Shown: piece after piece, positions 1 to 64,000 of the stretch
Position numbering within the stretch: position 1 is the stretch's first letter
Layout of the letters: every line of letters starts with the position of its first letter
Assembly: GCF_025996515.1 (NCBI RefSeq)
Contig: NZ_BLRH01000055.1
Span: 372,001-436,000 of the forward strand
Reading direction: 5' to 3'
Origin: Rhizohabitans arisaemae
GTDB lineage: Bacteria; Actinomycetota; Actinomycetes; Streptosporangiales; Streptosporangiaceae
DNA length: 64,000 nt
Notes under the pieces: model-generated
Database searches by the model: none
Told to the model about the DNA's origin: nothing
Seen by the model: the letters and a program-made list of their open reading frames with translations, nothing else
Program-made: the position numbers and the translations under genes

Positions 1-573
1 GCCCCCCGCCAGCATCGCGGCCCCCCACGCCTGGCTGCTCAGCGTCGCGAACCGACGCGCCTCCTCCGACACCTCCCACTCGCGCGGATCCTCGATCGTC
101 CCTCCGGCCAGGTACAGGCCCAGGCCGAGAAGGCTGAGGTCCCAGCCGACGCCGGCGGCGCCCGGGCCGTACCGCGCCCACCACTCGGGGTTCACGACGG
201 CCGCGTGCTCCAGCTCGAACAGGGTCCTGCCGTCCGGCCCGGGCGACAGCCGCACCTCGACCTCGCTGATGTCCTTCTCCGTGGTGTTCTCACCGAAGAC
301 CCAGGTCAGCTTGAGCAGCCGGGGCGCCTCACAGCGAAGGATCTCCCCTCCGGCGTTCCCTTCGAGCTGGTACTTCCCGCCGACTTTCAAATCGCCTTTC
401 ACAGGCAGGAACCAGCGGACGATCCGCTCCGGGTCGGTGATCGCGTCCCAGACGTCCTCCATCGACGCCTTGTACTCGCGCCGCAGCACCGTCGTGCGCC
501 CCGCGCCGGCGGGGATCTCCTTGCTGCCGACCTCCCGGCTGATGGCGTTGATCTCGCCGACCACATCGATCAC
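1..573 (-). CDS. SRPBCC (AHSA1-like) domain protein, 3' end cut by window edge
   Basis: The reverse strand reads open from a GTG at 571-573 to the left edge, 191 codons without a stop. About 40 residues in it has a typical AHSA1/START-like signature (VWDAITDPERIVRWFLP), followed by alternating strands and GDLKVGGKYQLEG, as in Activator-of-Hsp90-ATPase-like proteins that bind hydrophobic ligands in a helix-grip fold. The purine-rich stretch AGGAGAGGAG lies just upstream of the GTG and supports this start. These proteins are usually cytosolic and of unknown ligand; in actinomycetes they often sit beside an ArsR-type repressor, which is not seen here. The real stop lies outside the window, so length cannot be judged. 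Confidence 0.8.
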   Translation of the reverse strand, partial: MIDVVGEINAISREVGSKEIPAGAGRTTVLRREYKASMEDVWDAITDPERIVRWFLPVKGDLKVGGKYQLEGNAGGEILRCEAPRLLKLTWVFGENTTEKDISEVEVRLSPGPDGRTLFELEHAAVVNPEWWARYGPGAAGVGWDLSLLGLGLYLAGGTIEDPREWEVSEEARRFATLSSQAWGAAMLAGG

Positions 574-638
574 GACACGACTCCTCTCCTCTTCCACCCC
601 GACTCCGCCGAGCCGGCGAAGCCAACATATCACCCCCA

Positions 639-650
639 ACTTATATAAGT
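639..650. promoter_or_regulatory. 12-bp perfect palindrome upstream of the SRPBCC gene
   Basis: ACTTATATAAGT is its own reverse complement and lies about 65 bases upstream of the SRPBCC start in an unusually AT-rich stretch. This is the position expected for a promoter or operator. No regulator gene is adjacent, so the binding protein is unknown. The rest of 574-858 holds no convincing gene apart from the repeat copy at 709-754. Confidence 0.35.
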
Positions 651-708
651 CTCTACTAACCCAACAACCCCGCGCCGACACCCATCCAAACGATCAAACG
701 GCCGACGA

Positions 709-754
709 CACTACGCATAACTGAAACTCATCACCCATCTAAAGGAAGTATCCG
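709..754. repeat. Left copy of 46-bp direct repeat flanking the MNT-HEPN pair
   Basis: This stretch matches 1892-1937 at 41 of 46 bases at a fixed offset of 1183. The right copy contains the start codon and upstream region of the MNT gene. The left copy keeps an equivalent ATG (reverse strand, 716-718), but the reading frame from it runs only about 20 codons to a TAG. It looks like a duplicated promoter/operator and gene start whose gene has been lost. Confidence 0.6.
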
Positions 755-858
755 ACCCGCCACCACCACAACAGGAGCCAGAAATCCCCCAAAACCGACA
801 ACCCGGCCACGGCGGGCCGGGTTAGTGACACGGATGCCCACGAGCACACCGCGTGGCG

Positions 859-1308
859 TCAGAAGATGGAGAGGCTACCCATCAGCTTGGTCGCTGCTTC
901 GAGAAGAAGCCCAGAGGTTTTGATCGCCATTGCAGCTTCGTCTGAGGCGACATCGTCGCCAGGACGCATCGGATACTCGATCTCGTTACGACGACGGCGC
1001 AGAGCCCCGAAGCCCCGGAAGACATCACCGAACTGGGCTCGCAGCGCCTCCTCCACGACATAGTGCCCACCGATGGTGGTAGGACGCAGCCCTTGATGCG
1101 CCAACACAGCCGTACAGGCGTGACGAGCCGCATCGTAGGCAAGGATGAATGCGCTATCGGGATCATCAACAATGGCTTGAGCAGTTTGCAACGTACGTCC
1201 GGAACGTTCCAACCAACCAGTGCCGTCGGCGGCCGAACCGGTGACCTTCTGAAGCTTCCCCTCTGCGAGCAGGCGCATCACGTCCGCCTCACCTCGGGTC
1301 CAGCGCAT
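859..1308 (-). CDS. HEPN-domain protein, putative toxin of an MNT-HEPN pair
   Basis: 149 residues, all-helical in character, with the HEPN-like signature RRRRNEIEYP near residues 104-113. HEPN toxins are RNases with an RX4-6H motif. Here the position expected for His is Tyr112 (R107-N-E-I-E-Y112), a variant I associate with actinobacterial HEPN proteins, so RNase activity is uncertain. The start codon overlaps the stop of the upstream nucleotidyltransferase gene by one base (TAATG), which indicates translational coupling. In type VII toxin-antitoxin pairs of the MntA-HepT kind, the MNT partner neutralises the HEPN protein by AMPylating it. Pair membership is inferred from adjacency; toxicity is not shown. 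Confidence 0.72.
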   Translation of the reverse strand: MRWTRGEADVMRLLAEGKLQKVTGSAADGTGWLERSGRTLQTAQAIVDDPDSAFILAYDAARHACTAVLAHQGLRPTTIGGHYVVEEALRAQFGDVFRGFGALRRRRNEIEYPMRPGDDVASDEAAMAIKTSGLLLEAATKLMGSLSIF

Positions 1309-1901
1309 TATGCGGTCTCCTCAGCTAGCTCCTTCACCCAGACGATCGGGGAGGATTGGATTTGCTGGACAAGCGGGTCTGCCGCTTCCCGCCAACGATC
1401 ACGAGTGATGAGAACCGGGTTGACCGGCATACCGATTCGGCGTTCCACCCGTTCGGCGGCGTCGTAGACGTCAGCTCGGGTAGGACGTCCGACAACCAGG
1501 ACGTCGATATCGTTCGGCGGCGGTCCGGGCTCCCCTTGATACCGAGTCGCCCAGGAACCGAAAACAGCGACGGCATCCACCTTCCGGATAGCCGAGAACT
1601 CCCGCTCGATGAAAATGTGCGGCCCAAACGCCAAGGTCAGCAGTTCGGTGAGCGGCCGAGCATAACGTCCGGGCACCTTGGCTCGGACCACATGGGCTCT
1701 CCCCACCCGACGGCCCTCGATGAGATCGGCTTCCAGGAGACGTCCCACCTCACGCTGCAAGGTCGTCAGTGGTACTCCGATCCGGCCCGCGAGCTCGGTC
1801 AGAGTGAACTCCTGATCCGGCTGAAGGTAGAGCAGCGCGAGCAGTTCCACCTGATGCCGCGATCGGAAGATCGGCAGCAACGGAGGCGCCTCACTACGCA
1901 T
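1308..1901 (-). CDS. Winged-helix plus MNT nucleotidyltransferase protein, putative antitoxin
   Basis: 197 residues. Residues ~15-75 form a winged helix-turn-helix (LTELAGRIGVPLTTLQREVG then LLEADLIEGRRVGRAHVV), and residues ~105-190 form a minimal nucleotidyltransferase domain with G115-S116 and the metal-binding pair D131-x-D133 in NDIDVLVVG. The spacing between GS and DxD is 14 residues, longer than the usual ten, so there is a loop insertion. The DNA-binding domain suggests autoregulation, probably at the repeated sequence 1892-1937 that covers its start. No clear Shine-Dalgarno precedes the ATG. The gene is translationally coupled to the downstream HEPN gene. Confidence 0.78.
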   Translation of the reverse strand: MRSEAPPLLPIFRSRHQVELLALLYLQPDQEFTLTELAGRIGVPLTTLQREVGRLLEADLIEGRRVGRAHVVRAKVPGRYARPLTELLTLAFGPHIFIEREFSAIRKVDAVAVFGSWATRYQGEPGPPPNDIDVLVVGRPTRADVYDAAERVERRIGMPVNPVLITRDRWREAADPLVQQIQSSPIVWVKELAEETA

Positions 1902-1937
1902 AGATGAAACTTATCACCCATCTAAAGGAAGTGTCGG
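1892..1937. repeat. Right copy of 46-bp direct repeat, over the MNT gene start
   Basis: This copy contains the ATG of the MNT gene (1899-1901) and about 36 bases upstream of it, so it probably includes the promoter and operator. The other copy lies at 709-754, beyond the 3' end of the HEPN gene, in the same orientation. Confidence 0.6.
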
Positions 1938-2079
1938 CCTCCGTCCACGAGCCCGGCGACACCAGTCGGCAAGGCGTCTCGGATCCGAGGTCTTTTCGCA
2001 CTTCATCCGCTCAGGCGGGGTCCCGGCCGGATAGGTTCGGCTGTCGGCGACCGGCCATCTGTGGAGGACACTCGCATAC

Positions 2080-2373
2080 TCGGGGCCACGCGGCCCCTCC
2101 AGAGGAGGCGCCCTCCCGCAATGCAAGCCCCGAAGGGGCGAACGAGCCGAGGAAGCCCACAAAGACCAAGCCGAACAGCCCGACCCCAAGCCACGCCACA
2201 ACCTACGGACCCGAAGACCCGCGGCCAGAGCGACCCCGGCGGGGGCGTGGGGGCGGCAGCCCCCACACGTGGAGGTTCCAGGAGGTCATCCTCCTGGGAT
2301 AAATGACGAGACTCCCACCGGCGAAGTAAGCCCCGAAGGGGCTTACAAGCAGGGGGAGCCCAGGAGAGTCTCG
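2080..2373 (-). repeat. Structured repeat downstream of tRNA-Ala copy A
   Basis: Reading away from the tRNA, the block holds four inverted repeats. An outer stem (2306-2314 with 2366-2374) starts at the tRNA discriminator base. It encloses a GTAAGCCCC hairpin (2326-2346). Then come an 8-bp CCAGGAGG hairpin (2278-2297) and an 8-bp GTGGGGGC hairpin (2247-2266). Bases 2241-2446 are identical to 40136-40341. A degenerate second unit continues to about 2080. Open frames crossing the block give low-complexity products and run through the tRNA, so I see no gene here. The remaining bases, 1938-2080, show nothing recognisable. Confidence 0.8.
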
Positions 2374-2446
2374 TGGAGCTATGGGGATTCGAACCCCAGA
2401 CCTCCTCCATGCCATGGAGGCGCGCTACCAGCTGCGCCATAGCCCC
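2374..2446 (-). tRNA. tRNA-Ala(GGC), copy A
   Basis: The 73-nt cloverleaf folds fully on the reverse strand. It has a 7-bp acceptor stem with the alanine identity pair G3-U70, a GCGC D stem, a CCTCC/GGAGG anticodon stem with loop ATGGCAT (anticodon GGC), a TGGGG/CCCCA T stem with TTCGAAT, and discriminator A73. CCA is not encoded. The sequence is identical to the copies at 7967 and 40269. Confidence 0.97.
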
Positions 2447-2471
2447 GCGCCGGATGTGATCCAGCCTGAGA

Positions 2472-2500
2472 AGCGTAGCGCTCTTCGCGACCACTTCGCA
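2472..2500 (-). promoter_or_regulatory. Promoter of tRNA-Ala copy A
   Basis: On the reverse strand TGCGAA (2495-2500) and TACGCT (2472-2477) are separated by 17 bases, and the -10 lies 26 bases before the tRNA. The same two hexamers and spacing recur before copy B, within about 70 bases of near-identical upstream sequence. That conservation is the main support. Confidence 0.6.
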
Positions 2501-2593
2501 CCTGACGGCCGGATTCCGAATCGGACGGTGAACGCGCGACGGCGTGTGGTGCCCCCTGTTGGCTGTCGCGCGTTCGGTCGGCGTCGTCCGGTG

Positions 2594-3031
2594 TCAGCCG
2601 GCGAGGCTGGTGGAGACCCGATGGAGGAGCGCGGCCAGCTGGGCTCGTTCAGCCGGGTTGAGACAGTCGAAGATCTCTCCGGTGACCTGGCGTTCGAGCT
2701 GGTCGATTCTGCCTAGGGCGTCTTGCCCCTTGGGGGTGAGTTCGAGTTGGAAGGCCCGCCGGTCTGCAGGGTCGGGTTTGCGGGCGACGATGCCTTCCTT
2801 TTCGAGCCCGTCGGTGAGTGCGGTGACGGTGCGTGCCGTGACTCCGAGCCGGTCCGCAAGTTCCCCCATGCGTACCCGGGTGTTTTCGGCGACGGCGGTG
2901 AGTAGCCTGATCCGCGCCGTGTTGAGGTTGTGCTCGGCGAACCGAGCGTTTGCGTATCGGGTGAACGCACGCATGGCTCGGGACATCTCCATCCCGAGTT
3001 CAACGGCGTCCACCTCCTCCATGCAGGTCAT
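2594..3031 (-). CDS. MarR-family transcriptional regulator
   Basis: 145 residues from the ATG at 3029-3031, chosen because GGGAGG sits six bases upstream. A longer frame to a TTG at 3088 would translate through the paired palindromes and is unlikely. The centre holds the winged helix of MarR proteins (MGELADRLGVTARTVTALTDGLEKEG, then a wing with DPADRRAFQLELTPKG, here quoted in parts). MarR dimers usually repress their own promoter and are released by small phenolic or lipophilic ligands. No divergent target gene lies upstream; the first neighbours on that side are an ICMT-like gene and its partner, transcribed in the same direction. Confidence 0.88.
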   Translation of the reverse strand: MTCMEEVDAVELGMEMSRAMRAFTRYANARFAEHNLNTARIRLLTAVAENTRVRMGELADRLGVTARTVTALTDGLEKEGIVARKPDPADRRAFQLELTPKGQDALGRIDQLERQVTGEIFDCLNPAERAQLAALLHRVSTSLAG

Positions 3032-3057
3032 TTCCAGCCTCCCCGTCAGCCAGATGT

Positions 3058-3082
3058 TTACATATGTAAGTTTCACATGTGA
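3058..3082. promoter_or_regulatory. Paired palindromic operators of the MarR gene
   Basis: TTACATATGTAA (3058-3069) and TCACATGTGA (3073-3082) are both perfect palindromes with the common core ACATRTG, and their centres are 14 bases apart. They lie 27-51 bases upstream of the MarR start, as expected for two autorepressor dimers. The stretch 3089-3349 beyond them is lower in GC and holds nothing I can call a gene. Confidence 0.6.
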
Positions 3083-3349
3083 TATCAACCCTTGAAGTCT
3101 GGCACACTCCCCCCGTCCCTACCACACGAAACATTGACACAAAGTCATTGTCGGTTCTGGTAACCGATGCCACCAAGAAGCTCGATAAAATACCCAGACA
3201 ACCCACTATCGGACAGCAAAGTTGGCAGCTTTCGCCAGCTCCCTCACGTACCGGAATGCCGGTCCCGAGCCCGGCGGGCCACGGCACCGGCAAGCGCCCG
3301 TGTCGCCCAAGGCGACGAGGCTCGTAGCCCTCCTGCCCGGAAGCCGGCT

Positions 3350-4612
3350 TCAGGGCCTGGACCGAGCCACCGTCCGGGGCGGCCGGCGTGGCCCGCCGCC
3401 GAAGGCGTCCACGCACAGCTGAGCAAACCAGGCCAGACCCGGAGTCATGATCAGCCAGCCGAGCACCGCCCAGCCCAGGTTGACGTGGGTCAGCACATGC
3501 GCCCACGCCGCCACACCCCGGGCGGTGAAGCCGTCCGAACGCTCATAGGCCATCCGGACCAGGTCGCCCGGGTGGTCTTCGGCGGCCGCCACGGTGAGCG
3601 CGACCGGCCGCCTGCGCTGGATCCAGTGCCCGATCTGTCCGCACTGACCACAGCTCCACGCGACGTAGACAGTGGCCGCCGGTGTGGCGGGACTCGGCCT
3701 CCATCGGGGTATCCAGGCCCGCACCGCCCGCCGGTACTCGTGCCATTCACGGCCAAAGCGCTCGGCCAGCCGTTCCCCCTCGTGCCAGGCGGCCAGACCG
3801 GCCCCGTAGGCGAAGGCCACCCCGGCGGCGGCCAGGAAGATCGGGTCGAGCGGGGCAAGCACCAGGTAGCCCGCGGTCATCGACACCTGCATGGGGTTGC
3901 GGACGTAGGCGTAGGGCCCGGTGGTCACCAGCCGGACCGGCGGGTCATACGGCAGGGGCGTCCCTTGCCCCGCGACTGCAAACTCCCGGACCGCGGCCAG
4001 CCCAAGCGTCATCGGAACGGCCAGGACCTGCGTGAACAGGCTGATCAGCCAGCCCGGCTGCCGCCACACCCCGGTAAGTAGGACAGGCAGGGCGAGACCG
4101 AGGCCGCCCGCGAGGACGATTTGAAGCAGCACCCGGGCCGGCAACCTGCGGCCTGTGGCCGTCCAACGGGCCAGCAGCAGCCCGGGGACGAGACAGAGCG
4201 CGATCCCCACGGCCTCCCCGGCGAGCCAGTCGGCACTCAGTACCACGACGGGTTCGCCGAACGGCATCACACCGAGGTCCAGCAGTGCCGCCGACGCCAC
4301 CAGGAGCGGCACCGGCACCCACCTCACGAGCAGGGCGGGGAGCGCACCCCAGAGCAGCGCCCAGCCGAGCAAGAGATCCACCGGCAGGCCGTGGAGGACC
4401 GCACCCTGGGCGTGGAACTCCCACCAACCCAGGTTTAGGGCGAGGATGTTCACCGCGGGCAGGGTCAGCAGATTCCACGCCGTCGCCGGAATCGCGCCCG
4501 CGAGCTCGCGCTCGCCGGGCTTCCTCAGGGCGCACACCACCAGGATGAACGCCACCGGTGCGAACAGCGCCACCCCTCTGATCAATGCGGGATCGGCGAC
4601 GTTCGCGGTCAT
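3350..4612 (-). CDS. Membrane ICMT-like methyltransferase fused to a DCC-like domain
   Basis: 420 residues with many hydrophobic segments. Around residues 230-300 it has the isoprenylcysteine/phospholipid methyltransferase signature (TTGPYAYVRNPMQ, then HEGERLAERFGREWHEYRR), which binds S-adenosylmethionine at the membrane. The last ~100 residues are different: CGQCGQIGHWIQRR, then NLGWAVLGWLIMTPG, resembling the thiol-disulfide DCC/DUF393 family in its CxxC and C-terminal helix. The fusion of the two is my reading, and the DCC assignment is the weaker part. The ATG overlaps the stop of the upstream gene (ATGA), so the two form an operon. Confidence 0.7.
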   Translation of the reverse strand: MTANVADPALIRGVALFAPVAFILVVCALRKPGERELAGAIPATAWNLLTLPAVNILALNLGWWEFHAQGAVLHGLPVDLLLGWALLWGALPALLVRWVPVPLLVASAALLDLGVMPFGEPVVVLSADWLAGEAVGIALCLVPGLLLARWTATGRRLPARVLLQIVLAGGLGLALPVLLTGVWRQPGWLISLFTQVLAVPMTLGLAAVREFAVAGQGTPLPYDPPVRLVTTGPYAYVRNPMQVSMTAGYLVLAPLDPIFLAAAGVAFAYGAGLAAWHEGERLAERFGREWHEYRRAVRAWIPRWRPSPATPAATVYVAWSCGQCGQIGHWIQRRRPVALTVAAAEDHPGDLVRMAYERSDGFTARGVAAWAHVLTHVNLGWAVLGWLIMTPGLAWFAQLCVDAFGGGPRRPPRTVARSRP

Positions 4613-5499
4613 CGGGTGAACGTGGCCGCGAGATAGTCCGCCGCCTCGGTCATGGCGTACCGCTGCAGCGGACCGAAGTACCAGGCCGGGTCGAAGGTCC
4701 GCCGGTAGCGCAGGGTGACGGTCAGCTCGGCCTCGTCCCAGGCGAACTCGGCTTCCCGCAGCTCCACCCAGCGGGCCAGTGTCGTGTCGTCGACCACGGC
4801 GAAGACCACCCGGCCGGGAGTGTGTTCCCGCACCCGGAGGGTCATCGCCCGCGGCTCGGCGACGGCTCCGATGCCGAGGGACTTACGTGGGGTGAAGGTG
4901 ATCGTCCGGAGTGCGCCGACCGCTAGCCCGGTGCCCTCGGCCCGCAGCGGCCGGGGAAAGCCGAGCTTGAGAAACGGCGACTCGAAGGCCGAGAAATCGG
5001 GGGTCTCCGTGAGTGCTCGGCCGACGTCACCCGGCCCGGCCGGGCGGGTGACCGACACCTCCGCCGTCTGGGGCGGCGCCGCGACAGCCATACCGCCCTC
5101 GATCAGTGCGAGCAGCGCGACCGGAACGATGAACGCGTGCGGCCCGCGGCCCCTATTCCTGGCAATCGCATCGAAGATCAATCCGAAGAGTAGTCCCACG
5201 AGGTAGAACAGCGGTGCCGAGAAGAACAGGCAGACGCTCCCCTCGCTGAGCAGGGGACCTGCCAAGGCGAGTCCCACGGTGATGGCCGCCATGATCAATC
5301 CTGTGGCGTTCTTCGGCCGGGCGGTGAGCACCACGGTGATCGCGATGACTGCGGGGAGACCGATGTAGAACAGCGCGGTCTGTTCCAGCCCACGGTCATG
5401 GAGCACCCGGTAAAGCACCATCGCGACGAACACCGCAACCAGCACCGCGACCAGCAGGCGCCGAGCCCGGCCCTGGTTCGGGGAATCGGGGTCTTCCAT
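4609..5499 (-). CDS. Four-helix membrane protein of unknown function
   Basis: 296 residues: four or five hydrophobic helices in the first ~135 residues (LLVAVLVAVFVAMVLY, ALFYIGLPAVIAITVVL, then a long pair near 90-130), then a soluble domain of ~155 residues rich in beta strands that could be SRPBCC-like (TITFTPRKS, TLRVREHTPGRVVFAVVDD). AAGGAG lies eight bases before the ATG. It is the first gene of a two-gene operon with the ICMT-like enzyme. It diverges from a TetR regulator across a perfect operator, so it is probably that regulator's target. Its function is not recognisable. Confidence 0.7.
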   Translation of the reverse strand: MEDPDSPNQGRARRLLVAVLVAVFVAMVLYRVLHDRGLEQTALFYIGLPAVIAITVVLTARPKNATGLIMAAITVGLALAGPLLSEGSVCLFFSAPLFYLVGLLFGLIFDAIARNRGRGPHAFIVPVALLALIEGGMAVAAPPQTAEVSVTRPAGPGDVGRALTETPDFSAFESPFLKLGFPRPLRAEGTGLAVGALRTITFTPRKSLGIGAVAEPRAMTLRVREHTPGRVVFAVVDDTTLARWVELREAEFAWDEAELTVTLRYRRTFDPAWYFGPLQRYAMTEAADYLAATFTR

Positions 5500-5518
5500 G
5501 CCAGACTCCTTAATCGAT

Positions 5519-5542
5519 GGGTTTAATCAGGTGATTAAACCC
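5519..5542. promoter_or_regulatory. TetR operator, 11-bp perfect inverted repeat
   Basis: GGGTTTAATCA and TGATTAAACCC flank a GG centre with no mismatch. The element sits in the 79-base gap between the divergent membrane-protein gene (start 5499) and the TetR gene (start 5579), so one dimer pair could repress both. A TATGCT -10-like hexamer for the TetR gene follows at 5543-5548. Confidence 0.75.
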
Positions 5543-5578
5543 TATGCTTGGTCACGCGGAAGCGACAAGGGGGTTCAG

Positions 5579-6226
5579 GTGACCAAGCAGCCGGGCGAGG
5601 AGACGCGTGAACGGCTGATCGAAGCCGCGTCCGAGGTCATCCGGACCGAGGGGTACGCCGGGACCAGCGCCCGGAACATCGCCAAAACGGCAGGGGTCAA
5701 CTCGGCGCTGGTCTTCTACCACTTCGGCGGTGTCGACCCCCTGCTGCTGGCCGCACTCGACCGTTCATCGGAACAGCGCATGACTGCCTACCAGGAGGCC
5801 GTGACCCGAGCCCGGACCCTGGAACAACTCGTGGAGGTGTCCACTGAGATCTACCGGGCAGACCTCGAAGGCGGGCACATCACCCTCTTCTCCGAACTCG
5901 TCGGCGCCGGCATCGCCCGTCCCGAACTCCGCGCCGAGATCATCAAACGCGCCGAACCCTGGATCTCCTTCATCGAAGAGACCCTGGAGCGGGTCATCGG
6001 CGGGTCTCCCCTGGCCAAGCTGATGCCCCCACGGGACCTGGCCTACGCCGCGATCACCCTCTACCTGGGTATCAACCTGTTCACCCACCTCGACGCCGAC
6101 CGCACCCGCACCGAAGCCCTGTTCGACCTCGCCGCCCGCCTCGCCCCCCGCGCCAAGCTCCTGACCGTCCGCCTCCCCCGCCGCCGCACCCCGGCGCCGA
6201 TTCCACGCCCGCCCGCCGCCACCTGA
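5579..6226 (+). CDS. TetR-family transcriptional repressor
   Basis: 215 residues from the GTG at 5579, preceded by AAGGGGG at 5567-5573. An upstream ATG at 5498 is in frame but would translate through the operator. Residues ~8-55 are the TetR helix-turn-helix (RERLIEAASEVIRTEGYAG, SARNIAKTAGVNSALVFYHF). The remainder is the helical ligand-binding and dimerisation domain, and the C terminus is Arg/Pro-rich. It probably represses itself and the divergent membrane-protein/ICMT operon through 5519-5542. The ligand is unknown. Confidence 0.9.
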   Translation: MTKQPGEETRERLIEAASEVIRTEGYAGTSARNIAKTAGVNSALVFYHFGGVDPLLLAALDRSSEQRMTAYQEAVTRARTLEQLVEVSTEIYRADLEGGHITLFSELVGAGIARPELRAEIIKRAEPWISFIEETLERVIGGSPLAKLMPPRDLAYAAITLYLGINLFTHLDADRTRTEALFDLAARLAPRAKLLTVRLPRRRTPAPIPRPPAAT

Positions 6227-6344
6227 AACCAAGCCCGCAGCGACAACCACTCCTCGCAGTGATCGTCGGACCCCGACCTGTCGAGTCACCTCGCCAGCCG
6301 GCGGTTTCCTCCGCCACAGCCCATGTCACACACCCCACGTGACA

Positions 6345-6354
6345 GTAATATTAC
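6345..6354. promoter_or_regulatory. Palindrome and -10 at the toxin promoter
   Basis: GTAATATTAC is a perfect 10-bp palindrome containing TAATAT (6346-6351), a good -10. Transcription would start at about 6358-6360, right at the GTG chosen for the toxin. The GTAA/TTAC ends match those of the antitoxin-side palindrome at 7269-7284, so the same repressor may bind both. Confidence 0.5.
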
Positions 6355-6359
6355 CTATC

Positions 6360-6830
6360 GTGACGCCGCCTCTACTTCGCACACGTCGGCACCATGAAGA
6401 TCCGTATCTTGTAGTCTTCTTCCGAAGACACCCCGACGACGACCCGGCCGAAGAAATCCCCGGAAGGCGGTTTCTCAGCAGGTGCCCTGGAGGCGTACGG
6501 GTCAAGTTCGCCGCAGTGCTGGTGGCGGTCGCGTCAGCGCCCCCGTCACGGTTCTCAGGAGGGGGCTACTGGGAGGCCATGCACGGTGACATGTCGGGCT
6601 ACTACGAGGTTCGCCTCGACGGTCCCAAACCCGGCGGAGGCAAGGGTCGTCATCACTACCGTCTCTACTGCCTGCTGGACGACGAGGCGAAAGACGTCGA
6701 CCAGCCGCTCCTCACAGTGATCACCGGATTCGACAAGCCGTATCGCACAACTTTGCGCGCAGCCGACTACAAGTCGATACAGGATCTGGGTGCCGAATAT
6801 CTCTCTCGCAATCCACGAGTGATCTCATAA
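6360..6830 (+). CDS. HigB/RelE-superfamily (Gp49-like) toxin
   Basis: 156 residues if started at the GTG at 6360; another in-frame GTG is at 6339. The -10 ending at 6351 suggests a leaderless message beginning at 6360. The core reads LVVFFRRHPDDDP, then GGGYWEAMHGDMSGYYEVR and HHYRLYCLLD, then LTVITGFDKPYRTTL, the pattern of phage-derived HigB-like mRNA interferases found in actinomycetes, which cut ribosome-bound mRNA. The partner XRE antitoxin gene is convergent, with only six bases between stop codons, instead of cotranscribed. That is an unusual arrangement. The function is known for the family and not shown here. Confidence 0.75.
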   Translation: MTPPLLRTRRHHEDPYLVVFFRRHPDDDPAEEIPGRRFLSRCPGGVRVKFAAVLVAVASAPPSRFSGGGYWEAMHGDMSGYYEVRLDGPKPGGGKGRHHYRLYCLLDDEAKDVDQPLLTVITGFDKPYRTTLRAADYKSIQDLGAEYLSRNPRVIS

Positions 6831-6836
6831 CGAGTG

Positions 6837-7244
6837 CTACCCGCGAACAAGCCTTTGCCGTCGACCGTTACGACTCTCCGAAATTCGGCGGAGACTCTCT
6901 CCGCTCGCATGGCCGGAGCGAAGCGGCTCGGTGACCGCCTTCCGATCCTCGTTCGGCAACGGCTCCACCGAGATGCGCAGGCCCAGGGCCGCAGCCACCA
7001 CGGCAAGCGTGCTCAGGGTCGGGTTGACGTCCCCGGCCGAGAACAACCTGCGCACCGTCGCCGGCTCGGCTCCGATCGCCCGTGCCAGCTCGGCTTTCGA
7101 CAGGCCGGCCGAGATCCGGGCGTCATCCAGCGCGTTGACGACCGCGTCAACGGCCGCGATCTTGACAGACTCCGCGACGTACTCCCGCAAAAGTTCGGGA
7201 TCCTCGAGATCCCTTCGCAGATCTTCCCAGAACAGATCCTCCAC
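6837..7244 (-). CDS. XRE-family HTH antitoxin
   Basis: 135 residues from a GTG at 7242-7244 with GGGAGG upstream. The N-terminal ~45 residues are an acidic helical arm (MEDLFWEDLRRDLEDPELL), and residues ~45-100 are a Cro/C1-type helix-turn-helix (LSKAELARAIGAEPATVRR, NPTLSTLAVVAAALGL). This layout is typical of HigA-like antitoxins that pair with HigB-like toxins. It lies tail to tail with the toxin gene and has its own palindromic operator 25 bases upstream. It probably represses its own promoter and perhaps the toxin's. Confidence 0.8.
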   Translation of the reverse strand: MEDLFWEDLRRDLEDPELLREYVAESVKIAAVDAVVNALDDARISAGLSKAELARAIGAEPATVRRLFSAGDVNPTLSTLAVVAAALGLRISVEPLPNEDRKAVTEPLRSGHASGESLRRISESRNGRRQRLVRG

Positions 7245-7268
7245 GCGATCCCACCTCCCAGAATGAGT

Positions 7269-7284
7269 GTAACATAGATGTTAC
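7269..7284. promoter_or_regulatory. Antitoxin operator, 16-bp palindrome
   Basis: GTAACATAGATGTTAC is a 7-bp inverted repeat with an AG centre, 25-40 bases upstream of the antitoxin start. Its half-site ends (GTAA/TTAC) recur in the toxin promoter palindrome. Confidence 0.6.
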
Positions 7285-7378
7285 GCCACGGTGAGGGTGA
7301 CAGATTCACACCGACTAGTTCCAGACGAACGAACCGCCGTCTCCATGCTGGACAGGAAACCGTCGGAGGTCGAGTTCA

Positions 7379-7894
7379 ATGAGAATCACTCTGGTTCTCG
7401 GGGACATCACCCGGCAGGAGGTCGACGCCGTCGTCAACGCGGCCAACTCCTCGCTACTGGGCGGCGGCGGAGTCGACGGGGCCATCCACCGGCGAGGCGG
7501 CCCCCAGATCCTCACCGAATGCCGCAGACTCCGCTCGGCTCAACTCGGGAAAGGGCTGCCCACCGGCCAAGCCGTGGCCACCACCGCCGGAGACCTTCCC
7601 GCCACCTGGGTCATCCACACCGTCGGCCCCGTCCACTCCCGCCAAGAAGACCGCTCCGGACTGCTCGCCTCCTGCTATCGGGAATCCCTAAGGGTCGCCG
7701 ACGAACTCGGCGCGGCCGTCGTCGCCTTCCCCGCCATCTCCACCGGGATCTACCGATGGCCGATCGACGACGCCGCCCGCATCGCGATCCAGACCATCTG
7801 CGGCACCCCGACCCAAGTGGCCGAGGTGAGATTCGTCCTGTTCACCCCGGACGCCTACACCGCCTTCGAGAAAGCCCTCTCACGACACCGGTGA
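7379..7894 (+). CDS. Macro-domain protein, probable O-acetyl-ADP-ribose deacetylase
   Basis: 171 residues, the size of a stand-alone MacroD-type domain. It has the ADP-ribose loops [19 protein letters not shown] with [14 protein letters not shown] in the first 45 residues, then VIHTVGP, and the [12 protein letters not shown] loop near residue 120. These are the motifs of macro domains that hydrolyse O-acetyl-ADP-ribose or remove ADP-ribose from proteins. GGAGG lies about eight bases before the ATG. It is cytosolic. It sits between the toxin-antitoxin pair and tRNA-Ala copy B; no ADP-ribosyltransferase gene is adjacent, so a DarT-DarG-like role is not supported. Confidence 0.9.
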
Positions 7895-7912
7895 CCCCGT
7901 ACCAGGGCCAGG

Positions 7913-7941
7913 TGCGAAATGGTCGCCGAGGGCGCTACGCT
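7913..7941 (+). promoter_or_regulatory. Promoter of tRNA-Ala copy B
   Basis: TGCGAA (7913-7918) and TACGCT (7936-7941) are separated by 17 bases, exactly as upstream of copy A. The surrounding ~70 bases are also closely similar to those of copy A. Confidence 0.6.
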
Positions 7942-7966
7942 TCTGGAGCCGGATCACATCCGGCGC

Positions 7967-8039
7967 GGGGCTATGGCGCAGCTGGTAGCGCGCCTCCATG
8001 GCATGGAGGAGGTCTGGGGTTCGAATCCCCATAGCTCCA
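7967..8039 (+). tRNA. tRNA-Ala(GGC), copy B
   Basis: Same 73 bases as copies A and C: G3-U70 acceptor pair, GGC anticodon in loop ATGGCAT, TTCGAAT T loop, A73, no encoded CCA. It points away from copy A, so the two form an inverted pair around 5.5 kb. Confidence 0.97.
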
Positions 8040-8700
8040 CGCGACTTACCTGGGCTCCCCCTGCTTGTAAGCCCCTTCGGGGCTTACTTCGCCGGAGGGA
8101 GTCTCGTCATTTATCCCAGGAGGATGACCTCCTGGAACCTCCACGTGTGGGGGCTGCCGCCCCCACTCCCCCGCCGGGGTTGCCCTGGTCGCGGGTTTTC
8201 GGGTCCGTGGGTTGTGGTGTGGGCTTGGGTGGGGCTGGTCGGCTTGGTCTTCGCGGGCTTCCTCTGCTTGTAGGCCCCTTCGGGGCTTACGTTGCCGGTG
8301 GGGGCCTTTGTTGTTTCTCCCGGGAGAGTGAGCCACTGTGGTGGGCTGCCGCCCCCACGCCCCGCCGGGGTCACCCCGGTTACGGGTTCTCGGTGGGGGT
8401 GGAGCGGGTCGTTCGACTCAGGCCATTCCGGATTCCCCCTGCTTGCAGGCCCATTCGGAGTTCGCTTCGCCGGAAACAGGCTCGTCGTTCCTCCGGGAGG
8501 GCCATCGACTCCTGGACGCTCCACGTGTGGGGGATGCCGCCCCCACACGCCTGTTGGAGTTATCCCGGTCATGCGACGCGGGTCGAGGGCAGGTCTGATC
8601 GGCTCAAGCCATCCTGGATTCCCTCTGGTTGTAAGCCCATTCGGGGGCTTGGCCTGCCGGAGGGGGTCTCGTCGAAGGGGGACCGTCGTGAAGGTCCGAT
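8040..8700 (+). repeat. Degenerate tandem repeat downstream of tRNA-Ala copy B
   Basis: The hairpin block seen beside copies A and C is present in diverged form: a GTAAGCCCC hairpin at 8067-8087, then the CCAGGAGG hairpin and the GTGGGGGC hairpin. Related units follow. The anchor CTGCTTG or a close variant recurs at 8061, 8264, 8439 and 8625 (spacings 203, 175 and 186), each followed by a GCCC-TTCGG-type sequence and, in the first three, by a CCGCCCCCAC stretch. The long open frame through this region includes the tRNA and is not a gene. Nothing else is recognisable in the 678 bases between the tRNA and the ABC gene. Confidence 0.75.
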
Positions 8701-8717
8701 GTAGAGGCGGGTGGTGC

Positions 8718-10565
8718 TCAGATGAGGGGTTGGGGGACGGGGTCGGAGTCGTCGCGGTAGCCGCTGGCTTGGGTTTCGAAGAGGCGGGCGTATCGGCTGC
8801 CCGCGCTGACCAGTTCACGGTGGGTGCCCTGTTCGACGAGCATGCCGCCGCTCAGGACGACGATCAGGTCGGCGTCGCGGACCGCGCCGAGCCGGTGGGA
8901 GACGAGCAGGCTGGTCTGCCCGGCGCGGTGCTCGCGGAGCCGCCGGTGGACCTCGTACTCGGCCTGCGGGTCCAGGCCTGAGCTGGGTTCGTCGAGGATG
9001 AGCAGGTCCCGGTGTTCCCGTACGACGGCGCGGGCCAGGGCCAGGCGCTGCCACTGGCCGCCGGAGAGCAGCACCCCGGCCTGCGGGTCGTCGTCCTCCG
9101 GCCCGAAGAAGGCCCGGCTCAGCAGGGTGTCGTAGCCGCGGGGCAGGGCACGGATGGTCTCGTCCACGCCCGCGGTCACCGCGGCGGCCCGGATTCTGGC
9201 CCGGTCGGTCATCGCCGCGAGTTCCCCGACGCCGATGTTCTCGGCCGCGGTCAGGTCGTAGCTCATGTAGTCCTGGAAGAGTACGCCCATTCTGGCGCGC
9301 AGTTCGGCCGGCGGCACTTCGCGGATGTCGACCCCGTCCCAGAGGATGCTGCCCCTGGTCGGATCGTAGAAGCGGCAGAGCAGTTTGATCAGCGTGGTCT
9401 TCCCGGCCCCGTTGAGTCCGACCAGCGCGACCGACGTGCCGCGGCGGATCGTCAGGTTGACCCCGCGGAGCACCCAGGGATGCCCGGCGTCGTAGCGGAA
9501 CCACACGTCGCGGAGTTCGATGCCGTGCCGCAGCGTGGGCAGGGTCGCCGGTCGCAGGGGCGGGCACAGGTCGTCGGGGAGCGCCATCACGCGTTCGTGG
9601 TACCCGAAGAGGAGCAGCGCCTGGCTCGCCACGGCGGCGTTCTCCACGGTGGCGATCAGCGCGGCCTGCGTCCCGGCCACGGCGGCGGCGAAGGCGGTGA
9701 CGTCGCCGAGGGTGAGCCGCCCGGCGAGCGCGGAGTACACGGCCCAGATCAGCCCGGCGCCGCTGACGGCGGCGGACAGCGCGGCGAGCGCCGACTGGGT
9801 GAACGCCTCCCGGCGGTCGAGGCGCCGCTCGCCGCCTTGAAGGGTGGCCAGTTCCCCGAGGACCCGGCGTTTGAGGAAGTCGCCGAGCCCGAAGAGCCGG
9901 ACCTCTTTGGCGGCTTGGACGTCGGTGATGAGGGTGGAGTAGAAGATCTGCCGCCGGGCCGCCGCGGACTGCCCCGCGATCATCCGGACCCGCCGCCGTT
10001 CCAGGGACATCCTGGCGAGCAGGATGGGGAGCGCGGCGAGCGCCACGAGTCCCGCCATCAGGGGGCTGAGCACGGCCAGGGCGGCGAACAGCCCGGCGAG
10101 GGCGATGACGTTGCGCGCGAGGTCGAACAGGCCGGAGGTGACCGGCCCCATCGCGCCTCCGGTGGCCTGGGTCGCCGTCCGGAGTTCGTCGAGGAACTCG
10201 GGGTTCTCGAACCGCGACAGACCTTGGAAGCCGTTCACCTTCGTGTAGAGGCGGTCCTGCAGCACCATGTCGAGCCGGCGATCCGTCTCGGCTCGGAGGT
10301 ATCCGGTGAGGTGCGGCAGCACCCCGGCGAACAGCCCGAGGGCGACGAGGGCGCCGACCGGCCCCGCCACGGTGCCGGTCCCGCCGGCCGTCAGCCCGTC
10401 GATCAGCAGTTTGGTCGTCCACACGGTGGCCGCGGGCAGCAGCCCGGCCAGGACCGTGACCACCAGCTGGGACAGCACGAGGACGGGCCCGGCCTGCCGG
10501 CACAGCGAAGCCACGGCGGCCAGGCGCCGGAGCCTGGCCGCGCGTGGTGCCGGACGGCCGGTCAT
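8718..10565 (-). CDS. ABC exporter, fused permease and ATPase
   Basis: 615 residues from the ATG at 10563-10565, which overlaps the stop of the upstream thioredoxin-like gene (ATGA). Residues ~20-320 are a six-helix type-I exporter membrane domain. From ~350 on is the ATPase with Walker A GLNGAGKTTL, Q-loop LFQDYMSYDL, signature LSGGQWQRLALARA, Walker B LLILDEPSSG and switch VSHRLG. There is no N-terminal C39 peptidase, so leader cleavage would need another enzyme. It is the last gene of the cluster for a small six-cysteine peptide, and export of that peptide is the likeliest role. The substrate is inferred from context. Confidence 0.88.
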   Translation of the reverse strand: MTGRPAPRAARLRRLAAVASLCRQAGPVLVLSQLVVTVLAGLLPAATVWTTKLLIDGLTAGGTGTVAGPVGALVALGLFAGVLPHLTGYLRAETDRRLDMVLQDRLYTKVNGFQGLSRFENPEFLDELRTATQATGGAMGPVTSGLFDLARNVIALAGLFAALAVLSPLMAGLVALAALPILLARMSLERRRVRMIAGQSAAARRQIFYSTLITDVQAAKEVRLFGLGDFLKRRVLGELATLQGGERRLDRREAFTQSALAALSAAVSGAGLIWAVYSALAGRLTLGDVTAFAAAVAGTQAALIATVENAAVASQALLLFGYHERVMALPDDLCPPLRPATLPTLRHGIELRDVWFRYDAGHPWVLRGVNLTIRRGTSVALVGLNGAGKTTLIKLLCRFYDPTRGSILWDGVDIREVPPAELRARMGVLFQDYMSYDLTAAENIGVGELAAMTDRARIRAAAVTAGVDETIRALPRGYDTLLSRAFFGPEDDDPQAGVLLSGGQWQRLALARAVVREHRDLLILDEPSSGLDPQAEYEVHRRLREHRAGQTSLLVSHRLGAVRDADLIVVLSGGMLVEQGTHRELVSAGSRYARLFETQASGYRDDSDPVPQPLI

Positions 10566-11056
10566 GTCGCGCCCGCCGCGGCCAGGATGTGGTCCGGTTC
10601 GGTGTCCGCCGCCACGATCGTCCCGTCGGGTCCGACCCGGAGGAACATCGGGAAGACCTGCAGCCCGAGAGCGTGCGCCACCCGGTCCGCGTCGTCGCCG
10701 GTGACGACGTTCGCCACACCGTCCACCGCCTGGATGAGGTCGGCCGCCTTCCCGATGTCGCCGACGACCGCCACCAGGGCGGTCCGGCCCTCGGCCAGTT
10801 CGGCGAACCGGGGCGCACGCTCGTGGCAGGTGTCGCATTCGACGTCGAAGAACGCCACGACATCGGTGGCCGCGGCCCCCGCGGGCATGGCGCGGCCGAC
10901 GAGGGCGGCGGGATCGTACGGGGTGAGCGCGGCCCCGCCGAGCCGCCCGAGCTGGGCGGTGTGCTCACGGAGCCGGCGGAGTATCCCCAGGGCCAGCACC
11001 AGGTTGAGCAGGCAGAGCGCGCCGACGAACACGACGGCGGCGATCAGGAAAGGCAT
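10562..11056 (-). CDS. Membrane-anchored MauD/TlpA-like thiol-disulfide protein
   Basis: 164 residues. An N-terminal membrane anchor (residues ~3-27) is followed by a thioredoxin-like domain with the redox pair C74-x-x-C77 in FDVECDTCHERAP and a PMFLRVGPDG strand near the end. The order MauE-like gene then this gene mirrors methylamine dehydrogenase clusters, where MauE and MauD are needed to form the disulfides of the small subunit. Here the small cysteine-rich product is the 64-residue peptide encoded upstream. It overlaps the ABC gene start by four bases and follows the MauE-like gene by 15 bases. Confidence 0.8.
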   Translation of the reverse strand: MPFLIAAVVFVGALCLLNLVLALGILRRLREHTAQLGRLGGAALTPYDPAALVGRAMPAGAAATDVVAFFDVECDTCHERAPRFAELAEGRTALVAVVGDIGKAADLIQAVDGVANVVTGDDADRVAHALGLQVFPMFLRVGPDGTIVAADTEPDHILAAAGAT

Positions 11057-11071
11057 CGGGCACCCTCATTT

Positions 11072-11602
11072 TCAGGCGGTGAACAGCTCCATCAGGTCGT
11101 CGAGGCGCACCACAAGAAGCGCCCCGACGACGGCGGCGGCGAGGGCTAGGGCGACCCCGGCCGGGTGCGCCGCGGCACCCCCGGCGGCCCAGGCCACGAG
11201 CCCGGTGCAGCCGATCGCCGTCAGGATGAGATTGCGTATCACGTGCGCGGGTCCGAGCGGCGTGGCGGTGCGGCCGAAACATCGGCACGGCGTCCGCCGC
11301 CCCCGGCGCAACGCGATCAGGACACCTCCGGTCAGGACGGCGAGCGTCCCGGTGGCGGCGGCGAACCCCAGGGGCGCCGTCGGCGGTGACACCAGCAGAA
11401 GCGGCGTCACCGCCTCAGCCCCCACCAGGGCATACGCCGCCACCGCGGATCCGGCTCGGGAGAAGATGCCAAGGGTCGTGAGGGAAGCCGTGAACTCCTG
11501 GAACGCGGTACGCCCGCGGACCTTCCCGGCGACCGCGATCAGGAAGACCGTGATCAGCAGCGCCCGGCAGGCGATCTCGACGTATGGCATCTCCGCCACC
11601 AC
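11072..11602 (-). CDS. MauE/DoxX-type redox membrane protein
   Basis: 176 residues from a GTG at 11600-11602 (an ATG four codons further in is an alternative). It has four or more transmembrane helices: ACRALLITVFLIAVAGKVRG at the start, then VAAYALVGAEAVTPLLLV, AATGTLAVLTGGVLIAL and two near the C terminus. The motif TPCRCFG between helices is the cysteine loop of MauE proteins. The family works in the membrane in disulfide formation or electron transfer to a periplasmic or external partner. It lies directly downstream of the cysteine-rich peptide gene, separated by a strong hairpin. Confidence 0.85.
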   Translation of the reverse strand: MVAEMPYVEIACRALLITVFLIAVAGKVRGRTAFQEFTASLTTLGIFSRAGSAVAAYALVGAEAVTPLLLVSPPTAPLGFAAATGTLAVLTGGVLIALRRGRRTPCRCFGRTATPLGPAHVIRNLILTAIGCTGLVAWAAGGAAAHPAGVALALAAAVVGALLVVRLDDLMELFTA

Positions 11603-11612
11603 CTCGTGTCCG

Positions 11613-11638
11613 GGTCTGGCGGCGCCCGCCGCCAGACC
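11613..11638 (-). terminator. Intercistronic hairpin after the cysteine-rich peptide gene
   Basis: Arms 11613-11623 and 11628-11638 are perfect 11-bp complements around a 4-base loop. The hairpin begins 12 bases after the peptide's stop codon and has no U tract. Such a structure can act as a partial terminator or 3' stabiliser, giving more precursor peptide than downstream enzymes. Confidence 0.65.
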
Positions 11639-11650
11639 GATGCCTTCCGC

Positions 11651-11845
11651 TTAGGCGCCGCACCTCCGGTACACGTAGCAGGCGCCGCAGTAGGTCCTGC
11701 CGCCGATGTTGGTGCAGAGCTTGCGGTAGTCCGAGCGCTCCCGGCAGTAGCAGTGCACGTACCACTCGGCGGCGGCCTGCGCCGACGCCTTCGGCGCCAG
11801 CTTCTCTACGATCCGATCACCAAGCCGGCCCAAGAGACTGGTCAT
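11651..11845 (-). CDS. Six-cysteine small peptide, putative secreted precursor
   Basis: 64 residues with an excellent ribosome site (AAAGGAG nine bases before the ATG). The first ~24 residues are an amphipathic helix (LLGRLGDRIVEKLAPK) ending in repeated A-x-A motifs (ASAQAAA). This looks like a leader but lacks a hydrophobic core. The rest is a short basic, aromatic core with cysteines at 32, 34, 44, 53, 56 and 62, enough for three disulfides, and Trp28 plus many Tyr. The leader resembles in style the start of MauA, the methylamine dehydrogenase small subunit, but MauA is far larger and has more cysteines. Position before MauE, MauD-like and ABC genes suggests a disulfide-rich exported peptide. 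I do not recognise its family, and activity is unknown. Confidence 0.75.
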   Translation of the reverse strand: MTSLLGRLGDRIVEKLAPKASAQAAAEWYVHCYCRERSDYRKLCTNIGGRTYCGACYVYRRCGA

Positions 11846-11897
11846 GGATTCGCTCCTTTCCTAGCGATTCGGTGGACCGAAAGCTAGCGGGGAGGCA

Positions 11898-11927
11898 TAC
11901 AGCGACCGATACAGCCGCACTACAAAC
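11898..11927 (-). promoter_or_regulatory. Putative SARP-binding direct repeats upstream of the peptide gene
   Basis: On the reverse strand the heptamers GTTTGTA, GGCTGTA and CGCTGTA start 11 and 12 bases apart, one helical turn each, as SARP/AfsR regulators require. They end about 50 bases upstream of the peptide ATG, and a TAGCTT -10-like hexamer follows 11 bases after the last one. The first heptamer overlaps the stop codon of the SARP gene itself. Confidence 0.6.
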
Positions 11928-14823
11928 CGGCGGTGAGCAGCCTCTCCAGCACCGGATCCCGCCGCATCGCGCGACCGGCGAAGAGTTCCGCGGCCCGTCC
12001 GGCGTCCGCCGCGGCACGGGGATCCCCCAAGGCCGTACGGGCCCTGGCGAGCTGACGCAGGCAGGCGGCCTGGCCGTAGACGTCGCCGGTCCGGGTGGTC
12101 AGTTCCAGCACGGGTTCCAGGTCGGCCACGGCCGCCGCGGGGTCACCCCGGCGCAGCCAGAGCTCGGATCTGCTGAGCAGCACCTGCCACTCATCCTCCC
12201 GGTTGCCGGTCTCCGCGCAGCGGACCAGCGCCTCCGCCCACACGGCCAGCGCCCGCTCCCCCTCGTCGAGCAGCAGGTGGGCGCGGCCGAGCGCGGCCAG
12301 GGTGATGCTCTCGCCGTACAGATCGCCGTCCGCCCGTCGGACGGAGAGGCACCGCTGGAGCCGGTCCGCCGCCTCGGCGTACCGGCCCAGCCCGAGCAGC
12401 ACCTCGCCCAGGTTGTGGCTGACCATCCCGACCCGTTCCAGCCCGTGCGCCTCGAGCAGCCGCAACGCCGCGGTGAAGTGGCCGAGCGCGGCGTCGAGGT
12501 CGCCGGTCTGCATGCTGATCCAGCCGAGGTTGTGCAGTGCCCGCCCCTCCCCGGCACGGTCGCCCGACTCCCGCCAGAGTTCGAGCGCCCGGCGCGTCAG
12601 GTCGACCGCCGCCTCGGCCCGGCCGGTCCGAAGCTCCGCGAGTCCGAGCGTCACGAGCGTGGACGCCTCCGCGTCGCCGTCACCGGTGCGCCGCGCCACC
12701 TCGACGGCGAGGCGGGCGACGGTTTCGAGCTCCTGCCAGTATCCGCCTTTCATCGCCACGGATTTGATCGTGGCCATCAGCTCGACGACGAAAAGGGGGA
12801 TGTCGCCCTCCCCTGCCGCGGCCTGTACGGCTACCGCGACCAGGCAGCGCAGCTCCGTGTCGAACCACCGTACGGCCGTGGCGGGGTCGTTCAGGACGAG
12901 GCCGGTGTCGTGCCCGTCCGTCTTCCCTCCGCCGGATCCCAGATGTGGCTGAATCAGCCCGTGCATCCGCCGGCAGAGGCCGAGATACCAGTCGAGGGCG
13001 CGCCGGACGGCGTGTTCCCGTTCCTCAGGCGGTTCGCAGGCGACGGCCAGTTCCCCGGCGAACAGCCGGAGCAGATCGTGGGTACGGAAGCGGTCGTCGC
13101 CGACCGGCTCCATCAGGCGCGCCTCGGTCAGCTCGTCGAGCGCGGCTTCGGCGTCCTTGGCGTCGACGCCGGCCAGGGCGGCGACCAGTCCGACGCCGAC
13201 CTCGGGCACGTCCAGCATGCCGAACAGGCGGAAGGTCCGCTGCGCGACACTCGTCAGGCTCTCGTAGCCCACCTCGAAGCAGGACCGGAGCCGCAGGTCG
13301 GCGGCCTGCAGCTCGTCCAGCCGCCGCCGCTGGTTCCGCAGCCGCCCGCCGAACCGCGCGAGCGACCAGTCGGGACGGCTCGCCAGCCGGGCACCCGCGA
13401 TGCGCAGCGCCAGCGGATAGTGGCCGCACCAGTGCGCGATCTCGGCCGCCGCCTCCGGCTCCGCCTCCACCCGCTCCCGACCGGCCAGCAACCCCAGCAT
13501 CAGCACCGCCTGCGCCTCGTCGAACCGGTCCACGACGATCTGTACGGCGTCCACGGTGGTCAGCGCCGACCGGCTGGTGACCAGCGCCGCGCAACCGTCG
13601 CCCGCCGGCAGCAACGGCGCCACCTGGGCGGCGCCGACCGCGTTGTCCAGGACGACCAGGACCCGCCGCTCGGCCAGCATCGACTGGTACGCGGCGGCCG
13701 CCTCCGCCGGTGCCGCCGGAACCTCACCCGGTCGCATGCCCAGGGCGCGCAGGAAGCGGCCGAGCACCTCGGCCGGACGCAGCGGCGGCAGGCCGGGGGT
13801 CGACCCCTGCAGGTCCACGTACAGCTGGCCGCCGGGGTATCGATCGGCCGCGTCGTGGGCCGCCCGCAACGCGAGGATCGACTTGCCGACCCCACCGGTC
13901 CCGTGCAGCGCGAGCACCGGCCGCCCCGCACCCGGCTCCGGATCGTCGCGGAGTACGGCCTGGAGCCGGGTGAGCTCGGCCGACCGCCCGACGAACACCG
14001 TGGGGGCCCGCGGAAGCTGCCGGGGAGCCGGGTGCCCGTCGTCGGCGGCCACGGCGCGCTCGGAGGCCAGGAGTGCGGGGTCCCGGCGCAGCACCGCCTG
14101 GTGCAGTCGGCCCAGTTCGGGCCCGGGGTCGATGCCGAGTTCGTCGGCGAGGATCCGCCGCGCGGATCCGAACGCGTCGAGCGCGCCGGCCACGTCGCCC
14201 CTCCGGTAGCGGGCGAGCATCAGCTGGGCGTGCAGCCGTTCGCGCAGGGGATACCGGCCGATCACCTCGCTGAGCAGGGCGGCGGCGGCCTCGTTCTTGC
14301 CGAGGGTCAGCCGGATCTCCGTGTGCTCCTCCACGACGCTCAGGTAGCCGTCGGTGAGGCGGGCGACCTCCTCACGAAGGGTGTGTCCCAGGGGTACGTC
14401 CTCCGCCGCCGACCCCTCCCACAGTGCGAGGCCCCGGGCGAAGGCGTCCTCCGCGCCGCGGAGGTCACGCCGGTTCAGCGCCTGGCGACCGCGTGCGGAC
14501 AGCGCCTCGAACCGATGGAGGTCGAGCTCTCCGGGTTCGACCCGCAGCAGGTAACCGGCCTCCGAGGTGACCAGCCGTTCGACGGTGGGGTCGGCCATGG
14601 GCGGGAGCAGTTTCCGCAGCTGCATCAGATACGTGCGCAGGTTCGCCACCGCGGAGTCGGGCGGCCGGTCGTCCCAGACCTCCGTGACCAGTGACCGGAG
14701 CGAGACGACGTGACCGGACCGCACGAGGAGCATGGCCAGGACGGTGCGCTGTTTGGGCGCTGTGATCTTGACGGGTGAACCGTCGAGGAGGACCCGCAGG
14801 GGGCCGAGTATCCGGAACTCCAT
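11920..14823 (-). CDS. SARP/AfsR-type regulator with NB-ARC and TPR domains
   Basis: 967 residues. Domains in order: an OmpR-like winged helix (residues ~1-95, MEFRILGPLRVLLDG, KQRTVLAMLLVRSGHVVS), a bacterial transcriptional activator domain (~97-245), an NB-ARC ATPase (~265-560; P-loop LHGTGGVGKSILALRAA, then VLVVLDNAVGAAQVAPLLP), and C-terminal tetratricopeptide repeats (~650-960; LHNLGWISMQTGDLDAALGHF). This is the full AfsR architecture, used as a pathway activator of secondary-metabolite genes. It starts 13 bases after the signal peptidase stop and lies immediately upstream of the peptide gene. It probably activates that gene through 11898-11927. Confidence 0.92.
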   Translation of the reverse strand: MEFRILGPLRVLLDGSPVKITAPKQRTVLAMLLVRSGHVVSLRSLVTEVWDDRPPDSAVANLRTYLMQLRKLLPPMADPTVERLVTSEAGYLLRVEPGELDLHRFEALSARGRQALNRRDLRGAEDAFARGLALWEGSAAEDVPLGHTLREEVARLTDGYLSVVEEHTEIRLTLGKNEAAAALLSEVIGRYPLRERLHAQLMLARYRRGDVAGALDAFGSARRILADELGIDPGPELGRLHQAVLRRDPALLASERAVAADDGHPAPRQLPRAPTVFVGRSAELTRLQAVLRDDPEPGAGRPVLALHGTGGVGKSILALRAAHDAADRYPGGQLYVDLQGSTPGLPPLRPAEVLGRFLRALGMRPGEVPAAPAEAAAAYQSMLAERRVLVVLDNAVGAAQVAPLLPAGDGCAALVTSRSALTTVDAVQIVVDRFDEAQAVLMLGLLAGRERVEAEPEAAAEIAHWCGHYPLALRIAGARLASRPDWSLARFGGRLRNQRRRLDELQAADLRLRSCFEVGYESLTSVAQRTFRLFGMLDVPEVGVGLVAALAGVDAKDAEAALDELTEARLMEPVGDDRFRTHDLLRLFAGELAVACEPPEEREHAVRRALDWYLGLCRRMHGLIQPHLGSGGGKTDGHDTGLVLNDPATAVRWFDTELRCLVAVAVQAAAGEGDIPLFVVELMATIKSVAMKGGYWQELETVARLAVEVARRTGDGDAEASTLVTLGLAELRTGRAEAAVDLTRRALELWRESGDRAGEGRALHNLGWISMQTGDLDAALGHFTAALRLLEAHGLERVGMVSHNLGEVLLGLGRYAEAADRLQRCLSVRRADGDLYGESITLAALGRAHLLLDEGERALAVWAEALVRCAETGNREDEWQVLLSRSELWLRRGDPAAAVADLEPVLELTTRTGDVYGQAACLRQLARARTALGDPRAAADAGRAAELFAGRAMRRDPVLERLLTAGL

Positions 14824-14836
14824 AAGCGTGCGGTCC

Positions 14837-15292
14837 TTACCGCGCGAGCGCGGGCCCGCCCAGGCGGCGCAGCGCGATCCCGAGCAGGCGGTCGGCGGGG
14901 TAGAACCCGCGCTGCCGGGAGTCTACGCCGTCGGGGTTGTCGCCGTAGACCACCAGCGAGCCGGCCGGTACGCGCGTCACGGTTTCGTCCACGGCGATCC
15001 CGCGGGGTACGGGGTCTCCGGGCGTCGCGACGATGCGCTTGATGTGTCGGCGCCTGCCGGGCGGCAGGGGGATGTGCCGTCCGGCGGGGGCGGGCGGAGG
15101 TTCCAGCACCACGATGTCGCCTCTGCCCACCTGGTCGATCCGCCTGCGCCGGACCAGGACCCGGTCCCCGTCGTCGAGGGTCGGCGCCATGCTCGTCCCG
15201 TCGACCGTGACCACCACGTAGCGGCGGCGGACCAGCAGGGCCGCCGCCCCCAGGACAAGAGCCACCAGCATGCCCCCGCCGATCAACTTCAT
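14837..15292 (-). CDS. Type I signal peptidase (S26 family)
   Basis: 151 residues from the ATG at 15290-15292, preceded by GGGGGAG. One N-terminal membrane helix (residues ~5-21) is followed by the catalytic boxes: Ser34 in DGTSMAPTL, the general base Lys85 in HIKRIVATPGD, and box E YGDNPDGVDSRQRGF. It is short, as in many actinobacterial accessory signal peptidases. As first gene of the peptide cluster, possibly cotranscribed with the SARP gene, it may be dedicated to cleaving the peptide's leader after an A-x-A motif. A general role in secretion cannot be excluded. Confidence 0.88.
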   Translation of the reverse strand: MKLIGGGMLVALVLGAAALLVRRRYVVVTVDGTSMAPTLDDGDRVLVRRRRIDQVGRGDIVVLEPPPAPAGRHIPLPPGRRRHIKRIVATPGDPVPRGIAVDETVTRVPAGSLVVYGDNPDGVDSRQRGFYPADRLLGIALRRLGGPALAR

Positions 15293-15337
15293 CGTGTGCT
15301 CCCCCGGCCGACCCGCGACGACAGATCCGTTCGGGAA

Positions 15338-15367
15338 ACAATCGCGTCGGCCTCGGAACGCTGTCAA
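15338..15367 (-). promoter_or_regulatory. Promoter of the signal peptidase-SARP operon
   Basis: On the reverse strand a consensus -35 TTGACA (15362-15367) lies 18 bases before GATTGT (15338-15343). The signal peptidase ATG follows 46 bases after the -10. No other promoter-like sequence stands out in 15293-15546. Confidence 0.5.
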
Positions 15368-15421
15368 CCGCCCGCCCGGTCGCGGGAACCCCCGGGGGAG
15401 GGACCGTACGGCCGGCGGCGG

Positions 15422-15518
15422 CTCGCGTGCCGCCGTACCGGCACTCGGTTCGTGGCGAACTCGCCGACCGTCTGGGCGAACTCGTCGTCTCGCGTGCCGC
15501 CGTACCGGCACTCGGTTC
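15422..15518. repeat. Perfect 30-bp direct repeat, two copies
   Basis: Bases 15422-15451 are repeated exactly at 15489-15518, 67 bases apart, in the non-coding stretch between the orphan gene at 15547 and the signal peptidase promoter. The unit contains GCCGCCGTACCGGCA. Its role is unknown; it could reflect a small tandem duplication. Confidence 0.6.
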
Positions 15519-15546
15519 CCCGGCGGCTCCGGCGGGGTCGGCGCCG

Positions 15547-16671
15547 TCAGTACATGGTCAGCGCCCACGTGGCGAGCTTGCCCGCCTCGGTGTCCCGCTC
15601 CGCCTCACGCTCAAGCCGCACGCGGATCTCGGGGTCCGGCGCCGGCCGGGGCGGCAGGTGCAGGTTGACGAGCCCGAGCACCGCGCTGTGGCGCAGCCGA
15701 TCGGAGACGTCGCGGTCGAGGACGGCGGCGAGCCGCCCGGGGAGGCCGGGAACGCCGCCGCCGATCCGTCCGGCGAGTTCGGCGGCGGCCACGGCGGCCT
15801 CGTCCGATCCGCCGAGCGAGGCGTCCAGTTCCCGCAGGAGGGTGCGGCGGTCGTCGTCGCCGCGGGCGACTTCGGCGAGCGCGTACAGCGCCAGGCCGAG
15901 CGCGCCGCCGCGCAGGTCCGGGAGCAGGGAGACGAGGGTCTGCCACGCGCCGGGCACGCGCCGGGCGCAGCGTTCGACTTCGGGGACGAGGTCGTGCATC
16001 TCGCCGCCGGCGCGGACGAGGGCGACGAGCAGCTCCGGTGAGGGCTCCGCCGTGCGCGCCAGGTACCAGGCCGCGCTGGGGGCGTTCTCGCCGCTCAGCA
16101 TGTTCAGCATCGCGGCGCGGAAGCGCGGTTCGGGCCGCAGCTTCGTGCAGGGGCCGCACAGGCATCGCTCGCGTGCCGTGGCGTACTGCTTGCGCTCCCG
16201 GTCGGTGAGCTCGGTCACGTCGACGAATCTGTCGTCGCCGTGCAGCCCGTCTTCACTGACGGACCACAGGTCGCCGCGGAGTTCCACGTAGCGCTCGTCA
16301 CCGGCGAGAAGGTCGGCCAAGGGGGAGGGCTCATCCCCCAGCGAGAGCCCGTGCTTGTCCGCCAGCCGGGTGAAACGGTCCCGGTCCGCGGCGAGAGCGA
16401 GCCGGAACCAGTGCTCCCACACCCACGCCGATCGCGCGGCGCAGCCGGCGTAGTCGCGGAACGTCCACTCCAGCCGCTCACCGTCGGCTCCCCAGAGGTC
16501 TCTGTCCCGGGCGTCCTCGACCGCTTCCGACAGATACTCATAAACCCCGTTGTTTGCCGACGAGGCGGTATACATGCGGATGAACTCCTGCACGTCTTCC
16601 CAGATCGCCTCGTGCAGCGCAGCACGATCCCCATCACCCGACACTTTTAGCGAAATCAGAGCGGCACCCAT
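15547..16671 (-). CDS. Hypothetical protein, possibly HEAT-like in its C-terminal half
   Basis: 374 residues that I do not recognise. The N-terminal half is acidic with many Trp and Tyr. Near residue 170 there is a compact cysteine cluster, ERCLCGPCTK, that could bind metal. The C-terminal ~180 residues are Ala/Leu-rich helices (PELLVALVRAGGEMHDLVPEVE, LLPDLRGGALGLALYALAEVA in parts) reminiscent of HEAT repeats. The ATG follows a TACGAT hexamer by seven bases, so the message may be leaderless. An inverted and direct repeat at 16701-16740 lies just upstream and may regulate it. Its orientation matches the peptide cluster, but a 255-base gap separates them. Confidence 0.65.
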   Translation of the reverse strand: MGAALISLKVSGDGDRAALHEAIWEDVQEFIRMYTASSANNGVYEYLSEAVEDARDRDLWGADGERLEWTFRDYAGCAARSAWVWEHWFRLALAADRDRFTRLADKHGLSLGDEPSPLADLLAGDERYVELRGDLWSVSEDGLHGDDRFVDVTELTDRERKQYATARERCLCGPCTKLRPEPRFRAAMLNMLSGENAPSAAWYLARTAEPSPELLVALVRAGGEMHDLVPEVERCARRVPGAWQTLVSLLPDLRGGALGLALYALAEVARGDDDRRTLLRELDASLGGSDEAAVAAAELAGRIGGGVPGLPGRLAAVLDRDVSDRLRHSAVLGLVNLHLPPRPAPDPEIRVRLEREAERDTEAGKLATWALTMY

Positions 16672-16700
16672 GGCGGGGATCGTACTGGATCAAGAAATAG

Positions 16701-16740
16701 ATTTGCCGATTGATCACATAATCGGCAAATTGATCACATA
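16701..16740. promoter_or_regulatory. 11-bp perfect inverted repeat overlapping a direct repeat
   Basis: ATTTGCCGATT (16701-16711) and AATCGGCAAAT (16720-16730) are exact complements separated by eight bases. TTGATCACATA occurs inside and again right after (16710-16720 and 16730-16740), a 20-base period. The site is AT-rich and lies 30-70 bases upstream of the hypothetical gene. It is probably an operator for an unidentified regulator. Confidence 0.55.
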
Positions 16741-16867
16741 ACCGTAAGAAATGGCGATTCCCTCGACTCCTGGATCGGCCGGACGCCCACCGCCGGCCAC
16801 GGCCCGCCTCCGGACGGCGGACCAGCCAAAGCCGTACACAACCCAAAGTCAGGCGGACGTTACCGCC

Positions 16868-17785
16868 TCAGGTGGCCTCCCCGGCGGGGACCGTACGGCC
16901 GGAGGCAGCGCGGGCGGCGCGGCGGCGTTTGGCCGATAGGAAGGCCTCGATGACGGCGGCGGCGGGGGCGCCGATCGGACCGGCGGGGCGGGCCAGCAGG
17001 ATCTCCCGGGGCGGGAAGGCCTGCCGGATGCCGATGGCCGGCAGGCCGGCGTTCTCTGCCACGCAGCGCGGGACGATGGCGACGCCGACGTCGGCCTGGA
17101 CCAGCGAGACCAGCAGCGTCATCTGGCCGAGGTCGGCCACGACGGTACGGGCCGTCCCCAGGACCTCGTCGTTGACCTGGCGGAGTGTGCTGCCTTTGAG
17201 GAATTCGACCCACGCCTCGTCGGCCAGTTCGTCGAGGTCCACCGTCACCCGGTCGGCGAGCCGGTGCGCCGCCGACGTGATCAGGACGAAGTCCTCGCGG
17301 TGCAGCGCCTGCAGATGCACTCCGGGGGGTTGGTCGGCGAGGGCGGGAACCACGGCCAGGTCCAGCCGGCCCTTCGCCACGTCGATGAGCATGGCGGGGG
17401 GCTGACCGTCGCGGAGATGCACGGAGAGTCCCGGATGGCGCTTACGGAGATCGGCCATGGCACCCGGGATGTCGATCCCCTCCAATGTCTGAATAATCCC
17501 GATTCTGACCGTGCCGGTGAGCAGACCGCTGACCGCCGAGACGCCGTCGCGGGCCTCGCGGGCGGTGGCCAGCAACCGGCGGGCCGCGGGCAGGAACACC
17601 CGGCCGGCCTCGGTGAGCTGAACGGTCCGGCTGTCCCGGGCGAACAGGACCGTGTTCAGGTCGCGCTCAAGCGCCCGGATCGACGATGAGACCGACGACT
17701 GACCCAGGTGCAGCCGCTCGGCGGCCCTGGAGAAGTTGAGCTCCTGGGCGACCGCGACGAAGTGCTCTACCTGCCGCAACTCCAT
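16868..17785 (-). CDS. LysR-family transcriptional regulator
   Basis: 305 residues, the usual LysR length. Residues 1-60 hold the winged helix-turn-helix (MELRQVEHFVAVAQELNFSR, AAERLHLGQSSVSSSIRALE), and from ~90 on is the two-lobed effector domain (GTVRIGIIQTLEG, QADVGVAIVPRCVAE). It diverges from the amidohydrolase-transporter operon, the classic arrangement for a LysR regulator and its target. The effector is probably a substrate or product of that pathway, by inference. Confidence 0.93.
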   Translation of the reverse strand: MELRQVEHFVAVAQELNFSRAAERLHLGQSSVSSSIRALERDLNTVLFARDSRTVQLTEAGRVFLPAARRLLATAREARDGVSAVSGLLTGTVRIGIIQTLEGIDIPGAMADLRKRHPGLSVHLRDGQPPAMLIDVAKGRLDLAVVPALADQPPGVHLQALHREDFVLITSAAHRLADRVTVDLDELADEAWVEFLKGSTLRQVNDEVLGTARTVVADLGQMTLLVSLVQADVGVAIVPRCVAENAGLPAIGIRQAFPPREILLARPAGPIGAPAAAVIEAFLSAKRRRAARAASGRTVPAGEAT

Positions 17786-17793
17786 CTAGCGAT

Positions 17794-17805
17794 GGTATCG
17801 ATACC
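17794..17805. promoter_or_regulatory. Palindrome near the LysR start, candidate LysR site
   Basis: GGTATCGATACC is a perfect 12-bp palindrome nine bases upstream of the LysR start, in the divergent gap to the amidohydrolase operon. LysR proteins bind interrupted palindromes with a T and an A at the ends, so this is plausible as the autoregulatory site. Confidence 0.4.
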
Positions 17806-17981
17806 TGCGTCCGAAACGTTCTGTTGGACCCGGAGGGGGTTCCCCCGCGACATTGAGTGGGTAACCGTCGAGCGCGGATCGTCACGATCTGTAATCTCCG
17901 GCCGGATTCAATCACGGTCCTGACGCGCGCTCTCCGTCCACAGCCACGCCGACGACGCGGGCTGTCTCTCCTGGAGGTGTT

Positions 17982-19613
17982 GTGACCTCATCCGTGGTTC
18001 CCGACCGGATTCTCGTCAACGGCCGGATCACCACCCTCGCCGACTCCGGCGACGTTCCCGGCGAAGTCAGCGCCCTCGCGATCGAGGGTGGTGTGATCAC
18101 CTCGGTGGGAGGTGACGGGGAGATCCGGTCGCTGGCCGGTGAATCCACCGAAGTGGTGGATCTAGGTGGTCGCCGGGTCGTTCCGGGTCTGATCGACTCG
18201 CATGTCCACTTCGTCCGGGCCGGCCTGACCTGGGACGACGAAATCCGATGGGAGGACGTCTACGAGCTGTCCACCGCACTGGAGCTGGTCGCGGAGGCGG
18301 CGCGACGGCAGCCTGCGGGCAGCTGGATCCGAGTCATCGGCGGCTTCGACGACAGGCAGTTCCGGGACGGCGGCCGGGGGCCGACCCGGCAGGAGCTGGA
18401 CCGGGTTGCTCCCGATCACCCCGTCTACGTCCAGATGCAGTACACCTACGTCCAGCTCAACACGCTCGCCATGGAGGCCATGGGGATCACCGAGGAGCTG
18501 GTGTCGACTCTGACCCACCTCGGCAGGTTCGAGCGGGACGAGAACGGCGAGCTGACCGGCAGGGGGCTCGGCGTCCAGCTGATGCCGTGGTTCTACCGGC
18601 GACTCCCGGCCCCGGCCTTCGAGAACCAGGTCGCCTCGACGGCGTCCCTGTCCCGGGAGTTCGCCCGGGTCGGCCTGACCGGCTGCATCGACGGCGGCGG
18701 CTTCAACACCGGGCCGGACGTCTACCATCCGATCTACGAGACGTGGCGCCGGGGTGAGCTCTCCACCCGGGTACGGCTCTACAAGCACGGGGCCGCCCCC
18801 GGCACGGAGGAAGACGACCTCGCCGGCTACGCGCGGTTCCTCGAACCGCACTTCGGCGACGACATGATGCGGGTGTCGGGCATCGGCGAGGTGATCGTCT
18901 TCCGCAGCCACGATCATATGGACACCCCGGGCGACACCTCGCCCGAGGCGATGGAGATGCACGAACGACTGCTCACGCCGTTCGCGGCCAAGGGGTGGAC
19001 CGTGCAGATCCACGCGCACCACACCCTGTACATCGACCGGCTGCTGGACGTGTGGGAGCGCATCGACTCCAAGCACCCGATCTCCGGCCTCCGCTGGACG
19101 ATCGTGCACGGCGTCGGGATCACCGAGGAACACATCCCCCGGCTGCAGGCCCTGGGCGCGGGCGTGATGGTCCAGAGCCTGATGCGGTTCCACGGCGAGG
19201 AGTCCATCAAGGCCTGGGGCGCGGCGCTCATCGCCAGATCCCCGGAGATGCGCAAGCTGATCGAGGCGGGCGTCCCGATCGCCCTCGGCTCGGACGGCAT
19301 GCGCGGCGCCTCGTACAACCCCTTCACCAGCCTGGAGTGGTTCCTCACCGGCCTCACCGTGGCGGGCACCCCGACGCTGGCGGAGGAGAACCTGCTGACC
19401 AGGGAGGAAGCCCTCCGTGGCTATACAGTGGGCAGTGCCTGGTGCACCTTCGAGGACGGCGTCCGGGGGCGTCTGGTTCCGGGCTACCGCGCCGACCTGG
19501 CGGTGCTCTCCAAGGACTACCTGACCGTTCCGACCGAAGAGATCCACACCATCACCTCGGAATTGACCCTGCTGGACGGCCGCGTCGTGTGGGCGAGCGG
19601 CGCGGTCTGCTGA
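17982..19613 (+). CDS. YtcJ-type metal-dependent amidohydrolase (amidohydrolase 3 family)
   Basis: 543 residues from a GTG at 17982 with GGAGGT close upstream. The N-terminal composite domain ends at VVPGLIDSHVHFVRAG, where HVH supplies two metal ligands of the TIM barrel. Further ligands are likely in VQIHAHHTLYIDRLLD and TIVHGVGITEEH, and the catalytic Asp in IALGSDGMRG. The C terminus has the usual GRLVPGYRADLAVLSKDYLTV. Relatives hydrolyse N-formyl or cyclic amides. It leads the five-gene ABC importer operon behind it, so the pathway probably takes up and deacylates an amide or peptide-like compound. The substrate is unknown. Confidence 0.9.
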   Translation: MTSSVVPDRILVNGRITTLADSGDVPGEVSALAIEGGVITSVGGDGEIRSLAGESTEVVDLGGRRVVPGLIDSHVHFVRAGLTWDDEIRWEDVYELSTALELVAEAARRQPAGSWIRVIGGFDDRQFRDGGRGPTRQELDRVAPDHPVYVQMQYTYVQLNTLAMEAMGITEELVSTLTHLGRFERDENGELTGRGLGVQLMPWFYRRLPAPAFENQVASTASLSREFARVGLTGCIDGGGFNTGPDVYHPIYETWRRGELSTRVRLYKHGAAPGTEEDDLAGYARFLEPHFGDDMMRVSGIGEVIVFRSHDHMDTPGDTSPEAMEMHERLLTPFAAKGWTVQIHAHHTLYIDRLLDVWERIDSKHPISGLRWTIVHGVGITEEHIPRLQALGAGVMVQSLMRFHGEESIKAWGAALIARSPEMRKLIEAGVPIALGSDGMRGASYNPFTSLEWFLTGLTVAGTPTLAEENLLTREEALRGYTVGSAWCTFEDGVRGRLVPGYRADLAVLSKDYLTVPTEEIHTITSELTLLDGRVVWASGAVC

Positions 19614-19714
19614 CCGCGACCACCTTGGGCAACACCCCGACGACGATGGCGCCGTCCCCGTGGACGGCGTCTCCCCATATCCCCCTTGAAACACCCAGAT
19701 CTCCAAGGAACAAC

Positions 19715-21331
19715 ATGAGATCCTTCCGATCATTTCCCTACGGATCGCAGCGCGCCCTGTTCTCGATTCTCGCCGTCGGCGCCCTCATCGCGACCGGCGC
19801 CTGCAGTTCCCAGTCGAACACCGCGCAGGGGGCGCGGGGCGGCACGGACAAGCACGTCAAGTACGCCGTGTCCGGTGAGCCCGGACAGCTGGACCCGACG
19901 CTGGCCAACACCTTCACCTCCGTCGTGATCTTCGACGCGATGTGCGAGACGCTCTACGCGGTCAGCCCGGAGGCCACCATGGTGCCCCGGCTCGCCGCGG
20001 GTGAGCCGGAGTTCGGCGAGGACCACAAGACCGTCACCGTAAAACTGCGCCAGGGCGTGAAGTTCTCCGACGGCACGCCGTTCAACGCCGAGGCGGTCAA
20101 GGTGTCCCTCGAACGGCACCTGACCCACCCGAGTTCGCAGCGGAAGAGCGAGCTGGCCGCGCTGGAGAGCGTCGCCGTCGTGGACGAGCACACCGTGCGG
20201 CTGACGATGAAGAAGCCCATCTCGCCGGGCGCGTTCAGCGTCCTGGTCACCGACCGGGCGGGCATCGTCATGTCGCCGACCGCGCTGAAGTCCGCCGGGG
20301 ACGACTTCGGCAACTCCCCGGTCTGCGTCGGCCCGTTCAAGTACGACAGCCGGGCTCCGCAGAACTTCGTCAAGGTGGTCAAGGACCCGAACTACTACGA
20401 CGCCGCCAAGGTCCAGATCGAGAGCCTGACCTACCAGATCATCGCGGACTCGACCGTCCGGGTGACCAACCTCCGGTCCGGGGACATCGACGTCGTGGAG
20501 CGGGTTCCGACGACGGACGTCGCCGGCCTCGACGGGAAGAACGGCACGAAGATCCTCAAGTCCAACGGGATCGGTTTCATCGGCCTGGAGGTCAACGGCG
20601 GCAACGCCGGCGGGGTCGGCAAGCCCGGCAAGGTGGAGGGGCCGCTGAACCGGGACCCCCGGGTCCGTAAGGCCCTTGAGCTGAGCATCGACCGTGAAGC
20701 GCTCAACAAGGTGGTCTACAACGGCCAGTATGCCGCGGCCTGCGGGTTCATCCCGCCGGGGACCGCCCTGGCCGGGGAGGCCGCGACCACGTGCACGCCG
20801 TACGATCCGCAGAAGGCCAAGGACCTGCTGAAAGAGGCGGGCGTGACCGCGCCGGTCAAGGTCTCGCTGCTGCTCAGCAACACCCCCGAGTTCACCCGGA
20901 TCGCCCAGGCCCTCAAGTCGATGGTCCAGCAGGGCGGCTTCGACCTGGAGATCAACGCGCAGGACTCGACGGCCGTGCTGGCCGCCGCGACCGCCGGGGA
21001 GTTCCAGCTGCACCTGAACTCCTGGTCGGGACGGATCGACCCGGACGCCAACATCAGCCGGTTCGTCTCCACCGGGAGCCCGTTCAACTACGGGAACTTC
21101 TCCAACCCGAAGATCGACGAAATGGTCGCCGCGGCCCGGTCGGAACCCGACGTGGACAAGCGGCGTGAACTCTACGGGCGGCTCACCACCGAGCTCGCCA
21201 AGGAACTGCCCATGATCTTCTTGGTCCGCCCGTCCTTCTACGCCGGTGTGCGCGACTCGCTGGAAGGCGTCACGACCCAGCCCAACGGGGTCGTCGACTT
21301 CCGCGCCGCGCGTGTGACCGGCCAAGGGTAG
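19715..21331 (+). CDS. ABC transporter substrate-binding lipoprotein (peptide/nickel type)
   Basis: 538 residues from the ATG at 19715, with AAGGAA four bases upstream. The N-terminal signal has a lipobox (LIATGAC, Cys about residue 29) for lipid anchoring. The mature part is a family-5 solute-binding protein: EPGQLDPTLANTF near the start, then VTVKLRQGVKFSDGTPFNAEAV, and the FGNSPVCVGPFKYDS segment. The order binding protein, two permeases, two ATPases is the complete Dpp/Opp layout, all in one direction. Confidence 0.93.
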   Translation: MRSFRSFPYGSQRALFSILAVGALIATGACSSQSNTAQGARGGTDKHVKYAVSGEPGQLDPTLANTFTSVVIFDAMCETLYAVSPEATMVPRLAAGEPEFGEDHKTVTVKLRQGVKFSDGTPFNAEAVKVSLERHLTHPSSQRKSELAALESVAVVDEHTVRLTMKKPISPGAFSVLVTDRAGIVMSPTALKSAGDDFGNSPVCVGPFKYDSRAPQNFVKVVKDPNYYDAAKVQIESLTYQIIADSTVRVTNLRSGDIDVVERVPTTDVAGLDGKNGTKILKSNGIGFIGLEVNGGNAGGVGKPGKVEGPLNRDPRVRKALELSIDREALNKVVYNGQYAAACGFIPPGTALAGEAATTCTPYDPQKAKDLLKEAGVTAPVKVSLLLSNTPEFTRIAQALKSMVQQGGFDLEINAQDSTAVLAAATAGEFQLHLNSWSGRIDPDANISRFVSTGSPFNYGNFSNPKIDEMVAAARSEPDVDKRRELYGRLTTELAKELPMIFLVRPSFYAGVRDSLEGVTTQPNGVVDFRAARVTGQG

Positions 21332-21341
21332 CGAGAGCCCC

Positions 21342-22295
21342 GTGCGTCTTCTCGCCCGTGCGGGCAGCGCCCTGATCACCCTGCTGATCGCCGTCGCCGT
21401 GGTGTTCCTCGGGGTACGGGCGCTGCCGGGGGACCCGGCGGTCGCCCTCGTCGGACAGGAGGGCGACCCGGCCGCCCTCGAGGCCGTGCGACGTCAGTAC
21501 GGTCTCGACCAGCCGATCGCCGTCCAGTTCGTGAAGTACCTGGAGCAGATCGTCACCGGGAACCTCGGGACGTCGGTTCGGACCGGCCTGCCGGTCTCCG
21601 AGGTCATCGCGGGCGCGATCCCGGTGACGCTGGAACTGGCGGTGGTGTCCATGTCGGTGGCCGTCGCCATCGGCGTCACCACCGGGGTGATCGCGGCACT
21701 GGGCCGGGGACGGCTCATCGGCAGGCTGGTCGGCGTCGCGGCGCTGATCGGCCTGTCGGTCCCCGCCTTCTGGCTGGGGCTCATGGCCATCCTGGTGTTC
21801 GCCATCCTCATCCCGATCCTGCCGGCGTCGGGGTTCGTGCCGATCGGCGACGACCCCGTGGCCCACGTCACGCACCTGGTGCTCCCCGCGCTCGTCCTCG
21901 GATCGGCATTCGCCTCCGTGATCATGCGCCAGACCCGGGCCGCGATGCTGGAGGCGCTCACCACCGACTATGTCCGTACGGCGACCGCCAAGGGGCTGAG
22001 CCGGTGGCAGGTGGTGGTGAAGCACGCCCTCCGCAACAGCCTCATCGTGGTCGTGACCGTCGTCGGCCTGCAGCTCGGCACGTTGATCGCGGGTGCGGTC
22101 GTCACCGAGCAGGTGTTCGTCATCCCGGGGTTCGGCAAGCTCATGATCGACGCGGTCACCACGCGGGACTACCCGCTCATCCAAGGGGTCGTGCTGATCA
22201 CCGCCACCGCCTACATCGTCATCAACCTCCTGACCGACCTGCTCTACTCGGTGATCGATCCCCGGGTGCGCGTCACGTCGGGAAGTGCGGCATGA
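21342..22295 (+). CDS. ABC transporter permease, DppB-like
   Basis: 317 residues from a GTG at 21342, ten bases after the binding-protein stop. It has six transmembrane helices, a conserved N-terminal RAGSALITLLIAVAVVF segment, and the ATPase-contact EAA loop region (TDYVRTATAKGLSRWQVVVKH). It pairs with the next permease, whose start overlaps its stop (ATGA). Together they form the membrane channel of the importer. Confidence 0.93.
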   Translation: MRLLARAGSALITLLIAVAVVFLGVRALPGDPAVALVGQEGDPAALEAVRRQYGLDQPIAVQFVKYLEQIVTGNLGTSVRTGLPVSEVIAGAIPVTLELAVVSMSVAVAIGVTTGVIAALGRGRLIGRLVGVAALIGLSVPAFWLGLMAILVFAILIPILPASGFVPIGDDPVAHVTHLVLPALVLGSAFASVIMRQTRAAMLEALTTDYVRTATAKGLSRWQVVVKHALRNSLIVVVTVVGLQLGTLIAGAVVTEQVFVIPGFGKLMIDAVTTRDYPLIQGVVLITATAYIVINLLTDLLYSVIDPRVRVTSGSAA

Positions 22296-23149
22296 CCGCC
22301 GGCGAACTCTCCGTGAAGGGCCGGGGGGCGAAGTTCTCCCTCGTCCGCAACCGCGCCGCGGCCGTCGCGCTGACGACCGTGGTCGCGATCACGGCGGTCG
22401 CCGTGCTGGCCCCGGTGCTCGCCCCCCACGACCCCGAGGCCACCGTCTTCGACGCCGCGCTGCTCGGGCCGAGCGGGGAGCATCTCCTCGGCACCGACGA
22501 CCTCGGCCGCGACATGCTCTCCCGGACGATCTACGGCCTGCGGGCGTCGGTCCAGATCGGGCTGCTCGCCGTACTGGCCGCCACGGTCGTCGGCGTGGTG
22601 CTCGGTCTGGTCGCGGGCTTCTACCGGCGCCTCGACGCGGTCGTCTCCCGGCTGGTCGACGTCACGCTCGCCTTCCCCCACCTGGTGACCGCGGTCGGCC
22701 TGGCCGCCATCCTCGGGGCCTCCGGCGTCAACGCGGCGATCGCGATCGCCATCGCCCAGCTGCCGGGGATGGTCCGGGTCACCCGGAGCGAGACCTTGCG
22801 GCTGCGGGAGATGGACTACGTCGCCGCCGCGACGGTGAGCGGCGCCCGCGACAGCCGCATCCTGTTCCGGCACATCCTGCCGAACTCGGCGAGCGCCCTG
22901 CTGGTCCAGATCAGCGTCTCGATCCCGGCGGCGATCATCAGTGAGGCGCTGCTGTCCTTCCTCGGAGTGGGGGTCCAGCCCCCGGCTCCGTCGCTCGGCG
23001 TGATGCTGGCGAACGGGCAGTCCTTCCTCCAGGTCGCCTGGTGGATGCCGGTTTTCCCCGGCATCGCCATCGTCGCGATCACACTCGCGTTCAACCTCGC
23101 CGGGGACGCCCTGCGCGACGCGCTGGATCCGCGGTCGGTCAACCGATGA
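22292..23149 (+). CDS. ABC transporter permease, DppC-like
   Basis: 285 residues from the ATG at 22292, which overlaps the preceding stop. It has the DppC pattern: an N-terminal extension and first helix (AAAVALTTVVAITAVAVLAP), the periplasmic HLLGTDDLGRDMLSRTIYG motif that is diagnostic for this family, and an EAA loop (EMDYVAAATVSGARDSRILF). Longer in-frame upstream codons lie inside the previous gene and are not used. Confidence 0.93.
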   Translation: MTAGELSVKGRGAKFSLVRNRAAAVALTTVVAITAVAVLAPVLAPHDPEATVFDAALLGPSGEHLLGTDDLGRDMLSRTIYGLRASVQIGLLAVLAATVVGVVLGLVAGFYRRLDAVVSRLVDVTLAFPHLVTAVGLAAILGASGVNAAIAIAIAQLPGMVRVTRSETLRLREMDYVAAATVSGARDSRILFRHILPNSASALLVQISVSIPAAIISEALLSFLGVGVQPPAPSLGVMLANGQSFLQVAWWMPVFPGIAIVAITLAFNLAGDALRDALDPRSVNR

Positions 23150-23171
23150 CGGCCATGAAGGGAGAGTCGAC

Positions 23172-24176
23172 ATGAGCCTGCTGGACGTCCGTGACCTCAC
23201 GGTACGCTTCCCCACCGTCAAGGGCCCGGTGCTCGCGGTCGACGGCCTCTCCTACCACCTGGAGCCCGGCGAGATCGTGTCGCTGGTCGGCGAGTCCGGC
23301 TGCGGGAAGAGCGTCGGCATCCAGACCCTGCTCGGCCTGCAGGGGCCGCGGGCGAAGATCTCCGGATCCGCCCGGTTCGACGGCGAGGAGCTGCTGGGCG
23401 CCTCGGAGCGGAAACTGACGTCGATCCGCGGCAAGCAGATGGCCTGCGTGTTCCAAGACCCGATGAGCTCGCTCAATCCCGTGGTCACGGTCGGGAAGCA
23501 GGTGGCGGAGGTCCTCCGCCGCCACCGGGGGCTGTCCGCGTCGAAGGCCAGGCTCCGGGTGATCGACCTGTTCGAACGGGTCGGCATCCCCGCCCCGGCC
23601 CAGCGCTATTCGGCCTACCCCCACGAGATGTCCGGGGGGATGCGCCAGCGCGTCATGATCGCGATGGCCATCGCCTGCGAGCCGCGTCTGCTCCTCGCCG
23701 ACGAGCCGACCACCGCGCTGGACGTGACGATCCAGGCCGGAATCCTGGAGCTGCTCAAGGAGCTGAGGGAGAGCACGGGCATGGCGGTGCTGCTGGTGAC
23801 GCACGATTTGGGCGTGGTGGCGGACATCGCCGACCGGGTGATCGTCATGTACGCGGGCCGGAAGGTGGAGGAGGCCGGGGTGCGGGCGCTGTTCAACGAC
23901 CCGCAGCACCAGTACACCAGGCTGCTGCTGGAGGCGATCCCCCGCCGGGGGACCCGGAGCGGTGGGGAGGACCGGCGGCTGCGCGGCATCCCCGGGACCG
24001 TGCCCACCCTGTACGACTCCCCTGACGCGTGCACCTTCGCCGGACGCTGCCCGATCGCCTCCGACCGCTGCCGCACCGAGCGGCCGGGCTTCACCGAGGT
24101 CGTCGCCGGGCAGGCCGTCGCCTGCTGGAACCCCGGCGACCGGCCCACCGTGACCGGAACAGGAGCAGGCCGATGA
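23172..24176 (+). CDS. ABC transporter ATPase, DppD-like
   Basis: 334 residues. Walker [14 protein letters not shown]-loop [11 protein letters not shown], signature [14 protein letters not shown], Walker [14 protein letters not shown] and switch VTHDLG are intact. The C-terminal oligopeptide-transporter extension carries cysteines ([16 protein letters not shown]), which in this family can hold an iron-sulfur cluster. The start follows the permease by 22 bases, with AGGGAGA upstream. Confidence 0.94.
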
Positions 24177-25174
24177 GAACGACCGAGAACCCGGCCGTGC
24201 CGGCGCTTCAGGTCACCGGGCTGACCAAGCACTTCAGGACCGCCGCGGGCGTGGTCCGCGCCGTCGACGACGTGAGCTTCACCGTCGGCAAAGGCGAGAT
24301 CGTCGGCCTCGTCGGCGAATCCGGCAGCGGGAAGTCGACGGTCGGCCGGTGCGTGGTGATGCTCAACCCGCCCACCGGCGGCAGCGTGGTCATCGACGGC
24401 ACGGAGGTCTCCGCGCTGCGGCGCGGCCGGATCCGCCGGCTGCGCACCGGCTTCACCATGGTCTTCCAGGACCCGGCCACCTCGCTCAACCCCCGCATGA
24501 CGGTACGGGACATCGTCGCCGAACCCCTGGTCATCCACCGCATGGGCCGGGCCCGGGAGCACGATCGCCGGGTGTCGGAACTGCTCGACCTGGTGGGGCT
24601 GCCGGACTCGACGAGGACGCGGTTCCCGCACGAGCTCTCCGGCGGGCAGCGTCAGCGGGTGAGCATCGCCCGCGCGCTCATCGCCTCCCCGTCGCTGGTG
24701 GTCGCCGACGAGCCGACCTCGGCGCTGGACGTGTCCATCCAGGCGTCGATCCTCAACCTCATCAAGGACCTCCAGCGCGATCTGGGGTTCGCCTGCCTGT
24801 TCATCAGCCACGACCTGGCGGCGGTGGAGTACGTCGCCGACCGGGTCCTGGTGATGTACCTGGGCCGGGTCGTCGAGGTCGTCGGCTCAGAAGGGCTGAA
24901 CGACCGGGCGGCCCACCCGTACACGCAGGCGCTGGTGTCCGCCGCGCCGGTCCCGGACCCGGACGAGCAGCGCACCCGGCAGCGGATCACGCTGACCGGT
25001 GACATCCCCAGCCCGCTCGCCCCGCCACCGGGCTGCCACTTCCACCTGCGCTGCCCGGTCGCGCAGGACGTCTGCCGGGTGCGGCCCCCCGAGCTCCTGC
25101 CCTCCTCCGAGGCCGGGCACCTGGTGGCGTGCCACCTCGTCTCCCCGGGCGCCGGGAACCGCCCGGCGGTGTGA
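24173..25174 (+). CDS. ABC transporter ATPase, DppF-like
   Basis: 333 residues from the ATG at 24173, overlapping the previous stop (ATGA). Walker [14 protein letters not shown]-loop [12 protein letters not shown], signature [14 protein letters not shown], Walker [13 protein letters not shown] and the switch [13 protein letters not shown] are all present, plus the cysteine-bearing C-terminal extension ([15 protein letters not shown]). It forms the heterodimeric motor with the DppD-like subunit and ends the operon. Confidence 0.94.
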
Positions 25175-25558
25175 GGGGTGGCGGATCGCTCCGGCGTAAC
25201 CGCGCCGGAGCGGTCGTCCTGTGCGGCCCCGCTCGGCCGGACGAGAGACCAGGCGCACGCCGCACCGCAGAACGTGCCATCCGTACGGCCTCAGGCGGCA
25301 CCGGCCGTACCGGCCTCCGGGAAACGCCGACGGGGCGATCGGGCTTTCGCGCTCCGCCCGCCTGCGGGACAGACCGCGCCGGGGTCTCGGCGCACGCCGT
25401 ACGACATCCCAGACGGGCTGTACGGCCGTAGGCGGCGCGCGTCGTACGTCCCCGGTCCGGCCTCCACACCTGAGTCCGGGAAGCCGGCTGGCGGCTGTTC
25501 CGGCAGGTGAACCGCTCGGGCACTCGCCCCAGGCCCCGGATGTCGCCAGAATCCTCTC
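25175..25558. other. Non-coding stretch between the importer operon and RraA gene
   Basis: These 384 bases contain several CCGTACGG or GTACGG palindromic words and GC-rich inverted segments. Frames that stay open show no recognisable protein on either strand. The operon's terminator probably lies here, but I cannot point to one clear hairpin. Confidence 0.5.
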
Positions 25559-26035
25559 ATGGACTTCACCACCGCCGACCTGATCGACGAGTACGGCGAC
25601 ACCCTGTCAAGCTGCCTCACCCAGTTCCGCTCGTACGGCTCCCGCGCCCGCTTCTCCGGCCGGATCGCCACCGTCCGCTGCCGTGAGGACAACGCACTGG
25701 TCAAGCGGGTCCTGTCCACCCCGGGCGACGGAAGGGTGCTCGTGGTCGACGGCGACGCCTCGCTGCGCACCGCGCTGATGGGCGACCTCATCGCCGCCTC
25801 CGCCGTATCCGGCGGCTGGTCCGGCGTCGTGATCAACGGTGCCGTCCGCGACACCGTCGCCCTGGCCGCCCTCGACCTCGGCGTCAAAGCCCTCGGCTCC
25901 AACCCACGCAAGAGCGCCAAGACCGGGGCGGGGGCCGTCGACGTCCCGGTCGTCTTCGGCGAGACCACCTTCACCCCGGGCGAATGGCTCTACAGCGACG
26001 AGGACGGCATCGTCACCAGCCCCCGCGAGCTGTGA
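25559..26035 (+). CDS. rraA: RraA-family protein (RNase E inhibitor / HMG aldolase fold)
   Basis: 158 residues, a full-length RraA. The N terminus [19 protein letters not shown] and the ring loops [15 protein letters not shown] and [23 protein letters not shown] are characteristic. In Escherichia coli RraA binds and inhibits RNase E; related proteins are divalent-metal aldolases or oxaloacetate decarboxylases, with the G-D-x(20)-R-D pattern that is present here. Which role applies is not settled by sequence. An RNase E/G gene lies 25 kb away in the same window. No clear Shine-Dalgarno precedes the ATG. Confidence 0.85.
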
Positions 26036-26230
26036 CCCGCACCGATCCGAGCGATCCCGCGCAGCCCGTACGGCGACGGCATGCCGCCCGGACGGCCACA
26101 GGTGGGACAGGGTGTGCGCCCAAGACCGAACACGTGCCGGTACGGCAGGGGGCGGCGCCCGCCGTACCCGAGTCCGGCGAAAGGACGGCCCAGGCCGTAC
26201 GGCGCCTGGGATCGTCCCGGAAACGGGGAA

Positions 26231-26265
26231 GTCCCGGCTCCCCCTGACCCGTGGGGAGCCGGGAC
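26231..26265 (-). terminator. Strong terminator hairpin after the M6 protease gene
   Basis: Arms 26231-26243 and 26253-26265 (GTCCCGGCTCCCC and its complement) form a perfect 13-bp stem with a nine-base loop, 14 bases after the protease stop. There is no long T tract, as is common in GC-rich actinomycetes. Confidence 0.8.
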
Positions 26266-26278
26266 CCGGATAGGAGGG

Positions 26279-28429
26279 TCAGAAGCCGATCAGGGTGCAG
26301 GTGGCCTCGGACTTCTTGGTGGGGTCGCTCTCGGAGACGGCGGTGAGCTTGAGCTTGGCGGTGCGGGAGCCTCCGGCGTCGCGGTTGGCGTGCACCACGA
26401 CCGTGGTGAGCTCGCCGGCCTTGGCGCTCTTCAGCGCGTTGGGGACGAGGGTTTCCCAGCCGCGGCCTTCGACGGTCGCGCTGAGGCGGTAGACGTCGGA
26501 GCTCGCGTACTCGCTGATGTCGCCCTCGGGGTGCTGACCGGCGGGGACGTCCTTCTTACCGGTGTTGACCAGCGGGAAGACGCACTTGGCCCAGCGCTGG
26601 GAGGTGGAGACGCCCACGGTGGGCAGGACCTTCACGCCGCGCCGCTGCACGCCGGCGCCGTCCAGGGAGCGGATGGCGACGGTGTAGGAGAGGACGCCCG
26701 TGCGGTCCCGCTTGAGGTCGAGGACGTAGAAGTGGAGCCGGTTGGCCTCGTCGACGTACTCGTACTCGCTGCCCGAGTTGGTACCCGCGTGGAACAGGGC
26801 GTCGGAGAGCTGACGGTAGTCGCCGATCGTGATGTACTCCTTCGTCCCGTCGGGACGGACGAAGTCCACCATCCGGATGTCCTGCGGGTTGGCGTCGATC
26901 ACCCACTCGAACGGCGCCCGGTCCTGGTTCTTGGTCTTGGCGAGCAGGACGCCGGAGTCGGGGGTGAACGAGTCGGAGCCCATCCGGTCGACGACCTCGA
27001 CGGTGTAGTTGTTGTAGGCTCCGCCGTCGCAGAACGGGTCGGTCTGGACCGAGCAGGCGGGGCTCTTGTCGCCGGTCGCGAGCTCGATGTTCACCCCGGC
27101 CAGGCCCTTCTCGCCGGGTGGTGCCGACCGCGCGACGACCTTGGCCACGACGAGCCCGGATTCGGCGAGGGCCTCCCGGGACAGGCGCAGGACGTTCTTC
27201 TCGTCCACCATCTCAAGTTTGATCTTGTTTCGCAGCATGTGCTGGGCGCCCATCGAACCACCGGCGGTCGGCGGGATGACCCAGCGGCTGTGCGGGCCTC
27301 CGGGGCCGTTGAAGCTACCCCGGCTGAGCATCTCCCAGATGCCGGTGTACGCCCGTCTCGCCGGGATGCCGAAGGGGTTGTTGTAGTTGTCGCCGATGCC
27401 GAGGATGTGGCTCAGCTCGTGCGCGTAGACGCCCTGGCCGGAGCTCTCGGCCTGGGTGGAGGAGCCGCCGCCGGCGTTCGGCCAGATGGTGGAGCCCGAC
27501 GCCCACGAGGTCCACTCCACGTACCGGGTGCGCACCCAGTTGGGCAGCGCGGGGTCCGGCGGCCCGAACTCGTCGGTGACGTCCTCCTTGTTCTTGAACT
27601 TGATCGGCCCGAACTCCTGCCAGGTCGCCGACTCGTCCTGACCGGCGCTCAGGTAGAAGATGAAGTCGAACTCGCGGAGGCGCTCCTCGCCGACGTCGGC
27701 GACCAACTTGGCCCGGGTGTCGGTGCGGATGTTCTTGTTGCAGGCGTCCCCGGCCGGGCAGCCGGTGCCGGCCTGCATCTCCATCGCGTACTCGTGGGAC
27801 TTGCCCGGCAGCTCGTACGGGCCGAAGGCCGTGAGCTCCACGCCGTAGCGCCCGCCTGAGCCTTCCATCCAGTATTCGTGGACGGTGTGCCCGCGGTTGA
27901 GGGCGTTCGGGGTGTTCAGGAAGTCCTTGTAGAACTGGGCGACCTGCTCCCGGGGGATGGAGTGGGCTTCGGTGCTCGGGTTGCCGAAGACCGTCGACTT
28001 GGGCGGCTGGGTGACCACGAACGGCATGTTCGGGTAGTCGGCGAGGACGAGCGCGCCCTTGAACGTGCGCTTGCTCCCCTTCGCCGCAGGGTCCGCCCAG
28101 TTGGTACCTGGAACGCCCTTGTAGTCGTTCCAGGTCATGTTGTCGGGGTTCTTCCAGTTCTGCGGGTCGATCGGAGCGGGCGCGTCCGGCCGGGAGGCCA
28201 CGCCCGTCTTCGCCATGGCCCGAGCGTCCAGCTGCTCCTCGCTCGGGGCGTCCCGCTGCCAGGGCTGTTCCTGCGGCCAGTGGGGGGCCCGCCAGGGGTG
28301 AACCGGTTCCTCGGGCTGCGCGGCGAGCGCCGGACCGGCCGCCATACCGGCGGGAACGAGGGCGACCGCCATCACCATCAGTGCGCCCGCGAGTTTGACA
28401 CGCCCCCTACGTGATGTGGACATCGACAT
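26279..28429 (-). CDS. Secreted M6-family metalloprotease
   Basis: 716 residues. The signal peptide (residues 1-~37) has a basic start with two adjacent Arg, a long hydrophobic core and a likely cut after ALA. The catalytic zinc site is HELSHILGIGDNYN near residue 337 (HExxH plus downstream ligands). The first ~90 mature residues may be a propeptide, and the last ~250 residues look like beta-rich accessory domains (SYTVAIRSLDGAG, TTVVVHANRDAGGSRTAKLKL in parts). M6 enzymes such as immune inhibitor A degrade extracellular proteins. It diverges from a PucR-type regulator. Confidence 0.87.
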   Translation of the reverse strand: MSMSTSRRGRVKLAGALMVMAVALVPAGMAAGPALAAQPEEPVHPWRAPHWPQEQPWQRDAPSEEQLDARAMAKTGVASRPDAPAPIDPQNWKNPDNMTWNDYKGVPGTNWADPAAKGSKRTFKGALVLADYPNMPFVVTQPPKSTVFGNPSTEAHSIPREQVAQFYKDFLNTPNALNRGHTVHEYWMEGSGGRYGVELTAFGPYELPGKSHEYAMEMQAGTGCPAGDACNKNIRTDTRAKLVADVGEERLREFDFIFYLSAGQDESATWQEFGPIKFKNKEDVTDEFGPPDPALPNWVRTRYVEWTSWASGSTIWPNAGGGSSTQAESSGQGVYAHELSHILGIGDNYNNPFGIPARRAYTGIWEMLSRGSFNGPGGPHSRWVIPPTAGGSMGAQHMLRNKIKLEMVDEKNVLRLSREALAESGLVVAKVVARSAPPGEKGLAGVNIELATGDKSPACSVQTDPFCDGGAYNNYTVEVVDRMGSDSFTPDSGVLLAKTKNQDRAPFEWVIDANPQDIRMVDFVRPDGTKEYITIGDYRQLSDALFHAGTNSGSEYEYVDEANRLHFYVLDLKRDRTGVLSYTVAIRSLDGAGVQRRGVKVLPTVGVSTSQRWAKCVFPLVNTGKKDVPAGQHPEGDISEYASSDVYRLSATVEGRGWETLVPNALKSAKAGELTTVVVHANRDAGGSRTAKLKLTAVSESDPTKKSEATCTLIGF

Positions 28430-28546
28430 GAATCACCTCTTCGCCGGGGGGCAGGCACGTCACCTCACCGCCCCTTTGGAGCGGACACTAAGGATCAAAC
28501 CCCCCTTGGGCATCGGTCATCTGTTGAGAAGATCACCAATGCTGAC

Positions 28547-28562
28547 TTATACAGATGTATAA
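28547..28562. promoter_or_regulatory. 16-bp palindrome in the protease-PucR gap
   Basis: TTATACAGATGTATAA is a 7-bp inverted repeat with a GA centre, between the divergent M6 protease gene (start 28429) and the PucR gene (start near 28592). It is AT-rich in a GC-rich setting and could be an operator or carry a -10 for either side. Confidence 0.5.
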
Positions 28563-28591
28563 AGGGGCAGCTGAGAACCTGGCCGGGATAT

Positions 28592-29776
28592 GTGACAGGT
28601 GTGAAGATTGTCGACATGCCCGCCGAGCTTCAGCGGATCGTCGACGATCTCGCCGTTCGCCTGAACCGCCCGGTCCTCGTCGAGGACCGCCGGCAACGGG
28701 TCGTCGCCTACAGCGAGCAGTTCGGCCCCATGGACGACATCCGCCGGAACTCGATCCTCCGCCGCGGCACCACCCCCGAGATCCGCGCCTGGCTCCAGGG
28801 CACCGGGGCCTTCCAGTCGCGGGAACCGATCCGCACCCCCGCCGCGCCGCACCTCGGGCTGCTGCCCCGCGTCTGCGTCCCGGTCCGCCACCGGGACCTC
28901 CTCCTCGGCTTCGTCTGGTTCATCGACACCGAGCCGGCCATGCCGCAGGAGAACGTGGACCACGCGGTCGAGACGATCTCCCAGATGGCGCTCGCCCTCT
29001 ACCACGAGAGCCTCGCCGCCGGGCTCGCCTCCCACCGGGAGCTGGAAGCCGTACGGGACCTGCTCCTCGGGGACCCCCGCGAGTCCGTCGCCGCCGCGCA
29101 CACCCTCATCGAGGCCGGCAGCTTCACCCAGGCGGGCAGCGTCACCGCCCTGGTGATCCGGCCCGTCCTCGCCCCCGGCGCCGAGCCCGACGAGAGCCTG
29201 CGCACCGCCGTCGAGGAGATGCTGCTCACCGCCCGCCAGGCCGGGCGCGGCGCGCTCCACCTCGTCCGGTACGACCACGGCATCCTGCTCACCGCCGGAA
29301 CCCCCCAGGCGCTCCAGCAGACCGTCGCCTCCGTCGTGGGAGTGGGCCGGCCGCAGGCGCAGCTGGCCCAGGCCGCGACCTCGTACGGCGAGGCGCTGCT
29401 CGCCGCGCAGATCGCGGCCCGGGTGCCCTCGCTCGGGCCGACCGCCGAGTGGGCCACGCTCGGGGTGTACCGGCTGCTCGCCTCGCTCCCCCCGGTCTCC
29501 CCCGGCGACGGACGGCTCCACCCCGGCCTGGAGCGGCTGCTCGCCGACGAGCACTGCGGACCGCTGGTGGAGACCCTGGAGACCTACCTCGACCTGGCCG
29601 GGAACGCCCACGAGACGGCCCGACGGCTCCGGCTGCACCGGACCTCGCTCTACTACCGGCTGCACCGGGTCGAGGAACTCGCCGGGACCGACCTGAAGGA
29701 CGGCGGCGAGCGGCTCGCGCTCCATCTGGGCCTGAAACTCGCCCGGCTCTCCGGCTGGCCGGCCACCGGCTCCTGA
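28592..29776 (+). CDS. PucR/CdaR-family transcriptional regulator
   Basis: 394 residues if started at the GTG at 28592; a GTG at 28601 or ATG at 28616 are possible and leave the domains intact. The N-terminal ~130 residues are a sensor-like domain. The last ~60 residues hold the PucR helix-turn-helix (LAGNAHETARRLRLHRTSLY, YRLHRVEELAG). A GGDEF-like central region is expected and partly visible (GRGALHLVRYDHGILLTA). These proteins often activate purine or amino-acid catabolic genes. The next gene downstream is a BASS-family transporter 82 bases away, a plausible target. Confidence 0.88.
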   Translation: MTGVKIVDMPAELQRIVDDLAVRLNRPVLVEDRRQRVVAYSEQFGPMDDIRRNSILRRGTTPEIRAWLQGTGAFQSREPIRTPAAPHLGLLPRVCVPVRHRDLLLGFVWFIDTEPAMPQENVDHAVETISQMALALYHESLAAGLASHRELEAVRDLLLGDPRESVAAAHTLIEAGSFTQAGSVTALVIRPVLAPGAEPDESLRTAVEEMLLTARQAGRGALHLVRYDHGILLTAGTPQALQQTVASVVGVGRPQAQLAQAATSYGEALLAAQIAARVPSLGPTAEWATLGVYRLLASLPPVSPGDGRLHPGLERLLADEHCGPLVETLETYLDLAGNAHETARRLRLHRTSLYYRLHRVEELAGTDLKDGGERLALHLGLKLARLSGWPATGS

Positions 29777-29858
29777 TCTTCGCACTTTCGGGTCTTGCGC
29801 GGATCACACCGCACGGTCATGATCCGGTCAACCACGTCCACTCCGGAGGGGACCCGCC

Positions 29859-30743
29859 ATGCGAGAGTCCATTCTGACCACGGTGCTGCTGCCGGTGGCG
29901 CTCGGCATCGTCATGCTCGGCCTCGGTCTCTCCCTGACCGTCAAGGATTTCACCCGGGTCGCCGTCCAGCCCAAGGCCGTGCTGGTCGCCCTGACCTGCC
30001 AGGTGATCCTCCTCCCGCTGATCTGCTTCGGCCTGGTCGAGCTGTTCGCGCTCGACCCGCTGTACGCCGTGGGCATGATGCTGCTCGCCGCCTCACCGGG
30101 CGGAACGGTCGCCAACCTCTACAGCCACCTGTTCGGCGGCGACGTCGCCCTCAACGTCACGCTGACCGCGGTCAACTCGGTGCTCTCCGTGATCACCCTG
30201 CCGATCGTGGTGAACCTCTCCCTCACCCACTTCATCGGCGGCGGACAGGACATCGGGCTCCCCGCGGACAAAGTCATCCAGGTCTTCGCGATCGTCCTGG
30301 TCCCGGTCGCCCTCGGCATGCTGGTCCGGCATTTCCGCCAGGCGTTCGCCGACCGGATGGACAAGCCGGTCCGGATCTTCTCCGCGGTCGTCATCACCGT
30401 CGTCATCGTGGGCGCGGTCATCCAGGAGCGCGACAAGCTGGTGGACTCCTTCGCCGCGCTGGGCCTGATCACGCTGGCCTTCAGCGTGGTGAGCCTGGCC
30501 CTCGGCTACTGGATCCCGCTCCTGCTCAAGGTGGAGCGGCGTCAGGCGATCGCCTCCGGGATGGAGATGGGGATCCACAACAGCACGCTGGCGATCACCA
30601 TCGCGCTGACCCTGCTCAACAACCCGCCGATGTCCATCCCCCCGGCCATCTACGCCCTGGTCTCGTTCCTGGTCTCCGCCGCCTTCGGCGCCCTGCTCGC
30701 CCGGAGCAGGCCGGTCTCCCCGGTTACCGCGGAGTCCGGCTGA
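29859..30743 (+). CDS. Bile acid:sodium symporter family (BASS) transporter
   Basis: 294 residues with about nine or ten transmembrane helices. The sequence contains the sodium-binding core words typical of BASS proteins: AASPGGTVANLYSHLFGGD near residue 75 and EMGIHNSTLAITIAL near residue 235. The family imports bile acids, pantoate, pyruvate or other organic anions with sodium. The actual substrate is unknown. GGAGGGG precedes the ATG by nine bases. It follows the PucR gene in the same direction. Confidence 0.9.
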   Translation: MRESILTTVLLPVALGIVMLGLGLSLTVKDFTRVAVQPKAVLVALTCQVILLPLICFGLVELFALDPLYAVGMMLLAASPGGTVANLYSHLFGGDVALNVTLTAVNSVLSVITLPIVVNLSLTHFIGGGQDIGLPADKVIQVFAIVLVPVALGMLVRHFRQAFADRMDKPVRIFSAVVITVVIVGAVIQERDKLVDSFAALGLITLAFSVVSLALGYWIPLLLKVERRQAIASGMEMGIHNSTLAITIALTLLNNPPMSIPPAIYALVSFLVSAAFGALLARSRPVSPVTAESG

Positions 30744-30807
30744 CTTGTGACCGGCCGGGTACGGCTGGGCCGGTACCAGGTCGCGTGGTCCGCTCTCCGC
30801 GGCGCCT

Positions 30808-31224
30808 TCAGACGCGGACGGCGGGGGCGTGACCGGCGGTACGGCGGAGCCAGAGCAGACCGAGGACCGGGAGGACGAGCGGGACGAAACCGTACCCCTG
30901 CCCGAACGCCGACCAGACGGTGGGCTCGGGGAACGCCGCCGGGAGGGCCAGGCTGACCGCCCCGACGACCACCACCCCGGCGAGTTCGACCCCGCAGGCC
31001 GCCCAGGCGAGCGTGCGGGAGAGCGCGCCGGGCCGGGCGAGCGCCACGGTGGCGAGGATGTAGACGGCGGCGGCGAACGCCGACAGCAGGTAGGCCACGG
31101 GCGCCTCGTCGAACCGGAGGGCGATCTGCACGCCCGCGCGGGCGCTCGCGGCGAGGGCGAAGATCCCGTAGACGGCGACGAGCAGCCGCCCCGGCCCGGA
31201 CGCGGTGCCCTCGGGCACCGTCAC
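30808..31224 (-). CDS. Small four-helix membrane protein
   Basis: 138 residues from a GTG at 31222-31224 that overlaps the stop of the upstream gene (GTGA). It has four hydrophobic helices (LLVAVYGIFALAASARAG, VAYLLSAFAAAVYILATVAL, GVELAGVVVVGAVSLALP, YGFVPLVLPVLGLLWL). The pair with the next gene is conserved in feel with actinobacterial two-gene membrane-protein units of unknown role. I do not recognise a function. Confidence 0.75.
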   Translation of the reverse strand: MTVPEGTASGPGRLLVAVYGIFALAASARAGVQIALRFDEAPVAYLLSAFAAAVYILATVALARPGALSRTLAWAACGVELAGVVVVGAVSLALPAAFPEPTVWSAFGQGYGFVPLVLPVLGLLWLRRTAGHAPAVRV

Positions 31225-31583
31225 GCGGTCCCGGTCCACATCTGCTCCAGCCGCCCGATCAGGACGGGGACGACGAAGCACGCCACCGCGATCACCGCGG
31301 GCCCCCACCTGCTCCGCTCGACGAAGCCCCAGAAACCCGCCGCGATGGGGATGACCGCCGCGCCGATGAGGTAGCCGACGAAGGTGGCCGACGCCTCCGG
31401 GCCGTCCCCGCCGAGCACGGTCGCGACGCCGACGCCCGCCTGGACGAGCAGGCCGATCTCCAGCAGGGCGAGCAGGCCCACGTGCACCATGCTCATCGGC
31501 CGGTTCCGCACCGCCGTGACCACGCTGAAGACGGCGATCAGCAGCGAGGCCGCGATCAACCCGATGGTCAGCCCGTCGATCAT
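31221..31583 (-). CDS. Small four-helix membrane protein
   Basis: 120 residues starting MIDGLTIGLIAASLLIAVFS, with four transmembrane helices and almost no soluble part (SMVHVGLLALLEIGLLVQAG, FVGYLIGAAVIPIAAGFWGF, GPAVIAVACFVVPVLIG). It is translationally coupled to the following membrane protein, so the two probably act together. Function unknown. Confidence 0.75.
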   Translation of the reverse strand: MIDGLTIGLIAASLLIAVFSVVTAVRNRPMSMVHVGLLALLEIGLLVQAGVGVATVLGGDGPEASATFVGYLIGAAVIPIAAGFWGFVERSRWGPAVIAVACFVVPVLIGRLEQMWTGTA

Positions 31584-31754
31584 CGGACGGACTCCGCGCT
31601 GAAGGGGGTCATGACAAGAGGCTATCGGCTACACCCCGCACCCCCGCCATGACCCGCCCGTACGGCGAGGCGATCGCGGACCGCGGGGAAGGAGCCGGCG
31701 GAGCCCGTACCGGATCGAGGTCGGCCCCGGTCCGGTACGGACCCCGCGCCGGGG

Positions 31755-33191
31755 TCAGCTCTCGATGTTGGCCATCACGTGCTTGATCCGGGTGTAGTCC
31801 TCCAGCCCGTACATGGACAGGTCCTTGCCGTAGCCGGAGTGCTTGAAGCCGCCGTGCGGCATCTCCGCCACCAGCGGGATGTGGGTGTTGATCCAGACGC
31901 AGCCGAAGTCCAGCTGCCGGCTCATCCGCATGGCCCGGCCGAAGTCCTTGGTCCACACGCTGGACGCGAGCCCGTACTCCACGCCGTTGGCGTACCGCAG
32001 CGCCTCGGCCTCGTCGTCGAACCGCTGCACGGTGATGACCGGGCCGAAGACCTCCTGCTGGATGATCTGGTCGTCCTGCCGGAGGTCGGCCACGACGGTG
32101 GCCGCGTAGTGGAACCCGCGGTCGCCGAGGCGCGCCCCGCCGGCGGTCAGCCGGGCGTGGTCCGGGAGGCTGTCGACGAACCCGGAGACCCGGGCCAGCT
32201 GGTTCGCGTTGTTGACCGCGGGCAGCAGCGCGTCCTCGTCCTCCACGCCCTTGTCGTACGTGCTCACGATGCCCTTGGCCTGCTCGGTCAGGGCGTCCAC
32301 GAAGTCGGCGTAGGCGCCGGGCGAGGCCATGACCCGCGTGGCCGCCGTACAGTCCTGACCGGCGTTGAAGTAGCCGGCGATCGCGATGGCCTCGGCGGCG
32401 GCCTCGATGTCGGCGTCGTCGAACACGATCACCGGGGCCTTGCCGCCGAGCTCCAGGTGAACCCGCTTGAGGTCGGCGGAGGCCGCCTCGGCGACCTGCA
32501 TGCCGGCGCGGACCGAGCCGGTGATCGCCACCATCTGCGGCGTCTTGTGGCTCACCAGGGCCCGGCCGGTGTCCCGGTCGCCGCAGACGACGTTGAAGAC
32601 GCCCGGCGGCAGGAACTCCGCGGCGATCTCGGCGAGGAGGAGCGTGCTGGCCGGCGTGGTGTCGGAGGGCTTGAGCACGACGGTGTTGCCCGCGGCGATG
32701 GCCGGGGCGAACTTCCACACCGCCATCATCATCGGATAGTTCCACGGCGCGACCTGGCCGACCACCCCGACCGGCTCCCGCCGGACAAAGGAGGTGTGCC
32801 CGGCCATGTACTCCGACGCCGCCTTGCCTTCCAGGACCCGGGCGGCCCCCGCGAAGAACCGCAGCTGATCCACCATCGGCGGGATCTCCTCCGAGGCGGT
32901 GAGCGGAACCGGCTTGCCGGTGTTCTCGCTCTCCAGCCTGATCAGCTCGTCGGCGCGCGCCTCGACCGCGTCGGCGATCTTCAGCAGGGCCTTCTGCCGC
33001 TCGCTCGGCGTCGTGTCGCGCCAGCCCTCGAAGGCCTTGGCCGCCGCGCCGTACGCCGCGTCGACGTCCGCTTCGCCGGAGACGGGCGCGGTGGCGTAGG
33101 CCTCACCCGTCGTGGGGTTGATCACTTCGCTGGTACGCCCATCCACGCTCTCCGCGTACTCCCCGTGGATGAAGTTGCGCAGTGTGCGCAT
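31755..33191 (-). CDS. Gamma-aminobutyraldehyde dehydrogenase-like aldehyde dehydrogenase
   Basis: 478 residues, the full length of an NAD(P)-dependent aldehyde dehydrogenase. The catalytic Cys is in GYFNAGQDCTAATR, and the general base Glu is in HLELGGKAPVIVFDD. The cofactor site is in VAPWNYPMMMAVWKFAPAIA and ITGSVRAGMQVAEAA. The tail FGCVWINTHIPLVAEMPHGG and SGYGKDLSMYGLEDYT is close to the aminobutyraldehyde dehydrogenase group of polyamine (putrescine) breakdown. A putrescine aminotransferase gene is not nearby. Substrate is inferred from resemblance. Confidence 0.88.
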   Translation of the reverse strand: MRTLRNFIHGEYAESVDGRTSEVINPTTGEAYATAPVSGEADVDAAYGAAAKAFEGWRDTTPSERQKALLKIADAVEARADELIRLESENTGKPVPLTASEEIPPMVDQLRFFAGAARVLEGKAASEYMAGHTSFVRREPVGVVGQVAPWNYPMMMAVWKFAPAIAAGNTVVLKPSDTTPASTLLLAEIAAEFLPPGVFNVVCGDRDTGRALVSHKTPQMVAITGSVRAGMQVAEAASADLKRVHLELGGKAPVIVFDDADIEAAAEAIAIAGYFNAGQDCTAATRVMASPGAYADFVDALTEQAKGIVSTYDKGVEDEDALLPAVNNANQLARVSGFVDSLPDHARLTAGGARLGDRGFHYAATVVADLRQDDQIIQQEVFGPVITVQRFDDEAEALRYANGVEYGLASSVWTKDFGRAMRMSRQLDFGCVWINTHIPLVAEMPHGGFKHSGYGKDLSMYGLEDYTRIKHVMANIES

Positions 33192-33338
33192 CGCTGCTCC
33201 TATCGGTGTGGACTAGCCGGTGCTGGAAGGCCGGTTCCGGGTGGATCGATGGGCGGGAGGCTACGGGATAAAACCGGAACCGCACACCCGCCACAATGGA
33301 CAATCGGCGCAGATGACCCCACCATTGGGGCAAAGCGC

Positions 33339-34376
33339 CTAACCGCCGGGGACAAGGACGGCCCGCCCGTTGATCTTTCCCCGGCCAAGCAGGTCGTAGA
33401 CGTGGAGCGCCTCGCCCAACGGGAAGCGCTCCACCCTGACCTTGATCGCGCCACGCCGCGCCAGGTCCAGCACCTCGATCAGCTCGGGCCTGGTCCCCCA
33501 GTACGGTGTGGCGACGTTCACCGCGTAGTTCGTGGTGCCGAATCCGACCGGGACGACGCCCGCGCCGATCCCGATCAGCGTCAGATCCCCGTCGATCGCG
33601 CAGAGCGGCACGGCCAGCTCGACCGTCGTGGAGGCGCCCACGAAGTCCAGGACCAGCTGGGCGCCGAGCCCGCCGGTCACCGCGCGGATCTCCTCCACCG
33701 CCCCCGGATCGGCCCGCATGGCCAGATGCGCCCCGCTCGCCTTGGCCAGCTCCAGCTTCTCCTCGGCGATGTCCAACGCGATCACCTGCGCCGGGGTGAT
33801 CGCCCGCAGGATCTGCACCGCCATGTGCCCGAGTCCCCCGACCCCGATCACCACGGCGGTGCTCCCCGCCCAGAGCTTGCCGAGCGAGCGCTTGATCGCG
33901 TGGTACGGCGTCAGCGCGGCGTCGGTCAACGGCGCCGAGTCCACCGGGTCCAGGTCGCCCAGCGGCACCAGGTGCCGGGGCGAATCGACGATCATGTAGT
34001 CGGCCATCGCCCCGTCCCGGCCGAGGCCCGGCTGCTCGATCCCGAGCTCGTCCAGCCTGGTGCAGTAGTTCTCCCGCCCCTGCGCGCAGTGCCGGCACAG
34101 CCCGCACCCCCACGCCGCGTACACCGCCACCGGCTCCCCGGCGGAGAGCCCGGTGACACCCGGCCCCATCGCGGCCACCCAGCCCGTGCACTCGTGACCC
34201 AGCGTGAAAGGCAGCGGCCTCCCCATGGCGCCCGGAGTCTCCATGATGTGCAGATCGGAGTGGCACACCCCCGCCCCCGCCACCTTGACGAGCACCTGCC
34301 CCGCCTCCGGCTCGGGTACCGCCACCTCGCGGATCTCCGGAAGGCTCTCCGCTCGATGAAGCTGAATCGCTCTCAT
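33339..34376 (-). CDS. Zinc-dependent alcohol dehydrogenase (MDR family)
   Basis: 345 residues. Catalytic zinc ligands are in GAGVCHSDLHI and GHECTGW. The structural zinc cysteines are in WGCGLCRHCAQGRENYC (four Cys). The Rossmann glycine motif is VVIGVGGLGHMAVQIL. This is a typical tetrameric NAD-dependent medium-chain enzyme that oxidises alcohols or reduces aldehydes. It lies upstream of the aldehyde dehydrogenase in the same direction, 147 bases apart, so the two may act in series on one alcohol. Confidence 0.93.
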   Translation of the reverse strand: MRAIQLHRAESLPEIREVAVPEPEAGQVLVKVAGAGVCHSDLHIMETPGAMGRPLPFTLGHECTGWVAAMGPGVTGLSAGEPVAVYAAWGCGLCRHCAQGRENYCTRLDELGIEQPGLGRDGAMADYMIVDSPRHLVPLGDLDPVDSAPLTDAALTPYHAIKRSLGKLWAGSTAVVIGVGGLGHMAVQILRAITPAQVIALDIAEEKLELAKASGAHLAMRADPGAVEEIRAVTGGLGAQLVLDFVGASTTVELAVPLCAIDGDLTLIGIGAGVVPVGFGTTNYAVNVATPYWGTRPELIEVLDLARRGAIKVRVERFPLGEALHVYDLLGRGKINGRAVLVPGG

Positions 34377-34523
34377 AAATCCCCCCTGACCTCACCATAT
34401 CCAGGCGACAGCCCGCTTCGACCCACCCCTCCTCAAGCCGCGCCCACCCGGCCGGGGTACGGGCTTCGCCACGCCCACGCCGCCTCCGGCCGTACGGCCC
34501 CACAACGCGCCACACCCCGCCGA

Positions 34524-34870
34524 TGATCGTTGCGCTGTGCATTCCCCGAGGGGCGCACACAACACAACGATCACCCCCGCCAGGCGGACAGAGCCACCCT
34601 TGCCCCCGACCCGGCACAGCCCGAACCCACCCCGATGATCATTGCGCTGTGCATCCCCTGAAGGGTGCGGACAGCGCAACGATCACTCTGCGCCTGGGGT
34701 ACGGGAACCACGCCGGGTCGATGGCGCCGCGCCGCCCGGATGATCGTTGTGGTGTGCAACCCCCGGAGAGTGCGCACAGCCCAACGATCACCCGCTGCGC
34801 GGACACCGAATCGCCCGCGTGATCGTTTGCGACGTGTGCACCTGGAGAGGTGCGCACAGCGCAACGATCA
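34524..34870. repeat. Four ~50-bp palindromic elements
   Basis: Four near-palindromes lie at 34524-34573, 34636-34685, 34741-34790 and 34820-34870. Each starts TGATCRTT, ends AACGATCA, and carries GCGCTGTGC or a variant opposite GCGCACAGCGC or a variant. Each could fold as a long imperfect hairpin. Centre spacings are about 112, 105 and 80 bases. They fill the 572-base gap between the alcohol dehydrogenase start and the MFS gene stop. They resemble REP/BIME-like intergenic elements in form. No gene is visible in the gap. Confidence 0.8.
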
Positions 34871-34948
34871 TCCGCTGTACGGGCTCACGCCGCGCCGATC
34901 ACGCGGGCTGCAACCCGCCCGAGCCGCCTCGGCCGTACCCGGATCGGT

Positions 34949-36070
34949 TCAGCGGGTGGCCCGCGCCAGCCGTACCTTGACCGGGAAGGCGACGGCGAGG
35001 ACCGCGGCGGCGACGAGCGCCACCGCGACCGGGATCGCCGGTGTCCCAGCGACCCCGACGACAACCCCGATCACCTGCGGGAACACCACTCCCCCGGCCA
35101 TCGAGGCGACCAGGACGCCCGCGATCCCCTGCTGCGGCGCCACCCCGGTCCGGGTGAGCCACATCAGCAGAGCCGGGAAGACCGGCCCGATGAACAGACC
35201 GGTCAGCGCGTACGCGACCGGAGCCACCGAGGCCGACATGGCCAGAGGCAGCACCGCGGCGGCGAGCACGAGGCACACGAGGATCAGGTTCGAGGAAGAG
35301 AGCCGGCGGCTGAGCAACGGGATCGCCAGCCTGCCCACGGCCAGGCCGCCCCAGAAGAGCGCGGTGAGCTGGGCCGCGGCCGACGACGCGTACCCCAGGC
35401 CGGTGAGATGGGAGGACTCCCAGGTGCCGATCCCGGTCTCCACCCCCGCGTAGACGAATGCGATCGACGCGAACGCCAGGAACCGGGCGCGACCCCCGGT
35501 CTTTCCCTGGGGCTCCACGGACGGCTCCGCCCCGCTCTCCGTTCCCGCGGATCCGGCGAGTCCGCGCAGCGGACCGCAGAGTACGGCCGCCACGGCGACC
35601 AGGAGAAACGTGTACCGCTCCAGCCATCCCACGATCAGCGGCCCGACGACCGCCCCCACCCCGTAGATCGCGTGCAGCAGGCTCAGCAGAAACACCCCGC
35701 GACGATCGGCCCACCGGACGAACACCGCGTTCAGGCAGAGGATGAGGCCTCCGTACCCCACCCCGGCGAACACCGCCGCCCCGAGAAACCCCGCCCACAC
35801 CGGCGACCACGCCATGCCCAGGCATCCCGCGACCACGCAGGCGACCAGGGCGGTGAAGACCGTCCGGGTCTGCTGGAACACGAAGCCGAAGAGCAGAATC
35901 GCGGCGAGCGCCCCGAAGCCGTAGGCGCCGACGGCCGTCCCGCTCGCGGCGGAACCCAGGCGAAACGCCGACTGAATCGCCGGAAGCGCGGCTCCGAGGC
36001 CGGCCGTGGCCACGCCCAGGGAGAACGACATGGCCAGGGAGGCGACCACCGGGCCGGTCGCGGCCCTCAC
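34949..36070 (-). CDS. MFS transporter
   Basis: 373 residues from a GTG, with 11-12 hydrophobic helices and little else. It is short for the superfamily but complete in appearance. Loops contain the usual basic residues (RWADRRGVFLLSLLHAIYG near residue 115), and the C-terminal half starts after a ~30-residue cytoplasmic linker (GTESGAEPSVEPQGKTGGR). It resembles FucP/YfkF-like sugar or drug permeases of actinomycetes. No substrate is indicated. Its own promoter region is the AT-richer stretch beyond 36071. Confidence 0.85.
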   Translation of the reverse strand: MRAATGPVVASLAMSFSLGVATAGLGAALPAIQSAFRLGSAASGTAVGAYGFGALAAILLFGFVFQQTRTVFTALVACVVAGCLGMAWSPVWAGFLGAAVFAGVGYGGLILCLNAVFVRWADRRGVFLLSLLHAIYGVGAVVGPLIVGWLERYTFLLVAVAAVLCGPLRGLAGSAGTESGAEPSVEPQGKTGGRARFLAFASIAFVYAGVETGIGTWESSHLTGLGYASSAAAQLTALFWGGLAVGRLAIPLLSRRLSSSNLILVCLVLAAAVLPLAMSASVAPVAYALTGLFIGPVFPALLMWLTRTGVAPQQGIAGVLVASMAGGVVFPQVIGVVVGVAGTPAIPVAVALVAAAVLAVAFPVKVRLARATR

Positions 36071-36251
36071 CGGGCGACAGTCAGGAGTGCCCCGACACGG
36101 TGTCGTCCCGCGCTGATACCTCCCGTATCAACTGTCATATCTCTGCACGATAGTCACAGATCACCACCAGGAGATAGGGGCATAATCTGCCCAAGATTCC
36201 TACATAGTCGAATAAGTCGCCTTATAGATCTTTAAAAGTGACGATGGCGAC

Positions 36252-36938
36252 ATGGCAGCACGTAGGCTCTTCCACGGAACCGGCCCTGGAGTGATCACCC
36301 CCGACGGATGCTCGGTCGAGCTCTACCAAACGCTCGTCCCCAACGGGGAACCGCAGCGCATCCACGCCGCCGCCGGCGAAGGCGCGTCCATCCTGGAGCT
36401 CGGCTCGGGCACCGGCCGGATCACCCACGCCCTCCTCGCCCTCGGCCACGAGGTGGTCGCCGTCGACGAATCCCCCGAGATGCTCGCCCACATCCGCGGC
36501 GCCGAGACCGTCTGCTCCCCCATTCAGGCCCTGGACCTCGACCGGGAGTTCGACGTCGTCCTGATGATGTCCTACCTCGTCGAGCTGGCGGACGACGACC
36601 GCCGGAGGGCTCTCCTCGCGGCCTGCCGCAGGCACGTCGCCGACGACGGCTGCGTCATCCTGCAGCGCCAGCCGCCCGGGTGGTACGACAACCTGGAGCG
36701 GGGTTACGAGCGCTCGGGCGAGGGCTTCCGGTTCCGGATGAAGGGGTTCCACCGCCTCGGGCCCGATGTCGTGGAGGCGACCATGGAGTACGTCGTCGGC
36801 GAACGGGAGTGGACCCAGACCTTCGTCAGCCGCCGGATGGACGACGACTTCCTGGAGTCATGCCTGGCCGAGGTCGGCCTGACCGTGTCCGGTCTCCTCG
36901 ACGACGACCCCGGCTGGATCCGCGCCGTCCCCCGCTGA
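36252..36938 (+). CDS. Class I SAM-dependent methyltransferase
   Basis: 228 residues. Motif I ILELGSGTGRITHALLALG, followed by the acidic loop VVAVDESPEMLAHIRG and the post-motif VVLMMSYLVELADD, defines a small-molecule methyltransferase. The N terminus (RRLFHGTGPGVITPDGCSV) is unusual. An ATG nine bases upstream is in another frame. The next gene is a GNAT-aminotransferase fusion 81 bases downstream in the same direction, so the two may share a pathway. Substrate unknown. Confidence 0.88.
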   Translation: MAARRLFHGTGPGVITPDGCSVELYQTLVPNGEPQRIHAAAGEGASILELGSGTGRITHALLALGHEVVAVDESPEMLAHIRGAETVCSPIQALDLDREFDVVLMMSYLVELADDDRRRALLAACRRHVADDGCVILQRQPPGWYDNLERGYERSGEGFRFRMKGFHRLGPDVVEATMEYVVGEREWTQTFVSRRMDDDFLESCLAEVGLTVSGLLDDDPGWIRAVPR

Positions 36939-37019
36939 TCCGGAACCAAGCCTGCGAAGATCGCCCACGCACTAGGCTGGTGCTTCAAACGGGACAAACC
37001 TAGGCACGGGGAGATCGCC

Positions 37020-38732
37020 ATGGGTGGGACCGATCTGGAAATCCGCATGGCGACCGACGGGGACCGGGCGTGGATCCACCGGTTGCGGCACGAGGTGTAC
37101 GCCCGCGAACTCGGCCAGCACCCCACCAACGAGCAGGGCGTGCTGGCCGACGCCCTGGACGAGGCCAACGTCTACCTCGTGGCCGCCCACGGTGGCGAGC
37201 GCAGCGGCTTCGTCAGCGTGACACCGCCCTGGGCCGGGCGCTACGCGATCGACAAGTATCTCCGGCGCGACGACCACGGGCTTCCCGGCGACGGCGGCCT
37301 GTTCGAGATCCGCATCCTCACCGTGGAACCGGGCCGGCGCGGATCGAGCGCCGCGCCCCTGCTCATGTACGCGGCGCTGCGCTGGACGGCCGCGCACGGC
37401 GGGCGCCACGTCGTCGCCCTCGGCCGCGCCGGCATCCTCGGCATGTACCTCGCCGCCGGGCTGAGCCGGACCGGTGTCCCGGTGCGTTCGGGCGCGGTCG
37501 ACTTCGAGCTGCTCACCGGTGACGTCGCCGCCCTCACCGAACACGCCGTGACCCGGTACGGCGGGATGCTGCGCACGCTGGAGCCCCGGCTCCGGTGGCG
37601 GCTGGGCTTCCCCTTCCTGCCGGGCGCCGACGGCTGCGAGCACGGCGGCGCCTCCGTCGGCGCGCTGGGCCACCGGTTCGACACCCTCGCCGCGCACGGC
37701 GACGTCGTCCCGGCCGACGTGCTCGACGCGTGGTTCCCCCCGGCCCCCGGCGTCCTGGACGCCCTCGGCCGCCACCCGGACCGGCTCGCCCGTACCTCCC
37801 CGCCCGCGACCGCCGACGGACTCATCGAACAGGTCGCCGAAAGCCGCGGCATCCCCGCGGCGGCGGTCGCCGTGGGCGCCGGATCCTCGGACCTGATCTT
37901 CCGGGCGTTCCGCGGCCTGCTCACCCCGGCGTCCAAGGTCCTCCTGCTCGACCCCGCCTACGGGGAGTACGGCCACGTGACCGAGCGCGTGATCGGCTGC
38001 CGCGCCGACCGGTTCCCGCTGCGCCGTGCCGACGGCTGGCGCGTCGACCTCGACCGGCTCCAGGACGTCCTGCGGCGGCGCTACGACCTCGTGGTCATCG
38101 TCAACCCCAACAACCCCACCGGGGTCCACGTCGAGCCCGGCGACCTGCGCCGGATCCTGGAGACCGCCCCGGGCGAAACCCGCTTCTGGATCGACGAGGC
38201 CTACCTGGAGTACTCGGGCGAGGGGCGGTCACTCGAATCGTTCGCCGTGGCCTCCGGCAACACCGTGGTGTGCAAGTCCCTGTCCAAGATGTACGCCCTG
38301 TCGGGCCTGCGCGCCGCCTACCTGGCCGCCTCCCCCGGGTTCGCGGCCGAGACCCGCCGCTGGACCCCGCCTTGGGCCCTCGGCCTCCCCGCCCAGATCG
38401 CCGCGGTCCACGCCCTGCGCGACCCCGGCTACTACGCCACCCGCTGGTCCCAGACCCATGAACTCCGCGCCGGACTCGCCGCGGACCTCCGCTCCGCCGG
38501 ACCGGACCTCCACATCCACGAGTCGACGGGCAACTTCCTCCTCCTGACGCTCCCGCCCCACGGCGTGGACGCGGCGGGCCTGGTACGGGCATGCCGCCGG
38601 CGCGGCGTCTACCTTCGGGACCTGTCGGCCCTCTCCCCCGCCTTCGAAGGCCGCACGGTCCGGATCGCGGTCCGGGACGCCGCCGCCAACACGCGGATCG
38701 CCACGGCCGTCGCGGAGTCGGTCGGCGGATGA
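37020..38732 (+). CDS. Fusion of GNAT-type acyltransferase and PLP aminotransferase
   Basis: 570 residues. Residues ~1-205 resemble the N-acyltransferase branch of the GNAT fold, including FeeM/LuxI-like enzymes (HRLRHEVYARELGQHPTNEQ, then FEIRILTVEPGRRGSSAAPL). Residues ~225-570 are a fold-I aminotransferase close to histidinol-phosphate aminotransferase: VVIVNPNNPTGVHVEPGDL, then FWIDEAYLEYS, and the PLP lysine about residue 422 in SLSKMYALSGLRAAY. Such a fusion could make and N-acylate an amine or amino acid. The stop overlaps the next gene's start (ATGA). The product is not known. Confidence 0.85.
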   Translation: MGGTDLEIRMATDGDRAWIHRLRHEVYARELGQHPTNEQGVLADALDEANVYLVAAHGGERSGFVSVTPPWAGRYAIDKYLRRDDHGLPGDGGLFEIRILTVEPGRRGSSAAPLLMYAALRWTAAHGGRHVVALGRAGILGMYLAAGLSRTGVPVRSGAVDFELLTGDVAALTEHAVTRYGGMLRTLEPRLRWRLGFPFLPGADGCEHGGASVGALGHRFDTLAAHGDVVPADVLDAWFPPAPGVLDALGRHPDRLARTSPPATADGLIEQVAESRGIPAAAVAVGAGSSDLIFRAFRGLLTPASKVLLLDPAYGEYGHVTERVIGCRADRFPLRRADGWRVDLDRLQDVLRRRYDLVVIVNPNNPTGVHVEPGDLRRILETAPGETRFWIDEAYLEYSGEGRSLESFAVASGNTVVCKSLSKMYALSGLRAAYLAASPGFAAETRRWTPPWALGLPAQIAAVHALRDPGYYATRWSQTHELRAGLAADLRSAGPDLHIHESTGNFLLLTLPPHGVDAAGLVRACRRRGVYLRDLSALSPAFEGRTVRIAVRDAAANTRIATAVAESVGG

Positions 38733-39538
38733 CCCGCGTCGAGGATTTCATCCCCTACATCGCGGTCGCCCTGGTCGCGGGCGGGATCGGGGTGGCCCTG
38801 TCGGGCAACCGCGGGTATCTGCTCCGCTGGTGCGCCTGGGCCGTCGCCGTGCCCGCGGTCGTCGCCGCGCTCCTGCTCGGTCCCGGCGGGGCCGCGGTGC
38901 TCGCCGCGGCTGCCGCGGCGATCTGCGCCACCGAGTACGCGCTTCTGACCCGCCTCCCCCGGCCCGACCAGGCGCTGCTCACCGTGGTCGCGTCCGCGCT
39001 GCCCCTCGCCGCCTGGCTCGCCCCCGGACGTCTTCTCCAGGTCTTCGTCGCCGGACTGCTCGCCGTGGCCTTGGTCCCGGTCGTCGCCGGCGACGCCGAC
39101 GACGGCCTGCGCCGCCTCTCCCTGAACGTGCTGGGCGTCGTCTGGTTCGCCCCGCTGGTCGCGGTGGTGCTGCTCAACCCGGCCCTCGTCCTGGCGGTCT
39201 TCACGGCCGTGTCCGTCACCGACATCGCGGCGTCCTTCGGCGGCCGTTTCCTCCGCGGCCCGCGCCTGTCCCCCCTGTCCCCCGGCAAACACTGGAGCGG
39301 CGTCCTCGTCGGCGCCGCCGCGGGCCTGGCCGTCCTCGCCCTCCTCGGCGCCTTCACCCCGCTCACCGCCGTCGCGGTATCCCTGGGCGCCCCGGTGGGA
39401 GACCTCCTGGAATCCATGGTCAAAAGAGGGGTCGCCACCAAGGACTCCGCCACCTGGCTGGCCGACGCCGGCGGCCTCCTCGACCGCCTGGACTCCCTCC
39501 TCCCCACCCTCGCCCTATCCCTCCTCTTCTGCACCTGA
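38729..39538 (+). CDS. CdsA-like CDP-diacylglycerol synthase family membrane protein
   Basis: 269 residues with seven or eight helices. The C terminus carries the CDS-family signature in altered form: SPLSPGKHWSGVLVG, then KRGVATKDSATW and AGGLLDR, where the usual HGG is AGG. The family joins CTP and a lipid phosphate to give a CDP-lipid. Because the cell must also have a housekeeping CdsA, this copy, coupled to the acyltransferase-aminotransferase gene, may activate an unusual lipid. The changed His may alter activity. Confidence 0.78.
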   Translation: MTRVEDFIPYIAVALVAGGIGVALSGNRGYLLRWCAWAVAVPAVVAALLLGPGGAAVLAAAAAAICATEYALLTRLPRPDQALLTVVASALPLAAWLAPGRLLQVFVAGLLAVALVPVVAGDADDGLRRLSLNVLGVVWFAPLVAVVLLNPALVLAVFTAVSVTDIAASFGGRFLRGPRLSPLSPGKHWSGVLVGAAAGLAVLALLGAFTPLTAVAVSLGAPVGDLLESMVKRGVATKDSATWLADAGGLLDRLDSLLPTLALSLLFCT

Positions 39539-39757
39539 CCCTCCCAGGCACACCGCACCGAAAAGACTCACCCCGAAAGAGCCACCCCCGCAAGGACTCG
39601 CCTCAGAAGTCTTCTCTTCTCCGAACCAGGAAAAGACACCCCAAGCCACCACCCGGCTCACCGTGAACCCAAGCCAGAGTTTTCCGCGAGACAATTGATC
39701 ACCCATTGCCCCCTCGCCCCGGGCGAAGATGAAGAAGTCAACCCCAAGGCCGGGCGA

Positions 39758-40126
39758 AGCCCGCCCGGGGGCGTGGGGGCAACAACCCCCACAGCAAGAA
39801 CCCCAACCCAAAAGGGGGGCAAGGGGGCACAGCCCCCAAACCCACACCACAAGCCCCAACCGCAGAAGAAGACCGGACAAAGCCCGCCCGGGGGCGTGGG
39901 GGCAACAACCCCCACAGCAAGAACCCCAACCCAAAAGGGGGGCAAGGGGGCACAGCCCCCAAACCCACACCACAAACCCCAACCGCAGAAGAAGACCGGA
40001 CAAAGCCCGCCCGGGGGCGTGGGGGCAACAACCCCCACAGCAAGAACCCCAACCCAAAAGGGGGGCAAGGGGGCACAGCCCCCAAACCCACACCACAAAC
40101 CCCAACCGCAGGGGAAGGCTGGGCGA
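39758..40126 (-). repeat. 123-bp tandem array, three full units, beside tRNA-Ala copy C
   Basis: AGCCCGCCCGGGGGCGTGGG starts at 39758, 39881, 40004 and 40127, exactly 123 bases apart, and the first two units are nearly identical. Each unit has a GTGGGGG-CAACAA-CCCCCAC hairpin and several G5-G6 tracts on the plus strand. 123 is a multiple of three, so long open frames persist on both strands, but they are low-complexity repeats. The 39541-39757 part of the gap shows nothing. Confidence 0.9.
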
Positions 40127-40268
40127 AGCCCGCCCGGGGGCGTGGGGGCGGCAGCCCCCACACGTGGAGGTTCCAGGAGGTCATCCTCCTGGGATAAATG
40201 ACGAGACTCCCACCGGCGAAGTAAGCCCCGAAGGGGCTTACAAGCAGGGGGAGCCCAGGAGAGTCTCG
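40127..40268 (-). repeat. Structured hairpin block downstream of tRNA-Ala copy C
   Basis: From 40136 to the tRNA this is identical to the block beside copy A (2241-2373): the outer stem at the tRNA end, the GTAAGCCCC hairpin, the CCAGGAGG hairpin and the GTGGGGGC hairpin. Its far end runs straight into the 123-bp tandem array, whose fourth, partial unit it contains. Confidence 0.85.
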
Positions 40269-40341
40269 TGGAGCTATGGGGATTCGAACCCCAGACCTCC
40301 TCCATGCCATGGAGGCGCGCTACCAGCTGCGCCATAGCCCC
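40269..40341 (-). tRNA. tRNA-Ala(GGC), copy C
   Basis: Identical over 73 bases to the copies at 2374 and 7967, including the G3-U70 pair, GGC anticodon and A73, with no encoded CCA. Unlike A and B, its upstream sequence is different. Confidence 0.97.
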
Positions 40342-40387
40342 TTGGTGCCCCGCAGGAAGGTCATGTCCTTCTCAGCGGTGCGTGGTA

Positions 40388-40417
40388 AGTGTATCGGACT
40401 TCGTCTGCTTGGACGAA
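40388..40417 (-). promoter_or_regulatory. Possible promoter of tRNA-Ala copy C
   Basis: On the reverse strand TTCGTC (40412-40417) and TACACT (40388-40393) are separated by 18 bases, with the tRNA beginning 47 bases after the -10. The -35 match is weak, and there is no second copy to support it. Confidence 0.4.
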
Positions 40418-40458
40418 TTCGTTTGGGGTGGTGCCGGGTTCGGGGTGTGCGGGACCGG

Positions 40459-40501
40459 GTGTACGGCTTGACGTCTCCGGGTCGCCGTGTCAGCCGTACA
40501 C
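40459..40501 (-). terminator. Terminator hairpin after the histidine phosphatase gene
   Basis: GTGTACGGCT (40459-40468) pairs with AGCCGTACAC (40492-40501), and pairing extends inward by TGAC/GTCA with one bulge. It starts nine bases beyond the phosphatase stop and separates it from the tRNA-Ala promoter region. Confidence 0.65.
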
Positions 40502-40509
40502 GTCTGGGG

Positions 40510-41124
40510 TCAGCGGTCGTCGCTCGCGACGGGTTCGGGGAGGGTCCCGGCGTTGTGTTCGAGGAGCCGCCAGCCTTCGCGGCCTTCGGCGAGGACGGAC
40601 CAGGAGCAGTTGCCGAGTGGGCCGAGGTTGTACCAGAGGTGGTCGGGGAGCCGGAGGAGGCCGGCGATGCCGAATCGGAGGGCCGCGCCGTGGGAGGCGA
40701 GGACGAGGAGGCCGTCGGGTTCGAGCCGGTCGAGCCAGGTGGTGATGCCGTCGGCGACGCGTGCGGCGACGGCGGCGACGGTTTCACCTCCGGGCGGTTC
40801 CCAGGCGGCGTGTTCGGCGGGCCAGCGCTCTTTGATCTCGGGGCCGGTGAAGCCTTCCCATTCGCCGCCCGATCGTTCCCGGAACGCCTTGTCGGTGTGG
40901 ACGGGCACGTCGGTGAGGCGGCTGAGCGCGCTCGCGGTGTCGTAGGCCCGCTGGAGGTCCGATGAGACGATCATGGTGGGGCGCAGGGTGGCGAGGAGGG
41001 AGGCGGCGCGTGCCGCCTGGGCGAGCCCGGTCTCGTCGAGGGGGATGTCCGCGTGGCCCTGGAACCGGTGTTCGATGTTCCAGAGTGTCTGCCCGTGCCG
41101 CCAGCAGACGATCCGGCGGCTCAC
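40510..41124 (-). CDS. Histidine phosphatase (phosphoglycerate mutase-like)
   Basis: 204 residues. The phosphohistidine motif CWRHGQTLWN is near the N terminus. The second Arg is in VSSDLQRAYDTA, the acidic catalytic position in SGGEWEGFTGPEI, and the second His in VLASHGAALRFG. It is a cofactor-independent-looking branch-1 enzyme, probably a phosphatase of small metabolites. The ATG overlaps the rsfS stop (ATGA). This rsfS-phosphatase pair after nadD is a common actinobacterial order. Confidence 0.93.
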   Translation of the reverse strand: MSRRIVCWRHGQTLWNIEHRFQGHADIPLDETGLAQAARAASLLATLRPTMIVSSDLQRAYDTASALSRLTDVPVHTDKAFRERSGGEWEGFTGPEIKERWPAEHAAWEPPGGETVAAVAARVADGITTWLDRLEPDGLLVLASHGAALRFGIAGLLRLPDHLWYNLGPLGNCSWSVLAEGREGWRLLEHNAGTLPEPVASDDR

Positions 41125-41537
41125 TCGGCGGTTCCGGCGCGCGGTTTCCGCGAGCGCTGCGCCGCCGCCAGGGCGACGGCCGGGGGCAGGTCGATGAGCG
41201 GGCAGTCCTTCCAGAGGCGTTCCAGCGAGTAGAAGACCCGGTCTTCCTCGTGCTGGACGTGGACGACGATGTCGATGTAGTCGAGCAGGACCCAGCGGCC
41301 TTCCCGTTCGCCTTCGCGCCGGACGGGCTTGGCGTCGGCTTCGACGCGCATGCGTTCTTCGATCTCGTCCACGATGGCCCGGACCTGGCGGTCGTTGCTC
41401 GCGGAGCAGAGCAGGAACGCGTCGGTGATGACGAGCTGGTCGCTCACGTCGTAGGCGATGATGTCGTCCGCCAGCTTGTCCGCCGCTGCCTCAGCGGCCA
41501 CGGTCACCAGCTGAATCGCTCTTTCGGATGCGGTCAC
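41121..41537 (-). CDS. rsfS: Ribosome silencing factor RsfS
   Basis: 138 residues, the family's usual size: ERAIQLVTVAAEAAADKLAD, then DAFLLCSASNDRQVRAIVDEI and GRWVLLDYIDIVVHVQHEED. RsfS binds ribosomal protein L14 and keeps subunits apart when nutrients are low. It starts with GTG and is cotranscribed with the histidine phosphatase. The nadD gene lies upstream in the same direction, but here an alpha/beta hydrolase gene of opposite direction is inserted between them. Confidence 0.95.
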   Translation of the reverse strand: MTASERAIQLVTVAAEAAADKLADDIIAYDVSDQLVITDAFLLCSASNDRQVRAIVDEIEERMRVEADAKPVRREGEREGRWVLLDYIDIVVHVQHEEDRVFYSLERLWKDCPLIDLPPAVALAAAQRSRKPRAGTAE

Positions 41538-41806
41538 GATGCGGCTTGTTCCTCCATGTGAGGGCTTGTCAGAGAGTTGTCCGGGAACTCCTGGGACGGG
41601 GTGTCCCGAGCAGCTGCCCGTTATCGGGGTTCTCCCGATCAGCGTACCCGCCCGCGCCCCCTTTCTCGTGACCGTTCATTCAGCGCTTACCCGCCGGGCC
41701 CGCCCGTCGCGGTGCCACGCCGGGCGCTCCCGCACCGTGAGGCCGGTCCGTTCGGCCGGTGGTGAACGTCGCCTTCCCGATATGACGCGGCGGCTATCGT
41801 CCGCGT

Positions 41807-42523
41807 ATGGACATCGCCGATCACTTCACCACCACGGCCGGGGGAATCCGGCTGGCCTACCGGACATGCGGTCCTCCCGACGCCCCGCCGCTCGTGCTCC
41901 TGCACGCGCTGGCCGAGAGCGCCGCCGACTGGGACGCCGTCATGCCCGCTTTCGCCGGCGCCTGGCGGGTGTACGCGCCCGACCTGCGCGGCCACGGGGG
42001 AAGCGACCGGCCCGGCGACTACGCGGCGGAGTCGATGTGCGCCGACGTGCTCGGCTTCCTGGACGCGCTCGCGCTCGACCGGGTGGACCTGATCGGGCAC
42101 TCCCTGGGAGGCCTCGTCGCCTACCTGCTGGCCGGGGCGCACCCGGAACGGGTGAGCCGGCTGGTCCTGGAGGACGTCTCGGCACCGCTCCCCCGCGAGG
42201 GCACCGTCCCCGCCCGGCCGGACGGCGACCTGCCCTACGACTGGGAGATGGTCCTGGCCGTCAGGAGGCAGATCGACGACCCCGACCCCGCCTGGACGGA
42301 CAGGCTCGGCCGGATCACCGCGCCGACCCTGGTCGTCGCGGGCGGCCCCGCGAGCCACATCCCGCAGGATCGGGTCGCCGAGCTGGCCCGGCGCATCCCG
42401 GACAGCCGGACGGTGACCATTCCCGCCGGGCACCTCGTCCACGCCGCCGAGCCGCAGGCGTTCTCGGAGGCGGTCCTGACGTTCCTCAAGCAGACGAAGC
42501 CGTTCCCGTCGGCGTCCCGCTGA
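41807..42523 (+). CDS. Alpha/beta-hydrolase fold protein
   Basis: 238 residues. The nucleophile elbow is IGHSLGGLVAYLLAG (Ser about residue 103). The oxyanion loop is VLLHALAESAADWD, and the catalytic His lies in PAGHLVHAAEPQAF. The cap region between the middle strands is short. Relatives are esterases, haloalkane or lactone hydrolases; the substrate is not predictable. It lies on the opposite strand between rsfS and nadD, so it was probably inserted there. The 269-base gap 41538-41806 shows nothing else. Confidence 0.9.
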   Translation: MDIADHFTTTAGGIRLAYRTCGPPDAPPLVLLHALAESAADWDAVMPAFAGAWRVYAPDLRGHGGSDRPGDYAAESMCADVLGFLDALALDRVDLIGHSLGGLVAYLLAGAHPERVSRLVLEDVSAPLPREGTVPARPDGDLPYDWEMVLAVRRQIDDPDPAWTDRLGRITAPTLVVAGGPASHIPQDRVAELARRIPDSRTVTIPAGHLVHAAEPQAFSEAVLTFLKQTKPFPSASR

Positions 42524-42725
42524 ACCACCGTGGCAGCCTGTGTCCGTGCCCGGCCACGGAAGGCAGGTCACACGCCCGTCCCCGATCACCTCATGCGCCG
42601 TCGGCCCACCGCGAAGCGGCGGCGGGGCGGTGTCGGAGGCACAATCTCGGCCTCGCGCGCACGTTCGCCCGGTCGTGGTCCCCCCGGCCATCGGAGCCCA
42701 TCGGTCACGGCTGGGCCTGTGCCGG

Positions 42726-43352
42726 TCAGGGGGTTGTCGCGCGGTAGAGGTCGCGCTTGTTGATGTACTGCACGATCCCGTCGGGCACGAGGTACCAGAT
42801 GGGTTCCCCGGCCCCGACCCGGTGCCGGCATTCGGAGGAGGAGATGGCGAGCGCCGGGATCTCGATGAGGCTGACCTTGCCTTTGGGCAGGCCGGGGTCG
42901 TGCAGGGTGTGGCCCGGGCGGGTGCATCCGATGAAGTGGGCGACGTCGAAGAGTTCGTCGGCGTCCCGCCAGCTGAGGATCTGGGCGAGGGCGTCCGCCC
43001 CGGTGATGAAGTACACGTCCACCTCGGGGCCGTACTCCCGGGAGATGTCACGCAGGGTGTCGATGGTGAACGTCAGGCCGGGGCGGTCGATGTCCACCCG
43101 GCTCACCGAGAACCGCGGGTTGGACGCGGTGGCGATCACCGTCATCAGGTAGCGGTCCTCCGGCGCCGAGACCGTCCGATCGCCTTTCTGCCAGGGTCTG
43201 CCGGTCGGGACGAAGACGACTTCGTCCAGGTCGAAGTGGTGTGCGACCTCGCTCGCCGCCACCAGGTGACCGTGGTGGATCGGGTCGAAGGTCCCGCCCA
43301 TGACGCCGAGTCGTCGCCGCGCGCCGCTGTTCCCCCTGGCCGTGTGCCCCAT
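42726..43352 (-). CDS. nadD: Nicotinate-nucleotide adenylyltransferase
   Basis: 208 residues from the ATG at 43350-43352; an in-frame GTG 15 bases upstream is an alternative, and neither has a good Shine-Dalgarno. The nucleotidyl-transfer motif [11 protein letters not shown], the [10 protein letters not shown] segment and the [10 protein letters not shown] motif are diagnostic of NadD, which makes nicotinate adenine dinucleotide in NAD synthesis. The short N-terminal extension before GGTFDP is common in actinomycetes. Confidence 0.95.
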
Positions 43353-43446
43353 GCGAGGGACACTAACGCGCCCCTGTCCGCTCTCCTCCGGCAGGGTCGC
43401 AAGGAAGTCTGCGCTACTCGCCGATCCGCGACATAGAGTGCCCGAT

Positions 43447-44460
43447 ATGACGACTACGCCGGACCGAAGCCGCGTACAACTACCAGGCATCAGCTCACGC
43501 GCCTACGAACACCCCGCCGACCGCTCGGCCCTGGTCGCGATGCGCTCGCTGACCGGGTTCGACTCGGTGCTGAAGCGGATGTCGGGGCTCTTCAGCGAAC
43601 GCAGACTCCGTCTGATGTTCCTCGCCTCCGCCGTACGCACCACGGAGACCCAGTTTCGCGCTCTGCACGACATGGGGCGCGACAGCGCCTACATCCTCGA
43701 CCTGCCGAGGATCCCGGAAATCTACGTCCAGCAGGACCCCCGGGTCCAGGCCATGGCGGTCGGCTTCGACGAGCCGTTCATCGTGGTGACGACCGGGCTT
43801 CTGGACCTCATGGACGAGGAGGAGCTGCGTTTCGTCGTGGGGCACGAGACGGGGCACATCCTCTCCGGCCACGCCGTGTACGGCACGATGCTCCACATTC
43901 TCACCCGGCTCGCCACCCGGGTCGCCTGGATCCCGCTCGGCTACATCGGCCTGCGGGTGATCGTCGCGGCTCTTGAGGAGTGGCACCGCAAGGCCGAGCT
44001 CTCCTCGGACCGCGCCGGGCTCCTCGCCGGTCAGGACAAGGACGCCGCGCTGCGAGCCTTGATGAAGCTGGCGGGCGGCTCCCGGCTCCACGAGATGAAC
44101 ATCGAGGAGTTCCTCGCGCAGGCCCGCGAGTACGACACCGCGGGTGACGTGCGGGACGGTCTGCTGAAGGTCCTCAACCTGCTGGGCACGACGCACCCGT
44201 TCTCGGTCACCCGGGTCGCCGAGCTGGACCGCTGGCGCCGGAGCGGTGAGTACGACCGCATCATCGCAGGCGACTATCCGCGCCGGGAGGACGACCCGAG
44301 CGCCAAGGTCACCGATGAGGTACGGGCCGCCGCGAACGCCTACCGCGAGTCCTGGTCCCAGTCCAACGACCCCTTCATCGGGGTGCTGCGCGACGTCGCG
44401 GAGGGTGCCGCCAACGTCGGCGAGCGGATCTTCAACCGATTCGCCCGGAGGGAAAACTAG
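43447..44460 (+). CDS. M48-family peptidase (HtpX-like)
   Basis: 337 residues from the ATG at 43447. The zinc motif is [13 protein letters not shown] near residue 140, with the third ligand likely in [14 protein letters not shown]. There is one clear hydrophobic stretch ([19 protein letters not shown]) after the active site, so it is probably membrane-associated. M48 peptidases degrade damaged membrane proteins. It diverges from nadD. No operon partner is seen. Confidence 0.9.
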
Positions 44461-44481
44461 CCCGGAATCCCCGAAAGAGGT

Positions 44482-44507
44482 CCCCGCGCCCAGCGATGAG
44501 CGCGGGG
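44482..44507. terminator. Hairpin between convergent M48 peptidase and DoxX genes
   Basis: CCCCGCGC (44482-44489) pairs with GCGCGGGG (44500-44507) around a ten-base loop. It lies 22 bases after the peptidase stop and 20 before the DoxX stop, and can serve as terminator in both directions. Confidence 0.6.
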
Positions 44508-44526
44508 GTGGGTCGTCGGCGGACGG

Positions 44527-45018
44527 TCAGGCCTTGACTTCCGGTGTCCCGGCCGATGCGGCTTCGGCCGGGGCGGGCGTCCGCTCCGGCACTCCGGTGA
44601 GCAGGGATCCGCCTCGCTTGCCGAACACGAGGTAGTCCAGGCTGAGCCGTCCGGCGCCGGTGACGGCGAGGAGCAGGCAGAGCCCGCCGAGGGTGAGCAC
44701 GTACTCGTACCCGCCGTCGGAGAGAAGCAGGCCGTTGCCGAGGTGGACGTAGAAGGCCGCCCCCGCCATCACCACGACGAGCGCGAGTGAGGCGAGCGGG
44801 GTCAGCAGGCCGAGGATGAGCAGGCCGCCCCCGCCGAGCTCGGCGACCAGGGCGAACAGTGCGGAGATCTCGGGCATCGGGATGCCCAGGTCGGCGAACG
44901 ACTGGGCGAGCTCGCCGTGCCCTTTCTGATACTTCTGCCAGCCGTGCGCCAGGAACACGGCACCGACCGCGACGCGGGCGACGAGTGCCCCGACGTCTTG
45001 CGCGATTCTTCTTACCAT
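44527..45018 (-). CDS. DoxX-family membrane protein, copy 1
   Basis: 163 residues from the ATG at 45016-45018, with AAAAGGAG eight bases upstream. It has four transmembrane helices, beginning VGAVFLAHGWQKYQKGHGEL, then LFALVAELGGGGLLILGLLT, LASLALVVVMAGAAFYVHLG and YVLTLGGLCLLLAVTGAGRL. DoxX proteins act in redox or quinone-linked membrane processes; in mycobacteria they associate with superoxide detoxification. It is a clear paralogue of the next gene, with similar upstream sequence, so they arose by tandem duplication. Confidence 0.9.
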   Translation of the reverse strand: MVRRIAQDVGALVARVAVGAVFLAHGWQKYQKGHGELAQSFADLGIPMPEISALFALVAELGGGGLLILGLLTPLASLALVVVMAGAAFYVHLGNGLLLSDGGYEYVLTLGGLCLLLAVTGAGRLSLDYLVFGKRGGSLLTGVPERTPAPAEAASAGTPEVKA

Positions 45019-45185
45019 GACAGAGGCTCCTTTTCGGGCGGCCCCTCCATCGTTGCGCCTGTCCCCCGCTCGGGCTGCCCGCCGCGGCGTCCGGGCACCC
45101 AGGTCCACCCGCGACGCCGAGATGAGACCGCCGACCCGGTCTTAACCGGCCGAGCAGCGCCACATCGGGTTACAGTACGGTGCCG

Positions 45186-45214
45186 ATTATCTTCACAAGC
45201 CCAGTCAAACGCAA
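45186..45214 (-). promoter_or_regulatory. Promoter upstream of DoxX copy 1
   Basis: On the reverse strand TTGCGT (45209-45214), 17 bases, GATAAT (45186-45191). The same arrangement recurs at 45916-45944 inside a ~54-bp repeat of this region. Downstream, before DoxX copy 1, are ~165 bases of leader holding a decayed relic of the small membrane ORF found beside copy 2. Confidence 0.6.
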
Positions 45215-45264
45215 GAGCCCTGCCTACGGAGGGTGATGCCCGGGCCGGGCCGGAACGGTTGCGG

Positions 45265-45735
45265 TCACGGCCCCCCGCCGGGGCCGTGGGACCCCCGTCG
45301 CCGACGAAAGATGAGGTGGTCCACGCTGAACCGCCCCGCGCCGTACACGAGGAAGAGCAGGGCCAGCGCGCCGAGGGCGAGCACGAGCTCGGCCCCGCCC
45401 TCCGTCACGAACAGGCCTTTGCCGGAGTGGATGAAGAGGAAGGCCCCCGCCATCACGATCAAGACCACCAGCGAGGCGAGCGGGGTCAGCAGGCCGAGGA
45501 TGAGCAGGAAGCCGCCGACGAGCTCCGCCACCATCGCGAACGGGGCGGCCACCTCCGGCAGGGGCGCCCCCATCTGGGCGAACGACTTGGTGACCGCGTC
45601 CAGGCCCAGCTGGTACTTCTGCAGTCCGTGCGCGACGAAGATTGCGCCGGTCGTCACCCGGGCGAGGAGCGACGCGGCGTCCTGCACGATCCGCCACGCC
45701 GAGGTGGCACCGGCGCGGGTCCGGCCCGTGCTCAC
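45265..45735 (-). CDS. DoxX-family membrane protein, copy 2
   Basis: 156 residues from a GTG at 45733-45735 that overlaps the stop of the small upstream frame (GTGA). The four helices parallel those of copy 1 (TGAIFVAHGLQKYQLGLDAV, PFAMVAELVGGFLLILGLLT, LASLVVLIVMAGAFLFIHSG). It keeps the FAQMGAPLPEV loop equivalent to FADLGIPMPEI in copy 1. Role as for copy 1. Confidence 0.88.
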   Translation of the reverse strand: MSTGRTRAGATSAWRIVQDAASLLARVTTGAIFVAHGLQKYQLGLDAVTKSFAQMGAPLPEVAAPFAMVAELVGGFLLILGLLTPLASLVVLIVMAGAFLFIHSGKGLFVTEGGAELVLALGALALLFLVYGAGRFSVDHLIFRRRRGSHGPGGGP

Positions 45736-45926
45736 GACGCCTGCCCTCCGCCGGGGCCGCCCCGTCCTGACAGCAGGGAGTCCAGGTCGACCCGCGGCGC
45801 CGCGGTGATGTCCTCGCGCTCGGTCCTGCGCCAGCTGACGTGCCCCCGGCGCTCCAGCCAGAGCATGAAGCGGTCGAGGCCCAGCAGGGCCACGACGGCG
45901 AGCAGGAGCGTGATGATTATCTGCAC
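45732..45926 (-). CDS. Small single-helix membrane protein beside DoxX copy 2
   Basis: Up to 64 residues: one N-terminal transmembrane helix (IIITLLLAVVALLGLDRFML) and a short charged tail (ERRGHVSWRRTEREDI). It is translationally coupled to DoxX copy 2. The GTG at 45926 lies inside the promoter at 45916-45944, so the actual start may be an internal GTG at 45893 or ATG at 45866. Beside DoxX copy 1 the equivalent sequence is broken by an early stop. A real gene is likely but not certain. Confidence 0.45.
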   Translation of the reverse strand: MQIIITLLLAVVALLGLDRFMLWLERRGHVSWRRTEREDITAAPRVDLDSLLSGRGGPGGGQAS

Positions 45927-45944
45927 GCACCCAGTCAAGCGCAA
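45916..45944 (-). promoter_or_regulatory. Promoter upstream of DoxX copy 2
   Basis: On the reverse strand TTGCGC (45939-45944), 17 bases, GATAAT (45916-45921), matching the promoter of DoxX copy 1 in hexamers, spacing and surrounding sequence. Confidence 0.6.
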
Positions 45945-45978
45945 CGTCCCGGTCACGGAGGGTGACGCAACACGGGTT

Positions 45979-47235
45979 TTACCCTCTGGTGTGACCGTCC
46001 CCGGTAAAGACCCAGGTGGTGGAGGTAAGCTCGGGCAGCCCCAGCGGCCCTCGCGCGTGCAGCTTCTGCGTGGAGATACCGATCTCCGCGCCGAACCCGA
46101 ACTCGCCTCCGTCGGTGAACCGGGTGGAGGCGTTGACCGCGACCGCGGCCGAGTCCACCAGCGCGATGAACCGCCGGGACGCGGCGAGGGATCGGGTGAT
46201 GATCGCCTCGGTGTGGCCCGATCCGTAGGTGCGGATGTGCGCGACCGCGTCCTCCAGGGAGTCGACCACGGCGGCGGCGATGTCGAGGGAGAGGTACTCG
46301 GCGCGGTAGTCGTCCTCGGTGGCCGGGACGACCGCCGGGTCGAAGGCCGCGGTTCGCTCGTCACCGTGCACGGTCACCCCCGCGTCGGCGAGCGCCTTCA
46401 GCGCCCTCGGGAGGAACTCGTCGGCGACCGCGGCGTGCACGAGCAGGGTCTCGGCGGCGTTGCACACCGAGGGCCGCTGGATCTTGGCGTTGAGCAGGAC
46501 GGTCAAGGCCATGTCGAGGTCGGCGTCGGCGTCGACGTAGACCGCGCAGTTGCCCACGCCGGTCTCGATCACCGGCACGGTGGCCTCTTCGACGACCGAG
46601 TTGATCAGTGAGGCGCCGCCACGGGGGATGAGCACGTCGACCAGGCCGCGGGCCCGCATGAGGTGTTTGACCGATTCGCGAGTGTGACCGGGGACGAGTT
46701 GTACGGCGTCCGCGGGTACCTCGGTGGTGCGCAGCGCGTCCTGCATCACCCGCAGCAGCGCCTCGTTGGAGGATCGGGCGCTGGAGGATCCGCGGAGCAG
46801 CGCGGCGTTTCCGCTCTTCAGGCAGAGGGCCGCCGCGTCGACGGTGACGTTGGGACGTCCCTCGTAGATGATGCCGACGACGCCGAGGGGCACCCGAATC
46901 TGCCGGAGCTCCAGCCCGTTCGGCAAGGTGCTTCCCCGGACGACCTCTCCCACGGGGTCCGGGAGACCGGCGACGTGGCGGACGGCGTCGGCGATGGCCT
47001 CGATCCGTCCCGCGTCCAGCCGGAGCCGGTCGATCATCGCCTCGGCGACACCGCCTTCCCGGGCCCGGGCCACGTCGGCCTGGTTCGCCGTGACGATCTC
47101 GGCCGCACGCTCGACCAACGCGTCGGCGACGGCCCGCAGCGCGGCGTCCTTAGGCGCACGGGCCAGCGGGGCGAGGGCGGCCGCAGCGGCACGGGACCGC
47201 CGCGCCACGTCGTTGAACAGCTCGGACTCGTTCAT
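45979..47235 (-). CDS. proA: Gamma-glutamyl phosphate reductase
   Basis: 418 residues, full length. The catalytic cysteine is in [15 protein letters not shown] near residue 255. NADPH-binding and oligomer segments [20 protein letters not shown] and [17 protein letters not shown] are typical. It reduces gamma-glutamyl phosphate to glutamate semialdehyde, the second step of proline synthesis. It follows proB by nine bases, so the two enzymes are made from one message. Confidence 0.97.
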
Positions 47236-47244
47236 GCGCGCTCC

Positions 47245-48366
47245 TCAAGACCAGTTGGGCACCAGAATGACGATGTCGTCACGGTGGATGAGCTCTCGTT
47301 CGTACTCCTGGCCGCGCTCGACGGCGAGCTCCCTGGTGGAGCGGCCGAGCAGGGCGGGGATCTCGACGGCGTCGAAGTTGACCAGTCCCCGGGCGATGAC
47401 GTGCCCGGACGGGCCGCACAGATCGACCGGGTCCCCGGCCGCGAACTCCCCCTCGACCTGGGTGACCCCGGCTGGGAGCAGGGACATCCGGCGGGCGACG
47501 ACCGCCTCGACCGCCCCGTCGTCCAGCACCAGGCGGCCTCGCCCGGTGGTGGCGTGGGCGAGCCAGAGCAGGCGGGTGCCCGGATGCCGTCCCCCGGGGT
47601 GGAAGTAGGTCCCGACCTCGCCCCCGGCGAGGGCCGCCGCGGCCTGGGCGGCGGCGGTCAGCACGACCGGTACCCCGGCTCCGGTGGCGATGCGCGCCGC
47701 CTCCACCTTGGTGATCATGCCCCCGGTGCCGACCCGCCCACCGGCCTTGCCCAGCTCCACGGCGGCCAGGTCCTCGGGGCCGCGGACCTCGGCGAGCCGG
47801 ACCGCGCCCGGCCTGCGGGGGTCCCCGTCGTAGAGGGCGTCCACGTCGGAGAGGAGGATCAGCGCGTCGGCGTGGACCAGGTGGGCGACCAGCGCGGCCA
47901 GCCGGTCGTTGTCTCCGAAGCGGATCTCGTCCGTGGCGACGGTGTCGTTCTCGTTGACGACGGGGACGATGCCGAGGTCGAGCAGGCGGGACAGGGTGCG
48001 CTGGGCGTTGTGGTGGTGCGATCGCCGCATCATGTCGTCTGCGGTGAGCAGCACCTGCCCCACCCGCAGGCCGTACCGGGCGAAGGACGAGGTGTACCGG
48101 GCCACGAGCAGGCCCTGCCCCACCGAGGCGGCGGCCTGCTGGGTGGCCAGGTCCCGCGGCCGGGCGCTGAGCCCGAGCGGGCCGAGACCGGCGGCGATGG
48201 CGCCGGAGGAGACCAGGATGACCTGCTGCCCGCCCAGCCTGCGGGCGGCCAGCACGTCCACGAGGGCGTCCACCCTGTCCCCGTCGATCACGCCCTGGGG
48301 TGTGGTGAGCGACGAGGAGCCGATCTTGACCACGGCACGGGCCGCGGTGCTTACGGCGTTGCGCAC
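47245..48366 (-). CDS. proB: Glutamate 5-kinase
   Basis: 373 residues. The amino-acid kinase domain (residues ~1-260) starts VVKIGSSSLTTPQGVID and contains ILVSSGAIAAGLGPLG in the form VILVSSGAIAAG and the VVNENDTVATDEIRFGDND active-site loop. Residues ~280-370 are the PUA domain common to bacterial ProB. It makes gamma-glutamyl phosphate and is normally feedback-inhibited by proline. It starts ten bases after obg ends, so it belongs to the rplU-rpmA-obg-proB-proA run. Confidence 0.97.
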   Translation of the reverse strand: MRNAVSTAARAVVKIGSSSLTTPQGVIDGDRVDALVDVLAARRLGGQQVILVSSGAIAAGLGPLGLSARPRDLATQQAAASVGQGLLVARYTSSFARYGLRVGQVLLTADDMMRRSHHHNAQRTLSRLLDLGIVPVVNENDTVATDEIRFGDNDRLAALVAHLVHADALILLSDVDALYDGDPRRPGAVRLAEVRGPEDLAAVELGKAGGRVGTGGMITKVEAARIATGAGVPVVLTAAAQAAAALAGGEVGTYFHPGGRHPGTRLLWLAHATTGRGRLVLDDGAVEAVVARRMSLLPAGVTQVEGEFAAGDPVDLCGPSGHVIARGLVNFDAVEIPALLGRSTRELAVERGQEYERELIHRDDIVILVPNWS

Positions 48367-48376
48367 GGCTTCCTCT

Positions 48377-49729
48377 CTAGCTGAAGCGGTTGTCGGTGCC
48401 GCGGGGGCCGGGTCTGACCTCCGCGTTCAATGTGGGCTGCCAGTCGAAGACGTAGCCGTCCTCCATCGAGCCGATGACGACCTCCGCGCCGGCGACGGCA
48501 CCCGCCGCGGCAAGGGCTTCCTCGATGCCGAGCCGGTTCAGCCGGTCGGCGAGGTAGCCCACGGCCTCGTCGTTGGCGAAGTCGGTCTGCTTGATCCAGC
48601 GCTGCGGTTTCTCGCCGGTGACCTGGAAGACGTTGTCGCCGACCCGGCGGACCGAGAATCCGGTGTCCCCGAGCTGCTTGGGCCGGATCACCAGGCGGGT
48701 CGGTTCCTCCACGGGGGTGGCGGCGCGGGCCGCCGCGACCATCTCGGCGACGGCGAAGGAGAGCTCGCGGAGCCCCTCGTGGGAGGCCGCCGAGATCTCG
48801 AACACACGTACGCCCTTGTCCTCCAGCGACGACCGGACCAGCTCGGCGAGGTCACGGGCGTCCGGGACATCGATCTTGTTGAGTACGGCGAGACGCGGCC
48901 GGTCGTGCAGCTCGCCGTAGGCCTTCAGCTCGGCCTCGATGGTCTCGAAGTCGCTCAGCGGGTCGCGGCCGGGCTCGAAGGTCGCGCAGTCCAGCACGTG
49001 CACGATCGTGGAGCACCGCTCCACGTGGCGGAGGAACTCGTGGCCGAGCCCCCGGCCCTCGCTGGCCCCCGGGATGAGGCCGGGCACGTCGGCCATGGTG
49101 TAGACGACGTCCCCCGCGGTGACCACGCCGAGGTTGGGCACCAGGGTGGTGAACGGATAGTCGGCGATCTTGGGCCGGGCGGAACTGAGCGCGGCGATCA
49201 GGCTGGACTTGCCCGCGTTGGGAAAGCCGACCAGGGCCACGTCGGCGACCGTCTTCAGCTCCAGCACGACGTCACGGGCTTCCCCCGCCTCGCCGAGGAG
49301 GGCGAATCCGGGGGCCTTGCGCTTGGGCGAGGCGAGCGCGGCGTTGCCGAGCCCGCCGTGGCCGCCTTGGGCGATCACGTAACGGGTGCCGTTCCCAACC
49401 AGGTCGACCAGGACCTCGCCGGTGTCCGCGTCCTTGACCACGGTGCCGCTCGGCACCTGGAGCAGGACGTCCTCGCCGTTCGCCCCGTCCCGGTTCGACC
49501 CCATCCCCTGCTTGCCGTTGCCGGCCCGCTGGTGCGGGCGCCGGTGGAAGGCGAGCAGGGTCGCCGTGTTCGCGTCCACCTCCAGCACGACGTTTCCCCC
49601 GCGACCGCCGTTGCCCCCGTCGGGGCCGCCGAGCGGCTTGAACTTCTCCCGGTGCACGGAAGCGCAACCGTGCCCCCCGTCACCGGCCTTGACGTGCAGG
49701 ATCACGTGATCCACAAAGTCCCCTGCCAC
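48377..49729 (-). CDS. obg: Obg GTPase (CgtA/ObgE)
   Basis: 450 residues, three domains. The glycine-rich Obg fold covers ~1-157 ([33 protein letters not shown]). The GTPase domain follows (P-loop [10 protein letters not shown], switch [20 protein letters not shown] in [12 protein letters not shown]). A C-terminal OCT domain of ~80 residues ends the protein, with an acidic/hydrophobic tail. Obg acts in 50S subunit assembly and stress control. It follows rpmA after a hairpin and is followed by proB. Confidence 0.97.
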
Positions 49730-49756
49730 GGTGCCCTCCCTTCAGAAAACGCCGAA

Positions 49757-49779
49757 GGCGGATCGGTGACCGATCCGCC
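49757..49779 (-). terminator. Terminator or attenuator between rpmA and obg
   Basis: GGCGGATCGG (49757-49766) and CCGATCCGCC (49770-49779) form a perfect 10-bp stem with a three-base loop. On the reverse strand a TTTT run follows about eight bases later. It lies 40 bases after rpmA and probably reduces readthrough into obg, keeping ribosomal-protein expression higher. Confidence 0.75.
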
Positions 49780-49818
49780 CTCGTCAACTCTTGTCCGGCT
49801 TGTTCCCCGAGAGCGGTG

Positions 49819-50076
49819 TCACTCCGCCACTGGGACGATGCTCACGGCACGCCGACCGCGCCTACGGCCGAACTCGACCTTACCTTCGATCAGCGCGAAC
49901 AGCGTGTCGTCGCCGCCGCGGCCGACGTTGTCGCCCGGGTGGAAGTGCGTGCCGCGCTGGCGGACGATGATCTCACCGGCGTTGACGAGCTGACCACCGA
50001 AGCGCTTCACCCCAAGCCGCTGGGCGTTGGAGTCACGTCCGTTCCGGGTGGACGACGCGCCCTTCTTGTGTGCCAT
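49819..50076 (-). CDS. rpmA: 50S ribosomal protein L27
   Basis: 85 residues, typical of L27: [40 protein letters not shown] and [20 protein letters not shown] segments. The basic N-terminal tail reaches the peptidyl-transferase centre. Actinobacterial L27 lacks the cleaved extension found in Firmicutes, and here the start MAHKKG is direct. It follows rplU by 40 bases and is cotranscribed with it. Confidence 0.98.
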
Positions 50077-50116
50077 GTCAGTTCTCCCTAGTCGAGGATC
50101 TGGGGTGCGTCCCCGA

Positions 50117-50419
50117 TCAGGCCTGGTTGATGCCGGTGACCTTGACCTGGGTGTACCGCTGACGGTGACCCTGGCGCTTCTTGTAACCGGTCTTGTTCTT
50201 GTACTTCAGAATGCTGATCTTGGGGCCCTTGACCATGCCGAGAATCTCGGCGCTGACCTCGAACCGCCCCGCCTCGGTGGTCACGTCGCCTTCGTTGACG
50301 ACGAGCACCGTGGGCAGCGAAACCGTGGAACCGACCTCGCCGGCGACCAAGTCGACGTTGAGGACGTCACCGACGGAGACCTTTGCCTGCCTGCCGCCGC
50401 AACGAACGATCGCGTACAC
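50117..50419 (-). CDS. rplU: 50S ribosomal protein L21
   Basis: 100 residues from the GTG at 50417-50419 ([18 protein letters not shown]), with AGAAGGG seven bases upstream. The family signature [19 protein letters not shown] near the C terminus binds 23S rRNA. Longer in-frame sequence upstream is not conserved L21 sequence and is leader. It begins the rplU-rpmA unit, and the ~190 bases between it and the RNase E/G stop hold its promoter. Confidence 0.97.
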
Positions 50420-50605
50420 CGCGGAACCCTTCTCTGGCTTTGGATGCTGCTGCGCCTCGTACCCCGCTTGGATTGAGCTGTGGGAGGCGCGCGAACGCAA
50501 GGCACGCCTTGGACGCGCCGATGGTTTAGGGTACCGGATCTCGGGATTCAGGTCGAACCGGCACCGTAGGTCCCACCGTATCAGCCGATGGGACCCACGC
50601 TTCGC

Positions 50606-53530
50606 CTACTCCGCCGATTTGGACCTGCGGGCCCGGCGCCGGGTCCTGGCGTTGCCCGCCGGCGCGGCCTCGGCATCCTGCTCACCGGACGACGGCGCCT
50701 CGGCCACCACATCGGTCACCGTGGCCCGCGAGGACGGCTTGACGGCCGCCACGGCGCCGCTGAGCGGCGCGGGCTCGGCACCCGTCTCCTCGTCCGCGGA
50801 CTTACGGCGCCTGCCGCCGGACTTCTCCGCCACCGCCTTCTCCACGGCCATCTTGCCCTGGGTGCCGCGGGGCTCGGGGGCCGGCGCCACCGGCTCCTGC
50901 TGGATGTGCAGCCCCCGCCCGTTGCAGCACTCGCACGGGGTGGAGAACGCCTCCAGCAGGCCCTGTCCGACCCGCTTGCGGGTCATCTGGACCAGACCGA
51001 GCGAGGTCACCTCGGCGACCTGGTGCTTGGTGCGGTCCCGGGCCAGGCACTCCAGCATGCGCCGGAGCACCAGGTCGCGGTTGCTCTCCAGCACCATGTC
51101 GATGAAGTCGATGACGATGATCCCGCCGACGTCCCGCAGGCGCAGCTGGCGGACGATCTCCTCGGCCGCCTCCAGGTTGTTCCGGGTGACCGTCTCCTCC
51201 AGGTTGCCGCCCTGGCCGGTGAACTTGCCGGTGTTGACGTCGATGACCGTCATCGCCTCGGTCCGGTCGATGACCAGCGAGCCTCCGCTGGGCAGCCAGA
51301 CCTTGCGCTCCAGCGACTTGGCGATCTGCTCGTCGATCCGGTACGCGGCGAACGCGTCCTCGCCGTCCTCTTCCCAGCGCTTGAGCCGGTCGTTCAGATG
51401 CGGGGCGACGTAGCGGACGTACTCCTCGACCGTGGCCCAGGCGTCGGCGCCGGAGACCACCAGCGAGCTGAAGTCCTCGTTGAAGATGTCGCGGACCACC
51501 CGGATCGTGAGATCCGGCTCGGAGTAGAGCAGCTCCGGCGGGCTCGCCGACTTCGCCCGCCGCTGGATGTTCTCCCACTGCGCCGCAAGCCGGTTCACGT
51601 CGCTCGCGAGCTCCTCGTCGGAGGCGCCCTCGGCGGCCGTCCGGACGATCACGCCCGCGTTCTCCGGCATGACCTTCTTCAGGATCTGCTTCAGGCGGGT
51701 CCGCTCCTTGTCCGGGAGCTTCCTGCTGATGCCGGTCATCGAACCGTCGGGGACGTACACCAGGTAGCGCCCGGGCAGGCTCACCTGGCTGGTCAGCCTG
51801 GCGCCCTTGTGTCCCATCGGGTCCTTGGTGACCTGCACCAGGACCGACTGGCCCGACTTCAGCGCCGACTCGATCCGCTTGGGCTGACCCTCCAGCCCCA
51901 CCGTGTCGAAGTTGACCTCACCGGCGTACAGGACGGCGTTCCGCCCCTTGCCGATGTCGACGAAGGCCGCCTCCATCGAAGGCAGGACGTTCTGCACCTT
52001 GCCCAGGTAGACGCTGCCCACATAGGACTGTCCGGCCTCGCGGTCGACGTAGTGCTCGACGAGCACGCCGTCCTCCAGGACCGCGATCTGGGTCCGCCCG
52101 GCGCTCCGCCGTACGACCATGACGCGCTCCACCGACTCGCGGCGGGCCAGGAACTCCGACTCGGTGATGATCGGCGGACGGCGCCGCCCCAGCTCACGCC
52201 CTTCCCGGCGGCGCTGCTTCTTGGCCTCCAGGCGGGTGGAGCCACGCAGGCCCTGCACCTCGTCCAGGAAGCCCGTCGTCTTGTCGACCCGGGGCTGGCG
52301 GATGCGCACGACGGTGTTCGGCGGGTCGTCCGCCGCCGGTTCGGCGACGTCCTCCGCGCTCCGGCGGCGCCGGCGACGCCTGCGCCGGGACCCGGCGACC
52401 AGGTCGGACTCCTCCTGCTCCTCGTCGGCCTCGGCGACCGGCTCCAGCCGTTCGGCCTCGGCCTCCTCATCCTGTTCCTCGTCGGCCTCGGCCTTGGTCC
52501 TGCCCCGGCCGCGACCGCCTCTGCGGCGACGCCGCCGGCGGCTGCCCGGCTCCTCGTCCCCGTCCCCGTCGCCGCGCTCGTCGCCCGGCTCGCCGTCGAG
52601 CTCCTCGTCGAGTTCGGCGGAGTCCTCCTCCGGCCCGAGCTCCTCGGGCACGGGCGGCGGGACCGGCTGGATCGGACGTGCCGCGAGCGGCTGCGGGGCC
52701 TGGAACACCACGGCGGGCGCCTGGAAGGTCACCGCGGGGACGGCCGCGAACATCGGCCGGACCGGTTCCTCGGCCCCCTCCCCCGATACCGGGGCGAACG
52801 GGGCGAACGCCGCCTTGCGGGGCGCCTTCGCCCGGGAGCCCGCCTCCGCGGCGGTCCCGTTGGACGCCGCGGCCTCCCCCGGGCCGGGGGTCGTCTCGCC
52901 GCCGGCGGATTCCGGGGCGCCCGGCTCGGACGGCTCCGCGCCCGCCTCGGGCTCCGCGACCTCGGCCACGGGCGGGGTCTCCGGCTCGGCCGCGGGCGCG
53001 GCCGCCTTCCGGGTCCGCCGCCGCTTGACCGGCGCCTCGGCCGCGGTCTCGGCCGGCGCGTCGGACGGGGCGGGTACGGCCTCCGGCTCGGCGGCCTTCG
53101 CCTTCGCCCTGCTCCTGGTCCGGGGAGCCGGGGCCTCGGCCTCCTCGGCTGGGGGCTCCTGCGGCGTCTCGGCCACGGCCTTGGCCTTGGTCGCGCGGCT
53201 CCGCTTCGGCTTGGCGTCCGGGTCGGTCGCCGAGGCGGCCCGCTTCCGGGTCCGCTTGGGGGTCTCCTCCGCAGGCGCCTGCTCGGCGGACGGCTCCTCC
53301 GCGGTCGCCGAGGGCGGGGCCGCCGGCTCCGGAGCGGGTGTCCGGTCCTCGGCCGACGCCGGCTCCTCCCGGACGTGGACGCGGGGAGCCTCCACCTCCT
53401 CGGGAGGCGGTCCGGCGGGCCTGCTGACGGCACGCCGTCTGCGTGTCCTTGTCGGTTCTTCTGTCGTTGTATGCGTTGATGTATGCCCAGCGGTGCTTGT
53501 CACACCGGCAGCGGGCTCGTTATCGAGCAT
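50606..53530 (-). CDS. rne: Ribonuclease E/G
   Basis: 974 residues from the ATG at 53528-53530, with GGGAGA eight bases upstream; an in-frame start ten codons earlier is less likely. Residues ~1-460 are disordered, rich in Ala, Pro, Glu, Arg and Lys (RRRRRRGGRGRGRTKAEADE). The catalytic part follows: an S1 domain (SVYLGKVQNVLPSMEAAFVD), RNase H-like and DNase I-like folds (VIDVNTGKFTGQGGNLEETV, IIVIDFIDM) and the zinc-link cysteines CECCNGRG. A short basic C-terminal tail ends it. The long N-terminal scaffold before the catalytic domain is the actinobacterial layout. It starts rRNA processing and mRNA decay. Confidence 0.95.
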   Translation of the reverse strand: MLDNEPAAGVTSTAGHTSTHTTTEEPTRTRRRRAVSRPAGPPPEEVEAPRVHVREEPASAEDRTPAPEPAAPPSATAEEPSAEQAPAEETPKRTRKRAASATDPDAKPKRSRATKAKAVAETPQEPPAEEAEAPAPRTRSRAKAKAAEPEAVPAPSDAPAETAAEAPVKRRRTRKAAAPAAEPETPPVAEVAEPEAGAEPSEPGAPESAGGETTPGPGEAAASNGTAAEAGSRAKAPRKAAFAPFAPVSGEGAEEPVRPMFAAVPAVTFQAPAVVFQAPQPLAARPIQPVPPPVPEELGPEEDSAELDEELDGEPGDERGDGDGDEEPGSRRRRRRRGGRGRGRTKAEADEEQDEEAEAERLEPVAEADEEQEESDLVAGSRRRRRRRRRSAEDVAEPAADDPPNTVVRIRQPRVDKTTGFLDEVQGLRGSTRLEAKKQRRREGRELGRRRPPIITESEFLARRESVERVMVVRRSAGRTQIAVLEDGVLVEHYVDREAGQSYVGSVYLGKVQNVLPSMEAAFVDIGKGRNAVLYAGEVNFDTVGLEGQPKRIESALKSGQSVLVQVTKDPMGHKGARLTSQVSLPGRYLVYVPDGSMTGISRKLPDKERTRLKQILKKVMPENAGVIVRTAAEGASDEELASDVNRLAAQWENIQRRAKSASPPELLYSEPDLTIRVVRDIFNEDFSSLVVSGADAWATVEEYVRYVAPHLNDRLKRWEEDGEDAFAAYRIDEQIAKSLERKVWLPSGGSLVIDRTEAMTVIDVNTGKFTGQGGNLEETVTRNNLEAAEEIVRQLRLRDVGGIIVIDFIDMVLESNRDLVLRRMLECLARDRTKHQVAEVTSLGLVQMTRKRVGQGLLEAFSTPCECCNGRGLHIQQEPVAPAPEPRGTQGKMAVEKAVAEKSGGRRRKSADEETGAEPAPLSGAVAAVKPSSRATVTDVVAEAPSSGEQDAEAAPAGNARTRRRARRSKSAE

Positions 53531-53630
53531 CCGGGCGGTCTCCCGTCGGCTCCCGGGCACGTTTCCGCGCCACGCGGGAGCACTTGTCTCTCGCTCATCG
53601 CCAGGCCGTCACACGGCCCGGCGCGAAGTC

Positions 53631-54464
53631 CTATAGGTCTGCGGCGACGTCCCCGCCCACGGAGGCGGCACATTCGCCGGCTCCGTCCACCGTCCCCTGC
53701 TCATCGTCGCGAGAGTCAGCCACGTCGCGGTCGAAGTCGAGCGGGTCGGTCAGCCCACCGGTCTCGTCATCGAGCGGCCCCTGCGCCAGCCTGATCACCT
53801 CTGGGGGTGACGGCGGCGCCAGTTCGGCCACAAGACGCAGACCAGCGAGGACGTCATCAGGTCGTACGGCGGGTGTTACGTGCCGAACAACCATTCGAAG
53901 TATGGCACATGGCGTGGAATCATGCTCCTCGCCGCGCCTGTCCGGCTCCTGACCAGCCGGTTCACCTGCTCCCTCCACAGTCAGGCCCACCACCGCTTGA
54001 CGGGTGTCGAAGCGGCGCATCCCCTTCTTCGTCAGGCGCTCCACCTCAACCTGCTCCCTGGCGAGGAAACGCTCCACCGCGTCGGCGGCGTCCGCCGGCC
54101 TGACCCCCCTCAAACGAACCAGCCACACGGAGCCGTGCAGCCGATCGGCCAGGCCTCCGCCGCCGGACTCCACGACGTCCAGGGCGTCGAGGCCGGGCGG
54201 AAGGGACGCGTCCAGATCGGCACGGAGCCGCTGCGGGTCGCACCGTCTCGTCAGGCCGATCTCGAGGTATTCGGCCTCACTCGCCACTCCGGTCGGGGCG
54301 GCGCCGGCATAGGAGATTTTCGGGTGGGGACTGAATCCCGCGCTGAATGCCACGGGGATGCCCGCGCGACGCACCGCACGTTCGATGGCACGCGAAATAT
54401 CCCGGTGACTGGTGAAGCGCAAACGCCCGCGTTTTGCGTAACGGACACGCAACCGCTGCGTCAC
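53631..54464 (-). CDS. TIGR03936-family radical-SAM-associated protein (DUF2344)
   Basis: 277 residues. The N-terminal MTQRLRVRYAKRGRLRFTSH, then HRDISRAIERAVRRAGIPVA and SAGFSPHPKISYAGAAPTGV, are the hallmark of the DUF2344 family, which accompanies a B12-binding radical SAM protein in many bacteria. The C-terminal ~60 residues are acidic and variable. Its partner lies 1.3 kb upstream, with an acyltransferase gene between them. The pair is linked by genomic context to RNA or ribosome modification, but the reaction is unproven. Confidence 0.9.
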   Translation of the reverse strand: MTQRLRVRYAKRGRLRFTSHRDISRAIERAVRRAGIPVAFSAGFSPHPKISYAGAAPTGVASEAEYLEIGLTRRCDPQRLRADLDASLPPGLDALDVVESGGGGLADRLHGSVWLVRLRGVRPADAADAVERFLAREQVEVERLTKKGMRRFDTRQAVVGLTVEGAGEPAGQEPDRRGEEHDSTPCAILRMVVRHVTPAVRPDDVLAGLRLVAELAPPSPPEVIRLAQGPLDDETGGLTDPLDFDRDVADSRDDEQGTVDGAGECAASVGGDVAADL

Positions 54465-54605
54465 CGGCGCCGGTGGCGGACCATCGGGAACAGGTTTCAG
54501 AGTTTTGCCTTCCTTCCCGTGTCGTAGGTCGTCAAGTTAAGGATAAGGCCGCTCTCACCGGCGCAAGCCCAACGGTCAAGATGACCAGGTCCCCAAGCGT
54601 GGCGC

Positions 54606-55751
54606 CTAGACCCTCCGCACGACCTGCGGCGGGCGGGTCCACCTCCTCCCGAAGAGCGCGATAACCGGTAACGTGCACAGTAAAGGACCGATTACCGCGA
54701 CCGGCCTGGCGATCCACCAGAGCAGATCCGGTGGAACGCGATCATCGAATCCGTTACCGAAAAACCACCAACCGAGACCCCTGGCGATCGCCATTCCGGT
54801 GGTGTGGAAGAGAAAGAGCGGAAGCGCGAAACGATTGATCGTCTCATTGACCCGGTGCCAGAGCGGGCGCTCCAGCAGCCGCTCCATCCCCGGCCGGGCG
54901 ACCTCGACGACACCGATCTGGAAGATCAGCAACGCGACGATGACGAAGGTGGGCGGGGCCATGTTCGACAGCCGATCGCCAGGGACCCCGACCATCGAAC
55001 CCGGGTAGATCCCCGAGAACACCAATCCGAAGAGGGCGAACAGGCCGGTCCACAGGAGCGCCACGTCGTAGCGCCGGGGAAGCCGGACGATCCGCTGGTA
55101 GAACAGCCCCGCCTGGTGGGCCAGCCCCCAGACGAAGAGCATGTTCAGCCAGCCGATCCACTCCACCCCGTAGTGCAGCCGGATCACGTCCACGGCGAGC
55201 GCCGCGCCGCCGAGCCAGATCAGCGCCAGCACGTCGAACCTGCGGTGCAGCCAGAGCGCCACCGGCAGCAACGCGATCAGCATCAGGTAGACCGCGAGAA
55301 ACCACAGTGGGCTGATCACCAGGAGGACGGCGCGTCCCATCCACTGCAGGTTGAACATCTCGGCCAGCAGGATGCCCAGGACGGTCCAGGTGAGGATGAG
55401 GGCGAGCGCCGGCACCGCCAGGCTCTTCAGCCGGCGGCCGACGAACGCGCCGAGCCGTACCCCGCGCGCCTGGGCCCGCTCCCAGGACAGCAGATGCACG
55501 TAGCCGCCGACGTAGAAGAAGATCGGCATCACCTGGAACAGCCAGGTCAAGATCCATAGGCCGGAGGTGAAGCCGAGCGGGCTGGTCGCCGACGGCCCGT
55601 GCGGGCCCCATCGCAGGATGGTGAAAGCCCAATGCCAGAGCACGACGACGAGCAGGCTGACCGCCCGCAGCCAATCGACGTACCGATCGCGCTTGACCTC
55701 CGCCACCCCAACCGCCCTTTGCCGCTTCGTGCCTCCATCACCTTTCATCAT
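54606..55751 (-). CDS. Acyltransferase 3 family membrane protein
   Basis: 381 residues with about ten transmembrane helices. It starts YVDWLRAVSLLVVVLWHWAF, the family's opening motif with a catalytic-type His, followed by the paired helices and NMLFVWGLAHQAGLFYQRIV. Such enzymes move acyl groups to carbohydrates or lipids at the outer membrane face. It interrupts a radical-SAM gene pair that is usually adjacent, so it may have been inserted. Substrate unknown. Confidence 0.87.
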   Translation of the reverse strand: MMKGDGGTKRQRAVGVAEVKRDRYVDWLRAVSLLVVVLWHWAFTILRWGPHGPSATSPLGFTSGLWILTWLFQVMPIFFYVGGYVHLLSWERAQARGVRLGAFVGRRLKSLAVPALALILTWTVLGILLAEMFNLQWMGRAVLLVISPLWFLAVYLMLIALLPVALWLHRRFDVLALIWLGGAALAVDVIRLHYGVEWIGWLNMLFVWGLAHQAGLFYQRIVRLPRRYDVALLWTGLFALFGLVFSGIYPGSMVGVPGDRLSNMAPPTFVIVALLIFQIGVVEVARPGMERLLERPLWHRVNETINRFALPLFLFHTTGMAIARGLGWWFFGNGFDDRVPPDLLWWIARPVAVIGPLLCTLPVIALFGRRWTRPPQVVRRV

Positions 55752-55791
55752 GCAGGCTGACCGCAGGTGATGGGGACACGGCCCGGGTAGG

Positions 55792-57714
55792 TCAGATCAC
55801 GGTGAGCGGGAGGAGCTTCTTGCCGGTGGGGCCGATCTGGATCTCGGTCCCCATGGTCGGGCAGACGCCGCAGTCGTAGCACGGGGTCCAGCGGCAGTCC
55901 TCGACCTCCACGTCGGAGAGCGAATCCTGCCAGTCCTGCCAGAGCCACTCCCGGTCCAGGCCCGCGTCGAGGTGGTCCCAGGGGAGCACCTCGTGCTCGT
56001 CGCGCTCCCGGGTGGTGTACCAGTCGACGTCCACCCCGGTGTCCGCGAGCGCCTTGGCCGCGCACTCCATCCAGCGGTCGTAGGAGAAGTGCTCGCTCCA
56101 CCCGTCGAAACGCCCACCGGCCTCCCAGACCGCCTGGACGACGCGCCCGACCCGCCGGTCGCCGCGTGAGAGCAGGCCCTCGACGATCGACGGCTTGCCG
56201 TCGTGGTAGCGGAACCCGATCGCCCGGCCGTACTCCTTGTCCCGCCGCAGATCGTCGCGGAGCTCCCGGAGCCGCCGGTCCACCGTCTCGTGGTCGGTCT
56301 GCCCGGCCCACTGGAACGGTGTGTGCGGCTTGGGCACGAATCCGCCGATGGAGACCGTGCACCGGATGTCCCGGGTGCCGGTGACCTCCCGGCCCGCCTT
56401 GATCACCTTACGGGCGAGGTCGGCGATGGCCATGACGTCCTCGTCCTGCTCGGTCGGGAGGCCGCACATGAAGTAGAGCTTCACCTGCCGCCACCCCTGG
56501 GAGTAGGCCGTGGACACCGTACGGATCAGGTCCTCCTCGGTGACCATCTTGTTGATCACCTTGCGCATCCGCTCGGACCCGCCCTCGGGCGCGAACGTGA
56601 GCCCGGAACGGCGGCCGTTGCGGGAGAACTCGTTGGCCAGCGTGATGTTGAAGGCGTCGACCCGGGTCGAGGGGAGCGAGAGCGAGGTCTGGGTCCCCTC
56701 GTACCGGTCCGCCAGCCCCTTGGCGATCTCACCGATCTCGGAGTGGTCGGCGCTGGAGAGGCTGAGCAGGCCGACCTCGTTGAACCCCGACTCGCGAACG
56801 CCGTTCTCCACCATCGCCGCGACCGTGGTGATCGACCGCTCCCGGACCGGACGGGTGATCATGCCCGCCTGGCAGAAGCGGCAGCCCCGGGTGCAGCCGC
56901 GGAAGATCTCCACGCTGAACCGCTCGTGGACCGTCTCGGCCAGCGGCACCAGCGGCTTCTTGGGGTACGGCCACTCGTCGAGGTCCATGACCGTGTGTTT
57001 GTGCACGCGGAACGGCACGCCCGGCTGATTCGGCGCGACCCGCTGGATCCGCCCGTCCGGGTGATAGTCCACATCGTAAAATTTCGGCACATACACCCCG
57101 CCGGACTCGGCGAGGCGGAGCAGCAGCTCGTCCCGGCCACCCGGCCGGCCCTCGGCCTTCCACTCGCGGATCACCTCGGTGATCGCGATGGCGATCTGCT
57201 CGCCGTCCCCGAGCACCGCGGCGTCCACGAAGTCGGCGATCGGCTCGGGGTTGAAGGCCGCGTGCCCGCCCGCCAGCACGATCGGGTCCTCCTCGGTCCG
57301 ATCCGCCGCGTGGAGCGGGATCCCGGCGAGGCTCAGCGCCGTCAGCATGTTCGTGTAGCCGAGCTCGGTCGAGAAGGACAGGCCGAACACGTCGAAGGCC
57401 CGGACCGGACGGTGGGCGTCCACGGTGAACTGGGGCACCCCGTGCTCCCGCATGAGCGCCTCAAGATCGGGCCACACGGCGTACGTCCGCTCGGCGAGGG
57501 TGCCCTCCAGCTCGTTGAGGATCTCGTACAGGATCTGGACGCCCTGGTTGGGCAGGCCCACCTCGTAGGCGTCCGGGTACATCAAGGCCCAGCGGACCTC
57601 GGCGTCGTCCCAGTCCTTGACGGTCGAATTGAGCTCACCCCCGACGTACTGGATCGGCTTCTGCACGCGGGGCAGCAGCGGTTCCAGGCGAGGGAAGAGC
57701 GACTCAACAGACAT
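55792..57714 (-). CDS. TIGR03960-family B12-binding-type radical SAM protein
   Basis: 640 residues. The N-terminal ~230 residues are the B12-binding-like region, including RWALMYPDAYEVGLPNQGVQ. The radical SAM cluster motif is FRGCTRGCRFCQAG near residue 275 (CxxxCxxC), followed by the SAM-binding sequences LSLPSTRVDAFN and FAPEGGSERMRKVINKMV. The C terminus has extra cysteines (DCRWTPCYDCGVCP). The partner is the DUF2344 protein at 53631. The pair is widely conserved, and its chemistry is not known. Confidence 0.93.
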   Translation of the reverse strand: MSVESLFPRLEPLLPRVQKPIQYVGGELNSTVKDWDDAEVRWALMYPDAYEVGLPNQGVQILYEILNELEGTLAERTYAVWPDLEALMREHGVPQFTVDAHRPVRAFDVFGLSFSTELGYTNMLTALSLAGIPLHAADRTEEDPIVLAGGHAAFNPEPIADFVDAAVLGDGEQIAIAITEVIREWKAEGRPGGRDELLLRLAESGGVYVPKFYDVDYHPDGRIQRVAPNQPGVPFRVHKHTVMDLDEWPYPKKPLVPLAETVHERFSVEIFRGCTRGCRFCQAGMITRPVRERSITTVAAMVENGVRESGFNEVGLLSLSSADHSEIGEIAKGLADRYEGTQTSLSLPSTRVDAFNITLANEFSRNGRRSGLTFAPEGGSERMRKVINKMVTEEDLIRTVSTAYSQGWRQVKLYFMCGLPTEQDEDVMAIADLARKVIKAGREVTGTRDIRCTVSIGGFVPKPHTPFQWAGQTDHETVDRRLRELRDDLRRDKEYGRAIGFRYHDGKPSIVEGLLSRGDRRVGRVVQAVWEAGGRFDGWSEHFSYDRWMECAAKALADTGVDVDWYTTRERDEHEVLPWDHLDAGLDREWLWQDWQDSLSDVEVEDCRWTPCYDCGVCPTMGTEIQIGPTGKKLLPLTVI

Positions 57715-57772
57715 GGGCCAAGCCTATGGCCTGTCCGGGAGCGGATCGACGCGTCGAGGCCCCCGGGCGGGT

Positions 57773-58924
57773 TCAGGTAAAGGTCCGGTCCCGGATGTGC
57801 ATGGCCTGGAGCAGGCCGATGGCGATCATGTTGGCGAAGGTCGCCGTACCGCCGTACGAGACGAACGGCAGGGGCAGGCCGGTGATGGGCATGACCCCGA
57901 TGGTCATCCCCACGTTGATGAAGGTCTGGAAGCCGAACCAGCAGACGACGCCCCCGGCCACCAGCGCGCAGAACCGGTCCCCCGACTCTCTCGCGATCTT
58001 CAGGCCGCGGAGCAGGATCACCCCGAGCAGCGCCACGATCGTCACCGCGCCGATGAAGCCGAGCTCCTCCCCCGCGACGGTGAACACGAAGTCGGTGTGC
58101 TGCTCCGGGACGAAACGCCCCGTGGTCTGGCCGCCGTGGAAGAGTCCCTTCCCGAACAGCTCGCCGGAGCCGACCGCGATCAGCGACTGGGTGCTGTTGT
58201 AGCCGACGCCCCGCGGGTCGGTGGAGGGGTCGAGAAAGGCGGTGAACCGGGCGACCTGGTACGGCTCAAGCAGGTTGAGGAACCACACCGCGGCCGCCCC
58301 GGACACGCTGACGGCGATCAGGAGGAAAATCCAGAGTTTGCGGATTCCGGCGAGGACGAGCAGGCCGGCGGTGGTGGCGATGAGGACGAGCGTGGTCCCC
58401 AGGTCGGGCTGCATCATGACCAGGCCCATCGGCAGCACGGCGGCGCCCAGGGCGAAGAGCAGGTCGGGGATGCGCGGCTTTCCGGCGTTCTCCCGGGTGC
58501 GGGAGAGCAGCATCGCCATCATCAGCACGAGCGCCGGTTTGGCGAACTCCGACGGCTGGAGCTGGAACCCGCCGACGACGATCCAGGAGTTGGAGCCGTT
58601 GGCGGTGCCGCCCAGCGGGGTGAGCACCAGCACCAGGCCCAGCATGGACACCAGGTAGAAGACCGGGGTGAGGGTCCGCAGCCACCGCACGTCGATCAGC
58701 GTCGCGGCGGCGAGCAGGAGCACCCCGATCGCGATGTTCATCAGGTGCCGGGAGGCGAACGCGGAGGACTCGGCCCCGTTCCAGAGCCGGGTGGACGACC
58801 AGACGAGCAGGACGCCGATCGCGGACAGCCCGGCCGCGGCGACCAGAAGCGGCCCGTCCATCCGGGTGACCTGGGAGGACACCCGGATTCTGAGCGGCGG
58901 ACGGCGGCGGGCGGCGACGCTCAC
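57773..58924 (-). CDS. rodA: SEDS-family peptidoglycan polymerase RodA
   Basis: 383 residues from a GTG at 58922-58924, overlapping the mrdA stop (GTGA). It has ten transmembrane helices and the SEDS features: QLQPSEFAKPALVLMMAMLL, QPDLGTTLVLIATTAGLLVL, FVFTVAGEELGFIGAVTIVA, and the end NVGMTIGVMPITGLPLPFVS. With PBP2 it builds the lateral cell wall. It ends the mre operon. Confidence 0.96.
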   Translation of the reverse strand: MSVAARRRPPLRIRVSSQVTRMDGPLLVAAAGLSAIGVLLVWSSTRLWNGAESSAFASRHLMNIAIGVLLLAAATLIDVRWLRTLTPVFYLVSMLGLVLVLTPLGGTANGSNSWIVVGGFQLQPSEFAKPALVLMMAMLLSRTRENAGKPRIPDLLFALGAAVLPMGLVMMQPDLGTTLVLIATTAGLLVLAGIRKLWIFLLIAVSVSGAAAVWFLNLLEPYQVARFTAFLDPSTDPRGVGYNSTQSLIAVGSGELFGKGLFHGGQTTGRFVPEQHTDFVFTVAGEELGFIGAVTIVALLGVILLRGLKIARESGDRFCALVAGGVVCWFGFQTFINVGMTIGVMPITGLPLPFVSYGGTATFANMIAIGLLQAMHIRDRTFT

Positions 58925-60987
58925 TGGCTCGCCGCCGACACGGTTCCGTCGGGCCGGATCGTGGGCAGTTTGACCGCGGGCCGCAGGTCGAGGTTCTTCA
59001 CGGTCTTGCCGTCCTTGCTGATCCCGAACATCTTCTCGTAGATCTCCCGTACGGCGGGGCCGGCCGAGCCACCGCCCAGCCCGCCCTGGGAGACCATCGC
59101 CACCACGACGTACCGCGGCTTGTCCGCGGGGGCGAAGGTGGCGAACCACCCCGTGTCCGCCTTGCCGTACACCTCGGCCGTTCCGGTCTTTCCGGCGATG
59201 GACAGCTTGTCCAGCGGGAACCCGGAGAACGTCCCCGCCGCGGTGCCCTCCTTGGGCACCCCCGCCAGCGCGGTCTTGATGTAGTTCCGCAGCTCGGAGC
59301 TGATCGGCAGCTTGCTCGACACCGGCGGATCGATCTTCTTCACCAGGCGCCCGTCCGGGCGGACCAGGGCCCAGCCGAGCCGCGGGCTGCGCAGCTTGCC
59401 GTCGGAGGCGATCGCGGCGTAGGCCTGGGCGAGCTGCAGCGGGGTGACCAGCACGTCACCCTGGCCGATGGAGAAGTTCGCCGCGTCACCGGGCCGCCAG
59501 ACGAAACCTTCGAGGCAGTTCTCGTTGGCCAGCGTCTTCAGGTAGCCGGCCCTCGAGGGATCCTTCTTGGCCACCTCCGGATAGCCGGTCTTGGCCCGGG
59601 TGCAGTTCTCCTGCTTGCTCGCCTCCCAGAGCCTCGTCTTCCAGGTGCGGTCCGGGATCCGCCCGCCCGACTCCCCGGGCAGGTCCACCCCGGTGGGACG
59701 GCCGAACCCGAACTGGCGGGCCATGAACTGCATGGGGTCCTTGGGGTTGGCGCGCGGCTTCATCCCCCCGTCCCGCAGCCACTGCTGGTACGCGAACCGG
59801 TAGAAGATCGTGTCGCAGGACTTGATCAGCGCCGTCTTGAGATTCATCGGCCCGAGGCCGATCCCCCGGAAGTTGTGGAACGCCCGGCTGCCCACGTTGA
59901 TCGCGCCCGGGCAGTCGTAGATGCCGTTGAGCGGATAGCCGTCGTAGACCGCCGCGGCCACCGACGAGATCTTGAACGTCGAGCCGGGCGCGAACGTGCC
60001 GTGGGTGGCGCGGGAGACCAGCGGCCGGCCCGACTCGGCGGAGAGCAGCCGCTCGTAGGCGCCCTCGGCCAGTCCTCCGACCCACATCGACGGGTCGTAG
60101 CTGGGATAACTCGCCAGGGCCACCACCCGCCCCGTCTGCGCGTCGAGCACCACGCCCGCCGCGCCGTCCGCCCGCGGCGCCTTCTTGACCGCCCTCGTGA
60201 TCGCGGTCTCCACGATGCGCTGAACCCGCCCGTCGATACTCGTGATCAGGGTGTCCCCGGTCACCGGGGCGACCTGCTCCTCGATGCCGATCTCCCGCCC
60301 CATCCGGTCCACGGCGATCCGGCGCAGGCCGGGCTTGCCCCGCAACCACTCGTCGTAGACCGCCTCCAGGCCGTCCCGGCCCACCAGGTCCACGCCGGAG
60401 AAGCTCGCCCGCAGCCCCTGCCGGCGCTCCAGCTCCTCCTGGGTGACCGGCTGCAGGTAGCCGAGCGCCTGAGCGGCCCCCCGGCCGAGCGGGTACTCCC
60501 GGATCGCCTGCACGTCGGCGATCACGCCGGGGAACTCCTCCTGCCGCTCCAGGATCTGCAGGGCCTTGCGGGTGGAGACGTGGTCGTGCACCGGGATCGG
60601 CTGGTACGGCGAACCGGGCCAGCAGGGTCTGCGGATCCCCGGCCCGCAGGGCCGTACCCGCTTCTCGATCTCGTCGAAGGGCCGCTCCAGCACGGCGGCG
60701 AGGCGTTTGAGCACCTCCCGGCCCCCGTCGGGCATGCGCTGCAGCTGCATCCGGTCGATGGAGACGACCAGGGCGGTGCGGTTCCGGACCAGGGGACGCC
60801 CCTGGGCGTCGAGGATCTGGCCCCGTACGGCGGGCACCATGACGTTCCGGGTCCTGGTCGCGGTGGCCGTCGAGGCGTACTTGGTCCCCTGCATCACCTG
60901 CACCTGCCACAGCCGTCCGGTCAGCACCACCAGCATGGCGATGACGACCACGTGCAGCACCGTCAGCCGCGTGCCCAATGGGTTCAC
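58921..60987 (-). CDS. mrdA: Penicillin-binding protein 2
   Basis: 688 residues from a GTG at 60985-60987 that overlaps the mreD stop (GTGA). An N-terminal helix (VLHVVVIAMLVVLTGRLWQV) anchors it. The pedestal domain is followed by the transpeptidase: the active Ser about residue 336 in APGSTFKISSVAA, and KTGTAEV about residue 599. It cross-links peptidoglycan as partner of RodA. In-frame sequence further upstream is mreD antisense noise, not part of the protein. Confidence 0.96.
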   Translation of the reverse strand: MNPLGTRLTVLHVVVIAMLVVLTGRLWQVQVMQGTKYASTATATRTRNVMVPAVRGQILDAQGRPLVRNRTALVVSIDRMQLQRMPDGGREVLKRLAAVLERPFDEIEKRVRPCGPGIRRPCWPGSPYQPIPVHDHVSTRKALQILERQEEFPGVIADVQAIREYPLGRGAAQALGYLQPVTQEELERRQGLRASFSGVDLVGRDGLEAVYDEWLRGKPGLRRIAVDRMGREIGIEEQVAPVTGDTLITSIDGRVQRIVETAITRAVKKAPRADGAAGVVLDAQTGRVVALASYPSYDPSMWVGGLAEGAYERLLSAESGRPLVSRATHGTFAPGSTFKISSVAAAVYDGYPLNGIYDCPGAINVGSRAFHNFRGIGLGPMNLKTALIKSCDTIFYRFAYQQWLRDGGMKPRANPKDPMQFMARQFGFGRPTGVDLPGESGGRIPDRTWKTRLWEASKQENCTRAKTGYPEVAKKDPSRAGYLKTLANENCLEGFVWRPGDAANFSIGQGDVLVTPLQLAQAYAAIASDGKLRSPRLGWALVRPDGRLVKKIDPPVSSKLPISSELRNYIKTALAGVPKEGTAAGTFSGFPLDKLSIAGKTGTAEVYGKADTGWFATFAPADKPRYVVVAMVSQGGLGGGSAGPAVREIYEKMFGISKDGKTVKNLDLRPAVKLPTIRPDGTVSAASQ

Positions 60988-61445
60988 GCCGGGCTCCTTC
61001 CCAGCTTCAGGACGAGCGGGCCGGCGACCACGTTGTAGGCCACGGCGATCGGGACCACGGTGCCGATCGCGGCCCAGGTGAGGCGTTCGTCGCCGAGCAG
61101 CACCCCGATCGCGGCGGAGGCGATCGTCCCGCCCGCCGCACAGAGGATCATGGTGACGGCGCCCCGGTCCCGGAGCCCGGCCCGGCCGGTGGCGTATCCG
61201 ATCAGGCTGTAGGCGAGGGCGTGCTCCCCGATCAGGTGGTCGGCGGGCGGAAGGACGTCGGCGGTGAGGCCGATCACGAATCCGATGACGGCGCCGGGCA
61301 CCGGCCCCCGGGTGAGGGCCAGGCGCACCACCGCGAGCAGGACCAGATCGGGCCCGGACCCACCCGGCCACGGGATCCGGTTCACCACCGTGACCTGGAA
61401 CACCATGGTCGCCACGACCACGAGGGAGATGACGAGTCCGCGCAC
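60984..61445 (-). CDS. mreD: Rod shape-determining protein MreD
   Basis: 153 residues from a GTG at 61443-61445, with GAGGTGA four bases upstream, and with its stop overlapping the mrdA start. It has five hydrophobic helices (ISLVVVATMVFQVTVVNRI, DLVLLAVVRLALTRGPVPGA, GAVTMILCAAGGTIASAAIG). MreD is the least conserved of the elongasome proteins, and identification rests partly on position between mreC and mrdA. Confidence 0.9.
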   Translation of the reverse strand: MRGLVISLVVVATMVFQVTVVNRIPWPGGSGPDLVLLAVVRLALTRGPVPGAVIGFVIGLTADVLPPADHLIGEHALAYSLIGYATGRAGLRDRGAVTMILCAAGGTIASAAIGVLLGDERLTWAAIGTVVPIAVAYNVVAGPLVLKLGRSPA

Positions 61446-61449
61446 CGGT

Positions 61450-62478
61450 TCACCTCGATCCCGATCGCCTGGCGGGCGCCGCCCGCTCCGAGGGATCGGG
61501 TTCGGCGGGCCTCCGGGGCCGATCGTCGTCGTCGACCTCCGAGAGGTCGGTCTCCGACAGGTCCGGGGAGGCCGTCGGGGTCGGCGACGGGCTGGGGGTG
61601 GCGAGAGGCTTGGGCAGTACGGCGTCGCGCGGGTCGCGCGCCGGCGCGGCGACGACCACCCCGACGACGTCGAGCGCGGATATCCGGGCGAACGGCCGGA
61701 CGTAGGCGATCCGGGTGAGTTCCCCGGGGGTCTCCTGAACCCGCTGGACCACGCCGATCGGCACGCCCGGCACATAGGGCCGCGCCTGGTCGGACCCGAA
61801 GCTGACGATCCGCTGGCCTTCGGCGATGGGCGCGGTGGAGTCGAGCAGCTGGAAGCGGACGAAGAGTCCGCCGGGGATGAGTTTGCCCAGGCCGCTCACC
61901 ACCCCGACCTCCAGGCTGTCCTCCAGCCTGCCCCCCACCGAGGAGGCGGAGTCGGTGATCAGCGCGACGGTCGCGGTGTTCGCCCCCGCGTGCACCACCC
62001 GGCCGACCAGCCCGTCACTGTTGATCACGGTCATGTTGGGCCGGATCCCGTCCGCCCGCCCCGCGTCGAGCTCCACGGAGTCCTCGAACCCGGGCACCCC
62101 CCGCCGGGCGATCACGGAGGCGGCCACGATCTTGTACTGCCCGAGCCGCGCCGTCCCGAGCAGGCGGTTCAGCTGAGCCGAGCGTTCGGTGGAAAGCCGC
62201 TGCTCCCCCAGCTGCCGGCGGAGCCCGGCGTTCTCCGCCTCCAGGCGGCCGATCCGGTCCTGCGCCTCGGGGGCCCCGGTGAACATGGTGAAGAACGAGG
62301 TCACCGGACGGATCACCGAGGTGGTCAGGTCCTCCATCCCGCCGAACAACGACGAGCCGAGCGAGCGCAGCGAGCCGAGCGGGGACGACTCCGCGCCCCG
62401 GAAATCCACGGTCACCAGGATGAGCGCGATCGCGAGGAGAATCCCGAGGGTGAACCGGGCACGGCGGGTGTCACGCAT
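61450..62478 (-). CDS. mreC: Rod shape-determining protein MreC
   Basis: 342 residues from the ATG at 62476-62478, which shares one base with the mreB stop (TGATG). It has one N-terminal helix (RFTLGILLAIALILVTVDF), a coiled coil at ~70-115 (RIGRLEAENAGLRRQLGEQR), and the beta-barrel extracellular domain with VVSGLGKLIPGGLFVRFQLL. The last ~55 residues are Pro/Ser/Glu/Arg-rich and low complexity. It links MreB inside to PBP2 outside. Confidence 0.94.
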   Translation of the reverse strand: MRDTRRARFTLGILLAIALILVTVDFRGAESSPLGSLRSLGSSLFGGMEDLTTSVIRPVTSFFTMFTGAPEAQDRIGRLEAENAGLRRQLGEQRLSTERSAQLNRLLGTARLGQYKIVAASVIARRGVPGFEDSVELDAGRADGIRPNMTVINSDGLVGRVVHAGANTATVALITDSASSVGGRLEDSLEVGVVSGLGKLIPGGLFVRFQLLDSTAPIAEGQRIVSFGSDQARPYVPGVPIGVVQRVQETPGELTRIAYVRPFARISALDVVGVVVAAPARDPRDAVLPKPLATPSPSPTPTASPDLSETDLSEVDDDDRPRRPAEPDPSERAAPARRSGSR

Positions 62479-63509
62479 CAATGCCTCGGTTCTGGCACCA
62501 GAACCTGCTGGAGGGCGTCGAAGTCCTCGACGCACTGGCCGGAGCCGAGCACCACCGAGTCCAAGGCGTTGTCCACCAGGTGGATGGGCATCCCCGTCTC
62601 GTCTCGCAGGCGTTCGTCGAGGCCGCGCAGGAGGGCTCCCCCACCGGTGAGCGCGATGCCCCGATCCATCAGGTCCCCCGACAGCTCCGGCGGGCACTTG
62701 TCCAAGGTCGTCTTGACCGCGTCCACGATGTTGTTGACCGGCTCCTCGGTCGCCTTCCTGATCTCCTCGGTGGAGACCACGATGGTCTTGGGCAGACCGC
62801 TGACCAGATCGCGCCCGCGGATCTCGGCGTGCCGCTCCTCCTCGGTGGGGCAGGCCGTCCCAATCGCGATCTTGATCTCCTCGGCGGTGCGCTCGCCGAG
62901 CATCAACGAGTATTCCTTTTTGGCGAAGGTGATGACGGCCTGGTCGAGCTCGTCCCCGCCGACCCGGATGGAGCGGCTGGTCACGATCCCGCCCATGGAG
63001 ATGATCGCCACCTCGGTGGTGCCGCCCCCGACGTCCACCACCATGTTGCCCGTCGGTTCGTGGACCGGGAGACCGGCCCCGATCGCCGCGGCCATGGGCT
63101 CCTCGATGATGTAGACCTTGCGCGCGCCCGCCTGGTAGGCCGCCTCCTTCACCGCGCGCTGCTCCACGCCGGTGATGCCGCTCGGCACGGCCACGATGAT
63201 CCGGGGCTTGGCGAACTGCCGCCGCCGGTGCACCCGCTGGATGAAGTAGCGCAGCATGCGCTCGGTGACGTCGAAGTCGGCGATCACGCCGTCCTTCAGC
63301 GGTCGCACGGCCACGATGTTGCCGGGCGTCCTGCCGATCATGCGCTTGGCCTCGATGCCCACGGCGACGATCTTGTTGGTGACGGTGTTGATCGCGACCA
63401 CGGAGGGCTCATTCAGCACGATCCCGCGCCCGCGCACGTAGACCAGTGTGTTGGCGGTGCCGAGATCGACCGCCATGTCACGACCGAGGAATGCCAGCTT
63501 GTTGCCCAT
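62478..63509 (-). CDS. mreB: Rod shape-determining actin-like protein MreB
   Basis: 343 residues from the ATG at 63507-63509. Actin-fold phosphate loops [15 protein letters not shown] and [18 protein letters not shown] and the adenosine motif [16 protein letters not shown] are present. GGAAGG sits about 14 bases before the ATG inside a small GGAAGG/CCTTCC inverted repeat. It is the first gene of mreB-mreC-mreD-mrdA-rodA, all overlapping or within a few bases, so it is one operon. Confidence 0.97.
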
Positions 63510-64000
63510 GGGGAAGGAGACCTTCCGAAAGGTTGAGAGGCGGGAGTGACGGATCGCGTTTGTATCGTAACGCGGTGTACCCACTTATGGGCGCACTGAG
63601 CCGGTTCCGTCCCAAGAAAATCTGAAAACCCACCCGCCGCGCCCACCACGATCATCCCCCGGTGAGACCTCGATGAGCTGGAGAAACGCCGAACAGCAGG
63701 GAATCCGCGCGCTCATCCCGAACGGAATCCGGCCCCCACCAAACATGATCACCTGACTAAAGCTTTACGGGTGCCCGCCTCCGGGTGACAGCCGATTCCG
63801 TTGATCGTCGGGCCTGCGCGGGGCGACAACCGAAAGCGCGGGTACGGGCTGCGCCCGGGCCGAACCCGATGAACCCCGCCGTGTAGCTCCCTCACACGGC
63901 AAACCCAAGCTCGCATGAGACAGTGCGACGGCCCGTACCCCGGTGGGTGGGGAGACGGGCCGTGGCGGGCGAGCTCGGTGGAAGCCCGGATCAGAGCTCC
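63510..64000. other. Upstream region of the mre operon; no gene seen
   Basis: About 490 bases with locally lower GC (63540-63640 and 63730-63760). The mreB promoter should lie in the first part; I could not single out one convincing -35/-10 pair. A TGA on the reverse strand at 63991-63993 may be the stop of a gene entering from the right, but too little of it is visible to name. Confidence 0.4.
63928..63963 (-). terminator. Terminator hairpin of a gene beyond the right edge
   Basis: ACGGCCCGT (63928-63936) pairs with ACGGGCCGT (63955-63963), and an inner CCCC/GGGG stem extends it. It lies about 28 bases after the possible reverse-strand stop at 63991-63993, so it fits a terminator between that gene and mreB. 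Confidence 0.55.

Follow-up and report, generated by a model that had tools for sequence, protein, structure and literature searches.

A probable cassette for the production, trimming and export of a three-disulfide peptide in a soil actinobacterium

Introduction

A six-gene cassette of a soil actinobacterium probably directs the synthesis of a small peptide with three disulfide bonds, its trimming and its export. It occupies positions 8718-15292 of the minus strand of the window, by which is meant the whole stretch of 64,000 nucleotides of Rhizohabitans arisaemae that was analysed, and contains genes for an S26 peptidase, a SARP regulator, a 64-residue peptide, a MauE-like protein, a TlpA-like protein and an ABC exporter. 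Judging from its sequence, the cluster is quite likely to be an assembly line dedicated to a single exported peptide rich in disulfides, within a large actinobacterial family. A further proposal, held tentatively and with a reasonable chance of being right, is that it works as an inward-facing disulfide factory in which the MauE C-x-C, the tethered TlpA-like C-x-x-C and the protease act in the cytoplasm before export.

The precursor peptide and its regulation

All six genes lie on the minus strand in the order that the first-pass annotation had given, and the cluster ends at 15292 instead of at the 15367 proposed there. The overlapping starts reported at the end of the cluster correspond to an overlap of four bases (ATGA, 10565-10562) between the TlpA and ABC genes, and Pfam backs the gene identities for MauE, the BTAD domain of the regulator, S26 and ABC (2.8e-23, 2.7e-38, 1.2e-20 and 4.2e-30, respectively). 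The peptide gene (P0001, 11651-11845, minus strand) indeed encodes 64 residues with six cysteines, at positions 32, 34, 44, 53, 56 and 62. It is a real gene and more than a chance open reading frame, as indicated by its ribosome-binding site (AAAGGAG), its GC content at codon positions 1, 2 and 3 (0.54, 0.55 and 0.91), the comparison with its orthologue L096 (dN 0.17, dS 0.66) and its conserved family.

By sequence comparison, P0001 is a member of a large family in which an amphipathic leader ending in A-x-A is followed by a diversified core. As in RiPPs, the cluster encodes a precursor with a conserved leader and a variable core, along with thiol-chemistry genes and a protease as candidate modification enzymes. 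The leader (residues 1-24; 11774-11845, minus strand) is delimited by alanine conservation, amphipathicity and a structural model: alanine is found at -1 in 105 and at -3 in 100 of 107 distinct precursors, and the amphipathic moment exceeded the mean of the leader's own shuffles in 102 of 102 tested, five short leaders being skipped. The predicted helix, residues 5-16, sits in a low-confidence part of the AF2 model. The A-x-A boundary is, like a direct repeat at 11884-11915, an addition to the first-pass annotation.

Two familiar export routes were considered and rejected. The best 10-residue hydropathy of the 102 leaders has a median of 1.0, a 95th percentile of 1.65 and a maximum of 2.12, and the hydrophobic signal core of a Sec-secreted peptide was not found in them, the Sec reference being general knowledge with none scored. 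In the same way, a double-glycine bacteriocin with a C39 exporter does not fit a leader that ends in A-x-A, and there is no C39 peptidase domain among the Pfam matches of the exporter at E<=1. P0001 and 29 precursors gave only weak or implausible matches in Pfam and NCBIfam (best 0.0016 to CYYR1 and 0.0022 to blaTHIN). The peptide matched no PDB sequence or profile and its model no PDB fold (best E 0.47).

The SARP/AfsR-type regulator (P0005, 967 residues; 11920-14823, minus strand) contains BTAD, NB-ARC and TPR domains. Upstream of the peptide gene, the direct repeat GCTGTAT-N5-GCTGTAT-N10-TAG (11884-11915, minus strand) is a putative SARP operator and -10 region. With up to three mismatches the pattern matches once in the window (0.02 expected), the GCTGTAT pair occurs once in the 8.3-Mb genome of the organism with at most one mismatch, and the repeat is kept at equal spacing upstream of the peptide gene in four orthologues (L078, L094, L095 and L096). 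This unique repeat speaks for the SARP control that had been proposed; the regulator would bind it and switch on the peptide, MauE, TlpA and ABC genes. A hairpin upstream of the peptide gene was also considered and abandoned, since the orthologues are predicted to fold in different ways. Rfam, at its cut-offs, gave no match in positions 8000-16000.

The machinery and its orientation in the membrane

The proposed leader peptidase is an S26 signal-peptidase-like protein (P0006, 151 residues; 14837-15292, minus strand; PF10502) that scores 69.2 bits against TIGR02227 (cut-off 47) and whose S34 and K85 are invariant in five aligned members. The MauE-like membrane protein (11072-11590, minus strand, with an alternative GTG start at 11602) belongs to PF07291 with 83.1 bits against a gathering cut-off of 27. 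Its C-R-C-F-G loop is invariant in 19 aligned members, and its AF2 model reaches a pLDDT of 91.6, with no match in the PDB by sequence profile or by fold. The membrane-anchored TlpA/ResA-like protein (P0003, 164 residues; 10562-11056, minus strand) carries the motif C-D-T-C. On its own it has no significant Pfam match; four of five aligned members match AhpC-TSA, and the profile of the members finds ResA structures in the PDB (6.2e-9), which places it among TlpA/ResA thioredoxin folds with a C-x-x-C. Finally, the ABC exporter (615 residues; 8718-10565, minus strand) has ABC_membrane and ABC_tran domains; the translation P0002, which starts from 10838, adds 91 residues upstream of the start at 10565.

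The distribution of charges around the membrane helices is uniform in two of the three families. In MauE the charges lie on the side of the C-x-C loop in 101/101 proteins, and TlpA has no lysine or arginine before its membrane helix and a mean of 3.4 after it in all 89 alignable members. S26 has an inward bias in 65/79 and a tie or the opposite bias in the other 14. The bias is reversed in two housekeeping signal peptidases of the same genome (L180 and L181) and in its lipoprotein-like TlpA protein (L190). These charges suggest a cytoplasmic location for the TlpA domain, the loop of MauE and the majority of S26 domains, so oxidation and cutting probably take place before export.

The 24-residue leader, amphipathic and devoid of a Sec signal, would bring the precursor to the membrane machinery. 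There the C-x-x-C of the TlpA-like protein would take electrons from the core thiols and pass them to the MauE C-x-C, and MauE would release them, probably to quinone; in this way the six cysteines would be joined in three disulfides. The S26 protease, whose catalytic pair and target motif are both observed, would cut after A-x-A, and the product would leave through the ABC exporter, where a search for a domain that cuts leaders found none. For the window this would be a peptide of 40 residues with a calculated monoisotopic mass of 4709.06 Da with three disulfides. Lasso peptides with McjD likewise are processed in the cell and leave as finished peptides through an ABC exporter without a C39 domain; none of the six genes here is of lasso type, and the chemistry is that of thiols. 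The maturation protease of nickel superoxide dismutase (TIGR02754) is also of S26 type and is said to act in the cytoplasm, whereas the S26 proteases here have a membrane helix, and P0006 scores 37.3 bits against that model, under its cut-off of 63.25.

Nevertheless, TlpA/ResA proteins are usually reductants outside the membrane, so both the direction and the side of the redox reaction given here are predictions. In a cluster of ordinary polarity, the full precursor would be exported by the ABC protein, and S26, TlpA and MauE would work at the outer surface of the membrane, in the manner of conventional secretion. An outward orientation is usual for signal peptidases and for most TlpA/ResA proteins bound to the membrane, A-x-A is similar to the site of signal peptidase I, the outside favours disulfide formation, and the 14 S26 proteins without inward bias are in keeping with it. 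Against it stand the inward bias of all the MauE and alignable TlpA proteins and of most S26 proteins, and the opposite charges of the three comparison proteins of the genome, and we regard an outward arrangement as rather unlikely.

Distribution and co-conservation of the cassette

The family extends over 16 genera. A profile made from the leader only gave 112 matches in 121 loci and none in reversed DNA. Among 40 loci selected by TlpA (L054-L093), all contain a precursor, which the profile detected in 38 of them at E<0.6 and inspection by eye in the other two (L080 and L082). Among 76 loci selected by MauE, a precursor was found in 54/59 with TlpA and ABC and in 2/17 without them (Fisher 6e-10, for a profile that already included members of this sample); both exceptions lie on cut contigs, and a further precursor in this group was found by eye (L109). 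The peptide is thus conserved beside MauE, TlpA and ABC in relatives, and MauE that lacks both partners is mostly without it, which upholds the overall reading of the first-pass annotation. MauE is not an obligatory member, since it is present in only 24/40 TlpA-selected loci and absent from L013.

The precursor is closely tied to its partners, at a median of 72 bp from the nearest one (under 1 kb in 79/79, L074-L169) and on the TlpA strand in 70 of these 79. C28 carries seven precursors with their own machinery, of which the leaders share an identity of 0.59, the cores 0.41 and the cores without cysteines 0.29. Departures from the full set were also found. In the TlpA-selected loci MauE is missing at 16/40 and S26 at 4/40; L013 has precursor, TlpA and S26, and its 19.5 kb revealed neither MauE nor ABC; L159 has MauE and TlpA without peptide and ABC; and an orphan precursor on C33 has no adjoining machinery. 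L011 of genome G027, used as a leader seed and excluded from every count, consists of a leader and a few cysteines followed by a long repetitive open frame; all partners are absent, and the genome gave no TlpA match.

Over 396 genomes of the phylum, the peptide profile found at least two genomes, the organism's own and G151; a search with the TlpA profile at E<=1e-25 likewise gave at least two. Both figures are lower bounds, since scoring was limited to a few first-look candidates in each genome (16 and 8). In plasmids, MauE gave a single partial match and TlpA none. The neighbours in 98 loci were clustered in search of an immunity gene, with core genes masked and frames of at least 45 residues, a procedure that shorter or fast-changing genes would escape. 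No family was present in more than 10 loci, the most shared being SARP-type regulators (10 of 98 at most).

Cysteines of the core

The window core (residues 25-64; 11654-11773, minus strand) has the pattern C-x-C-x9-C-x8-C-x2-C-x5-C and is predicted to be beta-rich, with an AF2 pLDDT of about 85 over residues 31-60; five of its cysteines are invariant in 12 aligned members. Across the family, cores span 22 to 58 residues and 4 to 12 cysteines. All 107 distinct cores have at least four, compared with 7.3% of background tails. The number is even in 62/64 core clusters, an excess with p = 1e-16, 1e-8 or 7e-4 under three nulls. The 0.5 null is too generous because the background tails (last 40 residues) are themselves mostly even, in 68% of those with at least four cysteines and 83% of those with at least six. 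The even count supports the predicted disulfides of what had been described as a disulfide-rich peptide.

Other roles for these residues can be envisaged. Cysteine makes up 18% of core residues and TlpA-type proteins can be reductants, so that the core could bind a metal or cofactor while the redox proteins keep its thiols reduced, as a metallophore or metallothionein-like peptide. This is improbable in view of the even counts with a gap at seven (31, 1 and 22 clusters for six, seven and eight cysteines), the free spacing (65 patterns among 107 cores) and the neighbours, which share no metal-transport family. The cores are also rich in tyrosine (8.4%) and tryptophan (4.2%), as might be expected if the redox proteins installed chemistry beyond plain disulfides, such as Cys-aromatic links, and the even count were incidental. 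The thioredoxin fold and the C-x-C point instead to thiol exchange, and the neighbour clustering revealed no further enzyme family in more than 10 of the 98 loci, which makes such chemistry very improbable.

Relation to known systems

The first-pass annotation did not recognise the pathway, yet mauE/mauD clusters with Cys-rich precursors had been flagged by decRiPPter in 2020 (PMC7794033). Three candidate RiPP families of Streptomyces with mauE, one of them also with mauD, were described, with precursors of at least eight cysteines in clusters filtered for a transporter, a peptidase and a regulator, and mauE/mauD were proposed to modify the precursor (PMC7794033). The window has the same arrangement of mauE beside a Cys-rich precursor with these three functions, its core having six cysteines instead of at least eight. 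A precursor of the present family was found at E<0.05 in 17/20 Streptomyces loci. The decRiPPter mauE families are likely the same as the family described here. The section that presents the three Streptomyces families gives no experiment on them and no leader, A-x-A, even-cysteine rule, operator, topology or spread over 16 genera (PMC7794033). Among the papers listed by a literature search that covered few subscription papers and no bioRxiv preprints, this one alone bears on the system.

Actifensins, defensin-like bacteriocins of Actinomyces, are also exported actinobacterial peptides with six cysteines, have 37 residues and a mass that fits three disulfides, and are encoded in an operon with several precursors, several ABC genes, a subtilisin-like protease, a LuxR regulator and a GA-type site (PMC6989792). 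The passages on this operon mention neither MauE nor TlpA, both of which are in the window cluster, and no defensin domain or fold was found here, by Pfam for 29 precursors or by PDB profile search.

The formation of disulfides by MauE in the maturation of methylamine dehydrogenase is a matter of speculation, according to PMC7794033. The combination of MauE with a MauD/TlpA-like protein is shared with the window, and the cluster could thus be a relic or variant of that system with the peptide as its small quinoprotein subunit; this is exceedingly improbable, because the peptide and the genome have no PF02975 match (the latter weak, as 14 control genomes also gave none), a large-subunit gene is, as had been noted, absent from the six, and the cores vary freely in length and cysteine number. 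Here, instead of a light-chain family, there are ABC export, an S26 protease and a short diversified peptide.

Conclusion

The same cassette recurs in many relatives with other peptides, and it therefore seems to be a widespread route to knotted peptides that has yet to be named. Neither Pfam nor NCBIfam names the precursors, although more than half of the 341 genomes sampled from the bacterial family of the window contain the TlpA-like marker. If the proposed assembly line is right, a route dedicated to disulfide-rich peptides, in which the leader is conserved and the core is free to vary, would be attractive for engineering knotted peptides in bacteria. In addition, the cluster offers a simple system for testing MauE, whose role in disulfide formation has so far been speculation. 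An inward-facing machinery, if true, would form disulfides despite the reducing cytoplasm, as the reverse of the Dsb-type systems, which usually face outward, and would define a separate class of peptides whose cores, with 4 to 12 cysteines, vary freely. With active sites that face the cytoplasm, it would show how a cell can deliberately make disulfides in its own interior.

Organization of the cluster and its relatives

The cluster in the window (G000:C54:372001-436000, part of an 8.3-Mb draft genome) consists of six co-directional genes on the minus strand, spanning 15292 down to 8718, which confirms the first-pass annotation. In this order, they encode an S26 protease resembling signal peptidases, a regulator of the SARP/AfsR type, a six-cysteine peptide of 64 residues, a MauE-like membrane protein, a tethered thioredoxin-fold protein of the TlpA/ResA kind and an ABC exporter, with a four-base overlap between the TlpA and ABC genes. 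The likely start of the exporter (8718-10565, minus strand) lies downstream of the start used in its translation P0002, which extends further upstream, and no C39 peptidase domain was found in the exporter. LysR and TetR regulators flank the cluster at 16868-17785 (minus strand) and 5498-6226 (plus strand). A partial MauE-like match above the Pfam cut-off is located at a distance, at 44743-44988 on the minus strand, and the genome holds six MauE matches above cut-off, counting that of the cluster.

A protein search (E<=0.001) gave peptide matches in 5 of 100 related genomes; its own genome is one of these five, with three further matches, each at ~350 kb on contig C28. There, seven different precursors surround a second TlpA-ABC-S26-MauE set (L009:11079-16965); their mean identity is 0.59 in the leaders, 0.41 in the cores and 0.29 in the cores without cysteines. 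Profile search added a ninth precursor of this genome on contig C33 (L170:8875-9111), near a SARP-like gene. Export and redox machinery was not found beside this orphan, which could use that of C28 in trans.

In the orthologous loci of Nonomuraea solani (L096), Streptosporangium minutum and canum (L094 and L095) and in L078, the peptide is likewise found near S26, SARP, MauE, TlpA and ABC genes. Pairwise dN and dS of the peptide gene were 0.17 and 0.66 against L096, and 0.20 and 0.68 against L078. As for the four other genomes matched in the 100-genome search, all four partners (TlpA, ABC, S26 and MauE) are present in L010 and L012, L013 has TlpA and S26 with neither MauE nor ABC found, and L011 has no partner gene at the locus. 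The L011 frame (G027; L011:10711-11000), in which a leader and a few cysteines give way to a long, repetitive open stretch, is perhaps a decayed or altered precursor; it served as a leader seed and was left out of all counts of prevalence and anatomy.

Distribution of the precursor

TlpA-like profile matches (E<=1e-6) were observed in 190 of 341 genomes of the window's bacterial family, 16 of them weaker than 1e-25. Forty loci, some from one genome, were selected on this basis, the first 20 at E 1e-69 to 2e-52 and the other 20 at 7e-48 to 6e-46, the lower end among the matches listed. A precursor is present in all 40: the final leader profile (E<0.6) detected 38, and those of L080 and L082 were recognized by eye. 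No seed had come from eight of the first 20, some being close relatives of seeds, and the first profile detected their precursors at E<=1e-7, its best background match being 0.68. ABC accompanied the precursor in 40/40 loci, S26 in 36, MauE in 24 and SARP in 12.

A second sample of 76 named loci was picked by MauE alone. The peptide proved to be conserved beside MauE in relatives, as expected of the exported six-cysteine peptide pathway with Mau-like redox maturation proposed in the first-pass annotation: a precursor (E<0.05) was present in 54 of the 59 loci with both TlpA and ABC versus 2 of the 17 without this pair (L146 and L161, whose contigs are both cut). Among the remaining five, L101 starts at a contig edge while L117, L155, L158 and L162 have a weaker, visible precursor. 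L109 and L159 have TlpA without ABC; a precursor was recognized by eye in L109 and none was found in L159. The leader profile used here had been iterated on matches including this sample, most of whose precursors were already caught by the pre-iteration profile. The two samples overlap, with contigs that seem identical, to judge from their length and peptide, in L102 and L058, L105 and L012, L107 and L066, L127 and L065, L131 and L054, L148 and L077, and L158 and L089. Altogether, 16 named genera have precursors at E<0.05: Streptosporangium, Nonomuraea, Streptomyces, Planobispora, Microtetraspora, Micromonospora, Planomonospora, Dactylosporangium, Actinomadura, Sphaerimonospora, Pseudonocardia, Nocardia, Actinophytocola, Amycolatopsis, Spongiactinospora and Actinoallomurus.

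Leader and core

The core was left out when the leader profile was built, and the leader itself is cysteine-free. This profile gave 112 matches at E<0.05 among 25354 open-frame tails from 121 loci (one being a 16-kb slice of the window) and none on reversed DNA (best 0.39). The 116 matches at E<=0.6 comprise 107 distinct precursors, which fall into 64 clusters when grouped at 60% identity of the core. At least four cysteines are present in 107/107 distinct cores versus 7.3% of background tails. Clusters with 4, 6, 7, 8, 9, 10 and 12 cysteines number 2, 31, 1, 22, 1, 5 and 2, respectively, an even number thus being found in 62 of 64 (p=1e-16 against 0.5). Cysteine-rich background tails are often even too (68% with at least four cysteines, 83% with at least six) because low counts dominate, and against these rates p becomes 1e-8 and 7e-4. 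The clearest sign of pairing is the dip at seven cysteines between 31 and 22 clusters.

Alanine occupies position -1 in 105/107 and position -3 in 100/107 precursors. Leaders are amphipathic, their moment exceeding the shuffle mean in 102/102 tested (five short ones were skipped), and by the general yardstick for Sec signals they are too weakly hydrophobic to resemble them. AlphaFold2 models the window peptide with a beta-rich core (pLDDT about 85 at residues 31-60) and a poorly modelled leader helix; a PDB search with this model returned no match.

Several precursors depart from the common form. L061:6534-6737 has 12 cysteines in a 43-residue core. L080, L082, L109, L117 and L146 form a subfamily with cores like GCSNYYYCSGGVKYLRQCCLNEGC and leaders devoid of the otherwise conserved proline. 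Unlike other loci, L077:24-2269 and L148:10635-13435 show an extra MauE-like frame overlapping an ABC frame beside the precursor, possibly a fusion.

A putative SARP operator

The motif GCTGTAT-N5-GCTGTAT-N10-TAG sits between the SARP and peptide genes. The window has no second match when up to three mismatches are allowed, the repeat pair occurs once in the genome with up to one, and the same repeat and spacing are found in L078, L094, L095 and L096. The binding sites of SARP proteins are direct repeats immediately upstream of the -10 region, mostly with a period of 11 bases, and the repeat found here is therefore the likely operator, with a period of 12 rather than 11. Between the SARP and peptide genes of L068, L071 and L072, another repeat pair, close to GTTGAGAATTC, was seen by eye; its period is 11 bases, as in typical SARP sites.

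Orientation of the redox proteins and protease

With loop limits set by hand from a predicted model, positive charges were found on the two CxC-side loops of MauE in 101/101 sequences, lone MauEs included (means of 8.3 on this side and 0.3 on the other), and CxC was kept in 100/101. For TlpA, a first script, which picked the start codon nearest the helix and was thus biased toward low counts before it, kept 75 of 103 matches from 115 loci (motif, start or hydropathy excluded the other 28) and found K/R after the helix and none before in 75/75. An alignment count independent of start-codon choice gave more K/R after than before the helix in all 89 rows with an aligned N-terminus (means of 0.0 before vs 3.4 after). 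By the first script, with its bias, S26 had more charges after than before the helix in 65 of the 79 sequences kept out of 93, with 8 ties and 6 opposite cases, some of which look like misplaced helices. By eye, three controls from the same genome, two signal peptidases (L180 and L181) and a TlpA protein of lipoprotein-like appearance (L190), have charges before the helix and none after. L191, also lipoprotein-like, is ambiguous, with one before and two after. Of the 15 control loci, the remaining 11 either belong to the cluster itself or lack a clear N-terminal helix.

Under the positive-inside rule, this charge bias suggests that the active sites of MauE, TlpA and S26 would all lie on the cytoplasmic face, an unexpected outcome. 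Such a shared side is internally consistent since the three would act on the same substrate and the exporter loads from the cytoplasm. Moreover, a dedicated oxidase would make sense in the cytoplasm, where reduction needs little help.

Known systems and possible functions

The idea of mauE-linked RiPP modification is prior art: the part of the decRiPPter study concerning mauE describes mauE in three candidate families of Streptomyces, accompanied by mauD in one of them, with precursors of at least 8 cysteines, and argues for a role in RiPP modification (PMC7794033). Searches of open-licence papers returned no definition of one family by its leader, A-x-A site, even cysteine number, operator and topology. 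Actifensins, as presented in part of their description, are products similar to the peptides predicted here but made by different machinery (PMC6989792).

With core genes masked, no other shared family of at least 45 residues occurs in more than 10 of 98 loci, the most widely shared being SARP-type regulators (10 loci). As far as this family test sees, no immunity protein or further modifying enzyme thus appears to be fixed, and the exporter may provide self-protection. A use of the peptides against competitors or as signals is suggested by the diversity of the cores, the tandem copies and the regulators of secondary metabolism; judged from general knowledge, an antimicrobial use is a tentative reading, slightly short of an even chance. 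The C28 cluster, with its seven different precursors, represents a natural peptide library.
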